Positions 1-34,356 of a stretch of DNA of 34,356 nt are shown here, one piece after another (position 1 is the first letter of the stretch; each line of letters starts with the position of its first letter). Below the pieces are notes generated by a model. It made no database searches, was not told the origin of the DNA, and saw only the letters and a program-made list of their open reading frames with translations. A program made the translations under genes and the position numbers. Source of the DNA: a virus; the IMG/VR virus record IMGVR_UViG_3300044640_001380, positions 1 through 34,356 of that record. One strand, 5' to 3'.

Positions 1-127
1 TGTCGCCGAGCTGATACACCGTCACGCGCGCATCGCCATTTTTTCCGTTGTCGCCGAGATGGGTCACGGTGTTGATTCCCTCGATCTTGCCTTGGCGGGA
101 AATCCCGCGTGAGTTGATTCGCCTGAT
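1..127. repeat. Left copy of exact 127-bp terminal overlap
   Basis: These bases are identical to 34230-34356. A perfect overlap of 127 bp, an odd k-mer size often used by de Bruijn assemblers, is what a circular contig looks like when cut open. I infer an assembly overlap rather than a biological terminal repeat, which gives a circle of 34,229 bp. A coding frame runs uninterrupted across the join. Confidence 0.93.
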
Positions 128-148
128 ATCGATGATTTCGTTTTGCAT
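1..148 (-). CDS. Hypothetical small protein, 5' part (gene crosses the circular join)
   Basis: Start of a gene beginning with ATG at 148 and continuing, once the circle is closed, to a TGA at 34135. The full product is about 80 residues, starting MQNEIIDIRRIN and ending LLKTEGIKL. The sequence is polar and acidic towards the end, with no signal peptide or membrane segment. I recognise no family. It is the third of three small genes that each have their own leader and upstream terminator (195-225 here). The start is preceded by the A/C-rich string GCAACACAAC and not by a Shine-Dalgarno site. Its stop overlaps the next gene's GTG by four bases. Confidence 0.75.
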   Translation of the reverse strand, partial: MQNEIIDIRRINSRGISRQGKIEGINTVTHLGDNGKNGDARVTVYQLGD

Positions 149-225
149 GTTGTGTTGCGAGCCTCGGGGTTAGTTCCCTCCGGTCTGGCACCGGAAAACC
201 CCGCGCCTCCGAAGAGGTAGCGGGG
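149..225 (-). repeat. Leader/terminator block, copy A
   Basis: Non-coding block between the stop of the 251-466 gene and the ATG at 148. It matches 470-545: bases 185-225 equal 505-545 over 41 consecutive positions, and the start-proximal GTTGTGTTGCG (plus strand) is identical, with a diverged 25-base middle and one indel. On the minus strand it contains a terminator hairpin and then the A/C-rich leader of the next gene. Confidence 0.88.
195..225 (-). terminator. Intrinsic terminator with UUCG loop (copy A)
   Basis: On the minus strand CCCCGC pairs with GCGGGG, and inside it CCTC pairs with GAGG around a TTCG tetraloop. TTTT follows directly. It lies about 25 bases after the stop at 251. The U-tract is short, so efficiency may be partial. 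Confidence 0.7.
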
Positions 226-250
226 TGGTTTGCGTGATTGGCGGTGGAGT

Positions 251-466
251 TTACGCGCGGAAGATCGGGGCCATCGAGTATTTGCCGAGCGCAAAAACGT
301 ATTCTCCTTGATCGTCGGTCATTACTTTTTTGCGGCTCACGTTGCCCTGTGCTTTGACGGTGACGAAAGAGCCTTTGCGCTCGATCACTTCCACCGAGAA
401 GATGCAGTCCCAATCGCAAACGCTGCGGGCTTTGAGGACTTGTCCTGCTTGAATCGTGTTGGTCAT
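251..466 (-). CDS. Hypothetical small protein (71 aa)
   Basis: Short beta-rich looking protein that begins MTNTIQAGQVLKARSV. It contains no membrane segment, cysteine cluster or known motif; the middle 'VIERKGSFVTVKAQG' reads like a small barrel or Tudor-like fold, but that is only an impression. It is the second of three independent small-gene cassettes at the end of the tail operon, flanked by the two near-identical leader/terminator blocks. The ATG is preceded by GCAACACAAA and no Shine-Dalgarno site. Function unknown; a moron-like accessory role is possible. Confidence 0.7.
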   Translation of the reverse strand: MTNTIQAGQVLKARSVCDWDCIFSVEVIERKGSFVTVKAQGNVSRKKVMTDDQGEYVFALGKYSMAPIFRA

Positions 467-469
467 TTT

Positions 470-545
470 GTTGTGTTGCGCGCCTCGGCGTTAATTCGCT
501 TCGGCTGGCACCGGAAAACCCCGCGCCTCCGAAGAGGTAGCGGGG
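470..545 (-). repeat. Leader/terminator block, copy B
   Basis: Second copy of the block at 149-225. The terminator half (505-545) is identical to 185-225, while the leader half has drifted. It sits upstream of the ATG at 466, in the same place relative to its gene as copy A. A degenerate third relative may lie at 845-893, where the strings 'TTTCCCTCCG' and 'CCGAACACCCCGC' (plus strand) echo copy A. Confidence 0.88.
515..545 (-). terminator. Intrinsic terminator with UUCG loop (copy B)
   Basis: Same hairpin as at 195-225: a CCCCGC/GCGGGG stem, an inner CCTC/GAGG stem around TTCG, then TTTT. It lies 24 bases after the stop of the gene at 570-821. Confidence 0.7.
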
Positions 546-569
546 AGTTTGCGGCGGTGGGGTGGCGCT

Positions 570-821
570 TCAATCTCCGATCGAGACGAGGCGGAACGTG
601 CGGGCTGGGACAGCGGCGCGGGCAGCACGAGCGGCGAGCTTTGCGGCTTTTTGAGCAGCGATGCGAGCCACGTCCGCCTCGACGATTTCCTTGAAAGCGG
701 TGAAGTGAAAGGCGGCGGTGCCGTAATTGTTTTCTTTGCAGAGGTATTCGGGCAGCTTGCCACCGAAGATCGCCTCAGCGGCTTCGAGGGAGATTTCGGT
801 GTAAGTGGTGGGAGCGTTCAT
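570..821 (-). CDS. Hypothetical small protein (83 aa), Ala-rich helix at C-terminus
   Basis: Starts MNAPTTYTEISLEAAEAIF; its C-terminal half is an Ala/Lys/Arg-rich helix (repeats of AAKLAARAARAA) that could bind nucleic acid or form a coil. No family recognised. I chose the ATG at 821 because it is preceded by the A/C-rich string AAAACAAC shared by several other leader genes. In-frame codons further upstream give a long non-conserved-looking extension. It is the first of the three small cassettes after the tail operon, between the terminator at 991-1034 and that at 515-545. Confidence 0.68.
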   Translation of the reverse strand: MNAPTTYTEISLEAAEAIFGGKLPEYLCKENNYGTAAFHFTAFKEIVEADVARIAAQKAAKLAARAARAAVPARTFRLVSIGD

Positions 822-1139
822 GTTGTTTTGGTTGAGTTGGTCGTTGGGTTGTTTCCCTCCGACATCCACACTCAATCCGAACACCCCGCCTGCGTAAAGC
901 TCAATTGCGTATTTTGTCCTGCTGCTTCCCTAAGCCGTTGCAGTTGCGCCAGTTAAAACGAATCAAATGTTGGCGACGGATGCGGAATATGGACAAAAGA
1001 AAGCCCGCGAAACGGTAAATCCGCTCGCGGGCTTGCTGGTAGCCTCAGCCCTCCCAGCCTCATGGTGCCTCGAGCGGAGCGGATTGCGGGCGCGGTGGCA
1101 AGGGTGTAATTGCGCGGCCCCTACTGGTATCCGCTGCGC
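822..1139. other. 318-bp non-coding region after the tail operon
   Basis: No plausible gene on either strand. It holds the strong terminator at 991-1034 that ends the tail operon, then the leader of the 570-821 gene. The leader contains AAAATACGC (minus strand, 907-915). The same 9-mer is in the intergenic region upstream of 33494 (33534-33542), which makes it a candidate phage promoter element. Bases 845-893 resemble a decayed third copy of the leader block at 149-225. Confidence 0.6.
991..1034 (-). terminator. Strong intrinsic terminator closing the tail operon
   Basis: A perfect 10-bp stem, AAGCCCGCGA (1001-1010) with TCGCGGGCTT (1025-1034), has a 14-base loop. On the minus strand it is followed by TCTTTTGT. 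It lies about 105 bases after the stop of the last tail-region gene at 1140. Confidence 0.85.
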
Positions 1140-1520
1140 TCATACGTCGAGCGCGTCGTGGTAAAAGTCCAAGCCGCAATCACTCGACAGAAACTGCTTC
1201 CGGTCTCGTTGCTCGGATGCGTGCGCGATCATGCACGACTCTTTGAGCGCGATGTAGAGCTGCGCGACGATGTCCACGTCTGCGGCCTTGAGCGCGCTGC
1301 GGCTGAGATGCTCCTCAAACGCTGGCCCGAACAGACGGAACTTGCCGATGATCGGGACAAGCGGAGAGCGCCCTGCATCAGATGCAGCCTTGTCGAGGTA
1401 GAGGCTGATGATTGCGCTGGCCTCAGGGGTTTCCCCATCGGGCTCCCAGCGAAAGGAGGTGATGACGTGATAGTCTCCGATGGCTCCGCTTCTTGTCGTG
1501 AATGATTTTCGTAGGCCCAT
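1140..1520 (-). CDS. Hypothetical protein downstream of tail tip (126 aa)
   Basis: Begins MGLRKSFTTRSGAIGDYHV. It appears to be a soluble mixed alpha/beta protein: strands around 'GDYHVITSFRWEPDG', then helices. It starts 13 bases after the stop of the tail tip gene and is the last gene before the tail terminator, so it is co-transcribed with the tail genes and could be a small tail or tip accessory. I do not recognise the family. An in-frame upstream extension would overlap the tip gene by over 150 bases and is unlikely. Confidence 0.72.
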   Translation of the reverse strand: MGLRKSFTTRSGAIGDYHVITSFRWEPDGETPEASAIISLYLDKAASDAGRSPLVPIIGKFRLFGPAFEEHLSRSALKAADVDIVAQLYIALKESCMIAHASEQRDRKQFLSSDCGLDFYHDALDV

Positions 1521-1533
1521 AAGTGTGCGTGGT

Positions 1534-4500
1534 TCAGCTGTATTCAGCCAGCTCGCCGGTGATTTCCATGTTGGTCCATGTCGGGACATTGCTTCCGTCC
1601 GCCATTGTGATGCGTAGCTCGGCTGATGTTGAGCTGCTGCTATCGTAGTCGTAGCGGATGAGCATCCCGCCTTGGTCCGCTGACTGGAACCATCCCACAT
1701 CGGGAGCGGCGGAGAAGCCCCAGTTGGTAATGTTCAGTGAGTAGGTTTCGGACGCAGCGCCACCGGTCAGGTTGATCTGCGCGTAGACAGGCTGACGTGC
1801 GACGACTTTTCTTTGCAGCGAGCCTGCGCCTTGAGTGATGCCGGTGACAGTGACGTCTGAAGTCACTTCGAGCATCATGTCTCCAGCCGGCTGAAGATGC
1901 GACGTGTTGAGGTTCACTGAATCAGTCACCCACGCCGAAAATACACCCGAACGATTCTTCGACCTGACATAAAGATAACTCGTCAACGGACCGCTCAGGA
2001 CGCTGATCGCCTCATTGATGGGCGAAAAATTGCCATTGCCAACAGGGTCCGTGCCGGTCGTCCCGAGTGTCACCCACTCATAGCCGACTAAATCCTTGTC
2101 TGTCGGAGCCGTCCAGTTGTGCCGGCACGAAAATCCGACCAACGTTCCGAGCATTGACGGGGGGCGGGCATACGCAGAATTATTGCCGGCAACGTGAGTG
2201 AATGCGCTCGGCACTCCCGGTGCCGTCGTGTTGCTCGGCGCAAGCGCATCCGTCCCCGTGACCACGCGCACCGTTGAGCCGATGCCGAACGCGGAGAACG
2301 CTTGGACGGCAATCGTGTAGTATGCGCCCGGGGTCAGGTCGTCGATGATCGCGTCGATTGAGCCCGCCGTGTATTGGCCGGCGATCAAGTAATTTGTCCC
2401 GCTCTGGAGCTTGTAGAGCAGATTGAGCGCAACGCCGAGCGTGGGCATCGCGGGAAGCGACACGGCAAGGCGAGTCAAAGTTGTCCCGTCACTCGACAGG
2501 TAGGCACCTGGCTGCGTGAGCGACATCGAAAACGCTGCGGGTTGGTCCGGAGGCGTCGAGTCCGTTGCGGATGCGGCAACGGCGGATGGCGTGGCCTCAA
2601 CGTAGGGTGCAAACCCTGACACGTTCTCCACCGTGTCGTAAGCGTTGATCCAATAATAATACGTCGTCCCGATGTCCACGTCGGTGTCCACGAAGCGCGA
2701 CGCGCGCACCTCGGCGATTTTGTTCGTGTTGGCGTTTGGCGGCGTGACCGCCGTCGTCTTGCGATAAATGCCATATTCCGAAAAGTCCGGCTCGGTGTTG
2801 TCGTTCCAGTCGAGCGAGACGGCGCGGCCCGTGCCGACTACGGCGGCGAGTCCGGTGGGCGTTACCGGCGCGGTGGTGTCCTTGACCGGCGTGGCGGTGG
2901 ATACCTCCGTGTAGGTCGATGACGTGTTGAAAAAGCTCTGCGCGTAGAGCCGCACGTTGTAGGCCGTCCCGATTCGCACGTCGCTCGAAATGAAGTCCAG
3001 CGTCTGGTCGCCGTCCACCGTTGACCACACCAGATATGTCGTCGCCGTTCCCTCCTTGTATTCGATGACGGTCTTTCCCCCGCTCGTCACGAACTGCTCG
3101 GTCGGCGCGCTCCACGCCACTTTGATGCGCGGCACCACCGTGCCGTCCGCTTGGATGAACTGCGTCGTTCCGTCTGCGGTGAGCGTGAGATTCGTCGGCG
3201 GGTCGATCGAGAACGGATTTGGCAGCGTCGTGTTCGGTGCGCTCTCGACCGCGACCTCGTCCGCCACGTCCCAGTCGTAAACGCTCGCAGCGGTCTCGCG
3301 TAGTTGCAGTTCAATTACAGGAGTCGGCGGCGTGCCGTCGCTCGACAGCGACCACGCGATGACCTCGAACACCTTCGATGAGAAGCCGAGGTTTGCGTTC
3401 GTGAGGTTCACCGTGTCGCCCGCGCGGAGCTGCATCGCGGTCAGATTGAACTTCGCCGTGAAGATAATTTCCTCGCGAGCTTGCCGCAGGTTGATGCGTG
3501 CGATGCGCTGCGCCGCGCTGCTGCTCGTCGTGAACGGAAGGATGACGTCGCGCCAGTGATAAACGCCGTCGTCCGCCGCCAAGTAGGTTGCGCTCGTGAT
3601 CTGCGGGAAGTCCGCTGCGGCCCACTGATTCTCGGAGGAGATGAACGTGCCCTTGACTGCGTTCACGCGGTCGCGCGCGCTCAGGCGAGTCGAGACCGTG
3701 AAGCCGCCAGCCATGTGCGTCTCGTCCAGCGTGATCGCGGGCGCGCGATACGCTGCCGCATAGACCACGACTTGCCCCCCGCTGTAAGCGATCGTCCCGC
3801 CCATCGAGGAGAGGATCTGCCCGATGATCGAGTCAGGCGTCGAGGACGTGACGGCTTGCCCGTTGCATTCGTAGCGGTTCTCGTAGGTCGCTGGACTGCT
3901 CGGCTTGATCTGGACTTGCCCGTCGCAAACATTCGCGGCCACGATGACCGAGGCATCGTCAATCTCGCTTCTGTCCATGCCCATGCCGAGATCGGCGTCG
4001 AGCAGGTAGTCGCGCAAACAGAGCGCAGGGTTCGCGGAATAAACGAGGGTCGGCGGAGTGGTGATCGTCTCGCGCGGGTCCTCGACCTTCTTGCCCTTAA
4101 CGATGCACGAAATGTTTGGGATGCCGCCGACGAAAATCTCGTTGGAGAAAGTGAGCTTGCAATAGATGTAGGCGATGCCTTGCAGCCGATGGCTTGAGTC
4201 CCATGCCACTGGAAAATCATCCTCCAGCGTTTCATCCACCGTCTGCGTCGTCGTTCCAAGATACTTGTGGATGAGCGAGCCGGTGTAGCTTGCCGTCGCT
4301 TGGTATTTCCCTGTCGCGTAGCCAGTCAATGCGCCTCCTTCCATCACGCGGTCTTCGTTGAAATACACGTCGCCGATTTCCTGCACCTCGTGACCGGCCA
4401 GAGTCACGACCAGATGCAGATACTCGTTTTTCGCTCCGCTCGTCGCGAGGAAGACGACGGTGCCCGACACCTTCGCTTGCCCGTAAATTATTTGGCGCGG

Positions 4501-4713
4501 TGACGTCGGGCTGCGCGTCATGATTCCTCGGTCGTTGAGATCGCCCATTGACGGCATCTTTGGCGCGAGGAGGCGCGATGCGGCCATGCTCAGCCCAATG
4601 GTGACGATGTAGGGTATCGCTGCGACAACTACATTTACGATTGCGGTCGAAACTCCAGCTTCTAGCAGGAGAGTTCCGACGAATTTTGCGAACAATACGA
4701 ACGCTTCAAACAT
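1534..4713 (-). CDS. Tail tip / host-specificity protein (gpJ-like) with fibronectin III repeats
   Basis: A 1059-residue protein at the end of the tail operon, where the central tail tip or receptor-binding protein sits in lambda-like phages. The N-terminus (about 1-60) is hydrophobic with Gly/Ala-rich helices, followed by the typical tip section 'DRGIMTRSPTSPRQIIYG' near 60-77 found in TipJ-type proteins. Four fibronectin III-like units follow at about 503-612, 614-715, 717-825 and 829-925, each opening with a Pro-rich linker such as TTAPVTP or STPPDQP. The extreme C-terminus is a beta-rich domain that probably faces the receptor. The start codon overlaps the previous stop as TAATG. Confidence 0.88.
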   Translation of the reverse strand: MFEAFVLFAKFVGTLLLEAGVSTAIVNVVVAAIPYIVTIGLSMAASRLLAPKMPSMGDLNDRGIMTRSPTSPRQIIYGQAKVSGTVVFLATSGAKNEYLHLVVTLAGHEVQEIGDVYFNEDRVMEGGALTGYATGKYQATASYTGSLIHKYLGTTTQTVDETLEDDFPVAWDSSHRLQGIAYIYCKLTFSNEIFVGGIPNISCIVKGKKVEDPRETITTPPTLVYSANPALCLRDYLLDADLGMGMDRSEIDDASVIVAANVCDGQVQIKPSSPATYENRYECNGQAVTSSTPDSIIGQILSSMGGTIAYSGGQVVVYAAAYRAPAITLDETHMAGGFTVSTRLSARDRVNAVKGTFISSENQWAAADFPQITSATYLAADDGVYHWRDVILPFTTSSSAAQRIARINLRQAREEIIFTAKFNLTAMQLRAGDTVNLTNANLGFSSKVFEVIAWSLSSDGTPPTPVIELQLRETAASVYDWDVADEVAVESAPNTTLPNPFSIDPPTNLTLTADGTTQFIQADGTVVPRIKVAWSAPTEQFVTSGGKTVIEYKEGTATTYLVWSTVDGDQTLDFISSDVRIGTAYNVRLYAQSFFNTSSTYTEVSTATPVKDTTAPVTPTGLAAVVGTGRAVSLDWNDNTEPDFSEYGIYRKTTAVTPPNANTNKIAEVRASRFVDTDVDIGTTYYYWINAYDTVENVSGFAPYVEATPSAVAASATDSTPPDQPAAFSMSLTQPGAYLSSDGTTLTRLAVSLPAMPTLGVALNLLYKLQSGTNYLIAGQYTAGSIDAIIDDLTPGAYYTIAVQAFSAFGIGSTVRVVTGTDALAPSNTTAPGVPSAFTHVAGNNSAYARPPSMLGTLVGFSCRHNWTAPTDKDLVGYEWVTLGTTGTDPVGNGNFSPINEAISVLSGPLTSYLYVRSKNRSGVFSAWVTDSVNLNTSHLQPAGDMMLEVTSDVTVTGITQGAGSLQRKVVARQPVYAQINLTGGAASETYSLNITNWGFSAAPDVGWFQSADQGGMLIRYDYDSSSSTSAELRITMADGSNVPTWTNMEITGELAEYS

Positions 4714-5327
4714 TATGGTTCTTCGTTTAAGGGTTCATCTCTTCCGCCCGTGCGGAACGCGGTCGCGTTAGCGTTGCCCCAGTAAATCACCTTGTCCTGC
4801 AATCCTGCGACGTATTCGAGCCCTGTGTCGGCTGGGTATCTGCGAAGCTGCTCCTCGTGCGTGTAGCGACTTTCACGCGTGCGCTGGAAATCGACGAGCT
4901 TGCTTTCGATTTGGATGCCGATGGTTGCTGATTTCCCATCGTTGGAAATCACCATCGTATCCATGCGCCCGCTGAAGACTGTGATTGAGTCGATAACCGC
5001 GCCCGTGTCCGCGTTCAGCGTGCCGAATCTCACCGCCGCCGTCCGCCCTTGGTAATCTTCATCGAGAGCGGCCGCAACGAGATCGTTGGGCACTCCGGTG
5101 AGGTCGATCGTCAGCCCGCGCGCCGACAGGTCTTCCGTTTCCTCGATGGTCGAGATCGAGGAGAACGCACCGAGGCCCGCATAGGTCACGCTGCCGATTG
5201 TAATCGTGCCGTAGCCGGTCCAGTAGCGCACCGAGCCGTCGTCGAAATCCAGCGACGTGGCGAAGAACGGGTTGAGCTGCGCCGCCGTCGTCGAGGCGAG
5301 GAGAGGAGCAGGAATTGTGCGGCTCAT
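4713..5327 (-). CDS. Minor tail protein, DUF2163-like (tip hub)
   Basis: A 204-residue beta-rich protein starting MSRTIPAPLLAS. The motif 'SLDFDDGSVRYWTGYGTI' near the N-terminus and the later 'VFSGRMDTMVISNDG' are typical of phage tail proteins that lie between the distal tail protein and the tip protein. They are often annotated DUF2163 and correspond in position to lambda gpL/baseplate hub proteins. The start at 5327 is favoured over a longer form because it gives the ATGA overlap with the previous stop that is standard in this genome. Family assignment is from memory of the pattern. Confidence 0.72.
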   Translation of the reverse strand: MSRTIPAPLLASTTAAQLNPFFATSLDFDDGSVRYWTGYGTITIGSVTYAGLGAFSSISTIEETEDLSARGLTIDLTGVPNDLVAAALDEDYQGRTAAVRFGTLNADTGAVIDSITVFSGRMDTMVISNDGKSATIGIQIESKLVDFQRTRESRYTHEEQLRRYPADTGLEYVAGLQDKVIYWGNANATAFRTGGRDEPLNEEP

Positions 5328-5932
5328 GTGTTGATCGCCTCGAAGATCGAGAAGTTCAGCCCATACTTTTTCGCCGTGTCGATTGACCAATCGCACGTCG
5401 TGGTCCCGAGGCGGAAGACACCAACGGCATCCGTGTAATCTATCGTCGTGTTGTCAGGGTAGGCCGTGCGCAAGAGCGGGAAGATTTCGTAGGAGGTCGC
5501 TGTGGGCGGGTCGCCGTTCACCTGCGTGATCTTGTGCAACTTCGAGCTGCTGCCGGTCCCGAGCTGGATGTAATCGCCGACGGCCCACGAGCCAGAGCCG
5601 GTATCGACCGTGAGCGTTGACGTGTTCGCAACGTGCGCCCCGTTGAGCTGTGGGCTTCCGGTCATAGTCCCGCGCTGCGTCCCGTTGGCGTAGTCGCGAA
5701 AGTAGAACGTGCCGCGCGCAGCCATAATCAGAAAGCCGATGAGTTCCTCGGCGTCGGCGCGGTTCATCGGAGGGCACTCGACATCGCCGCTGAGCATCGT
5801 GCCGGTCCAGTTGTAGGATTGGCTCGAAAACGTGAACGGCGAGATGTTGCGGGCGACCGCGCTGATGGCCGAGAAACGCAAGGAAGCGATGCGAATGGCG
5901 GCGGGAGGGGTGAGAGGATAGGTGATGGCCAT
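5324..5932 (-). CDS. Distal tail protein-like minor tail protein
   Basis: A 202-residue protein directly after the tape measure gene, the usual place for a distal tail (Dit-like, DUF2460-type) protein that connects tube and tip. The N-terminal section contains 'FTFSSQSYNWTGTMLSGDV', then a helix 'NRADAEELIGFLIMAARGTF'. This resembles tail proteins that set the edge of the tail tube. The rest is beta-rich with Gly/Thr loops. Function rests on position and pattern; no catalytic residues are seen. Confidence 0.62.
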   Translation of the reverse strand: MAITYPLTPPAAIRIASLRFSAISAVARNISPFTFSSQSYNWTGTMLSGDVECPPMNRADAEELIGFLIMAARGTFYFRDYANGTQRGTMTGSPQLNGAHVANTSTLTVDTGSGSWAVGDYIQLGTGSSSKLHKITQVNGDPPTATSYEIFPLLRTAYPDNTTIDYTDAVGVFRLGTTTCDWSIDTAKKYGLNFSIFEAINT

Positions 5933-5946
5933 AAGCGTCTAGAAAC

Positions 5947-7302
5947 TCAAGCAAACGCACTGCGATAGCTTCCCCCGCGCCGCACCATGTCGGGAATCTC
6001 GGCCTTGAGCCGCCGCCGCTCTTGTTCAAGGATTGGCACCAGCTCGGCGCGCGAGACGCCGGCCGCGATGTTGTAGTTCACGGTCACGCCGCCCGCGGAT
6101 CCGCCGCTGCTGCCCATTGCGCCGTTTGGCACGATGCTGCCCGAGGAGCTGGGCACGAATAGCTCGGGGCCTTTTTCGCCGACCATGTAGGCACCGCCTG
6201 CGTTCACGGGTCCGCCCTCGGCGCGCATACCAGAAAGAAACGTCCCGATTCCCTTCGCGAGAGGCTGCGTTACCATGTTGCTGAAGACGAGTCGGACCAA
6301 GTCCTGCCCGATTGCGCGAAGCACCTCGCTGAGTTTTTGCCCGCTGAGAATTGCGTCCTCGAATCCTGTGGCGAGAATCTGGCCAGCGTCGTCGAAGAGT
6401 CTGTTTTGCTCCTTCATGAGCGCGTTGATTTTTTCCTCTTCGGCTGCGACTTGGGGGAGAAGCCGAATCATCTCCTCTTGGTCTTTGATTTTCTGCGCCG
6501 TGCTTTTATCCTCGGCCTTCATGTTTAATGCAAATGGCTGCACTTCTTTTCCACCAAATGTCAGGGCGCTCAAACGCTCTTTGTCGGCCGCAAGCCTCAA
6601 CTGCATTTGCTTGAGGTCTTGAGGCATACTTTGAGCGCGAAGGGCTCCAGCTTGCTTCTGAAGATCGTTCAGCTTTTGCGTCTCCGTCGTGTCGTCCTTT
6701 TTCAAATCATTCAGAACCTTTTGAACCTCGATCTCTTTTTTCGCGGTAGCGACTGGGTCGCCTTGCCCGCGCATCGCGTCGAGTTCTGCACCAAGCGTGA
6801 CAGCGAGATTCCTTTTTGCCGCAGTTAGTTTCTCCTGTGACATTCCTATCTGGTCGAAATCTTTTTTCAATTCGGCCAGCGTTTCGCCAGATGCCTCAAT
6901 TTCTTTTTTGAATCTCACCAATTTCAGGTCGTCGAGCTTTTTTCTGATTTCATCTTTGGTGAGCGGGCTGAAAGCGTTTCCCATGCTGATGCCGACCTGC
7001 GCCAGAGCCAGCGGCAGCTTCATGAAAAAGTTGAGCGTCCCCTCGACAAGATTCTGCATCTCCATCGCGGCAACGATTTGCTCGTCGCTGAATCCTACTT
7101 CTTCACCAGCCGTCGCGACCTTGTCCAGCCGCTGCTTCATCATGTTCAGCGCGCCCATCACGGCCTCGCCACCAAACGCCAGCTTGGTGATCTTGGAAAG
7201 CCCTTGCGTGGATTTCTCCAGCTTGCCGAGCGAGTTTTGCACCGACGCAAACGCCGCCTTCGTCGCATCGATTGCTTTGAGTGTGAATGATGCTTCAGCC
7301 AT
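5947..7302 (-). CDS. Tape measure protein (451 aa)
   Basis: Long helical protein placed after the tail chaperone frame and before the distal tail gene. The N-terminus 'FTLKAIDATKAAFASVQNSL' is typical of tape measure proteins. Long Lys/Glu-rich coiled coils run from about 120 to 320, and two hydrophobic stretches lie near 90-115 and 320-350. The C-terminal part has the classic 'GGAYMVGEKGPELFVPS' motif (about 370-388). At the usual 0.15 nm per residue, 451 residues predict a short tail of about 68 nm. The start codon lies inside the end of the frameshifted chaperone frame. Confidence 0.92.
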   Translation of the reverse strand: MAEASFTLKAIDATKAAFASVQNSLGKLEKSTQGLSKITKLAFGGEAVMGALNMMKQRLDKVATAGEEVGFSDEQIVAAMEMQNLVEGTLNFFMKLPLALAQVGISMGNAFSPLTKDEIRKKLDDLKLVRFKKEIEASGETLAELKKDFDQIGMSQEKLTAAKRNLAVTLGAELDAMRGQGDPVATAKKEIEVQKVLNDLKKDDTTETQKLNDLQKQAGALRAQSMPQDLKQMQLRLAADKERLSALTFGGKEVQPFALNMKAEDKSTAQKIKDQEEMIRLLPQVAAEEEKINALMKEQNRLFDDAGQILATGFEDAILSGQKLSEVLRAIGQDLVRLVFSNMVTQPLAKGIGTFLSGMRAEGGPVNAGGAYMVGEKGPELFVPSSSGSIVPNGAMGSSGGSAGGVTVNYNIAAGVSRAELVPILEQERRRLKAEIPDMVRRGGSYRSAFA

Positions 7303-7776
7303 GATGCTTTAATTTCCGGTTTTGGTGTTCGATGTAAACAAGCCAGCCGTTCAATTCCTGCGCTGGCATGGCGAGCACTTCGCTTGCGAATTTGCCGAGA
7401 CGGTCCGCGAGAGCATACACGGCGAGGAAGTCGGCAGCTTCTCCGCCGTGAATCAGTTTTTTAAGTCGTCAGGCCTCGGCCCGTTTTCGGCCAGAATGGC
7501 GTTCGCGATGCGTCCCACGACGTTGCTGTCGGCCTTGTTCAGTAGCGTCGGCTTGTGCTCGATCGTGAACAGCTTCGCTCCGTGCTCGTCCGTGGCCTTC
7601 ATGATCAAAATATCGACGAGCAACTCCATGTCGTTTTCTTTGCTGCGCCGATAGAGCCGATTCTTTTCGCCGAGCGTGACCGGCGATGCGTGGACGACGA
7701 GCTTCCACTCGGGCACGTCAATTTTGCGCGTGCCGAGGGAGGCGAAGTGTTCTCTGACGAGGTCGATTGCTTCCAT
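7295..7776 (-). CDS. Frameshifted tail assembly chaperone (G-T type fusion, 160 aa)
   Basis: Product expected when ribosomes slip -1 at the heptamer A AAA AAC (minus strand, 7462-7456), just before the stop of the 107-residue chaperone. The slip opens a frame of 53 more residues starting LIHGGEAADFLAVYALADR and ending at a TGA at 7295. The extension has no start codon of its own in a plausible place. In composition (helical, acidic/aromatic, MPAQELNGWLVYIE) it looks like the T-domain of lambda-type chaperones. A hairpin follows the slip site after five bases. The extension overlaps the tape measure start by eight bases, as expected for a coupled gene. Confidence 0.85.
7418..7462 (-). promoter_or_regulatory. 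Programmed -1 ribosomal frameshift signal
   Basis: Three parts are visible in RNA order: the slippery heptamer AAAAAAC (7462-7456) in the correct phase, a 5-base spacer TGATT, and a hairpin with CACGGCG (7450-7444) pairing with CGCCGTG (7424-7418). An inner GAAG/CTTC stem continues the hairpin around a CTGCCGA loop. Lambda G/GT and many tail chaperones use the same device to make a fixed ratio of short and long chaperone. Confidence 0.9.
7453..7776 (-). CDS. Tail assembly chaperone, short form (G-like, 107 aa)
   Basis: Starts MEAIDLVREHFASLG and ends at a TGA right after the slippery heptamer. It sits between the major tail protein and the tape measure gene, the standard place of the tail assembly chaperone. 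The protein binds the tape measure protein and recruits tube subunits during assembly and is absent from virions in the known cases. A beta section 'RKIDVPEWKLVVHASPVT' and helices with KNRLYRRSKEND fit this family. The ATG at 7776 follows CACACACAACAC, an A/C-rich leader without Shine-Dalgarno. Confidence 0.85.
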   Translation of the reverse strand: MEAIDLVREHFASLGTRKIDVPEWKLVVHASPVTLGEKNRLYRRSKENDMELLVDILIMKATDEHGAKLFTIEHKPTLLNKADSNVVGRIANAILAENGPRPDDLKN

Positions 7777-7801
7777 GTGTTGTGTGTGTGTTTTCCTGAC
7801 G

Positions 7802-8191
7802 TTAGCTGGCCGTAAGCGTGCTCAGAGCGCCGTTGCCCTCGAAGGCGATTGAGCCCTCGACGATGCCGTCGAAGCTGGCGGAAATGTCGAATTTCGTGAC
7901 GATCGCTGAGCCCCCGTAGTATCTATCCCCATTCGTGTCGCCCTCTGGGTAGAGGTTGAGCGTCACTACGCTTCCGATGGTGATAAGGAGCTGGCCCGCG
8001 TCGGTCTCGTCCCAGTAGAGATCGCCCGATGCGCTCCACGTTTTCATCGTTGCGAGACGGGTGCGGTAGGTGTCGCCGATCACGGAATCTTCGACGGTGT
8101 CTGACGAGTGGCTGAGCGAGTAGTTTCTCAGCTCGCCGATTGCAGTGGTGGAGATTTTGACGAGGCCTTCGCGGCCGAGGTGGTTTGCCAT
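7802..8191 (-). CDS. Major tail tube protein (V-like, 129 aa)
   Basis: Small beta-rich protein starting MANHLGREGLVKIS, of the type that polymerises into the tail tube. 'SSDTVEDSVIGDTYRTRLATMKTW' is a very common stretch in siphovirus major tail proteins, followed by 'DETDAGQLLITIGS'. It lies between the tail terminator gene and the chaperone, matching gene V in the lambda order. There is no C-terminal Ig-like domain, unlike lambda gpV. One base separates it from the previous stop region. Confidence 0.88.
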   Translation of the reverse strand: MANHLGREGLVKISTTAIGELRNYSLSHSSDTVEDSVIGDTYRTRLATMKTWSASGDLYWDETDAGQLLITIGSVVTLNLYPEGDTNGDRYYGGSAIVTKFDISASFDGIVEGSIAFEGNGALSTLTAS

Positions 8192-8192
8192 G

Positions 8193-8624
8193 TTAGTCGG
8201 TGGTTAAATAAATGCAGTTGAAAGTGTGCCGAGCCGTTCCGAAGCGTTTGTCTTCATCGGGCTCAATAACATAGTCCACACTGTTAAGATGGAGGTCGCG
8301 GCATTGACCCCCGAGCGTCACGTCAGCGAGGACTGCGGCCTCCACCGCCGCGCTCCCGGTGTCGAAAAGGTCGTCGATCAAATACGTCCCGCTCTCGGCG
8401 ATGAAGTAATCGACCACGAGCTGCAACTGCCGGTATTGCGTGCGGTTGCTCGGCCCGAGCGTGCGCACCTCGATCTGCTCGCTCACGGCGTAAACCGCTG
8501 CCGCGGGAAACGAGATGCTTGCGATGGTGTTGTTGCGCCCGCGAAGGATGTTCGCGGTAGGCACGACGAGCGCGCCGGTCAGAGCGTTTGCCGTCGCGGT
8601 GCGGATGTTGGTGCGTGTGCTCAT
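8193..8624 (-). CDS. Tail terminator protein (U-like, 143 aa)
   Basis: Begins MSTRTNIRTATANALTGALV, a pattern of helix then strand seen in lambda gpU-type tail terminators, which cap the finished tube and join it to the head. The Cys-containing 'LADVTLGGQCRDLHLNSVDY' region followed by an acidic stretch also fits this family. Position between a Z-like gene and the major tail gene supports the call. Its start overlaps the previous stop as ATGA. Confidence 0.75.
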   Translation of the reverse strand: MSTRTNIRTATANALTGALVVPTANILRGRNNTIASISFPAAAVYAVSEQIEVRTLGPSNRTQYRQLQLVVDYFIAESGTYLIDDLFDTGSAAVEAAVLADVTLGGQCRDLHLNSVDYVIEPDEDKRFGTARHTFNCIYLTTD

Positions 8625-9421
8625 GCGGCTGGGGTCTTGATTTGCATCGTTCCGATAACTCGGGTGAAGCCGAGATTGACGGCCTTGTTGGCGAGGACGG
8701 CGGCGACTTTCCTTGTCGTGATTTTGACCCGCGAGTTAATGGCCCCGTCGATCATGCGTTGGTAATTCGGTATCTTCACGTTATCAGCCGTGGCCTTAAT
8801 AAATGGCTGCGGGCCAAAACTAAAACGCACCGCGCCAAAAAGCAGATTGCCACCCGCCTGCGGTTTAAGTTTGTCGCTGAATTTCTTGTAGCGCGCGCCG
8901 GTTACTTTAGCCGACGACCTCCATCCGCTCACGGTCCAACCGACGCGGTCTTCCATCGTCTTGCGAACGCGTCGAAAATCCAAACCGAAGGCAAGGGCCA
9001 AGGGCTTTCCCTCAACTCTGCCTTTTGAGTTTCGCTGGCTGCGATGGTATTTCTTGATCGCATCTTGGCTTTCTAGCAACGGCCTGCCGTAATAGTGCGT
9101 GAGCTTTGGATTATTGAGCAGCGCGCGCAGCTTCTCGATCTTGCGATTGCGCACGTATCTCGCCATCGACTTGTAGAATCCGCCCTCGGTTGCCTTTGCT
9201 TGAAGGTTTTGATAAACCAAGGGCTCCGCGAGCTTCGCAAAGTCCGCGCGCACCGCGTTGACGCCTTCTGATTTTTGTTTCGGTCGCGTAAATTTAACGA
9301 TGGTCTGAATCGCGTATTTCGCTTCCTCATTGATTACCAAGCCGAGATCAACCCTTGCCGCTTTCGCCAATAAATGGAGCTGCATTTCAAGCCGCTCGAA
9401 ACTGGTTTCGATGTCGATCAT
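8621..9421 (-). CDS. Tail completion / neck protein (Z-like, 266 aa)
   Basis: Basic, helix-rich protein starting MIDIETSFERLEMQLHLLA, with many Lys and Arg (for example KTMEDRVGWTVSGWRSSAK). It lies between the FII-like and U-like genes, where lambda has gpZ, which completes the tail before head joining. Length is longer than lambda gpZ (about 190). I assign it by position and general character, without a catalytic motif. It overlaps both neighbours by four bases. Confidence 0.6.
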   Translation of the reverse strand: MIDIETSFERLEMQLHLLAKAARVDLGLVINEEAKYAIQTIVKFTRPKQKSEGVNAVRADFAKLAEPLVYQNLQAKATEGGFYKSMARYVRNRKIEKLRALLNNPKLTHYYGRPLLESQDAIKKYHRSQRNSKGRVEGKPLALAFGLDFRRVRKTMEDRVGWTVSGWRSSAKVTGARYKKFSDKLKPQAGGNLLFGAVRFSFGPQPFIKATADNVKIPNYQRMIDGAINSRVKITTRKVAAVLANKAVNLGFTRVIGTMQIKTPAA

Positions 9422-9738
9422 ATCGACTTTGCGACTTCGATTTCGCAGCCCGCGCCCTCGGCATCCAAGGTCACGCGTTCGATGAAATAAGTGATGCTCG
9501 CGCGAGAAAGCGTCTGGGTGACTTGCGGCGTGGCGCTGACGCTCGACGTGAGCAGGAACACCGTAAACTTGCTGTCGGTTCGACGCTGGTCCTCAAACTC
9601 CGAGAACGCATCGCGCGACGATGACCAGATGCCGGTGACGCTCACGCCCTGATAAGTGAACGCGACGCCCGCCTGCTCAAGAATCGCCGAGAAGTCGGAG
9701 TTGATTTGGGTCGGGTCGAAGTCTCGCACGGCTGCCAT
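9418..9738 (-). CDS. Head-tail joining protein (FII-like, 106 aa)
   Basis: Small protein starting MAAVRDFDPTQINSDFSAIL. The early section 'FTYQGVSVTGIWSSSRD' matches the pattern of FII/Phage_attach head-tail joining proteins, in which a short beta-barrel contacts the portal and connector. It opens the tail module directly after the two glycosyltransferase genes. I use the ATG at 9738, three bases before the upstream stop at 9741. A longer in-frame form would run through the glycosyltransferase gene. Confidence 0.66.
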   Translation of the reverse strand: MAAVRDFDPTQINSDFSAILEQAGVAFTYQGVSVTGIWSSSRDAFSEFEDQRRTDSKFTVFLLTSSVSATPQVTQTLSRASITYFIERVTLDAEGAGCEIEVAKSI

Positions 9739-9740
9739 AC

Positions 9741-10382
9741 TTATGCGCCGCCTGTAAAATAAAACCGTGCGTGAAGCTCCGGTCGGTTCGCGAGTAGCCA
9801 CGGCTCCGCGTCCTCGTAGCACCGCTGTGCGTCCTGCCCGCAGGTCTGGCTTCCGACGTGGTGAACGTAGGCGCGCGAGATGAAATGCCGCCGCTTCATG
9901 TCGAGGCATTGCACGTCGTCCGAGAACCAGTTGATCGGCGGGAAATCAACCCACGCGTCGCGGTGAATCCACGCGCAAATCGGCGCGATGACCGGCGTCT
10001 CGACTATGTGCCGCTCGGATTGGTAGCGCAGGAAGTCGATTTTCCCGCGCCCGCTGCGCACGTTCTGCTCGCCGCGCGCGTAGTCCGAGCGCGTCGCGAC
10101 GTAGCCGAGATCAGGCACGACCTTGCGCAGATGCGCGACGTCCGCGAGTAGCAACGCCCACGTCGTCGGCGTGAACACGATGTCATCGTTGCAAATCAGA
10201 ATCTCGTCGTGCCGCTTGAAGGCTTCGCGCGCGGCGAAGTTGTAGGCGTCCCCGAAGTTCGTGCCGACCTTGTGATGCACATACCTCTCGACGTCGCGCG
10301 GGACGTAGGCGTTCAGCGACGCCGTCATGACATTGAGGCACGCGCCGTTGACCGTGCAAACGATGATTGCTGGCGTGCTCAC
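9741..10382 (-). CDS. GT-A fold glycosyltransferase-like protein (213 aa)
   Basis: Starts with GTG at 10382, overlapping the previous stop as GTGA. The reading 'VSTPAIIVCTVNG' gives a clean first beta strand. A helix (FGDAYNFAAREAFKRH) leads to strand 'EILICNDDIVF' with an NDD metal/sugar-nucleotide motif at about 65-67, and later 'NWFSDDVQCLDMKRR' could hold the catalytic acid. This is the layout of GT2-type, GT-A glycosyltransferases. It is probably co-expressed with the larger glycosyltransferase before it. It may modify virion protein or host surface sugar; the target is unknown. Confidence 0.75.
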   Translation of the reverse strand: MSTPAIIVCTVNGACLNVMTASLNAYVPRDVERYVHHKVGTNFGDAYNFAAREAFKRHDEILICNDDIVFTPTTWALLLADVAHLRKVVPDLGYVATRSDYARGEQNVRSGRGKIDFLRYQSERHIVETPVIAPICAWIHRDAWVDFPPINWFSDDVQCLDMKRRHFISRAYVHHVGSQTCGQDAQRCYEDAEPWLLANRPELHARFYFTGGA

Positions 10383-11764
10383 GGCTTTTTCGCCCCGAGG
10401 ATTTCTTTGACGTTCTCGGCGTCGATGAGCGTCACGCCGCTTGCAATCACGAGCTTGTCCCAGTCGTGCGGCGGGACCATGCCGTCCTCGATGTGCACCG
10501 AGATCATCGCGCGCTCCACGGCTCGCGGTTGCCCTACGTCGTGGATGAACTGCTTCGACATTGCCATCGTCTCCTTGTCGTCGGGTCGCACAAGGAAAAC
10601 GTGCTCGACGGTTTCCGGTTGCGCTGCCGTCCCGAGCCACGCCTCGCGAAATGACACCGAGCGCGTCGAGTCGCCGAGGGTTTTCTGCGTGAGCCGAATC
10701 GCGGGCTTTTCGTGCTTGTGGAACGCCCACTGGAGCCCGTCCGCCTTTCTCGGCTGGTCCGCGAGCCGGTAGGAACGCGCGGCGAGATCGAGACCGGCCC
10801 AGCCATACCACTTCACCTCGTGCGTCCACGGCCTTTCCTTCTCCTTCGGCTCCGGTAGCGCAAGCATCCGCTCAGCCCAGAAGCTCGCGCGGCGCCCGTC
10901 GTTGCGCTCGAAGGCCAGCATGATAACCGACGCGATGGCCTCGCGGCACCACGGGAAAACCCCGTGCGCACCGAGCGCGAATTGCAAAGCCTCGCGCCGT
11001 GACGCGACGAGCCGCGCAAGGTTCAGTTGCACTTCGTATCGAAACGAGTCGTCGAGGTTCGGGAAGGAAAGCGCGATGCGGCCGAACTGCTCGGCGGCGG
11101 TCTTGTTGCCCGCGCAATAGTGTTCCTGATGGATGTAAAAATACTGAGTCGCCGACTCCGCGACGCTTCGCCCGAGGATTGCGAGGTTGCGCTTGCGGTT
11201 GCTCTGCTTGATCGCGACCGGCTGATGCCGCCAAACCGGCACCGTCCACTCGTTGTGAAGATCGTTCGGGAGCAACAGCAGGTTTTCGTGGACGTCGTGG
11301 TGCCAGACGCGCCCCGAGGCGAACGCTGCGCGGCGGATGATTCGCTCGCGTTGCAACTTCTTGCCGGTGCCCCGCACGTCGTAAGGGCATCGCAGCATGA
11401 GCACGTCCTCGGTAAGCTCCTTGAGCCTTTCCCGCAGGTCCGTCGCATCGGTCAGCACGTCGTCGCAGTCCGCCCAAAGAAGCCAATCGCCGGTGCCTTG
11501 GGCGAAGGCTTGGTTCCGAGCCCTCGCGAACGAATCAACGTGCCGCCACGCCTGCGCAGTGACCCCGTTGCGGTAGTCCGAAAAGACAATCGGGACCGCG
11601 TTGCGCTCGCACCATTCGCGCGCGAGCTGTTCGGTGTCGTCCGGTTCCTGCGAGCCGATGGCGCGCACCAGTGAGAGTTCGTCGATGATGCCGACGAACG
11701 AATCGAGCATGGTTCGTATGTGCGCGGTCTCGTTACCGGCAATCACGCAGAGGGAAATTGTCAT
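10379..11764 (-). CDS. Family 2-type glycosyltransferase with long C-terminal region (461 aa)
   Basis: The N-terminal GT-A domain opens 'MTISLCVIAGNETAHIRTML', contains 'FARARNQAFAQGTGDW' (79-94) and the metal-binding 'WADCDD' at 97-102, as in GT2 enzymes that use nucleotide sugars. The central region (about 200-330) is helical and TPR-like. The C-terminal 130 residues (about 330-461) look like a separate small domain. It is the first gene after the capsid terminator and starts after AACACACAAC without Shine-Dalgarno. Two glycosyltransferases between head and tail genes suggest modification of the virion. Alternatively they change the host envelope. Confidence 0.85.
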   Translation of the reverse strand: MTISLCVIAGNETAHIRTMLDSFVGIIDELSLVRAIGSQEPDDTEQLAREWCERNAVPIVFSDYRNGVTAQAWRHVDSFARARNQAFAQGTGDWLLWADCDDVLTDATDLRERLKELTEDVLMLRCPYDVRGTGKKLQRERIIRRAAFASGRVWHHDVHENLLLLPNDLHNEWTVPVWRHQPVAIKQSNRKRNLAILGRSVAESATQYFYIHQEHYCAGNKTAAEQFGRIALSFPNLDDSFRYEVQLNLARLVASRREALQFALGAHGVFPWCREAIASVIMLAFERNDGRRASFWAERMLALPEPKEKERPWTHEVKWYGWAGLDLAARSYRLADQPRKADGLQWAFHKHEKPAIRLTQKTLGDSTRSVSFREAWLGTAAQPETVEHVFLVRPDDKETMAMSKQFIHDVGQPRAVERAMISVHIEDGMVPPHDWDKLVIASGVTLIDAENVKEILGAKKP

Positions 11765-11806
11765 GTTGTGTGTTCGCTCCGGTGTGGCGAATCGCGCCAG
11801 AGCGTC

Positions 11807-11841
11807 AAAACAAAAAGCCCCACGCGGTTAGGCGTGGGGCT
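11807..11841 (-). terminator. Intrinsic terminator after the major capsid gene
   Basis: AGCCCCACGC (11816-11825) pairs perfectly with GCGTGGGGCT (11832-11841) over 10 bp with a 6-base loop. On the minus strand TTTTTGTTTT follows. It lies 21 bases after the capsid stop and separates head from glycosyltransferase and tail genes. Confidence 0.92.
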
Positions 11842-11862
11842 GTGAACTCAGGTGTATTCAGA

Positions 11863-12828
11863 TCAGGAATACTGAGTGGTGATTAACTGACCGGCGTTTG
11901 CATTCACGACCTTCTCGGACACAAAGTGCGACGCCCGCACGATGTTGGATTTGATCGCTTCTTCGCGATAGGTCGAGACGCCGATTGCTGGGCCATACTC
12001 GGACCAGTTCAGCGTGAAGCCTGCGCCGCCACCGAAGAAACCAGCGGACGCCTGCGTGACCGAGCCGACCCAGATGTAGGTATTGGCCCAGACATTACCG
12101 GCAGCAAACGCGACGCCTTCAGGGGCGGTGTCGTAGCTGGCGCGACCAATCAGCACTTGGCTGACACCGAACACCTCAGCCGCCGCTTGCGTGCTCGCGT
12201 TGAGGATAGTGTCGGACGAAATGCCAGCGCCGCGAAGGCGGTTCTGGAACTTCGTGGAAGCGCGGATTCGGGTCCACACTGGGTATGGGATGATCGCGGT
12301 CAGGTTCGTGACGCTCTCGCCCTTCGCGAGAAGACGGTCGGTAGCCTCTTGAACGTCAGCGCCGACATCGAACGTCGCCAGATTGGCGGTCGTGTAGGCG
12401 GTGCCGCTGTTGGTCGCGGTGAACGTGCCGCTGTCGAACAGTTTCGCAGCGACGCGAAGCTCGTGCGCGAGGAGCAGTTTGCGCTTGGCGAGCTTGGCCG
12501 CGATCACTTCCGCGTCGAAGAAGCGGGCGACGTCGAGGGTGACGGTATCGTCCACGGCCTCTTCGTATCCATATTCCAACGCCGTGTAGGTATCTTGGTT
12601 AAACGCACGCGTGCCGCGAGCATATGCGCTGTAAGCGGCGCGGTTCTTAACGTCGCTCTTGAGGAGCTGACCCTCTTTGAGGACGAAGGATGGGTATTGG
12701 CCGGCGCGCACGGGCACGTCGAGGATGGGCATCGCTTGAACGCCGATCAAACCGGCTTCATAGTCCTTGGCCTGCTCGACTACACCGGCGATGTCGCCGC
12801 GGAAAATGGCTGCTGAATTTGTATACAT
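11863..12828 (-). CDS. Major capsid protein (E-like, HK97 fold, 321 aa)
   Basis: Abundant-looking coat protein that follows a decoration protein and the protease/scaffold gene, as D and E do in lambda. The N-terminal arm (MYTNSAAIFRGDIAGVVEQ) is followed by 'LDVPVRAGQYPSFVLKEG', a large helical spine with 'AKLAKRKLLLAHELRVAAKLF' near 110-130, and a C-terminal beta section with 'FFGGGAGFTLNWSEYG'. I see no cross-linking evidence. The gene has an A-rich leader (CCTAAAAAAATCTTACC) and no Shine-Dalgarno. A strong terminator follows, consistent with high expression. Confidence 0.9.
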   Translation of the reverse strand: MYTNSAAIFRGDIAGVVEQAKDYEAGLIGVQAMPILDVPVRAGQYPSFVLKEGQLLKSDVKNRAAYSAYARGTRAFNQDTYTALEYGYEEAVDDTVTLDVARFFDAEVIAAKLAKRKLLLAHELRVAAKLFDSGTFTATNSGTAYTTANLATFDVGADVQEATDRLLAKGESVTNLTAIIPYPVWTRIRASTKFQNRLRGAGISSDTILNASTQAAAEVFGVSQVLIGRASYDTAPEGVAFAAGNVWANTYIWVGSVTQASAGFFGGGAGFTLNWSEYGPAIGVSTYREEAIKSNIVRASHFVSEKVVNANAGQLITTQYS

Positions 12829-12847
12829 GGTAAGATTTTTTTAGGGT

Positions 12848-13198
12848 TTAGAGATTCTTGGGAATCATCTCGATGATCGCCGAAGCGTCGGACGCGGTGG
12901 TGAGCGATTTGCCCACCGTTACGGAACCTGTAATCGCCACGCTCCCGTTGGCGGTTGAGAATAAGGTGTCACCTACGGTGACCGGCCCAGCGAGCAGAGT
13001 GGCTTTGATGGTGGTGCCACCGAGGAACTGCACGGTGACTTGATCGCCCGAGGCAGCGTCGATCAAAGCGACGCCGTCAGGGAGAGAAGCGGTGGCGGAA
13101 AGACCGACGCCGCGATTGCTGGAAATGGACACGAGGCGAAACGCGGTGATAGCCGAGTTTGCGACGAACGTGCCCGCATTTTGGAATGAAGTAGCCAT
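12848..13198 (-). CDS. Capsid decoration protein (D-like, 116 aa)
   Basis: Beta-rich, Gly/Ala/Thr-rich protein starting MATSFQNAGTFVANSAITAF. It matches the DUF2190 or lambda gpD-like pattern of small trimeric proteins that cement the expanded capsid. 'FLGGTTIKATLLAGPVTVGD' is typical of this group. It sits directly upstream of the major capsid gene. Its leader CTCTAAAAAAACCACC closely resembles that of the capsid gene, so the two may be translated at matched high rates. Confidence 0.82.
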   Translation of the reverse strand: MATSFQNAGTFVANSAITAFRLVSISSNRGVGLSATASLPDGVALIDAASGDQVTVQFLGGTTIKATLLAGPVTVGDTLFSTANGSVAITGSVTVGKSLTTASDASAIIEMIPKNL

Positions 13199-13208
13199 GG
13201 TGGTTTTT

Positions 13209-14135
13209 TTAGAGTTTCACGAGTTCGCCGCCCTGCACGCGCGCACGATAGACGGCGTAAAGGTCAGCATGATTTTTGACCGCGAAGGAGATGGCCGAGG
13301 ATTTGTCGCCCTTGAGCTCGGTGGCTTTGGCGGCGACTACGTCCTCGAACTTCTGCGCTTGCGCGACTGGTTTGGGAGCTTCCGCCGAGGCGATCGGGGC
13401 GGCTGGCGCACCGAAAGACTTGGCAAATTCTTTGACCGCAGCGAGAGCGGCGGCGTTCGCCGCGAGTTGCACGACCTCAGTCTGTGCGCTCATGGCGGCG
13501 GGTTTTTCTTCAACGGGAGGAAGCGCAGCTTCGAGCTTCGCGAGTTTGTCATTCATGCCCATCATAGCAGATTGAATCATGCCTTGGATGGCTTCCTTGA
13601 GTTCGTCATTCATCGTTTCAATTTTTGCTTTTGATTCTGGCGCGGTCTGAAGTTGCTCCAGCTTGCGCGCGAAAAATCCATTCGGGTTCGCAGCGGGTTC
13701 GCTGACGAGATCGACCGAGTAAATTTCAGAACACCTCTGCAAAGTCGTGAGCTTGTCCGCGCTTTTTTCCGACGGACCCGAGAACGCAATCGAGAGCCCG
13801 AACGTGTCGGGAATCCGCTCGGCAATCTCCAAAATGTAAGCGCGGTGAACCGAGGATTCTAGCAGGTGCAAATCGCCGAGGAGCTTCTCGCCCTCGATGC
13901 GCAAGGTGTCGATGTAACCGACGATGTCGCCTGCGCCGCCCGAGTGGTCGAGCTTCACCTTGAGCCCGCCAGAGTATTGCTCGGCGGCTTTCTTGACCTG
14001 CTCCAGCGTCGTGCTGTCGATCATCACGCCGTGGCCCAACGCCGGGCCTTTGGTGATGAGTGAGACGCCGCGAATGATTCCGGTCTGCGCGTCGATGACG
14101 CCTGCGGAGGCTGCAAATGTGATGACGGGTTCCAT
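13209..14135 (-). CDS. Capsid maturation protease fused to scaffold (308 aa)
   Basis: The N-terminal half is a prohead serine protease. His64 in KLDHSG and Ser115 in FGLSIAFSG are the likely catalytic pair, with 'YSVDLVSEPAANPNGFF' (about 139-155) as the conserved end of the domain. From about 172 onward the protein is helical and Ala/Glu/Lys-rich, with 'MNDELKEAIQGMIQSAMMG', like a scaffold. This matches the lambda C/Nu3 arrangement, in which the scaffold is also made from an internal start. A candidate internal ATG is at 13613. The enzyme would cut scaffold and capsid arms during maturation. Confidence 0.88.
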   Translation of the reverse strand: MEPVITFAASAGVIDAQTGIIRGVSLITKGPALGHGVMIDSTTLEQVKKAAEQYSGGLKVKLDHSGGAGDIVGYIDTLRIEGEKLLGDLHLLESSVHRAYILEIAERIPDTFGLSIAFSGPSEKSADKLTTLQRCSEIYSVDLVSEPAANPNGFFARKLEQLQTAPESKAKIETMNDELKEAIQGMIQSAMMGMNDKLAKLEAALPPVEEKPAAMSAQTEVVQLAANAAALAAVKEFAKSFGAPAAPIASAEAPKPVAQAQKFEDVVAAKATELKGDKSSAISFAVKNHADLYAVYRARVQGGELVKL

Positions 14136-14158
14136 CGCCTATGCGATGCCCGTCAAAA

Positions 14159-14320
14159 TCAATCCTCCTTCTGCGCCTCGCGGCGCCACCGCCAGAGCAG
14201 AAACGCAATGCCGAGGAGTGTGCCGACGAGCGCGGCAACCTCGTTGACCTGCGATAGGCTCACCATCGCGGCGGCAGGCGTTGCGGCGGTGAGGGTGGCT
14301 TTGATGTTGTGGGTGTTCAT
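14159..14320 (-). CDS. Single-span membrane protein in lysis cluster (53 aa)
   Basis: Starts MNTHNIKATLTAATPAAAM. It has one strong membrane segment (about 28-44, VAALVGTLLGIAFLLWRW) followed by a charged tail RREAQKED. The ATG at 14320 gives the standard ATGA overlap with the 3-TM holin gene. It may be an antiholin, a second holin, or a spanin-like partner; length and the lack of a lipobox or long coil argue against a classic spanin. Confidence 0.72.
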   Translation of the reverse strand: MNTHNIKATLTAATPAAAMVSLSQVNEVAALVGTLLGIAFLLWRWRREAQKED

Positions 14321-14724
14321 TTTGATTTTCGCGCCATGCGGTCCCCGAACCACCACCCCACGCAGTTGAACGCGGCAAAATTGATCTGTTCCACCATCGG
14401 CGCACGCTCCGGTCCGACTGAGTGGAAGTAAACGACGGTCGCGACACCGACCAAAGTCAAAGTGATGAACGGCCGAAAAAGCGTGATGATGTTAGCGCAC
14501 CACGGCGCGACGTTGCTCGGCACGGTCGCGGCCTGCTGGCTCGCCGTGAACGCTGCCCACGCTGCGGCGTCTGCTGCGATGCCAGCCATCGTCTTGGCCT
14601 CTTCGAGCTTCCGCGCGTGGTCGCGTCCAGCCTTGAACTCCTCGAAGAAGCCGTTGCCGATGCGGAGAATCACACCGAGCGCACCACCACCGAGAGCGTT
14701 GCCAAGCAAATCAAGGATGTTCAT
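14317..14724 (-). CDS. Holin, GTA_holin_3TM-like (135 aa)
   Basis: N-terminal amphipathic section 'MNILDLLGNALGGGALGVIL', then a charged helix 'EEFKAGRDHARKLEEAKT', and membrane segments about 50-65 (weak), 80-100 (ITLFRPFITLTLVGVATVVY) and 112-127. The 'RPFITLTLVG' and the end 'GWWFGDRMARKSK' are the pattern of the holin family first described in gene transfer agents. It would form pores that release the lysozyme encoded at 33595-33975 or trigger lysis by collapsing the membrane potential. ATGA overlaps on both sides. Confidence 0.8.
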   Translation of the reverse strand: MNILDLLGNALGGGALGVILRIGNGFFEEFKAGRDHARKLEEAKTMAGIAADAAAWAAFTASQQAATVPSNVAPWCANIITLFRPFITLTLVGVATVVYFHSVGPERAPMVEQINFAAFNCVGWWFGDRMARKSK

Positions 14725-14867
14725 TTTTTATTAAAAAGGTCGAACAGCGATTTCATTTTCTCCTCAAGAACTGCCACGCGGAGGTCCAATTTACTGAGCA
14801 CGACTATTAGGGTTATCATGGCAAGGAATATAGGCCAGCCCTTCACGAGAATTTCGAGCGCGTCCAT
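14721..14867 (-). CDS. Small membrane/coiled-coil protein (48 aa), holin-associated
   Basis: Short gene from ATG 14867 to TGA 14721, ending in an ATGA overlap with the holin. The product starts MDALEILVKGWPIFLAMI. It has one membrane segment (about 11-27) and then an amphipathic coil (RVAVLEEKMKSLFDLF). The order is reversed relative to XhlA-type proteins, but size and placement suggest a holin partner. Clean frame, clear start and stop, and tight overlap support it as real. Confidence 0.75.
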   Translation of the reverse strand: MDALEILVKGWPIFLAMITLIVVLSKLDLRVAVLEEKMKSLFDLFNKK

Positions 14868-14896
14868 ACATCAGGGCCAGATGTAAGTTCGCGCCT

Positions 14897-15040
14897 TCAC
14901 GGCGTCGGCTTGTCAGCAGCAGCAGCGGCCTTGAGCTGTTCGATCTCAGCCAGCGCAGCCGCGAGTGAGTCCACCAGCAAGTTCAACGACTGCTGCTGGA
15001 GCTGCGTCACGATCGCTGATTTGTGTTCGTCTTTGGTCAT
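14897..15040 (-). CDS. Small coiled-coil protein (47 aa)
   Basis: Starts MTKDEHKSAIVTQLQQQ; almost entirely one predicted helix with heptad-like Leu/Ala positions, ending in an Ala-rich, Pro-rich tail. The start at 15040 lies four bases after the previous stop. Similar short coils occur next to tail fibre genes in many phages. No function can be assigned; it could be a fibre chaperone. Confidence 0.65.
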   Translation of the reverse strand: MTKDEHKSAIVTQLQQQSLNLLVDSLAAALAEIEQLKAAAAADKPTP

Positions 15041-15044
15041 GTGC

Positions 15045-15305
15045 TTATTCCTCGGATACAAGTTCAAACCCAGCATTGACCGCGAGCACGGCGGCAAACG
15101 CAGCGTCGTCAGTCCACGCAGCGCATTGTTCTGCCGTCGCGGGCACGAGGCCAACGGCCATGATTTCCACGCCCTCGGCGTCGAGGAGGTGGCAATCGGC
15201 CACGGCGGTTGGGTCTGTGTATTGGACGTATCGAACTTCAAACAAAGTTCCGACTTTAGGCTGGGCGGGAGAGCCCATTGTGTATGGTGCGATTGGGATG
15301 GTCAT
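15045..15305 (-). CDS. Hypothetical protein next to fibre gene (86 aa)
   Basis: Starts MTIPIAPYTMGSPAQPKVG and forms a compact mixed alpha/beta domain: 'LFEVRYVQYTDPTAVAD', then an Ala-rich helix containing 'AEQCAAWTDDAAFAAV', then acidic 'ELVSEE'. It follows the fibre gene by 19 bases and is likely co-translated. It may be a fibre tip or assembly helper. I do not recognise the family. Confidence 0.68.
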   Translation of the reverse strand: MTIPIAPYTMGSPAQPKVGTLFEVRYVQYTDPTAVADCHLLDAEGVEIMAVGLVPATAEQCAAWTDDAAFAAVLAVNAGFELVSEE

Positions 15306-15324
15306 GGGTGTAGTGAGTTAGTGA

Positions 15325-17406
15325 TTACGAAAGAGGTCCGACGGTTGCTCCGTTGATGCGGATGTAAAGGCCCGCAGTCGTTGTCCACATATCGCCGTTT
15401 GTCGGAGAGGTTGGAGCGGTGCCGTGCGGGATACGCAGCGGCGCAAGACTTGCGGTTGCGGCTGGAGCGATGACGGTGCCCGCGAAGGTGGCGGCTCCGG
15501 TGCGGTCAAAACCCAGTGCCGTAGTTCCCAAAATGGGGTCTCCTCCCGCAGCGGTTGAAACCATAATTAAAAAATCTCCCTCTGCGGCTTGGGAGTATCC
15601 AATCGCCCAATTGCGACTAGTTGAACCGACTCCTGTATCGGTAAGCAATAGTTTACCAGAAGTACCGCTCAAAGTGAGACTAGGATTAGAAGAAGCAAGC
15701 GTCACCGCGCCCCCGAAATAGCTCGCCGCGCCCGTCGACAGCCCACCCGTGACCACTAGCGCGCCTGCGCTTGCGGAGCCTGCGGTGGAGTTAGTGAACG
15801 TGACCGGAGAGGCCGTGGTGAAAACTCCAGTTCCTGACGGAACAACGCGGATGTTTTGATTCGTGCCCAATGCTTCAAGATACAATCCGCCGCCCCCAGA
15901 ATTGCTTGAAAAAGCAGCAGAAGCTAAACCAGCGGATGAAAAGCCTATCGCTCCCGAGCCATGACGATAAAAGCCGGTAGTTGGGGAGGACGATACCACG
16001 AGACTAGGTGCAGCAGCCGAGCCGTCAGTGACCACCACCACGCCCGCAAACGTAGCCGCCCGCGTGCTGCTGGTCAGCGTCAGAGCCGTGCCGCCCGTGC
16101 CGAGGCCGAGCGTCAGGTTGGTCGCGGCGGGGGAGGTGAGGGTCGCCGAGATCGGAGTGGTGAGCGTCGGACTCGTCAGCGTCTTGTTCGTCAGCGTATC
16201 CGTCGTAGCCTTACCAACGAGGGTGTCCGTCGCATCTGGCAGCGTGATGACGCGCCCCGCAGTCGAGACGGCATCGAGCAAAGTCACCGCACTGGCGGCG
16301 CTCGACGAGGACCGGAACCGGATACCCTTGTTGAAATCCGTGCCGTCCGAGATCGTGAGAAGCCCGCTGCCTTTGGGCTGCAAGTGCATCCCGATGTTCG
16401 CGCTCGCACCCTCGGCGAGAATGTGGAGCGGGCTACCGACGCCGATGCCGTTTTTGATTTGAACGTAGTCCGTCGCGCTCGCGATGTCGGTCAGGCGCAG
16501 GATGTCGTGACCTCCGCCCACGATGCCGACCGTATCCGCCGCCGGCCGGTAGAGTCCGGTGTTGGGGTCGTCGGTAAAGTTGAGCGAGGGAGCCGCCGCC
16601 GTGCCATCGTCGAGAGTGATGTTGCCATCGGTCGCGCTGATCGTGATCGAGCCCGCGCCGTTGGAGATCGCGATGCCGGTGCCAGCGGTCAGCGTGCTAT
16701 TCACGAACGCCGAGCCGTTGCCGATGAGAAGCTGTCCGTTGCTCGGCACCGACACGAGGTCGGTCAGCGAGGTAACGCCGCCCCCGCCTCCGTTGCCGCG
16801 CGCTGCGCTCAGCGTCCAGTCCCCAGCCGTGCGGCTCGGGCGCTCGCGGTTGCCGTCGATGTTCGAGACGAAGCTGTCGCCGTTGATCGTGACGAGATCC
16901 AGCCGCTGATAAGTTTCATCGGGCATCCAACGTCCGCGAGGATTCAGCCCGCGAGGTTCGGCGAACTCCTTGCGAAGCTGGTCAATTTCGCCCGCGCGAG
17001 GGAAGCGCGAGAGTTCGTCTGTGACGATTTCTTTGACGGCGTGCGTCAGCATTGACGCCGCGTCCTCGATGCGCGCCTCGGCCTTCGCGAGCAGATTCGC
17101 GTTCTCCACTCGCTCGGCCATGAGCACCGAGTATTTCGCGGCGGTCGTGACCTCAAGCTGCTTCGATAGCTGCTCGACTTTCGCAGCGAGCGCCGCGCCG
17201 GTCTTCGCGTGCTCGTCGCTTGCGCGCGCTTTGCAAAACTCTTCGAGCTCGGTGCGAATCTGCGGCTCGGTCTCTTCGAACGTGCGCTCGATTTCCGCGC
17301 CGAGATACTCGCGAAGTTGCGGCAATTCCGAGACGAGCTGTTTCAGCTCGGAGCGTTGAACGATTGCCAACTCGATCAGCCGGTCGATTTGCGTCTGTGT
17401 ATCCAT
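15325..17406 (-). CDS. Tail or head fibre protein with sugar-binding-like module (693 aa)
   Basis: Long fibrous protein starting MDTQTQIDRLIELAIV. Residues about 1-145 form coiled coils. 'DETYQRLDLVTINGDSFVS' near 160 resembles the W...Y..GD.V...G..Y pattern of small carbohydrate-binding modules in fibres, and a Gly run follows. The rest is a Ser/Thr/Gly/Ala-rich beta repeat with two copies of a motif: 'GTAAAPSLNF...NTGLYRP' and 'GSAAAPSLVV...TTGFYRH', plus 'TLTNKTLTSPTLTTPI'. This is typical of receptor-binding fibres. I start at 17406, because the upstream extension overlaps the portal gene. It is unusual for a fibre gene to sit within the head module. Confidence 0.82.
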   Translation of the reverse strand: MDTQTQIDRLIELAIVQRSELKQLVSELPQLREYLGAEIERTFEETEPQIRTELEEFCKARASDEHAKTGAALAAKVEQLSKQLEVTTAAKYSVLMAERVENANLLAKAEARIEDAASMLTHAVKEIVTDELSRFPRAGEIDQLRKEFAEPRGLNPRGRWMPDETYQRLDLVTINGDSFVSNIDGNRERPSRTAGDWTLSAARGNGGGGGVTSLTDLVSVPSNGQLLIGNGSAFVNSTLTAGTGIAISNGAGSITISATDGNITLDDGTAAAPSLNFTDDPNTGLYRPAADTVGIVGGGHDILRLTDIASATDYVQIKNGIGVGSPLHILAEGASANIGMHLQPKGSGLLTISDGTDFNKGIRFRSSSSAASAVTLLDAVSTAGRVITLPDATDTLVGKATTDTLTNKTLTSPTLTTPISATLTSPAATNLTLGLGTGGTALTLTSSTRAATFAGVVVVTDGSAAAPSLVVSSSPTTGFYRHGSGAIGFSSAGLASAAFSSNSGGGGLYLEALGTNQNIRVVPSGTGVFTTASPVTFTNSTAGSASAGALVVTGGLSTGAASYFGGAVTLASSNPSLTLSGTSGKLLLTDTGVGSTSRNWAIGYSQAAEGDFLIMVSTAAGGDPILGTTALGFDRTGAATFAGTVIAPAATASLAPLRIPHGTAPTSPTNGDMWTTTAGLYIRINGATVGPLS

Positions 17407-17413
17407 AAAGTTG

Positions 17414-19615
17414 TTATTTCTTCGCGCTCGTTGGCTGCGTTGCAAAGGTGTGCTCGATGATTGATTTCCCGACGATTGGCTTCGCGGCCTCTCCGCATCG
17501 GATGTCGAGCTGCTTGCGGTATTGCTCAACGGCGGTCAGCCAGTCGTTGGGGTTCTCGGGCTTTTCGTGGAGCACCATCGCGACCTCGGTTGCGGCGGAA
17601 AACTCGGTGCGGTTTTCGTTCTTCGCCGAGTTGGCTTGCGGCTTGTTCAGCCGCTCAACGATTGCGTTTGCCCACGAATAACCCTCATCACCGCCCCAGC
17701 CGTTCCACGCCTGCCAGCCCTTGCCCTGCGTCTTCCACGTCTCGCCCTGCTTGTCCACTTCGTGCCGGTCGAAAAAGGCTTTCATCCGCCGCACGGTGTC
17801 CTCGCTCATCGGGCGCTTGTTCATGATGTCCCGAGCCCGCGCGATGCCGACGCTGGTCATTCCGCGCTGTGACATCGGCTTCTTTTCACGGATGGCGAGC
17901 GCACGGCGCGCGTTGTCGGCCATTGCGTTCGTCGGGATGTAAGAGCCGTCCGCGAAGTTGATCGTGACGAGGTTCGCGCTGTTCTCAACCTGCTCGACGG
18001 GCTCAGCCGGTGCGGGCTCAGCCGGTGCCGGTGCAACGCTCGCCGCCTGCGCCTCGGCCGCGCTGACGCCCACCGCGTCGCCTGCTGCGGCTGCGGCTGC
18101 GGGTGTGCTCGGCAACGAGTTCGTCGTGAGCCGAATCGCCGTCTCAGGCACGCCGTATTTCTCGGCGAGCTGCTTCACGTAGGCGGCTTCGATTGCGATC
18201 TGCTCAAGTCGCGTGAAGGCGTCCGTGCCTTCCTCGGCTGCGATTTCCTGCAAGGACTTCGCGCCCTGCCGATTCTCGTTCATGTTCGCGGCGCTCTCGC
18301 GGCCCACGTCGATCGAGAGCTTGGCGGGAAAACGCCACTCGCCCGAGGTCGCGCGACGCAACGCGTGAACCATCGTCTCGCCCGCGAGCAGCGGAGGCGG
18401 CGGGATTTCTCCGCGCGCAATGGCGTCGAGAATCACGGCGTCCTTGATCGGGTCGAGCACCTTGTCGGTGAGAACGCCCTGCTGGCGCGTAAACACGCGA
18501 TCGGCTGCGGCGAACTCTGCGCGGACGCTTGGGCCCTTATACGCCTGTGTCCCGAACAAGACTCCCTCGGGCACGCCCACGCCCAGAGCAATCTCGTGCA
18601 TGAGATGCTGCACGAAGCCGGTGAACGCCTGCGACGGACGCGACGGCATTACCTCGACGCGGTCGCTGTTCTGGAAGTAGCGAATCATCCCGACCTCTGT
18701 GAGTTCGTTCTTCTGCTGCTGTCCGTTCGGGAGCGAGAGCGCAGGGTTCGGCTGGAACAGATTGCGCGGATTCGCGATGCCTCGGTCGTTGAAAATAAGC
18801 GCGGCCTGCTGCGACGAGAAACGCACGCCCGCCTTCTCGGCTTGCAGGATGTCGTGGAGCATCCGCGCGGTCTGAATCGCTGCGTGGAAATCTGTGATGC
18901 CTCGATACTGGTCCACCCGAAAGGGGTCCATGTAATGACAAAACTGATTCGCAGGAATGTCTTCCGCGCCGAAATAAACTCCGTCGCGACTCACGCGATA
19001 AATCCGATAAGCGACCGGTTGGCCGAAGTCGTTCGTGATGATTCCTTGAAAGTAGTTGTTCGACGCGACCGCCGTGTCATTCGGATTTCCGATGCGCGTC
19101 GCGGGCACGAGTTGCAGCTTGAGCCCTTCGCCGCTGCGACGAATCACGAAGCCGCAGTCACCATCGACCGGCCTTTCCTCGGCGGCGAGCTGCACGAGCT
19201 TCTTGAAGCTGTGCCGGTTCGTCACGTCGCACGTCTTGCACCATGCGTGGAAATACTCGCTGATTGTCTGGTTGTAATCGCGGTCTCCGGTCGTCGGAGA
19301 ATACTCGTTGGGTGTTAAATACGTCCCGAACTTGCGGGAGATTTCGCGAGCCTCGGGGAAATTCTGCACCAAGTCCTGAGCCTCATACATCATCACGACG
19401 CGGTCCCGCTGGTTCTGCGATGACTCCGCTGGCTGCGCGTATTGTTTCGGAGCATACAGCCGATTCGTCCGCGCCGCATTGTATTCGAAAAGTGACTTCG
19501 CGACGCGAGCCTCCAGCCGCTTCAGCGCCCACGTCGGCGCGATGTTTTCGAGCGCGCGGTCGAGCCACGGTTTCTGGGCGATCAGTTTTGACGCGTCGAA
19601 AATGTCGTTGTCCAT
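17414..19615 (-). CDS. Portal protein (lambda B-like) with C-terminal WGGD-type domain (733 aa)
   Basis: Residues about 1-490 are a lambda-family portal: 'APTWALKRLEARVAKSLFEY' near the start, 'HAWCKTCDVTNRHSFKKLVQ' around 122-141, 'FCHYMDPFRVDQYRGITDFH' around 222-241 and 'GVPEGVLFGTQAYKGPSVR' around 345-365. A Pro/Ala linker (about 520-545) leads to an extra domain with 'GMTSVGIARARDIMNKRPMS' and 'WQAWNGWGGDEGYSWA'. That domain is known to me as a separate module in phage head or protease proteins. The fusion makes the protein about 200 residues longer than lambda gpB (533). Ring of 12 at one capsid vertex. Confidence 0.9.
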   Translation of the reverse strand: MDNDIFDASKLIAQKPWLDRALENIAPTWALKRLEARVAKSLFEYNAARTNRLYAPKQYAQPAESSQNQRDRVVMMYEAQDLVQNFPEAREISRKFGTYLTPNEYSPTTGDRDYNQTISEYFHAWCKTCDVTNRHSFKKLVQLAAEERPVDGDCGFVIRRSGEGLKLQLVPATRIGNPNDTAVASNNYFQGIITNDFGQPVAYRIYRVSRDGVYFGAEDIPANQFCHYMDPFRVDQYRGITDFHAAIQTARMLHDILQAEKAGVRFSSQQAALIFNDRGIANPRNLFQPNPALSLPNGQQQKNELTEVGMIRYFQNSDRVEVMPSRPSQAFTGFVQHLMHEIALGVGVPEGVLFGTQAYKGPSVRAEFAAADRVFTRQQGVLTDKVLDPIKDAVILDAIARGEIPPPPLLAGETMVHALRRATSGEWRFPAKLSIDVGRESAANMNENRQGAKSLQEIAAEEGTDAFTRLEQIAIEAAYVKQLAEKYGVPETAIRLTTNSLPSTPAAAAAAGDAVGVSAAEAQAASVAPAPAEPAPAEPVEQVENSANLVTINFADGSYIPTNAMADNARRALAIREKKPMSQRGMTSVGIARARDIMNKRPMSEDTVRRMKAFFDRHEVDKQGETWKTQGKGWQAWNGWGGDEGYSWANAIVERLNKPQANSAKNENRTEFSAATEVAMVLHEKPENPNDWLTAVEQYRKQLDIRCGEAAKPIVGKSIIEHTFATQPTSAKK

Positions 19616-19619
19616 AATT

Positions 19620-19856
19620 TCAGTTTCCCGTGAAGCTCACGAATGTCGTATCCGTGGACGTGCCCGCCGCGTCCGTCAATGCGTCCTGCAAGTTCCCGAG
19701 CATATTGTTCAGCGCGTTGAGGTCCGCGCGGCTCACGCTCTTCCCGTTCAGGCTGTAACTCTGATTGAGCAACACGGCCTGAATCGCGTCAATCGTCTTG
19801 GTCTTGAGCGCCGTCAGGGTGGCGCTATCCAGTCCGAGAAATGGGTTGTCGAGCAT
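19620..19856 (-). CDS. Head completion protein (gpW-like, 78 aa)
   Basis: Small helical protein: 'DSATLTALKTKTIDAIQAVL' then a short beta hairpin 'SYSLNGKSVSRADLN' and another helix. This helix-hairpin-helix layout is that of lambda gpW, which plugs the portal after packaging. Position between the large terminase and the portal is exactly that of gene W. Confidence 0.85.
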   Translation of the reverse strand: MLDNPFLGLDSATLTALKTKTIDAIQAVLLNQSYSLNGKSVSRADLNALNNMLGNLQDALTDAAGTSTDTTFVSFTGN

Positions 19857-19883
19857 ACCAAGGCTCGAAACGTCAAACTAGGC

Positions 19884-21674
19884 TCAGTCTTTGACCGGCG
19901 TGTAACGCACGACGTTGGCAATCGTCGCCATGCAGAGCATCATCGCCGAGGTGTCGAGCCCGTGATTCGGCGCGTTGCTCTTTACCTCGCGCCACTCCCA
20001 GACGCCGGTGCGGATCTCCACCTTGGATTCGCCCTTGAGGTGTTCCAGATAGAGCGGATTGACGTCGGCCGGTAGGAGCCACTTGAGATCGCCCTTGGCC
20101 TCCAGCGCGTTCGCCAAGAGGTCCTTGAAGTAGTCGCCCGACCAGTCGTAATAATAGACATCCCCGCCTCGGTAGTCGCTCACGCGCGGCTCCGAGAACG
20201 GGAAGTTGATGAGCTTGTCGCTCGCGTCGTCCTTCATCGTCCATGTTTTGCGCGCGTGTCCGCGCATCCCCCTCCAACCGAAGTCCGCGCAGTCGCGGTC
20301 CACGTCAGCCGGTCGGTAACCGCGATCTTGAGCGACGCACGCGTCCTGCACCTTGTAGCGGTATTGCATCTGCCGAAGCTGGTCCCGCGTCTCGATGCGC
20401 CCGAAGTAAAGCTGCTTGTAGGTCGGCCCCGTTGCCGAGGAGAACGCGCCGATTTCAACCCACCAGTGATCTTGCTGCCGGTCGATCGACATGAACCGGA
20501 TGAGCTCGCCGTCGATGCCCTCGCCGTTGGAGAACTGCGCGACGGTGTAATCGGATTTCGTGACGAAGAGGTTCACGACCTTTTTCTCCACGATCCACGG
20601 CCTCGCTTCGCGCTTCGTCCGAAACTCGATCTTCATCTTATCATCACCCTGCCGCACGTGGTGATTGTCGGCCTCGCAGAATTCTTCGACGAGTAGCCGC
20701 ATCGGCCGGCTGACGACCGCCTCCACGCGGAAGCTCTGGATCTCCGACGGCGCGGTCGGGTTCATTGGCACGAAGCGACCGGCGCGCTTCCACCCGTTGC
20801 GCGTCGTGTCGGTGTCTGGTGACTCATGGCCGCAGTGAGGGCACCGGAAGCGGCACGAGGCGACCGCCCGCGGCACGTCCCACGTCTCGTCATCTCGCTT
20901 CGCCGCGGCATCCCAGACCACTCCGCCCCGCAAGCCGGTGTCCTCGTTCTTGTCCAAGGCGAAGGCGATAGGGTGAACTTTGCGGCACGACGGACATTCC
21001 GTGCTCCACTCCTGCTGGTTCCCTTGGCGGAAGGATGTGTCCTCTACGTTGCCGGTTTCGAGGTCCATGATCGGAGCCTGCGAGGTGTTGTAAATTTTCG
21101 ATCGCCCGACCTCCTCGAAGCGAGAGACGCGGGCGACGGCATGGCCATAGGGCTCCTGCCACTTTGGGAGCCATATCTCGTCATTTATTTTCCACCTGAT
21201 CGACTGCGATTGCTGGCTGGAAATGTTCGCAGGATTGAGCAGGAAAAAGAATCCGCCGAAATAAATCTCGGTCGTCGTCCGGTTCGGCCCGACGCGCGGG
21301 AGCATCGCCGCCACCGGCTTGCAGCCCTCGAAGATCGGATTGAGCCGCGACTTTGCGTGCCGGTCGATCATCTCGTCGGTCTGCATCGTCCATGAGATCG
21401 GCCCCGCGTCGTTGCAGATGAGCCACGGCACCCAGATGTCAGCGACGAGCGTGCCGCCGATCTGGACGGCTTTGCGAAAGTGCACGCGACGCACGAGCGG
21501 ATTTTGCAGCGCGTCGAAGATCGGAATCAGCCACGGCGAAATTTTGACGTTGAATGGACCTGGCGTCGCGTAGCTCTCCGGCAGAATGATATGCTTGCGC
21601 GCCCACTCGTAGATCGGCGAGCGGTCGGGCTGCGGCAGGCGCAGGGTTGCGCAGAGGAGGTCGGAGGCGGTCAC
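19884..21674 (-). CDS. Terminase large subunit (gpA-like, 596 aa)
   Basis: The lambda gpA-type DNA-packaging motor and nuclease. An N-terminal 'YEWARKHIILPESYATPGPF' (22-41) is the usual opening. The Walker A-like loop is 'RKAVQIGGT' (67-75) and acidic Walker B-type residues are in 'WKINDEIW' (161-168). Zinc-binding Cys pairs are at 227/230 and 278/281, and a nuclease Asp is in 'SIDRQQDHWWVEI' (about 396-408). I start at GTG 21674 because it overlaps the RHH gene's stop as GTGA. The longer ATG form at 21893 would run through that gene in another frame. Confidence 0.92.
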   Translation of the reverse strand: MTASDLLCATLRLPQPDRSPIYEWARKHIILPESYATPGPFNVKISPWLIPIFDALQNPLVRRVHFRKAVQIGGTLVADIWVPWLICNDAGPISWTMQTDEMIDRHAKSRLNPIFEGCKPVAAMLPRVGPNRTTTEIYFGGFFFLLNPANISSQQSQSIRWKINDEIWLPKWQEPYGHAVARVSRFEEVGRSKIYNTSQAPIMDLETGNVEDTSFRQGNQQEWSTECPSCRKVHPIAFALDKNEDTGLRGGVVWDAAAKRDDETWDVPRAVASCRFRCPHCGHESPDTDTTRNGWKRAGRFVPMNPTAPSEIQSFRVEAVVSRPMRLLVEEFCEADNHHVRQGDDKMKIEFRTKREARPWIVEKKVVNLFVTKSDYTVAQFSNGEGIDGELIRFMSIDRQQDHWWVEIGAFSSATGPTYKQLYFGRIETRDQLRQMQYRYKVQDACVAQDRGYRPADVDRDCADFGWRGMRGHARKTWTMKDDASDKLINFPFSEPRVSDYRGGDVYYYDWSGDYFKDLLANALEAKGDLKWLLPADVNPLYLEHLKGESKVEIRTGVWEWREVKSNAPNHGLDTSAMMLCMATIANVVRYTPVKD

Positions 21675-21853
21675 GCGATCAGGTGGAGCACCCACGTCGA
21701 AAACGCTTCGCTCTGACTCATGCCGCGAGCTTTGCACCAAGCGCGAAACCGCGCCGCGACTTGTGGACGGAGGCGCACCGTCACGCCGACGGCCCGCTGG
21801 TCGGGCGGGAGGGGCTTGCGGCCTGCGCCTTTGCGTTTGCCGCCGGCGGTCAT
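21671..21853 (-). CDS. Ribbon-helix-helix (CopG-like) protein (60 aa)
   Basis: Begins MTAGGKRKGAGRKPLPPDQ, a basic tail, then a strand 'VGVTVRLRPQVAARFRAW' and two helices with 'GMSQSEAFSTWVLHL'. That is the ribbon-helix-helix DNA-binding fold; AGRKPL...TVRLRP is common in phage and plasmid members. It is coupled by GTGA to the terminase. It could help in packaging-site recognition or repress the packaging genes. Confidence 0.78.
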   Translation of the reverse strand: MTAGGKRKGAGRKPLPPDQRAVGVTVRLRPQVAARFRAWCKARGMSQSEAFSTWVLHLIA

Positions 21854-22059
21854 GCGATGCGGAGGCAGTCAGGCGGAAAGCAGAACCGGCCATTGCCCGA
21901 AGGCTGGCGCGATACCACTACTTGGCCCGCGTTGTAGGGCATGTTTGGGGTTGCGCTCCAGATGTAGAGCGTTTGTCCGATGAGCTTAGTCGTTCCATGC
22001 TCGCGGGTGGTTTCTTTTATTACGACAGCTTTGACTGGGATTTCTTTGGTTGAGGTCAT
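21850..22059 (-). CDS. Hypothetical small protein (69 aa)
   Basis: Starts MTSTKEIPVKAVVIKETTRE, beta-rich, with 'IGQTLYIWSATPNMPYNAGQ' and a final 'FCFPPDCLRI' that carries two Cys. No family recognised. The gene follows a 69-base AT-richer gap (22060-22128) that could hold a promoter, and overlaps the RHH gene by ATGA. Confidence 0.68.
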   Translation of the reverse strand: MTSTKEIPVKAVVIKETTREHGTTKLIGQTLYIWSATPNMPYNAGQVVVSRQPSGNGRFCFPPDCLRIA

Positions 22060-22128
22060 GTTTCAGAGCATTTACACCGTTTGATTGATTGCAACACTTA
22101 TTTCAAACAATCGGTTCACCATCGTTTC

Positions 22129-22335
22129 TCATAAGGGTATAAGTTTGCCTGTTTGCTCGTCCTTCTTCGCCACGATCCACCCTTTGCCGAGGTTTCCCCC
22201 GCGTTCATATTGCTCGCGCTTGTCCGCGCTGTGGTGTATCCACAACCCAAATCCGTCTGGATATGCGGTGCAGCACTCGCAGTCGACGCGATGCTCGATT
22301 TGATCCTCTGAGGGAATTATGTGGATTTCAGTCAT
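22129..22335 (-). CDS. Hypothetical Cys-containing small protein (68 aa)
   Basis: Starts MTEIHIIPSEDQIEHRVDC. A cluster 'RVDCECCTAYPDGFGLWIHH' with three Cys and two His might bind a metal ion. Then a charged 'SADKREQYERGGNLGKGW'. Starts one base after the small terminase stop. No function can be given. Confidence 0.66.
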   Translation of the reverse strand: MTEIHIIPSEDQIEHRVDCECCTAYPDGFGLWIHHSADKREQYERGGNLGKGWIVAKKDEQTGKLIPL

Positions 22336-22336
22336 T

Positions 22337-22966
22337 TCACTCCCTCGACCTGTCCAACGCCTCGCCCTCGAACGTCGCGATATTCGCGTTCACGACTTCG
22401 CGGATCTCGCTCAGAATCACGCCGCCCTCCACGTTCAACTCCGCCGCGTTCATCCCGACGCCGCGCGGCCCTAGCTCGACTTCGAGCTTGAGGCGCAGGA
22501 GCAGGTTGAGCTTTTGGCCCAGCGTGACGAGCATCGCCTCGACGACTTCGCGGTCGATCACGTCACCGGCTTCGCGCTCGTTCTTGCTGCGGGCGAGGCG
22601 GATTTGCTCGCGCATGAGCTCGGCTTTGAGCTCGGCGAGGTTCTTCGTCGCCACGTCCTTCCCGATCACGTTCTCCGCGCAAAACTGCTGCCACGCTGCA
22701 AGGTTCTCGCGGCGTCCGTCCTCGTGCTTCTTCGGTGCGTCGGGGAATCGGTTGCGCGCGTCGTAGATCGCTTGGCGGGAAAGGCCGAGTTCCTTCGCGA
22801 GCGTGCTCAGGTCCTTCACCCAGCCGTCGAGCTGGCCGGACTGGAAATCGTTCAGCGCCTTGCGCTCCGAGGTCGTCAGCGTCTTGCCGGCCTTGAGTTT
22901 TACCGCGATGTTCTGGACGTTGCGGCGCGCGAGGATTTCGGACGGGGTTTGCTCGGCGTCGGTCAT
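22337..22966 (-). CDS. Terminase small subunit (Nu1-like, 209 aa)
   Basis: Helical DNA-binding protein. The centre has a helix-turn-helix 'LSTLAKELGLSRQAIYDARN' (about 54-73) followed by a proline-containing loop, and a long Lys/Glu/Arg-rich coil 'ELKAELMREQIRLARSKNER'. This is the architecture of small terminase subunits that recognise the packaging site and form a ring. It overlaps the glycosyltransferase gene by ATGA and lies three small genes away from the large subunit, more separated than in lambda. Confidence 0.76.
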   Translation of the reverse strand: MTDAEQTPSEILARRNVQNIAVKLKAGKTLTTSERKALNDFQSGQLDGWVKDLSTLAKELGLSRQAIYDARNRFPDAPKKHEDGRRENLAAWQQFCAENVIGKDVATKNLAELKAELMREQIRLARSKNEREAGDVIDREVVEAMLVTLGQKLNLLLRLKLEVELGPRGVGMNAAELNVEGGVILSEIREVVNANIATFEGEALDRSRE

Positions 22967-23826
22967 GGCTTCTTGTGCGTGTCATCTAGGATTTTCGGCA
23001 CTGCGTTATTCCAAGTAATTTTATGGTGCAATCTGCCCATTGCCTTCTGCGCCGTTACCTTCACAAAGGATGGGCAGGTGATGACACCGTAAAAGCTCTT
23101 AACGTAAGTTCCGCTGACGAGGTAAGCGTCCGCCATCCCTCCGCCTTCTTTTTGGGTTATTAGCTGATGCAGGTGGAAATCCGGTAACGTCATAAATAAC
23201 TGCCCGCGCTGACCGTGACACAAGTATGTATTCACGTCCTCATTAAGTCGGCTGAAGAACCAGAGACGGCGCGAGGTCTTGCAGAAAAACGAGTTCATCG
23301 CCTTTCGCTTATGCCAAGGAAACCTGTTTCCTTTCACTATCTGGCTGTTTTCTCCGCCCATTAAATCTCCGCCTTGGGCCATGCATACCGTCATTATTCT
23401 CTCATCGCAATCCATGAAGCTAACGTAAGAAGTGAAAACCGCATTCAGCGATTCAGGAACCTTGTCGATGTATGCGCCCGCTCGGTTAAACGTGAAGTTG
23501 AACTGAAAGTAATCATCATCCAAAACAAGAAAGTATTCAAAGTTGTGCTCCTTCGCCAAATCAAAGCAGGCGTTGCGTGCGTGCGTCGTCGTCCTGCGGT
23601 TCTGGAAGTTGTCACACGAATCTACAAGCGAAGCGTAGTGCGGCTTGTCGAAAACTAGCACCATGTCCGCCCCGTGATTCTTGCGGTATTGGTCAATGGT
23701 CTTGTCCTCGTTGTCGCAGACAATGAATAGTGGTCCGGTGTAGCCGCGCTTTTTTAGTGTTCGCAACGTCACCACCTTGTCTGCTCGTCCGTGGCTGATG
23801 ATGAAAACGCAGAATGGTTTATTCAT
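22963..23826 (-). CDS. TET-associated-type glycosyltransferase (TAGT-like, 287 aa)
   Basis: GT-A-like protein with first strand 'CVFIISHGRADKVVTLRTL', then 'GPLFIVCDNEDKTIDQYRK', and the metal-binding 'YFLVLDDDYFQF' around 96-107 preceded by 'THARNACFDLAKEH'. This is the layout of the phage TAGT/GREB1-related glycosyltransferases, which in other phages are linked to modified DNA bases. It overlaps an upstream ParB-like gene, a known partner. No thymine/cytosine hydroxylase or hydroxymethylase is in this genome. ATG at 23826 gives an 8-base overlap; a start three codons earlier (23835) is possible. Target unproven. Confidence 0.76.
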   Translation of the reverse strand: MNKPFCVFIISHGRADKVVTLRTLKKRGYTGPLFIVCDNEDKTIDQYRKNHGADMVLVFDKPHYASLVDSCDNFQNRRTTTHARNACFDLAKEHNFEYFLVLDDDYFQFNFTFNRAGAYIDKVPESLNAVFTSYVSFMDCDERIMTVCMAQGGDLMGGENSQIVKGNRFPWHKRKAMNSFFCKTSRRLWFFSRLNEDVNTYLCHGQRGQLFMTLPDFHLHQLITQKEGGGMADAYLVSGTYVKSFYGVITCPSFVKVTAQKAMGRLHHKITWNNAVPKILDDTHKKP

Positions 23827-24595
23827 CGGCGCCATCCTCCGCGCCTTCGCCGCCCTGCTCGCTTTCGAGCGCGTCCGCGATCTCGGCCTTTAGCTTCACG
23901 TAACCGAGCTGCATTGCTTTCTTAAAGTCGATAATGACCAGCGCGGAATCCTCCATGAGCGCCTGCGTCTCCTTGTCCGCGTGGCAGTAAAACTCTGCGA
24001 TTTTGCCGTAGTCGAAAACGATATGACGGGCGGCGGCAGTCTTCAGAAATCGCTTCACCTCCTCCGGTGCCTTTGATGCCTCAATCTTGCTCAAGAGGTC
24101 ATCGGCTCGCTCGCTGTTGAATAACTCGATGACAGGAGGCTTCTCGCCCTTCGGCTCGTAAACGGGCGCGTCCACCTTGTGCGTGTAATCGTCGCTGAGA
24201 GTTGAGGCGACCAATGAATCGAAATCGCTTTTACTGTAACCAATTGAAGCAAGGTCAAAACCGCCGTCCTTCAGTGACCGCAGAACTTCCCCCAGCTTGT
24301 CCTCCTCCCACTCCGCCAGCTCCGCCGTCCGGTTGTCAGCAATCGCGAACGCCGTCGCCTCGACGCCCGCCAGTTCGGTCCGCACGATCTGAATCTCGGT
24401 CCAGCCGAGTTCCTGCGCGGCGGTGAGCGTTCCGTTGCCGGCGAGTACGATGCCTTTCGCGTCCACGACGATCGGCTTTTGCTGCCCGAATTTGCGCAGG
24501 CTGGCTTTGATCGCGTCGAGGTTTCGGCGCGAGTGTTTGCGCACGTTGCTTGGGTCGAGCGAGAGGTCGGCTAGCGCGATGGTTTGGTGGTTCAT
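23819..24595 (-). CDS. ParB/Srx-fold domain protein with C-terminal region (258 aa)
   Basis: The N-terminal ParB-like domain (about 1-100) has 'LSLDPSNVRKHSRRNLDAIK', 'FGQQKPIVVD' and the phosphate-binding loop 'VLAGNGTLTAAQELG'. The second half contains 'RHIVFDYGKIAEFYCHADK' and 'EDSALVIIDFKKAMQLGYVK', a segment I associate with phage ParB proteins placed next to glycosyltransferases. The end is acidic (EQGGEGAEDGADE). ParB-fold proteins can be CTPases, nucleases or kinase-like; which one applies is unclear. The gene starts after a G-rich non-coding region. Confidence 0.8.
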   Translation of the reverse strand: MNHQTIALADLSLDPSNVRKHSRRNLDAIKASLRKFGQQKPIVVDAKGIVLAGNGTLTAAQELGWTEIQIVRTELAGVEATAFAIADNRTAELAEWEEDKLGEVLRSLKDGGFDLASIGYSKSDFDSLVASTLSDDYTHKVDAPVYEPKGEKPPVIELFNSERADDLLSKIEASKAPEEVKRFLKTAAARHIVFDYGKIAEFYCHADKETQALMEDSALVIIDFKKAMQLGYVKLKAEIADALESEQGGEGAEDGADE

Positions 24596-24636
24596 GTGTA
24601 AAGGTTCTCGAAAAAACGAAATGCGATTTTTTGCTC

Positions 24637-24647
24637 TAGGTCACCTA
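24637..24647. promoter_or_regulatory. Perfect palindrome TAGGTcACCTA upstream of parB-like gene
   Basis: Five-base arms around one central base, about 42 bases upstream of the ATG at 24595. It could be an operator for one of the phage's small DNA-binding proteins or part of a packaging site. One short palindrome in 176 non-coding bases is only suggestive. Confidence 0.35.
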
Positions 24648-24648
24648 A

Positions 24649-24750
24649 CCCGCGCCCCTCGCCCACCCCTAGAAGTCTCCTTACCCCCCACGCCCCCCCC
24701 CCTATGCCCCATAGCCCCGCAAACACCCCTTGCGTGCGATTCTCGGCCCC
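24649..24750 (-). other. G-rich tract (G-quadruplex-forming potential), minus strand
   Basis: Ten runs of three or more C on the plus strand within 102 bases, including a 10-C run at 24693-24702 and a 6-C run at 24684-24689. On the transcribed-sense minus strand these are G-runs spaced suitably for quadruplexes. The region is the whole non-coding gap between the 24772 and 24595 genes. It might be a packaging site, origin-related sequence or pause element. Confidence 0.6.
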
Positions 24751-24771
24751 TCCGCGCCTCGATGCGTATCA

Positions 24772-25182
24772 TCACCGCCCCTCCTCCGAATCGCCCCGCT
24801 CAGGCTCGTCCGTTGACTGCCGGTAATCCGCCATGAGCTGCGCCAGCTCAGGGAAAACCATCCTGACCTTGTCCACCTCATGCGCCCACTCGTAATGCAG
24901 CGCCTGCCGCGTCCTGCCGGTCTGCTCGGCCATCTCGGCGAACGACTGCCGCACCGCGTGCACGTCCCCCGAGCCTAGCCGCACCGTGGTCAGGAACATC
25001 GAAGGCGAAAGGTCCGCCAGCGTCCCGAGCCTCCGACATAGGTCCGCCGCACTCGCGTGCCGCATCTCGTGCATCTCCACCAGCCGCTCCATGATTTCGC
25101 ACGATAGCTGCGCCGTGCCGCGCGCCGCGTCGTAGGTCGTGACGCAGGTTGCGAACCTATCGGCAGCCGTGATCGAGTTCAC
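24772..25182 (-). CDS. Hypothetical HTH-like protein (136 aa)
   Basis: Starts with GTG at 25182, overlapping the previous stop as GTGA. The C-terminal half has 'SFAEMAEQTGRTRQALHYEW' (about 80-99), a reasonable helix-turn-helix, followed by an acidic tail. The N-terminal half is helical with 'SCEIMERLVEMHEMRHA'. It may be a regulator acting on the G-rich and palindrome region that directly follows it. Not assigned to a family. Confidence 0.62.
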   Translation of the reverse strand: MNSITAADRFATCVTTYDAARGTAQLSCEIMERLVEMHEMRHASAADLCRRLGTLADLSPSMFLTTVRLGSGDVHAVRQSFAEMAEQTGRTRQALHYEWAHEVDKVRMVFPELAQLMADYRQSTDEPERGDSEEGR

Positions 25183-25442
25183 GTCAGGTCACCGACCGGA
25201 TTGTAGATCAGCTTCTTCAACTCAGGCGTAATCTCCACCGCGTCGATTCCCTCGATGCCCATCTGCCCGAGGCTCTCGCGCTGTTGCAGGATGAGGATGA
25301 GCGCCTTGATTTTCTTGATCCTCTCGCCGTATTCGCGCCCGATCGCCTTGCGCTGCACCTCAAGAGTCGTGATCGCCCTCGCCGCTCGCGAAGAGAAGCG
25401 CAAGGCCTCTAGCTCGCGCTGGTCATTGTTGTTCGTTTCCAT
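25179..25442 (-). CDS. Hypothetical helical protein (87 aa)
   Basis: Starts METNNNDQRELEALRFSSR; one long amphipathic helix with 'RKAIGREYGERIKKIKALI' followed by a short C-terminal part. Start at 25442 follows AGAAACACAAC, the A/C-rich leader seen at other unit-leading genes. It follows a 175-base non-coding gap with repeated ACGCGT palindromes. Function unknown. Confidence 0.64.
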   Translation of the reverse strand: METNNNDQRELEALRFSSRAARAITTLEVQRKAIGREYGERIKKIKALILILQQRESLGQMGIEGIDAVEITPELKKLIYNPVGDLT

Positions 25443-25503
25443 GTTGTGTTTCTCCGCCTTCGGCCTCCGCGCGTGAGCTGTGCGTTGAGTCGCTTGTGTT
25501 TCG

Positions 25504-25609
25504 CCCACGCGTGGCCGCTGATGCTTTTGGGTTTGTTGTCTGTGCCGCGCACGCGTGGGGTTTCGGCCCGTGTGCGTTGCGTGTCAAGTCTCGATTCGGG
25601 CGAACGCGT
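25504..25609. promoter_or_regulatory. Cluster of ACGCGT palindromes in non-coding gap
   Basis: The 175-base gap 25443-25617 holds CCACGCGTGG (25505-25514), CACGCGTGGG (25550-25559) and ACGCGT (25604-25609). The first two form a 10-bp inverted repeat with 36 bases between. A TTGACA on the minus strand (25587-25582) has no clear -10 partner. I read this as a possible operator/promoter region for the 25442 unit. No terminator-like U-tract is present. Confidence 0.4.
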
Positions 25610-25617
25610 AACTCGGC

Positions 25618-26286
25618 TCAAACGAATTTGATCGGCTCGCAAATCTCAATGAGCCGCCGCACCATCGGGTCGCCCCGCACGCTCGATGCACCGCGCTCGG
25701 CAATGCCCTGCGCGTCGAGATTCGTCGTGACGTAGAGCGGAAGCCGCTCGCTCACGCGGATGTCGAGGAACCGCATGAACCACGACATCGCCCACTCGCT
25801 CCGCGCGGTCTGGATTGCCTCTTGCCCCAAGTCGTCAAGGAAGACGACCGGCCTTCGCGCGACCGCATCGACCCATCCCCGCGCGTCGTCGCGCCCGTAG
25901 TTGAGGCACCCTTGCAGCGTCGCGAACCAATCGCTCGCGTGGAAGTAGCGGATGTCCCGCGCCTCCTCGTGCGCCAGCCGACGCATGAGCGCCCACATTG
26001 ACCGTGTCTTCCCGCGTCCGGTGCGCCCGCTCAGGAGCAGCCCCTTAGCCCCGACTTGGTGCGCCAGAACCCTCTCGATCTGCGCGCGGTTCGCGAGCAT
26101 GCCCGCGTGAGCCCAGTCGGATTCTCGCATCGCTGGCGGAACCGCGGTTTCAAAACGGGCGATTGCGTCGCGTTTGCGGGCTTCGGCAAGAAAAGCAAGG
26201 GTTGCGGCCTCACCGTCGAACGGAGTGCCCGAGAAACCCTCAGGAACGACGCCTGCGAGCAGGCTGGCCATCGGTTGCGCGGTCAT
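25618..26286 (-). CDS. DnaC/IstB-like AAA+ helicase loader (222 aa)
   Basis: AAA+ ATPase with Walker A 'GRTGRGKT' (87-94), Walker B 'VVFLDDLG' (147-154), sensor-like 'LPLYVTTNLD' and Arg 'RLIE' near the end. It resembles lambda P/DnaC-class proteins that load the host replicative helicase at the phage origin. It lies downstream of the initiator and its iterons, so it probably works with them. Overlaps the basic protein upstream by ATGA. The phage encodes no helicase of its own, so the host enzyme is the likely partner. Confidence 0.85.
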   Translation of the reverse strand: MTAQPMASLLAGVVPEGFSGTPFDGEAATLAFLAEARKRDAIARFETAVPPAMRESDWAHAGMLANRAQIERVLAHQVGAKGLLLSGRTGRGKTRSMWALMRRLAHEEARDIRYFHASDWFATLQGCLNYGRDDARGWVDAVARRPVVFLDDLGQEAIQTARSEWAMSWFMRFLDIRVSERLPLYVTTNLDAQGIAERGASSVRGDPMVRRLIEICEPIKFV

Positions 26287-26570
26287 CCCCGCCCCTCCGC
26301 CCGCTTCGCTCGAAACGCCGCGAACTTTTCCCGCAGCGTGAGCAGCGCCTCGGCCTTTCCCTCGTCCGTGCGCGGCTTTGCGACCGTTGGCTTCACGGCC
26401 CGAATCGCGCTGGCCTTGCGCGGCGCGACCTTGCCCGCAGCCCGAGCCGCGCGCTTGTCCGCGTTGATCTTCTCCTTGTTGCGCTCGCGGAAGGCTGCGT
26501 GCTGCTCGCGCTTTTTCGAGGCGTTCTTGCGGTTGTATTCGCGCCAGTAGGCGGTGCGGGGCGTGGTCAT
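26283..26570 (-). CDS. Very basic hypothetical protein (95 aa)
   Basis: Lys/Arg/Ala-rich with 'TAYWREYNRKNASKKREQH' and 'RERNKEKINADKRAARAAG'. This resembles the basic sections that precede HNH nucleases in phages, but no HNH domain follows. Likely nucleic-acid binding. Clear AAGGAG Shine-Dalgarno nine bases before the ATG at 26570, and ATGA overlaps on both sides. Confidence 0.66.
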   Translation of the reverse strand: MTTPRTAYWREYNRKNASKKREQHAAFRERNKEKINADKRAARAAGKVAPRKASAIRAVKPTVAKPRTDEGKAEALLTLREKFAAFRAKRAEGRG

Positions 26571-26866
26571 GTCGCGTTCTCCTTCATCGCCGCTCGTAAA
26601 TCCTCGCGATCATGGATTGCATACACGTCGCGGTTGCCGGTCGTGAAGTCGTCGGCTTCGACTTTGCAGTTGCCGAAAACCCAGTCGAGCCGCGCCCGCT
26701 CGGCGGCGAGGTCGGCGTCGAGCTTCAGCGTTGCCAGCCGGTAGCGTTCGGATTTCTCTCGCTCGGCGGTGAGCGCGGCGCGAAGTCCGATGAGTTCGGC
26801 TGGGGCAGCGTTTAAATGCGTTTGATCGCGGGTGAGCGGATGCGCCGGTTGGTCGGGTGTTTTCAT
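26567..26866 (-). CDS. Coiled-coil protein with 'NCKVxxDDF' C-terminal motif (99 aa)
   Basis: Starts MKTPDQPAHPLTRDQ after GGAGGAATCAAA, which fixes the start at 26866. A coil (LIGLRAALTAEREKSERYR...) ends in 'LAAERARLDWVFGNCKVEA' followed by 'DDFTTGN' and 'HDREDLRAAM'. That C-terminal motif is common in small Ea22-type phage proteins of unknown function. It is the last of four adjacent related genes (26567-28021). Confidence 0.7.
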   Translation of the reverse strand: MKTPDQPAHPLTRDQTHLNAAPAELIGLRAALTAEREKSERYRLATLKLDADLAAERARLDWVFGNCKVEADDFTTGNRDVYAIHDREDLRAAMKENAT

Positions 26867-27225
26867 TTTGATTCCTCCGTTGCGGCAAGGGCCAAGCCGG
26901 CCCCATCCATTGCCAATTGCCATTGGTCACGGCGCGTTTCCAACGGCGCGCCATTTTGCTCGTCGCAAAGATTTTCGAGCGCGCTGCGCAGCACGCGCAA
27001 CCGCTCCACCTCGGCGCGGAGCTGGTCGCGCTCCTTTTCAACATTTAGCCACCGCCGCGTCAGGATCACAACAACTTCGAGTTGCGTTGCAATAGCCCGC
27101 GCCTCGCTGTCAGCAATGAGCTGGGCGGCTTTGTCCGCTGGTGATGGCCCGATCATATCGGTCGTAGAGAGAAGGTCGAAGACTTTTTCCACAAGTCCCC
27201 GATGCGCTTCGGTGGGTGTGTTCAT
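26863..27225 (-). CDS. Coiled-coil hypothetical protein (120 aa)
   Basis: Starts MNTPTEAHRGLVEKVFDLLS after AAGGAGGGCACGAA. Helical with a coil 'VEKERDQLRAEVERLRVLRS' and the end 'DQWQLAMDGAGLALAATEES'. Lacks the C-terminal module of its neighbours but shares the coil style, so it is probably a diverged member of the same tandem group. Function unknown. Confidence 0.68.
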   Translation of the reverse strand: MNTPTEAHRGLVEKVFDLLSTTDMIGPSPADKAAQLIADSEARAIATQLEVVVILTRRWLNVEKERDQLRAEVERLRVLRSALENLCDEQNGAPLETRRDQWQLAMDGAGLALAATEESK

Positions 27226-27360
27226 TTCGTGCCCTCCTTGATGCCCGCGTCGATCGCTGCGCGCAAATCAACACCGCAATGCCACACTCGCTCGCCTGCG
27301 ACAGTGAGCAGAATCGTGCCGGAATCGAGCCGCGCCCGCTCGGCGGCGAGTTCGGCCTCG
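27222..27360 (-). repeat. Tandem duplicated coding segment, copy 2
   Basis: About 140 bases matching 27566-27705 at roughly four of five positions (by eye), encoding the C-terminal module and adjoining coil of two neighbouring genes. The match extends over the gene end into the overlapping start of the next gene, including its Shine-Dalgarno. Confidence 0.75.
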
Positions 27361-27569
27361 GCTGCGTCCCGCTCGCGCATCATATCGCGGAGAGCTATGG
27401 CATCGTCGGCGATCTCAACCTTCAGCGTCAAAACTTCGCTCCTTAAATCAAGAACCTCGGACTTTAGTTGCCGGTCATCCATTCCCTCAACCAGCTCCCA
27501 CGCCTCTTGCTGTTCAGCGGAGTGCATCCAGCTTGCGCAAGCACTCCTGCCGCATATTTTGCAGCTCAT
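27222..27569 (-). CDS. Coiled-coil paralogue with 'VWHCGVDLRAAID' module, copy 2 (115 aa)
   Basis: Starts MSCKICGRSACASWMHSAEQ: a Cys-rich N-terminus (CxxC plus another Cys and a His) that could bind zinc. A long coil (SEVLDLRSEVLTLKVEIAD) leads to 'LAAERARLDSGTILLTVAGE' and 'VWHCGVDLRAAIDAG'. The last 45 residues match the neighbouring gene (27566-28021) almost exactly. AAGGAGGGCGCGAA precedes the start. Function unknown. Confidence 0.72.
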   Translation of the reverse strand: MSCKICGRSACASWMHSAEQQEAWELVEGMDDRQLKSEVLDLRSEVLTLKVEIADDAIALRDMMRERDAAEAELAAERARLDSGTILLTVAGERVWHCGVDLRAAIDAGIKEGTK

Positions 27570-27705
27570 TTCGCGCCCTCCTTCATCGCCGCATCAATCG
27601 CAGCGCGAAGATCAACACCGCAATGCCAGACTCGCTCGCCTGCGACTGCGAGCAGTATCGTGCCAGCATCCAGCCGCGCCCGCTCGGCGGCGAGTTCGGT
27701 TTCGG
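27566..27705 (-). repeat. Tandem duplicated coding segment, copy 1
   Basis: Partner of 27222-27360. Both copies start at the same place relative to the stop codon. The segment therefore looks like a unit that was copied as 'gene end plus next ribosome site'. Confidence 0.75.
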
Positions 27706-28021
27706 CGCGTTCGGCGCGGGCGTTTGCTCGGTCCACCCAAGTTTCAAATTTATTGGCGTCGTTCGTGCCGCAGACTAATTGCAAAGCGTGGAGCTGGGCG
27801 CGGAGCTGGTCGCGCTCGGCGGTGAGCGCGGTGACGAGACAGACGGGGCACGCAGTGCGCTCGGCGTCGTTGTGGTGCGTGCAGGTGTAGGCTCCGGTGA
27901 GCGTGACGAGTTCGGTTTCGAGCGCACGCGCGCAATCGCGATTCGTGACGAGCGTTTTTCCTAGGCAGTCGGCGGGATAGGTTGCCGCGTCGGTGCGCGG
28001 TGTGGGCGTGGGTGTGTTCAT
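27566..28021 (-). CDS. Coiled-coil paralogue with 'VWHCGVDLRAAID' module, copy 1 (151 aa)
   Basis: Starts MNTPTPTPRTDAATYPADC and has a Cys/His cluster 'CTHHNDAERTACPVCLV' (about 48-64) that may bind zinc. A coil follows and then the shared module 'LDAGTILLAVAGERVWHC', then 'GVDLRAAIDAAMKEGAK'. The DNA encoding the last 45 residues is about four-fifths identical to that of copy 2, which shows a duplication. Start at 28021 follows CGCAACACAACAACCCA, an A/C-rich leader. Confidence 0.72.
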   Translation of the reverse strand: MNTPTPTPRTDAATYPADCLGKTLVTNRDCARALETELVTLTGAYTCTHHNDAERTACPVCLVTALTAERDQLRAQLHALQLVCGTNDANKFETWVDRANARAERAETELAAERARLDAGTILLAVAGERVWHCGVDLRAAIDAAMKEGAK

Positions 28022-28908
28022 TGGGTTGTTGTGTTGCGGTGAAAATGCGGCTGGAAATCTGAATCGAATGCGTCAGCGAATTCGGTTTCTTGGGCTGGCT
28101 TGTTTCGTGGATTCGGCTTGTCGCAGAGCGCCCAATTTTTCGCGAGTGCGTGGGGGGTGAGGATGGTGTCGGCGCTCATGTGCGTGCGGTAGTTCGCGGA
28201 CCGGCGCTCGATTTCCTCAGGCGTGACCTGCGGGCATACCCCTTTGATGTCCGCCAGAGCTTTCCCGATTCCAGACCATGCAGAGGCGACGACTTGCAAA
28301 GGGTCGGCTCCACCGCAAGCCGCGAGCGCGTCGATAAGCACCTTGCGCGCTTTAGCGGCTTTCGTGACCTCTGGCGGAAACGGACAATCGGCAGGCTCTA
28401 CCACCGCGACGGGAACCGGCGCTGTATGTGTATTCCTTGCCTCTGCCTCTGCCTCTGCCTCTGCTATGTGCAGAGGATGCGTTACTGTGACGTTACTTGG
28501 CGTTACTGTGGCGTTACATGGCGTTACTATGCCGTTACGCTTTTCCTTTTCGCGGTGCCTCCGCTGACGTTCGGTGTTCGCCGCCTTGCTGTCATCCCTG
28601 CTCGCCATCTCCCGATACTTTGCATGGTTCAGCAGCGCCCAGCCTCCCTCGATCTTTTCGATGCGACGCCCCTCGTCGTCCGGTGTTCGCGAGTAGCGGT
28701 CAGGCGCAATGAACTTTGCGAGCGCCTCCTCGCAGTCTGGAATCGGCACGCCAGCCAATCGAGCGAGTCCGGGAATGGATGCTTGAATCTCGCCGTTCCT
28801 GTCCGCCATCGCCAGCATCGTAATCCACACGATGCGCGTCCGGTCTGATTCGACCCAGATCGTCGAGGTCACGATGCTGGAAAAGAGTTTGGTGTAGCCG
28901 ATGCTCAT
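28018..28908 (-). CDS. Replication initiator-like protein (O/DnaD-type, 296 aa)
   Basis: The N-terminal winged-helix-like domain (about 1-105) reads 'YTKLFSSIVTSTIWVES', 'IVWITMLAMADRNGEIQAS', 'IPGLARLAGVPIPDCEEAL', 'WALLNHAKYREMA'; this is the style of phage replication organisers. A basic linker (ERQRRHREKEKRN) is followed by the low-complexity 'AEAEAEAEA' and a C-terminal helical domain. The linker-coding DNA carries iterons and a hexamer repeat (28439-28538), as lambda O does. It likely binds that origin and recruits the helicase loader at 25618-26286. Start 28908 overlaps the previous stop by ATGA. Confidence 0.82.
   Translation of the reverse strand: MSIGYTKLFSSIVTSTIWVESDRTRIVWITMLAMADRNGEIQASIPGLARLAGVPIPDCEEALAKFIAPDRYSRTPDDEGRRIEKIEGGWALLNHAKYREMASRDDSKAANTERQRRHREKEKRNGIVTPCNATVTPSNVTVTHPLHIAEAEAEAEARNTHTAPVPVAVVEPADCPFPPEVTKAAKARKVLIDALAACGGADPLQVVASAWSGIGKALADIKGVCPQVTPEEIERRSANYRTHMSADTILTPHALAKNWALCDKPNPRNKPAQETEFADAFDSDFQPHFHRNTTTQ
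28439..28538. other. Candidate replication origin inside the initiator gene
   Basis: Plus-strand reading: four GCCTCT hexamers (28439-28462), a 7-bp hairpin CCTCTGC-tatgt-GCAGAGG (28458-28476), and six CGTTAC units starting at 28480, 28491, 28501, 28512, 28522 and 28533. Spacings are 11, 10, 11, 10 and 11, so all units face the same side of the helix. Consensus is CGTTACTGTGG. This matches iteron-type origins, with lambda ori in gene O as the known precedent. Confidence 0.75.
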
Positions 28909-29099
28909 AAGCGTTTTTTGAGTTTGCTCAGAGCGCGAATCAAAGGAGAAACGTCGCTTTTTTGGATAACGATCAGCCCTGACTCATTCATCATCGGATC
29001 GAGTTGCTCGATCGCAATGCCGCCGCCTTCTGTGATGTAAGCTGAAACCTCCATCTTGGTTTCGCAGATTATTTCTTTTCCGTCTTCGCTGGTATTCAT
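28905..29099 (-). CDS. Hypothetical small protein (64 aa)
   Basis: Starts MNTSEDGKEIICETKMEVS; strands then a helix with 'SDVSPLIRALSKLKKRL'. Its ATG follows directly on a T-tract (TTTTTGTTTT) that ends a terminator-like hairpin, so its translation start is unusual and has no Shine-Dalgarno site. It is the first gene of the replication unit. Family unknown. Confidence 0.66.
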   Translation of the reverse strand: MNTSEDGKEIICETKMEVSAYITEGGGIAIEQLDPMMNESGLIVIQKSDVSPLIRALSKLKKRL

Positions 29100-29170
29100 A
29101 AAACAAAAAGTCCGTCAGCCCACGCGGTAAGAGATTGGCGATGAAACACGCCTCGCGCAGACTGACGGAC
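29100..29170 (-). terminator. Terminator or attenuator directly upstream of the 29099 start
   Basis: On the minus strand GTCCGTCAG (29170-29162) pairs with CTGACGGAC (29118-29110), followed by TTTTTGTTTT and then ATG. The loop is 43 bases and contains an inner GGCG/CGCC pair. The T-tract is nearly the same as at the capsid terminator. Its position between the recombination and replication genes suggests a switch for the downstream unit. Confidence 0.62.
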
Positions 29171-29247
29171 AAAGTTCTGTTGATAATTTCATCTTAGGCT
29201 TCTTACGACCTGTTTCGACTCTCTCAGCTTTCGCCCCCGCTGTAAAC

Positions 29248-29700
29248 TCAAATCCCGAGCGTAGAGATCGAAACCGAGCACCCTTGCTCGTTCGCGACCG
29301 CCCAGAACTTGTGCACGGTCAGGCTGACGACCTGCGAGTCGTCGCGCCATACATTCCCGCTGCGCGTGATCTGGTCAAGCATGAGCTTCGCGAGGTTGTC
29401 CACGTCCGGCTTTCCAACGTGATGCACCGGTGCGCTCGACTTGAGCCCCTTCATCCCTGAGTGCGACTTGGGCCTCGGCATTGCGAAATTGAGCGAGACC
29501 GAGACCGGCCCTAGCGTGAGTTCCCATCGGGTCTGCTTCGCCATTTCAAGCAGCGCGATCTGCACCGCTCGCTTCCACGCGTCCGCCACGTCGCTATCGT
29601 AAAACCTCGCGACGTGAATCGAGCCCATCTTCCGCGCAAACGCTCGCGGCCTCGGCTGTCCCTTCGGCTCGCCGGTGATTGTAAATGCGAGCGTGCTCAT
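29248..29700 (-). CDS. rusA: RusA-family Holliday junction resolvase (150 aa)
   Basis: The core 'VGKPDVDNLAKLMLDQIT' (95-112) and 'VWRDDSQV' (117-124) hold the conserved Asp residues of RusA endonucleases, which cut Holliday junctions by metal-dependent hydrolysis. The N-terminus 'FTITGEPKGQPRPRAFARK' is also typical. It would resolve recombination branches before packaging and belongs with the RecT-like and exonuclease genes upstream. I start at 29700, overlapping the HTH gene by ATGA. A start five codons earlier (29715) is less likely. Confidence 0.92.
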   Translation of the reverse strand: MSTLAFTITGEPKGQPRPRAFARKMGSIHVARFYDSDVADAWKRAVQIALLEMAKQTRWELTLGPVSVSLNFAMPRPKSHSGMKGLKSSAPVHHVGKPDVDNLAKLMLDQITRSGNVWRDDSQVVSLTVHKFWAVANEQGCSVSISTLGI

Positions 29701-29927
29701 TTCGCGTTCATCCATTCCCGAGCGATAAGCCCCGACCTGCGAGCGTGCAGATGACCTTGCTCCTCGTCGGTGATGTATTGCCTCGTCATCCCCGCGCGCT
29801 TCGCTCGTTCGCTCACGGTCCCACGGCTCATTCTAAGGGCCTGCGCGATCGTTTTAACGGGCATAAACTGCGCGAGCATGGTGTCGCACTGGATACGCTT
29901 CGCCTCGTTGGATTTTCGTTTGTTCAT
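29697..29927 (-). CDS. HTH DNA-binding protein (76 aa)
   Basis: Small basic protein starting MNKRKSNEAKRIQCDTML with a helix-turn-helix at about 25-47: 'KTIAQALRMSRGTVSERAK'. Resembles short phage regulators of the homeodomain-like/resolvase HTH type. Overlaps its neighbours by ATGA on both sides. Probably a transcriptional regulator of middle or replication genes; its target is unknown. Confidence 0.74.
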   Translation of the reverse strand: MNKRKSNEAKRIQCDTMLAQFMPVKTIAQALRMSRGTVSERAKRAGMTRQYITDEEQGHLHARRSGLIAREWMNAK

Positions 29928-30112
29928 TTTGTTTTTGATTTGAATCGTCCGTCTGCTTCTCGTCGCGCCTTCTCGCGCTTTTCGTAGGCAAGGAAGCTCT
30001 CGACCCATTGCTCGTCGCGCCCGCGCTTGCGGCCTCGCGCCGCTCCGATGATGTAGCCAAGTAGCCCGCCGCCCGCAAAGATCGCGGCGACTGTGAGTGC
30101 GTCAGAGATCAT
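29924..30112 (-). CDS. Small membrane protein (62 aa)
   Basis: N-terminal membrane segment 'LTVAAIFAGGGLLGYIIGAA' (about 6-25), Gly-zipper-like, then a strongly charged tail with 'RGRKRGRDEQWVESFLAYEK'. It overlaps the preceding 34-residue membrane peptide gene by 11 bases. Could be a superinfection-exclusion or envelope-acting factor; no evidence chooses between them. Confidence 0.68.
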   Translation of the reverse strand: MISDALTVAAIFAGGGLLGYIIGAARGRKRGRDEQWVESFLAYEKREKARREADGRFKSKTK

Positions 30113-30206
30113 CGTCGTCGTCCTTTCGCGTAAAGATAAACGGATACGCCACGATGAGCACGGCCAAGAAGATCACGAAGAAAGCCAAGTCAGTTGCGTT
30201 TTTCAT
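30102..30206 (-). CDS. Tiny membrane peptide (34 aa)
   Basis: From ATG 30206, overlapping the exonuclease stop by ATGA, to TGA 30102. Sequence begins MKNATDLAFFVIFLAVL; one membrane helix (about 7-26), then TRKDDDDDL. A GGGGGGACCGA purine run just before the ATG serves as ribosome site. Overlaps, start and hydrophobic/acidic layout support a real gene. Function unknown. Confidence 0.68.
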   Translation of the reverse strand: MKNATDLAFFVIFLAVLIVAYPFIFTRKDDDDDL

Positions 30207-31039
30207 TCGGTCCCCCCATACCACTTCGGCAGTCCGATTTCTCGGAGATCGTTCGGGAGGTTGGGCCATTGCTCGCTCTTAATGCACGACTGAAGCCGAA
30301 TCAAGTCTGTGATCGTTTCATCGTGCCCGCGCGCCGTCGCTGCGTCACTGAGCCGATAAACCGCCACGCCGTAGGGCTCGCACTTTTCCACGGCCACGAA
30401 AAAGAAATCGAACACCGGTGACCCGATGATTTCCGTGATGAGCGGCAAATAGAATCCCGCTTGCCGGTGGTATCCGAAATTGAAGCACGCGCGCTCGAAG
30501 TTGCGGAAGGCGTCCGCGTCCAAGCTCTCGACGGTCTTTAGGTCCGCGATGTAGGGGCGCCCGCCGCTCAACTCGCAGCCCGCACGGTTGAACCAGTCGG
30601 TGCGGCATTGCAGAGCCATGCCGCCCGCAGGAGCAACGCGCCAGCTTAACTCGGGAGAGCCAGCGCCCAATAGCTGCGCCGCTAGCGGATGATTTTGCAC
30701 CGCCACGGCCATTTCTCGCACGCTACCGGCCTCGCCTTGGTCGATTACGGTCTTGCCCACGTTCGCAGCCTCAAACTCCGCAAACGCAATCTTACCATCC
30801 TTCGTTCGCCGGTCGATGCCCTCCGGTCGCAGCGCGTAGCGGTCCCAGAATGTCGCGGGCTCAAGCACCGCGCAGTGAGCCGCCGAGCCGAGGCGAAACG
30901 CTTCCGTGGGCTCCGGTCGCGCCACGGTCTTCGCGACGAAGCGGCGGTAATACGAGATGGGACGGCGGCGGAATAGCTCGAGCTTTGAGTGCGAGATCGC
31001 TTCGTTCGCGTGATAGACTTCGTTGGGTTCGGCGATCAT
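30203..31039 (-). CDS. RecE-like PD-(D/E)XK exonuclease (278 aa)
   Basis: Starts MIAEPNEVYHANEAISHSKL after AAGGAGGACGCGCC. The family layout is visible: 'FRLGSAAHCAVLEP' (48-61) with the conserved His, the nuclease core Asp148 in 'CRTDW' and 'YIADLKTV' (163-170, D166-x-K168), then 'GYHRQAGFYLPLI' (189-201). Such enzymes degrade one strand of double-stranded DNA to give overhangs for the annealing protein. It pairs functionally with the RecT-like gene at 31795-32484. The longer start at 31108 would overlap the previous gene by 70 bases and is rejected. Confidence 0.88.
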   Translation of the reverse strand: MIAEPNEVYHANEAISHSKLELFRRRPISYYRRFVAKTVARPEPTEAFRLGSAAHCAVLEPATFWDRYALRPEGIDRRTKDGKIAFAEFEAANVGKTVIDQGEAGSVREMAVAVQNHPLAAQLLGAGSPELSWRVAPAGGMALQCRTDWFNRAGCELSGGRPYIADLKTVESLDADAFRNFERACFNFGYHRQAGFYLPLITEIIGSPVFDFFFVAVEKCEPYGVAVYRLSDAATARGHDETITDLIRLQSCIKSEQWPNLPNDLREIGLPKWYGGTE

Positions 31040-31278
31040 GGCGCGTCCTCCTTGCGCTCGCGTGCGGCGAGCATGGCGTCGGCAAATTGATAAGCGCCCT
31101 TTGCGCATGTTTCTTCGCCGACTCCCAACTTCTGCGTCGTGTAGTTAATGAGCATCCCTGCCAGCGCCTGCCCCGCGAAGTAGTCGCGCAGGGTCATGCC
31201 TCGGTAGCCCGTTCCGTAGTGTTCCTCAGGAAACCAAGTCGGAAATGCCATTCCTCCGTCGTTGCTTGGTGTCTTCAT
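31036..31278 (-). CDS. Phage protein with 'GMTLRDYFAGQALAG' motif (80 aa)
   Basis: Starts MKTPSNDGGMAFPTWFPEEH after GGAGGATGCGAA. The motif 'RGMTLRDYFAGQALAGMLI' is widespread in small phage proteins whose role is unknown. A helix with 'CAKGAYQFADAMLAARE' ends the protein. Lies between two recombination genes with ATGA overlaps. Confidence 0.74.
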   Translation of the reverse strand: MKTPSNDGGMAFPTWFPEEHYGTGYRGMTLRDYFAGQALAGMLINYTTQKLGVGEETCAKGAYQFADAMLAARERKEDAP

Positions 31279-31571
31279 TTCGCATCCTCCACCAGTCCCA
31301 GCTTCGACTGCAACGGGTCCACCATCGCCTCGGTCTCGTCCTTGTAGCGCACGCTCCATCCGATTTTCACCACCACCTTCGGCGCGAGTGAGAGCGCATC
31401 CCATTCGAGCGCGAACGATGCCTTCGCTTTGGGCTCGGTTTGGTTTTCTTCCTCGACGAATGACTCCTCGGCAGCGCGAGCGATTGCCACGAAGTGCGTT
31501 TCGAGCAGCGAGCGAAATTGCTCCGTTGCGTTGTTTATCACTGCTTGGTTTTTGATTTCTCCGGTGTTCAT
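31275..31571 (-). CDS. Hypothetical protein (98 aa)
   Basis: Starts MNTGEIKNQAVINNATEQFR; helix followed by a beta section 'APKVVVKIGWSVRYKDETEA'. It looks soluble and compact, and resembles small proteins found beside RecT-type genes, but I cannot name it. It overlaps both neighbours by four bases. Confidence 0.66.
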   Translation of the reverse strand: MNTGEIKNQAVINNATEQFRSLLETHFVAIARAAEESFVEEENQTEPKAKASFALEWDALSLAPKVVVKIGWSVRYKDETEAMVDPLQSKLGLVEDAK

Positions 31572-31798
31572 TTGGTGCCTTTCTTTTCGTTGTTTTCCTG
31601 TTCCAGTTTTGCGCGCAAGACGGCGCGCTCTTTGATTCGTCCCTCGTTCCGCTTCTCGATGTTCTCAATGCAGAGTTCGAGCCGGTCGATTTCGAGTTGG
31701 TCGCGATCCATCGCGCGATCGAGGAGCGCGGCGAGCAGGAGCGTCGTGCTGTATTTCCGCAGCACATACGTTGGCCGCAGGTCGTTCAGCGTGCTCAT
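31568..31798 (-). CDS. Small coiled-coil protein (76 aa)
   Basis: Starts MSTLNDLRPTYVLRKYSTTL; the second half is a coil 'QLEIDRLELCIENIEKRNEG' and a Lys/Glu-rich end. It follows the RecT-like gene with an ATGA overlap. Unknown function. Confidence 0.66.
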   Translation of the reverse strand: MSTLNDLRPTYVLRKYSTTLLLAALLDRAMDRDQLEIDRLELCIENIEKRNEGRIKERAVLRAKLEQENNEKKGTK

Positions 31799-32484
31799 GC
31801 GCCACCCCCTTGCGTAATCGACATGGTGAGCCCGCCCGAAACCTTCTCGGAGAGCGGCGTGATGTTGCGCTCTTCGGGATAGTCGCGGACCTCCTCGGCA
31901 GTGCGGAGTCCCTTCAAGACGTCGCCGAACACGTCGCGAAGCACGAAGCCTCGCGCGCGGAACTTGAGCATCCGTCGCGGGTAGTCCGTCCAAGGACCGG
32001 CCTTGCCCCACAATTTCGCGGCCTTGGCGTCGGCCACCGTGAATGTCTCGCAGCCCTTCGAGCCATCGCGGCGAACCGCGGTGACGCGCACGCCGAAGGA
32101 ATCTTTGCCGGCCTCGCCCACCTCCTCCTCGTTAAAGGATTCGAGCAGACCGGATGCGCGGACCAAGGCGAGCGCGGCGTCGCCGTAGATCGCTGGCCTG
32201 CCGTTGATGACTGCCGTGTTCTGGAGCGCGGCCATCGGCGTGAGCCCGAGCTCCGCCCCGAGTTGAATCGCGACCAGCACCGCCTCCGGTTTCTCCATGC
32301 CGCGCGGCGCAAATCCGCTGGCGACGATCGCGTTTGCGAATCGGAACGCGTCTTCGAGGCTCGCGAGCTTCACTCCCTGCGCGCCGTAGTTGATGAGAGG
32401 CTTTGGGGCTGTGGTCGTGATGACGGTCTTGGGCGTATCGACTACGGCGGTTGATGTGACTGTGGGTGTTTCTGCTGTGTTCAT
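31795..32484 (-). CDS. RecT-like single-strand annealing protein (229 aa)
   Basis: After a Thr/Pro-rich N-terminal tail (1-28), the core has 'AFRFANAIVASGFAPRGMEK', 'PEAVLVAIQLGAELGLTPMA', 'ALQNTAVINGRPAIYGDAAL' and 'DYPRRMLKFRARGFVLRDVF'. These are the hallmark segments of phage RecT-family annealing proteins. It would coat single strands made by the exonuclease at 30203-31039 and anneal homologous DNA, helping concatemer formation. Leader contains AACAACACAACAAC and ends in GTAAAAA with no Shine-Dalgarno. Confidence 0.88.
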   Translation of the reverse strand: MNTAETPTVTSTAVVDTPKTVITTTAPKPLINYGAQGVKLASLEDAFRFANAIVASGFAPRGMEKPEAVLVAIQLGAELGLTPMAALQNTAVINGRPAIYGDAALALVRASGLLESFNEEEVGEAGKDSFGVRVTAVRRDGSKGCETFTVADAKAAKLWGKAGPWTDYPRRMLKFRARGFVLRDVFGDVLKGLRTAEEVRDYPEERNITPLSEKVSGGLTMSITQGGGA

Positions 32485-32522
32485 TTTTTACGAATCGACT
32501 GATGTTGTTGTGTTGTTTTGCT

Positions 32523-32562
32523 GCCCGTCGCGGTTGTGTTCCCGCGACGGGCTTTTGCTTTT
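32523..32562 (+). terminator. Hairpin with plus-strand U-tract between recT-like and upstream gene
   Basis: A perfect 11-bp stem GCCCGTCGCGG (32523-32533) / CCGCGACGGGC (32542-32552) with an 8-base loop. On the plus strand TTTTGCTTTT follows, which is terminator-like. On the minus strand, the coding direction, the stem is followed by AGCAAAACAACACAAC with no U-tract. So it points against all genes here. It may stop antisense transcripts or act as an RNA stability hairpin on the minus-strand message. Confidence 0.6.
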
Positions 32563-32968
32563 AGAACGGGACGTGTTCCTCGTTCACAGAGGTCGCTGCG
32601 GGAGCGGTAGGAACTGCGGCACTCGGAAGAGTCCCGCGCTTCTGGTGGATGAGTGTCCGCGCCGCGTTGCGCAGCAGCACGTCCTCGGGTCGCGGCGGGA
32701 AGGGTTTGCCGTTGTTCCCGAGCCGTGGCTCAGGATCCTGCGCATACCACGCCACTGATCGGTCCCCGAGCGACGAGAGCGCCACGCCCTTATTCTTGCC
32801 GAAGTGCACCTGCACGCTGCCAGCGTCCTCGATGATTTCGGTCGGCATCGGGACCTCGTCCGAGCGCGGAGCGGCGGGCTTTGCAGCCGGTGCCCCCGAT
32901 GCGAACGGGCGAGCTTCGAGAGCTTCGCGGATGCGGATTAATTCCGCGTGAATTAGGTCGAGCGTCAT
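32561..32968 (-). CDS. Protein with GKNKG-type domain and SSB-like C-terminal tip (135 aa)
   Basis: The N-terminal helix (MTLDLIHAELIRIREALEAR) and Pro/Ala linker lead to 'VQVHFGKNKGVALSSLGD' and 'RSVAWYAQDPEPR' (about 52-82). This resembles the small ExoX C-terminal/DUF3820-like domain. A Pro/Ala linker then leads to the last residues NEEHVPF, reminiscent of the DDDIPF tip by which SSB recruits partners. It is placed directly before the RecT-like gene. It may be an SSB substitute or a protein that mimics the SSB tip. Start overlaps the HTH stop by ATGA. Confidence 0.68.
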   Translation of the reverse strand: MTLDLIHAELIRIREALEARPFASGAPAAKPAAPRSDEVPMPTEIIEDAGSVQVHFGKNKGVALSSLGDRSVAWYAQDPEPRLGNNGKPFPPRPEDVLLRNAARTLIHQKRGTLPSAAVPTAPAATSVNEEHVPF

Positions 32969-33168
32969 GGCGTGGCCTTGCGTTGGTTGAGGAGCTGGCG
33001 AAATTCCGCGTGCGTGACGTATTGCTTTCGGATGTCGGGCGTGTTGCCGATGATCTTCGACACCGCGCCTGCGGTCAGTCTCGCCTCATGCGCGATTTCC
33101 TTAGTGGAAAATCCTTCGAGCACGCGGCGAATTACGAGCGGCACCAGCGGTGAACTTGGGCGGCTCAT
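32965..33168 (-). CDS. HTH DNA-binding protein (67 aa)
   Basis: Begins MSRPSSPLVPLVIRRVLEGF and has a clear helix-turn-helix: 'STKEIAHEARLTAGAVSKII' (about 21-40). The sequence GTGGAGGCCGCACC precedes the ATG at 33168, which overlaps the previous stop by ATGA. The longer frame from 33369 runs through another gene and is rejected. Likely a small transcriptional regulator of the early region. Confidence 0.74.
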   Translation of the reverse strand: MSRPSSPLVPLVIRRVLEGFSTKEIAHEARLTAGAVSKIIGNTPDIRKQYVTHAEFRQLLNQRKATP

Positions 33169-33494
33169 GGTGCGGCCTCCACGAGCTGCACGCCCAGCTT
33201 CGCGGCTGACTCGCGCAAGATCGCAAGCTCGCGGTTGCGTTCGTTGCCCTGCGTCACCGCTTGGAGCTTTGCAATTTCCGCCGCGCGCTCTAGCGTCTCC
33301 GCCTGAGCGCACTCCCAGCGCCACTTCCCGCGATTCATTAGGTCGCCGAAGGTGATTAGGTAATCCCATTTCGGCCCTGAGTTGATCGGCGAGATGATGA
33401 CTCGCCGCGAGATCGTTACCTCGGTCTGGTTGCTTGTGATGGTGCGCAGGTCTTGCGCGGCCCAGAGCATTTCGTTGTCGTCGTCGTTTTCCAT
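33165..33494 (-). CDS. Hypothetical protein (109 aa)
   Basis: Starts MENDDDNEMLWAAQDLRTIT (acidic), then strands 'EVTISRRVIISPINSGPKW' and helices with 'AQAETLERAAEIAKLQAV'. No family recognised. Its leader is the longest A/C-rich one in the genome (GCAACACAACACAACGACA) and lacks a Shine-Dalgarno site. It leads the unit that continues into the recombination genes. Confidence 0.66.
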   Translation of the reverse strand: MENDDDNEMLWAAQDLRTITSNQTEVTISRRVIISPINSGPKWDYLITFGDLMNRGKWRWECAQAETLERAAEIAKLQAVTQGNERNRELAILRESAAKLGVQLVEAAP

Positions 33495-33594
33495 TGTCGT
33501 GTTGTCGTTGTGTTGTGTTGCTGAGTTGTGACCGCGTATTTTCGCACGCCCACGGTCGGGCTCGTTGGCCTTGGCAATCGGGCGGCTCCGAAAG

Positions 33595-33975
33595 TTATTT
33601 GGTGAGGCGCGCGACCTTGTCGCCGTAGGCCACGGTCGCGGGCTTGCTGGCGCCGCGCGGCCCGCCGTTGTGCACGCGAGCGAGGGTCTTCACGTCGCCC
33701 GCCGCCCACGCTGCGGGCGCGTAGCGTTGGAGGTAGGCGCTCACGACGCGCTTGCTGTAATCGAGATCAGCGCAGCGCGAGTAGTCGCCGCCGATGCGTG
33801 CGTCGGCGTGGTAGGCTCGGTGAATCTGCAAAGGTCCGAGCGCCTTGCCGCCGTCGCCGAGAATCGGCCCCGTGCGGCCCGACGTCTCGACGACGTGGAG
33901 CGCGCGGAAGAAGCTGGGTGGTGGCGCGGCGTGCGCCGTGACCGCGAGCGCGAGGAGGAGGAGCGTGGATTTCAT
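33595..33975 (-). CDS. Secreted lysozyme-like endolysin (126 aa)
   Basis: Sec-type signal peptide MKSTLLLLALAVTAHA with cleavage after AHA. The mature part has 'LHVVETSGRTGPILGDGG' with candidate catalytic Glu30 and Asp41, then 'ALGPLQIHRAYHADA' (45-59), 'VVSAYLQRYAP' (77-87) and 'LARVHNGGPRGASKP' (98-112). These blocks follow the invertebrate-type lysozyme (destabilase) pattern: E, D, GPxQI, YxxRY, HNGGP. It would cut peptidoglycan after Sec export, so release need not depend on a holin channel. The membrane-protein cluster at 14.2-14.9 kb is far away. Confidence 0.83.
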   Translation of the reverse strand: MKSTLLLLALAVTAHAAPPPSFFRALHVVETSGRTGPILGDGGKALGPLQIHRAYHADARIGGDYSRCADLDYSKRVVSAYLQRYAPAAWAAGDVKTLARVHNGGPRGASKPATVAYGDKVARLTK

Positions 33976-33976
33976 T

Positions 33977-34138
33977 TTACGGCAGCTTTGAGGCGTTGCG
34001 CTTGGCGGTCTCGACCTGGCGCTTTGTGCAGCCCGCGCCGATAGACTCGGCGAGAGCGATGGCGCGGTCGGCGCGTGCTTGATCGGGCGCGGTGAGCGCG
34101 AGGACCAGAGCGCGGGTGAGTGCGGTCGTGGGACTCAC
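33977..34138 (-). CDS. Hypothetical small protein, GTG start (53 aa)
   Basis: Starts with GTG at 34138 inside the previous stop (GTGA overlap) and ends at 33977, one base before the lysozyme start. Product begins VSPTTALTRALVLALTAP, helical throughout with a single Cys in 'GAGCTKRQVETAKRNA'. The tight fit between two genes supports it. Function unknown. Confidence 0.68.
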   Translation of the reverse strand: MSPTTALTRALVLALTAPDQARADRAIALAESIGAGCTKRQVETAKRNASKLP

Positions 34139-34356
34139 AGTTTGATCCCTTCGGTTTTGAGGAGTTCCGCGAACGCGGCGTGGTCCTGCTCTTCCCAGAT
34201 CGGGTCGCCGTTGGTATCGGCAACGCGCATGTCGCCGAGCTGATACACCGTCACGCGCGCATCGCCATTTTTTCCGTTGTCGCCGAGATGGGTCACGGTG
34301 TTGATTCCCTCGATCTTGCCTTGGCGGGAAATCCCGCGTGAGTTGATTCGCCTGAT
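34135..34356 (-). CDS. Hypothetical small protein, 3' part (continues from left end)
   Basis: The frame is open from the window edge to TGA at 34135 and is the remainder of the gene starting at 148. The final residues are MRVADTNGDPIWEEQ...LLKTEGIKL. An internal ATG at 34230 could give a 31-residue form, but the frame continues upstream through the overlap with no stop, so the full-length 80-residue gene is preferred. Confidence 0.75.
   Translation of the reverse strand: MRRINSRGISRQGKIEGINTVTHLGDNGKNGDARVTVYQLGDMRVADTNGDPIWEEQDHAAFAELLKTEGIKL
34230..34356. repeat. Right copy of exact 127-bp terminal overlap
   Basis: Exact copy of bases 1-127. One of the two copies should be removed when the genome is closed. 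The overlap lies inside a single small gene that begins at 148 and ends at 34135. Confidence 0.93.

What the first reader, a model, noticed from the sequence alone, without database searches (positions are those of the whole stretch)
22963..24595. ParB-like plus TAGT-like glycosyltransferase pair without any visible base-hydroxylating enzyme
TAGT-type transferases beside ParB-fold genes are known from phages that hypermodify DNA, normally with a TET/JBP-type oxygenase or a hydroxymethylase to make the acceptor. Here neither is recognisable, nor a methyltransferase. Either an unnoticed gene makes the acceptor, the host does, or the pair modifies something else. Their location just ahead of the terminase genes hints at an action on packaged DNA.
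Basis: partly seen in the sequence, partly recalled or inferred. Interest (0 to 1): 0.72.

Follow-up and report, generated by a model that had tools for sequence, protein, structure and literature searches.

The report
ParB-guided phage DNA glycosyltransferase cassette
A sugar-transferring enzyme and its dedicated ParB-like partner, encoded just before the DNA-packaging genes of many viruses (including a common E. coli prophage), probably put sugars on viral DNA, although no known enzyme that normally prepares DNA for sugar attachment is present.

Summary
Confirmed: 23819-24595(-) encodes a ParB-fold protein and 22963-23835(-) a TAGT (PF20691, E 2e-34), overlapping each other and the terminase small subunit gene. 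No TET/JBP, hydroxymethylase or methyltransferase was found in the window.

New here: (1) The ParB carries a ~105-residue all-helical C-terminal domain (CTD) that matches no Pfam family. All 213 TAGT loci with visible upstream DNA have it next to TAGT (163 fused to ParB_N, 50 alone); all 79 loci found from the CTD side have TAGT. (2) ParB_N+CTD pairs lie before terminase (133/163); CTD-only pairs do not (4/50) and often lie beside DNA polymerase A or a beta clamp. (3) Six phages of bacteria and an archaeon share only TAGT and this ParB. C5-methylase 0/45; hydroxymethylase/TS 1/61, an ordinary TS; T6, the control, keeps its hydroxymethylase gene beside a CTD-less TAGT. (4) In near-identical surroundings a sister Lactobacillus prophage has ParB_N-DNA methylase instead; mycobacteriophages have ParB-DpdA. 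(5) Some cassettes add nucleotide-sugar, radical-SAM or second TAGT genes. (6) The E. coli version lies in the Rac prophage (887/5,426 genomes).

Best reading: late DNA glycosylation of viral DNA; acceptor and sugar unknown.

The parts
23819..24595 (-). ParB-like protein, 258 aa (ParB_N domain plus TAGT-partner C-terminal domain)
   Evidence: phrog_620 E 9e-47; AF2 model pLDDT 87.4; PDB fold matches to ParB-CDP 6sdk, Noc, KorB, sulfiredoxin, SerK
24242..24595 (-). ParB_N / sulfiredoxin-fold domain, residues 1-118; the usual R of the GHGR motif is T56 here (GNGT)
   Evidence: Conservation in 56 homologues: R in 48, T in 4; optional domain, absent from 50 of 213 relatives
23891..24199 (-). C-terminal domain (CTD), residues ~133-235, all-helical; obligate TAGT partner, no Pfam family
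   Evidence: Invariant Y137, P144, Y146, R190, Y203, E215, D223 in 56 homologues; no Pfam match; 79/79 CTD loci have TAGT
22963..23835 (-). TAGT glycosyltransferase, GT-A fold, 290 aa (probable true start ATG at 23826)
   Evidence: PF20691 E 2.2e-34; phrog_842; AF2 pLDDT 89.0, pTM 0.89; GT-A/GT2 fold neighbours
23512..23520 (-). DDD (DxD-type) metal/nucleotide-sugar motif, D106-D108
   Evidence: Invariant in 47/47 aligned homologues
23236..23244 (-). NED motif N198-E199-D200; D200 is the candidate catalytic base
   Evidence: D200 47/47, E199 and N198 46/47; catalytic role inferred from the GT2 fold
23023..23034 (-). R-x-H-H motif R268-H270-H271
   Evidence: R, H, H each 44/47; role inferred
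22337..22966 (-). Terminase small subunit, 4-nt overlap with TAGT
   Evidence: phrog_57 E 3.8e-7; ATGA overlap
19884..21893 (-). Terminase large subunit, GpA type
   Evidence: PF05876 E 1.5e-23

Best explanation
The two genes form a late DNA-glycosylation cassette. Inferred mechanism: TAGT is a metal-dependent GT-A transferase that moves a sugar from a nucleotide-sugar donor onto viral DNA; the CTD is its obligate subunit, docking it to its carrier or substrate; ParB_N, a CTP/ATP-binding clamp-type domain, loads or spreads the complex on DNA that is not at a replication fork, so it sits in the packaging operon and acts shortly before or during packaging. In CTD-only relatives encoded in replication modules, the replisome would take over ParB_N's role. 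The modification would hide viral DNA from restriction or other defences. No phage-made hydroxymethyl pyrimidine appears to be needed, so the acceptor is either an ordinary DNA position or one not yet recognised. Shown: the genes, domains, active-site motifs, obligate CTD-TAGT linkage, terminase/replication split, lack of shared acceptor genes, purifying selection in the E. coli version. Inferred: DNA as substrate, role of each domain, timing, purpose. Unknown: sugar and acceptor. Probability: DNA is the substrate about 0.75; DNA is the substrate and no phage-made hydroxymethyl base is used about 0.6.
For: Obligate partnership: 163 ParB_N+CTD, 50 CTD-only, 13 contig-edge, 0 without, among 226 distinct TAGT loci; reciprocally 79/79. 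Only shared genes among window, E. coli 666R9, L. gasseri jlb1, L. delbrueckii c5, archaeal HHTV-2 and a Porphyromonas phage. Packaging versus replication: terminase within 2.5 kb in 133/163 versus 4/50 (Fisher p 1e-21; genomes are related, so p is only indicative), 16/50 CTD-only beside DNA_pol_A or beta clamp; ParB_N gained or lost at least 4 times on the TAGT tree. Exchange with known DNA modifiers at the same site: jlb1 and Lj771 share 86% DNA in the terminase region and 77% through ParB_N, but one has CTD+TAGT and the other an N6/N4 DNA methylase between; KayaCho has ParB + DpdA-like TGT + terminase. DpdB is a ParB-like ATPase used in DpdA base insertion (PMC12839542) and ParBc accompanies CmoX carboxymethylcytosine genes (PMC12783734). 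Known TAGT activity: T6 TAGT adds a second glucose to DNA-bound glucosyl-hmC (PMC13216743, PMC13390438). Donor-side genes in some cassettes: UDP-Galp mutase, epimerases, CTP- and NTP-transferases. No hydroxymethylase/TS except one ordinary TS, with T6 hydroxymethylase as positive control; no C5 methylase, 0/45. dN/dS about 0.1 in E. coli.
Against: No chemical data. The T6 TAGT works on a DNA-bound sugar, which this phage should not have, so function cannot simply be copied from T6. GT-A fold neighbours include wall-teichoic-acid and protein transferases. DNA of some carriers may be restriction-sensitive; I found no open data either way. The TET search never rang in any control. Survey loci are the best matches to the queries used and many are fragments, so the 100% linkage holds for this TAGT lineage, not all PF20691: T6 and Aeromonas phage 65 have TAGT without CTD. 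One short TAGT, Ld17, has no partner.
Confidence: 0.62

Rival explanations
1. Protein glycosylation: TAGT with its CTD partner glycosylates a virion or packaging protein (terminase, portal, capsid), and ParB_N only brings the enzyme to the packaging complex.
For: Terminase neighbourhood; GT2 fold neighbours include SunS-type peptide transferases and collagen galactosyltransferases; two other GT2-like genes lie among the head-tail genes of this window.
Against: The terminases next to the pair belong to several unrelated types (Terminase_6, GpA, TerL) and the six compared phages share no structural protein, so no common protein substrate exists; CTD-only forms sit in replication modules; the allelic replacement in Lj771 is a DNA methylase.
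Confidence: 0.13
2. Classical hypermodification with a missed acceptor: an unrecognised phage or host enzyme makes a hydroxylated base (5hmC, 5hmU or other) and TAGT glycosylates it as in T-even phages.
For: All previously characterised TAGT activity that I found is on DNA carrying 5hmC-derived sugars; TET search lacked a positive control; some cassettes contain a radical SAM enzyme that could prepare the acceptor (21 loci).
Against: No gene other than TAGT and ParB is common to the six phages; hydroxymethylase/TS fold absent except for one ordinary TS, C5 methylase 0/45; radical SAM is not in most cassettes and not in this window; carriers infect E. coli, lactobacilli and haloarchaea, which have no known common hydroxylated base (own knowledge).
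Confidence: 0.17
3. The pair acts on a host glycan, lipid or free nucleotide, for example for superinfection exclusion or nucleotide-sugar depletion.
For: Phages often carry serotype-converting transferases (own knowledge); sugar-nucleotide genes accompany some cassettes.
Against: No membrane segment is evident in either protein; obligate ParB/CTD partner; replication or packaging location; mutual exchange with DNA-modifying enzymes.
Confidence: 0.06
4. ParB is a true partition or nuclease protein of a plasmid-like prophage and TAGT is an unrelated passenger.
For: Database names ('ParB-like partition protein', 'ParB nuclease').
Against: The domain that makes up the protein's second half never occurs without TAGT in the loci examined; it replaces the rest of a partition protein; GHGR arginine replaced in this copy; no ParA partner was noticed among the neighbours.
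Confidence: 0.02

Closest known systems
T-even TAGT (beta-glucosyl-HMC alpha-glucosyltransferase of T2/T6, PF20691)
   Same: Same Pfam family and GT-A fold; T6 TAGT found by the same profile (E 1.4e-10).
   Different: T6 TAGT lies beside dCMP hydroxymethylase (T6 22.4-23.5 kb), acts after alpha-glucosyltransferase, and T6 has no CTD; here there is a CTD/ParB partner and no hydroxymethylase.
DpdA-DpdB (7-deazaguanine insertion into DNA; also mycobacteriophage ParB + DpdA-like pair)
   Same: ParB-superfamily protein paired with a DNA base-modifying enzyme, in KayaCho directly ahead of terminase (PMC6392294, PMC12839542).
   Different: Enzyme is a TGT-fold base exchanger, and KayaCho's ParB lacks the CTD (W11 no match).
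Phage ParB_N-DNA methyltransferase fusions (phrog_498; Lactobacillus Lj771)
   Same: Homologous ParB_N; same site between activator and terminase as in jlb1.
   Different: Catalytic domain is a methylase fused to ParB_N; no CTD, no TAGT. The Lj771 copy is frameshifted within ParB_N.
CmoX/CmoY carboxymethylcytosine cassettes with ParBc protein (PMC12783734)
   Same: ParBc protein of unknown role in the neighbourhood of a phage DNA base modifier.
   Different: Different modifying chemistry; presence of the CTD there was not tested.
Solitary TAGTs of PMC13216743 (288 of 753 phage genomes with GT homologues)
   Same: That paper notes TAGTs without alpha- or beta-glucosyltransferase as potentially novel transferases.
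   Different: The passages I read mention no ParB/CTD partner, terminase/replication split or accessory genes.

Membership tests
TAGT (PF20691) | Profile match above curated cut-off | tested here: met
   119.6 bits versus 27.5
TAGT (PF20691) | GT-A fold with DxD-type motif intact | tested here: met
   AF2 pLDDT 89 and GT-A PDB matches; DDD 47/47
TAGT (PF20691) | Sugar transfer onto a DNA-linked acceptor | not testable with these tools
   Needs LC-MS or in vitro assay
T-even hmC glucosylation pathway | dCMP hydroxymethylase in the genome | tested here: not met
   PF00303 absent in window and relatives except one ordinary TS in Vibrio pv27; T6 hydroxymethylase detected as control
TET/JBP hypermodification system | TET/JBP oxygenase encoded with TAGT | tested here: inconclusive
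   0 of 48 and 0 of 28 records, but the profile rang in no control; C5 methylase that would supply 5mC absent in 45/45
ParB/Srx superfamily | ParB_N fold | tested here: met
   PDB fold matches to ParB-CDP, Noc, Srx, SerK; profile hits to Noc and Spo0J
Chromosome/plasmid partition ParB | Partition-protein C-terminal part and a partition context (ParA, parS) | tested here: not met
   C-terminal half is the TAGT-partner CTD; no ParA noticed among neighbours; parS not searched
DpdB | ParB-superfamily partner of a DpdA enzyme | tested here: not met
   Partner is TAGT; no TGT in the window
DpdB | ATPase activity | not testable with these tools
   Needs biochemistry

The most novel reading that the evidence does not exclude
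CTD-TAGT attaches sugars directly to an ordinary position of unmodified DNA (for example an exocyclic base amine, or a DNA end made at packaging), a DNA chemistry of which I know no example, used by viruses of bacteria and archaea and by a Rac-type prophage of about one in six complete E. coli genomes.
Probability: 0.27. Interest if true: 0.88.

Novelty: new variant of a known kind. Interest (0 to 1): 0.63.

Why it matters
It would define a large family of DNA glycosylation systems that do not use hydroxymethylated pyrimidines, explain what ParB-like proteins do beside phage DNA-modifying enzymes (a loader shared by methylases, deazaguanine inserters and glycosyltransferases), and give a function to the unexplained ynaK gene of the E. 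coli Rac prophage, which in K-12 is an 87-residue remnant of this ParB with the glycosyltransferase and terminase deleted. Because 887 of 5,426 complete E. coli genomes carry at least 80% of the pair, the acceptor question can be tested in a laboratory E. coli strain.

Tried and rejected
Partition role for ParB (no ParA noticed, different C-terminal half). A phage-encoded acceptor enzyme shared by carriers (proteome comparison of six phages; family searches). Vibrio pv27's PF00303 hit as a hydroxymethylase: it has the TS-type PFN motif, so I read it as an ordinary TS. Radical SAM as the general acceptor maker: in 21 loci of this survey and not in the window; its own search also returned phages where it has no ParB/TAGT nearby. 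PDB sequence search gave nothing for TAGT. A scan with the L122 TAGT alone found nothing. No sign of a plasmid-borne pair (a relative's TAGT found nothing in PLSDB). Literature: the Iyer 2013 and Burke 2021 papers, which I remember as the main TAGT sources, are not held, so I could not check whether a ParB-TAGT-terminase link was already proposed there; searches for ParB + glycosyltransferase + hypermodification, ynaK, HHTV-2 and Lactobacillus carriers gave nothing relevant.

Full report
OBSERVATION. The window is an IMG/VR virus record (34,356 bases, linear, no host) with all its main genes on the minus strand: replication/recombination genes (RusA, RecT-like, exonuclease VIII-like, DnaC-like), then ParB, TAGT, terminase small and large subunits, portal, head and tail genes. 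TAGT at 22963-23835(-) is a clear PF20691 member (119.6 bits, cut-off 27.5). The upstream ORF 23819-24595(-) is phrog_620 'ParB-like' (E 9e-47). TAGT overlaps ParB by 17 nt (8 nt if the second ATG is used) and TerS by 4 nt, so the three genes look translationally coupled. A 177-bp gap precedes ParB. No TET/JBP, TS-fold or methylase gene is found in the record.

THE PAIR IS WIDESPREAD AND OBLIGATE. tblastn finds 37 phage records with a TAGT relative and 24 with a full-length match to the ParB; those 24 all appear in the TAGT list. ParB-TAGT lies before terminase in an E. coli lambdoid phage, lactobacillus phages jlb1 and c5 (in c5 ParB starts 79 bp after the cos site), Nocardia NTR1 and a Porphyromonas phage; in archaeal HHTV-2 terminase follows about 3 kb later. 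Scans of viral and genome contigs gave 226 distinct TAGT loci: 163 with ParB_N+CTD directly upstream, 50 with only the C-terminal domain, 13 cut by a contig end, none without. A search started from the CTD gave 79 loci, all with TAGT. The CTD has no Pfam match, is modelled as five helices (residues 162-247) and holds the residues invariant across 56 homologues (Y137, P144, Y146, R190, Y203, E215, D223), whereas in ParB_N only one glycine is invariant. So the CTD, not ParB_N, is TAGT's constant partner. The lineage is limited: T6 and Aeromonas phage 65 TAGTs have no CTD, and the short TAGT of Lactobacillus phage Ld17 has no partner.

TWO GENOMIC HOMES. With ParB_N the pair is followed by a recognised terminase in 133 of 163 loci; without ParB_N in 4 of 50, but 16 of 50 lie beside a family A DNA polymerase or a beta-clamp-like gene (Fisher p 1e-21, only indicative because genomes are related). 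The TAGT tree needs about 12 gains or losses of ParB_N, at least 4 on well-supported branches, so the association with packaging has arisen repeatedly. I infer that ParB_N replaces the replisome as the way to reach DNA. T4 alpha-glucosyltransferase has been suggested to work in association with the replisome (PMC13216743).

WHY DNA. First, the only TAGT activity I found described is DNA sugar extension in T2/T6 (PMC13216743, PMC13390438). Second, a natural exchange: jlb1 and Lj771 are 86% identical over 3.9 kb from TerS on and 77% identical through ParB_N, but between them jlb1 has CTD+TAGT and Lj771 an N6/N4 DNA methylase (PF01555 E 4e-27). Third, mycobacteriophage KayaCho has ParB, a DpdA-like tRNA-guanine transglycosylase and terminase in the same order; DpdB is a ParB-like ATPase for DpdA (PMC12839542; PMC6392294), and ParBc proteins accompany CmoX (PMC12783734). 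That ParB_N proteins serve several DNA modifiers is thus partly known; that TAGT belongs to the set, through a separate CTD, is the inference here.

NO ACCEPTOR ENZYME. Phages of E. coli, two lactobacilli, a haloarchaeon, Porphyromonas and this window share only TAGT (6 of 6) and this ParB (5 of 6 in the automatic ORF set; the archaeal one is annotated and aligned). C5 methylase: 0 of 45 records, control positive. Hydroxymethylase/TS: among 61 records of CTD-TAGT carriers and Ld17 only Vibrio pv27, an ordinary TS; the same search finds T6's 246-residue gene at 23.0-23.5 kb, read here as its dCMP hydroxymethylase, right beside T6 TAGT. N6/N4 methylases in 8 of 45. TET: 0 of 76 but no control rang, so that absence is not proven.

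CATALYSIS AND DONOR. TAGT is modelled with high confidence as GT-A (pLDDT 89.0, pTM 0.89), nearest to GT2-type enzymes. DDD is invariant, NED and RxHH nearly so. Some cassettes carry overlapping or adjacent genes for UDP-galactopyranose mutase (L122), UDP-xylose-synthase-like SDR or other epimerases (L112, L213 and relatives), CTP- and NTP-transferases (L077, L218, L214), CofD (L214), another glycosyltransferase (L229), radical SAM (21 loci), and 24 loci have two to five TAGT-matching ORFs. This fits activated-sugar chemistry whose product differs between phages.

SELECTION AND REACH. Among close E. coli TAGTs dN/dS is about 0.1. The E. coli version sits in the Rac prophage next to trkG; its ParB is annotated ynaK. 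1,575 of 5,426 complete E. coli genomes match and 887 hold at least 80% of the pair. In K-12 only an 87-residue ynaK remains, without TAGT or terminase.

CONCLUSION. The best reading is a late-acting DNA glycosylation cassette that does not use phage-made hydroxymethyl bases. The substrate, sugar and benefit remain untested. Limits: survey loci are the best hits to the queries used, many are contig fragments, database neighbours are not functional proof, and two key older papers could not be read.

Noticed in passing
window 10379-11764(-) and 9741-10829(-): Two further GT2-like genes between head and tail genes (PF00535 E 7.5e-8, phrog_13126; and a weak PF00535 match), giving this phage three putative glycosyltransferases.
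   Followed up: partly
E. coli K-12 NC_000913.3 1425377-1425640 (ynaK), L137: YnaK is an 87-residue remnant of the ParB_N half of this family; the CTD, TAGT and terminase are deleted in K-12 Rac but present in many other E. coli.
   Followed up: yes
L099, L102-L104, L138-L145, L151-L157, L159: A radical SAM family (CxxxCPYC) in one operon with CTD/ParB and TAGT, in varying gene order; in L146, L148 and L158 the same enzyme sits among head genes without TAGT nearby.
   Followed up: partly
L172, L104, L154, L157 and 20 other loci: Tandem TAGT copies (two, in L172 five matching ORFs) behind one ParB/CTD, suggesting stepwise building of a longer glycan.
   Followed up: no
L140, L142 (4577-5998): TAGT fused behind a P-loop-like N-terminal domain (GPSCAGKTS), between ParB and radical SAM.
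   Followed up: no
L214 2845-5285: A CofD-like protein and a MobA-like nucleotidyltransferase lie within the CTD-TAGT cassette, so the transferred group may not always be a plain sugar.
   Followed up: no
L126 5980-7169 (Lj771): The ParB_N-methylase that replaces CTD+TAGT in the sister prophage is frameshifted inside ParB_N.
   Followed up: partly
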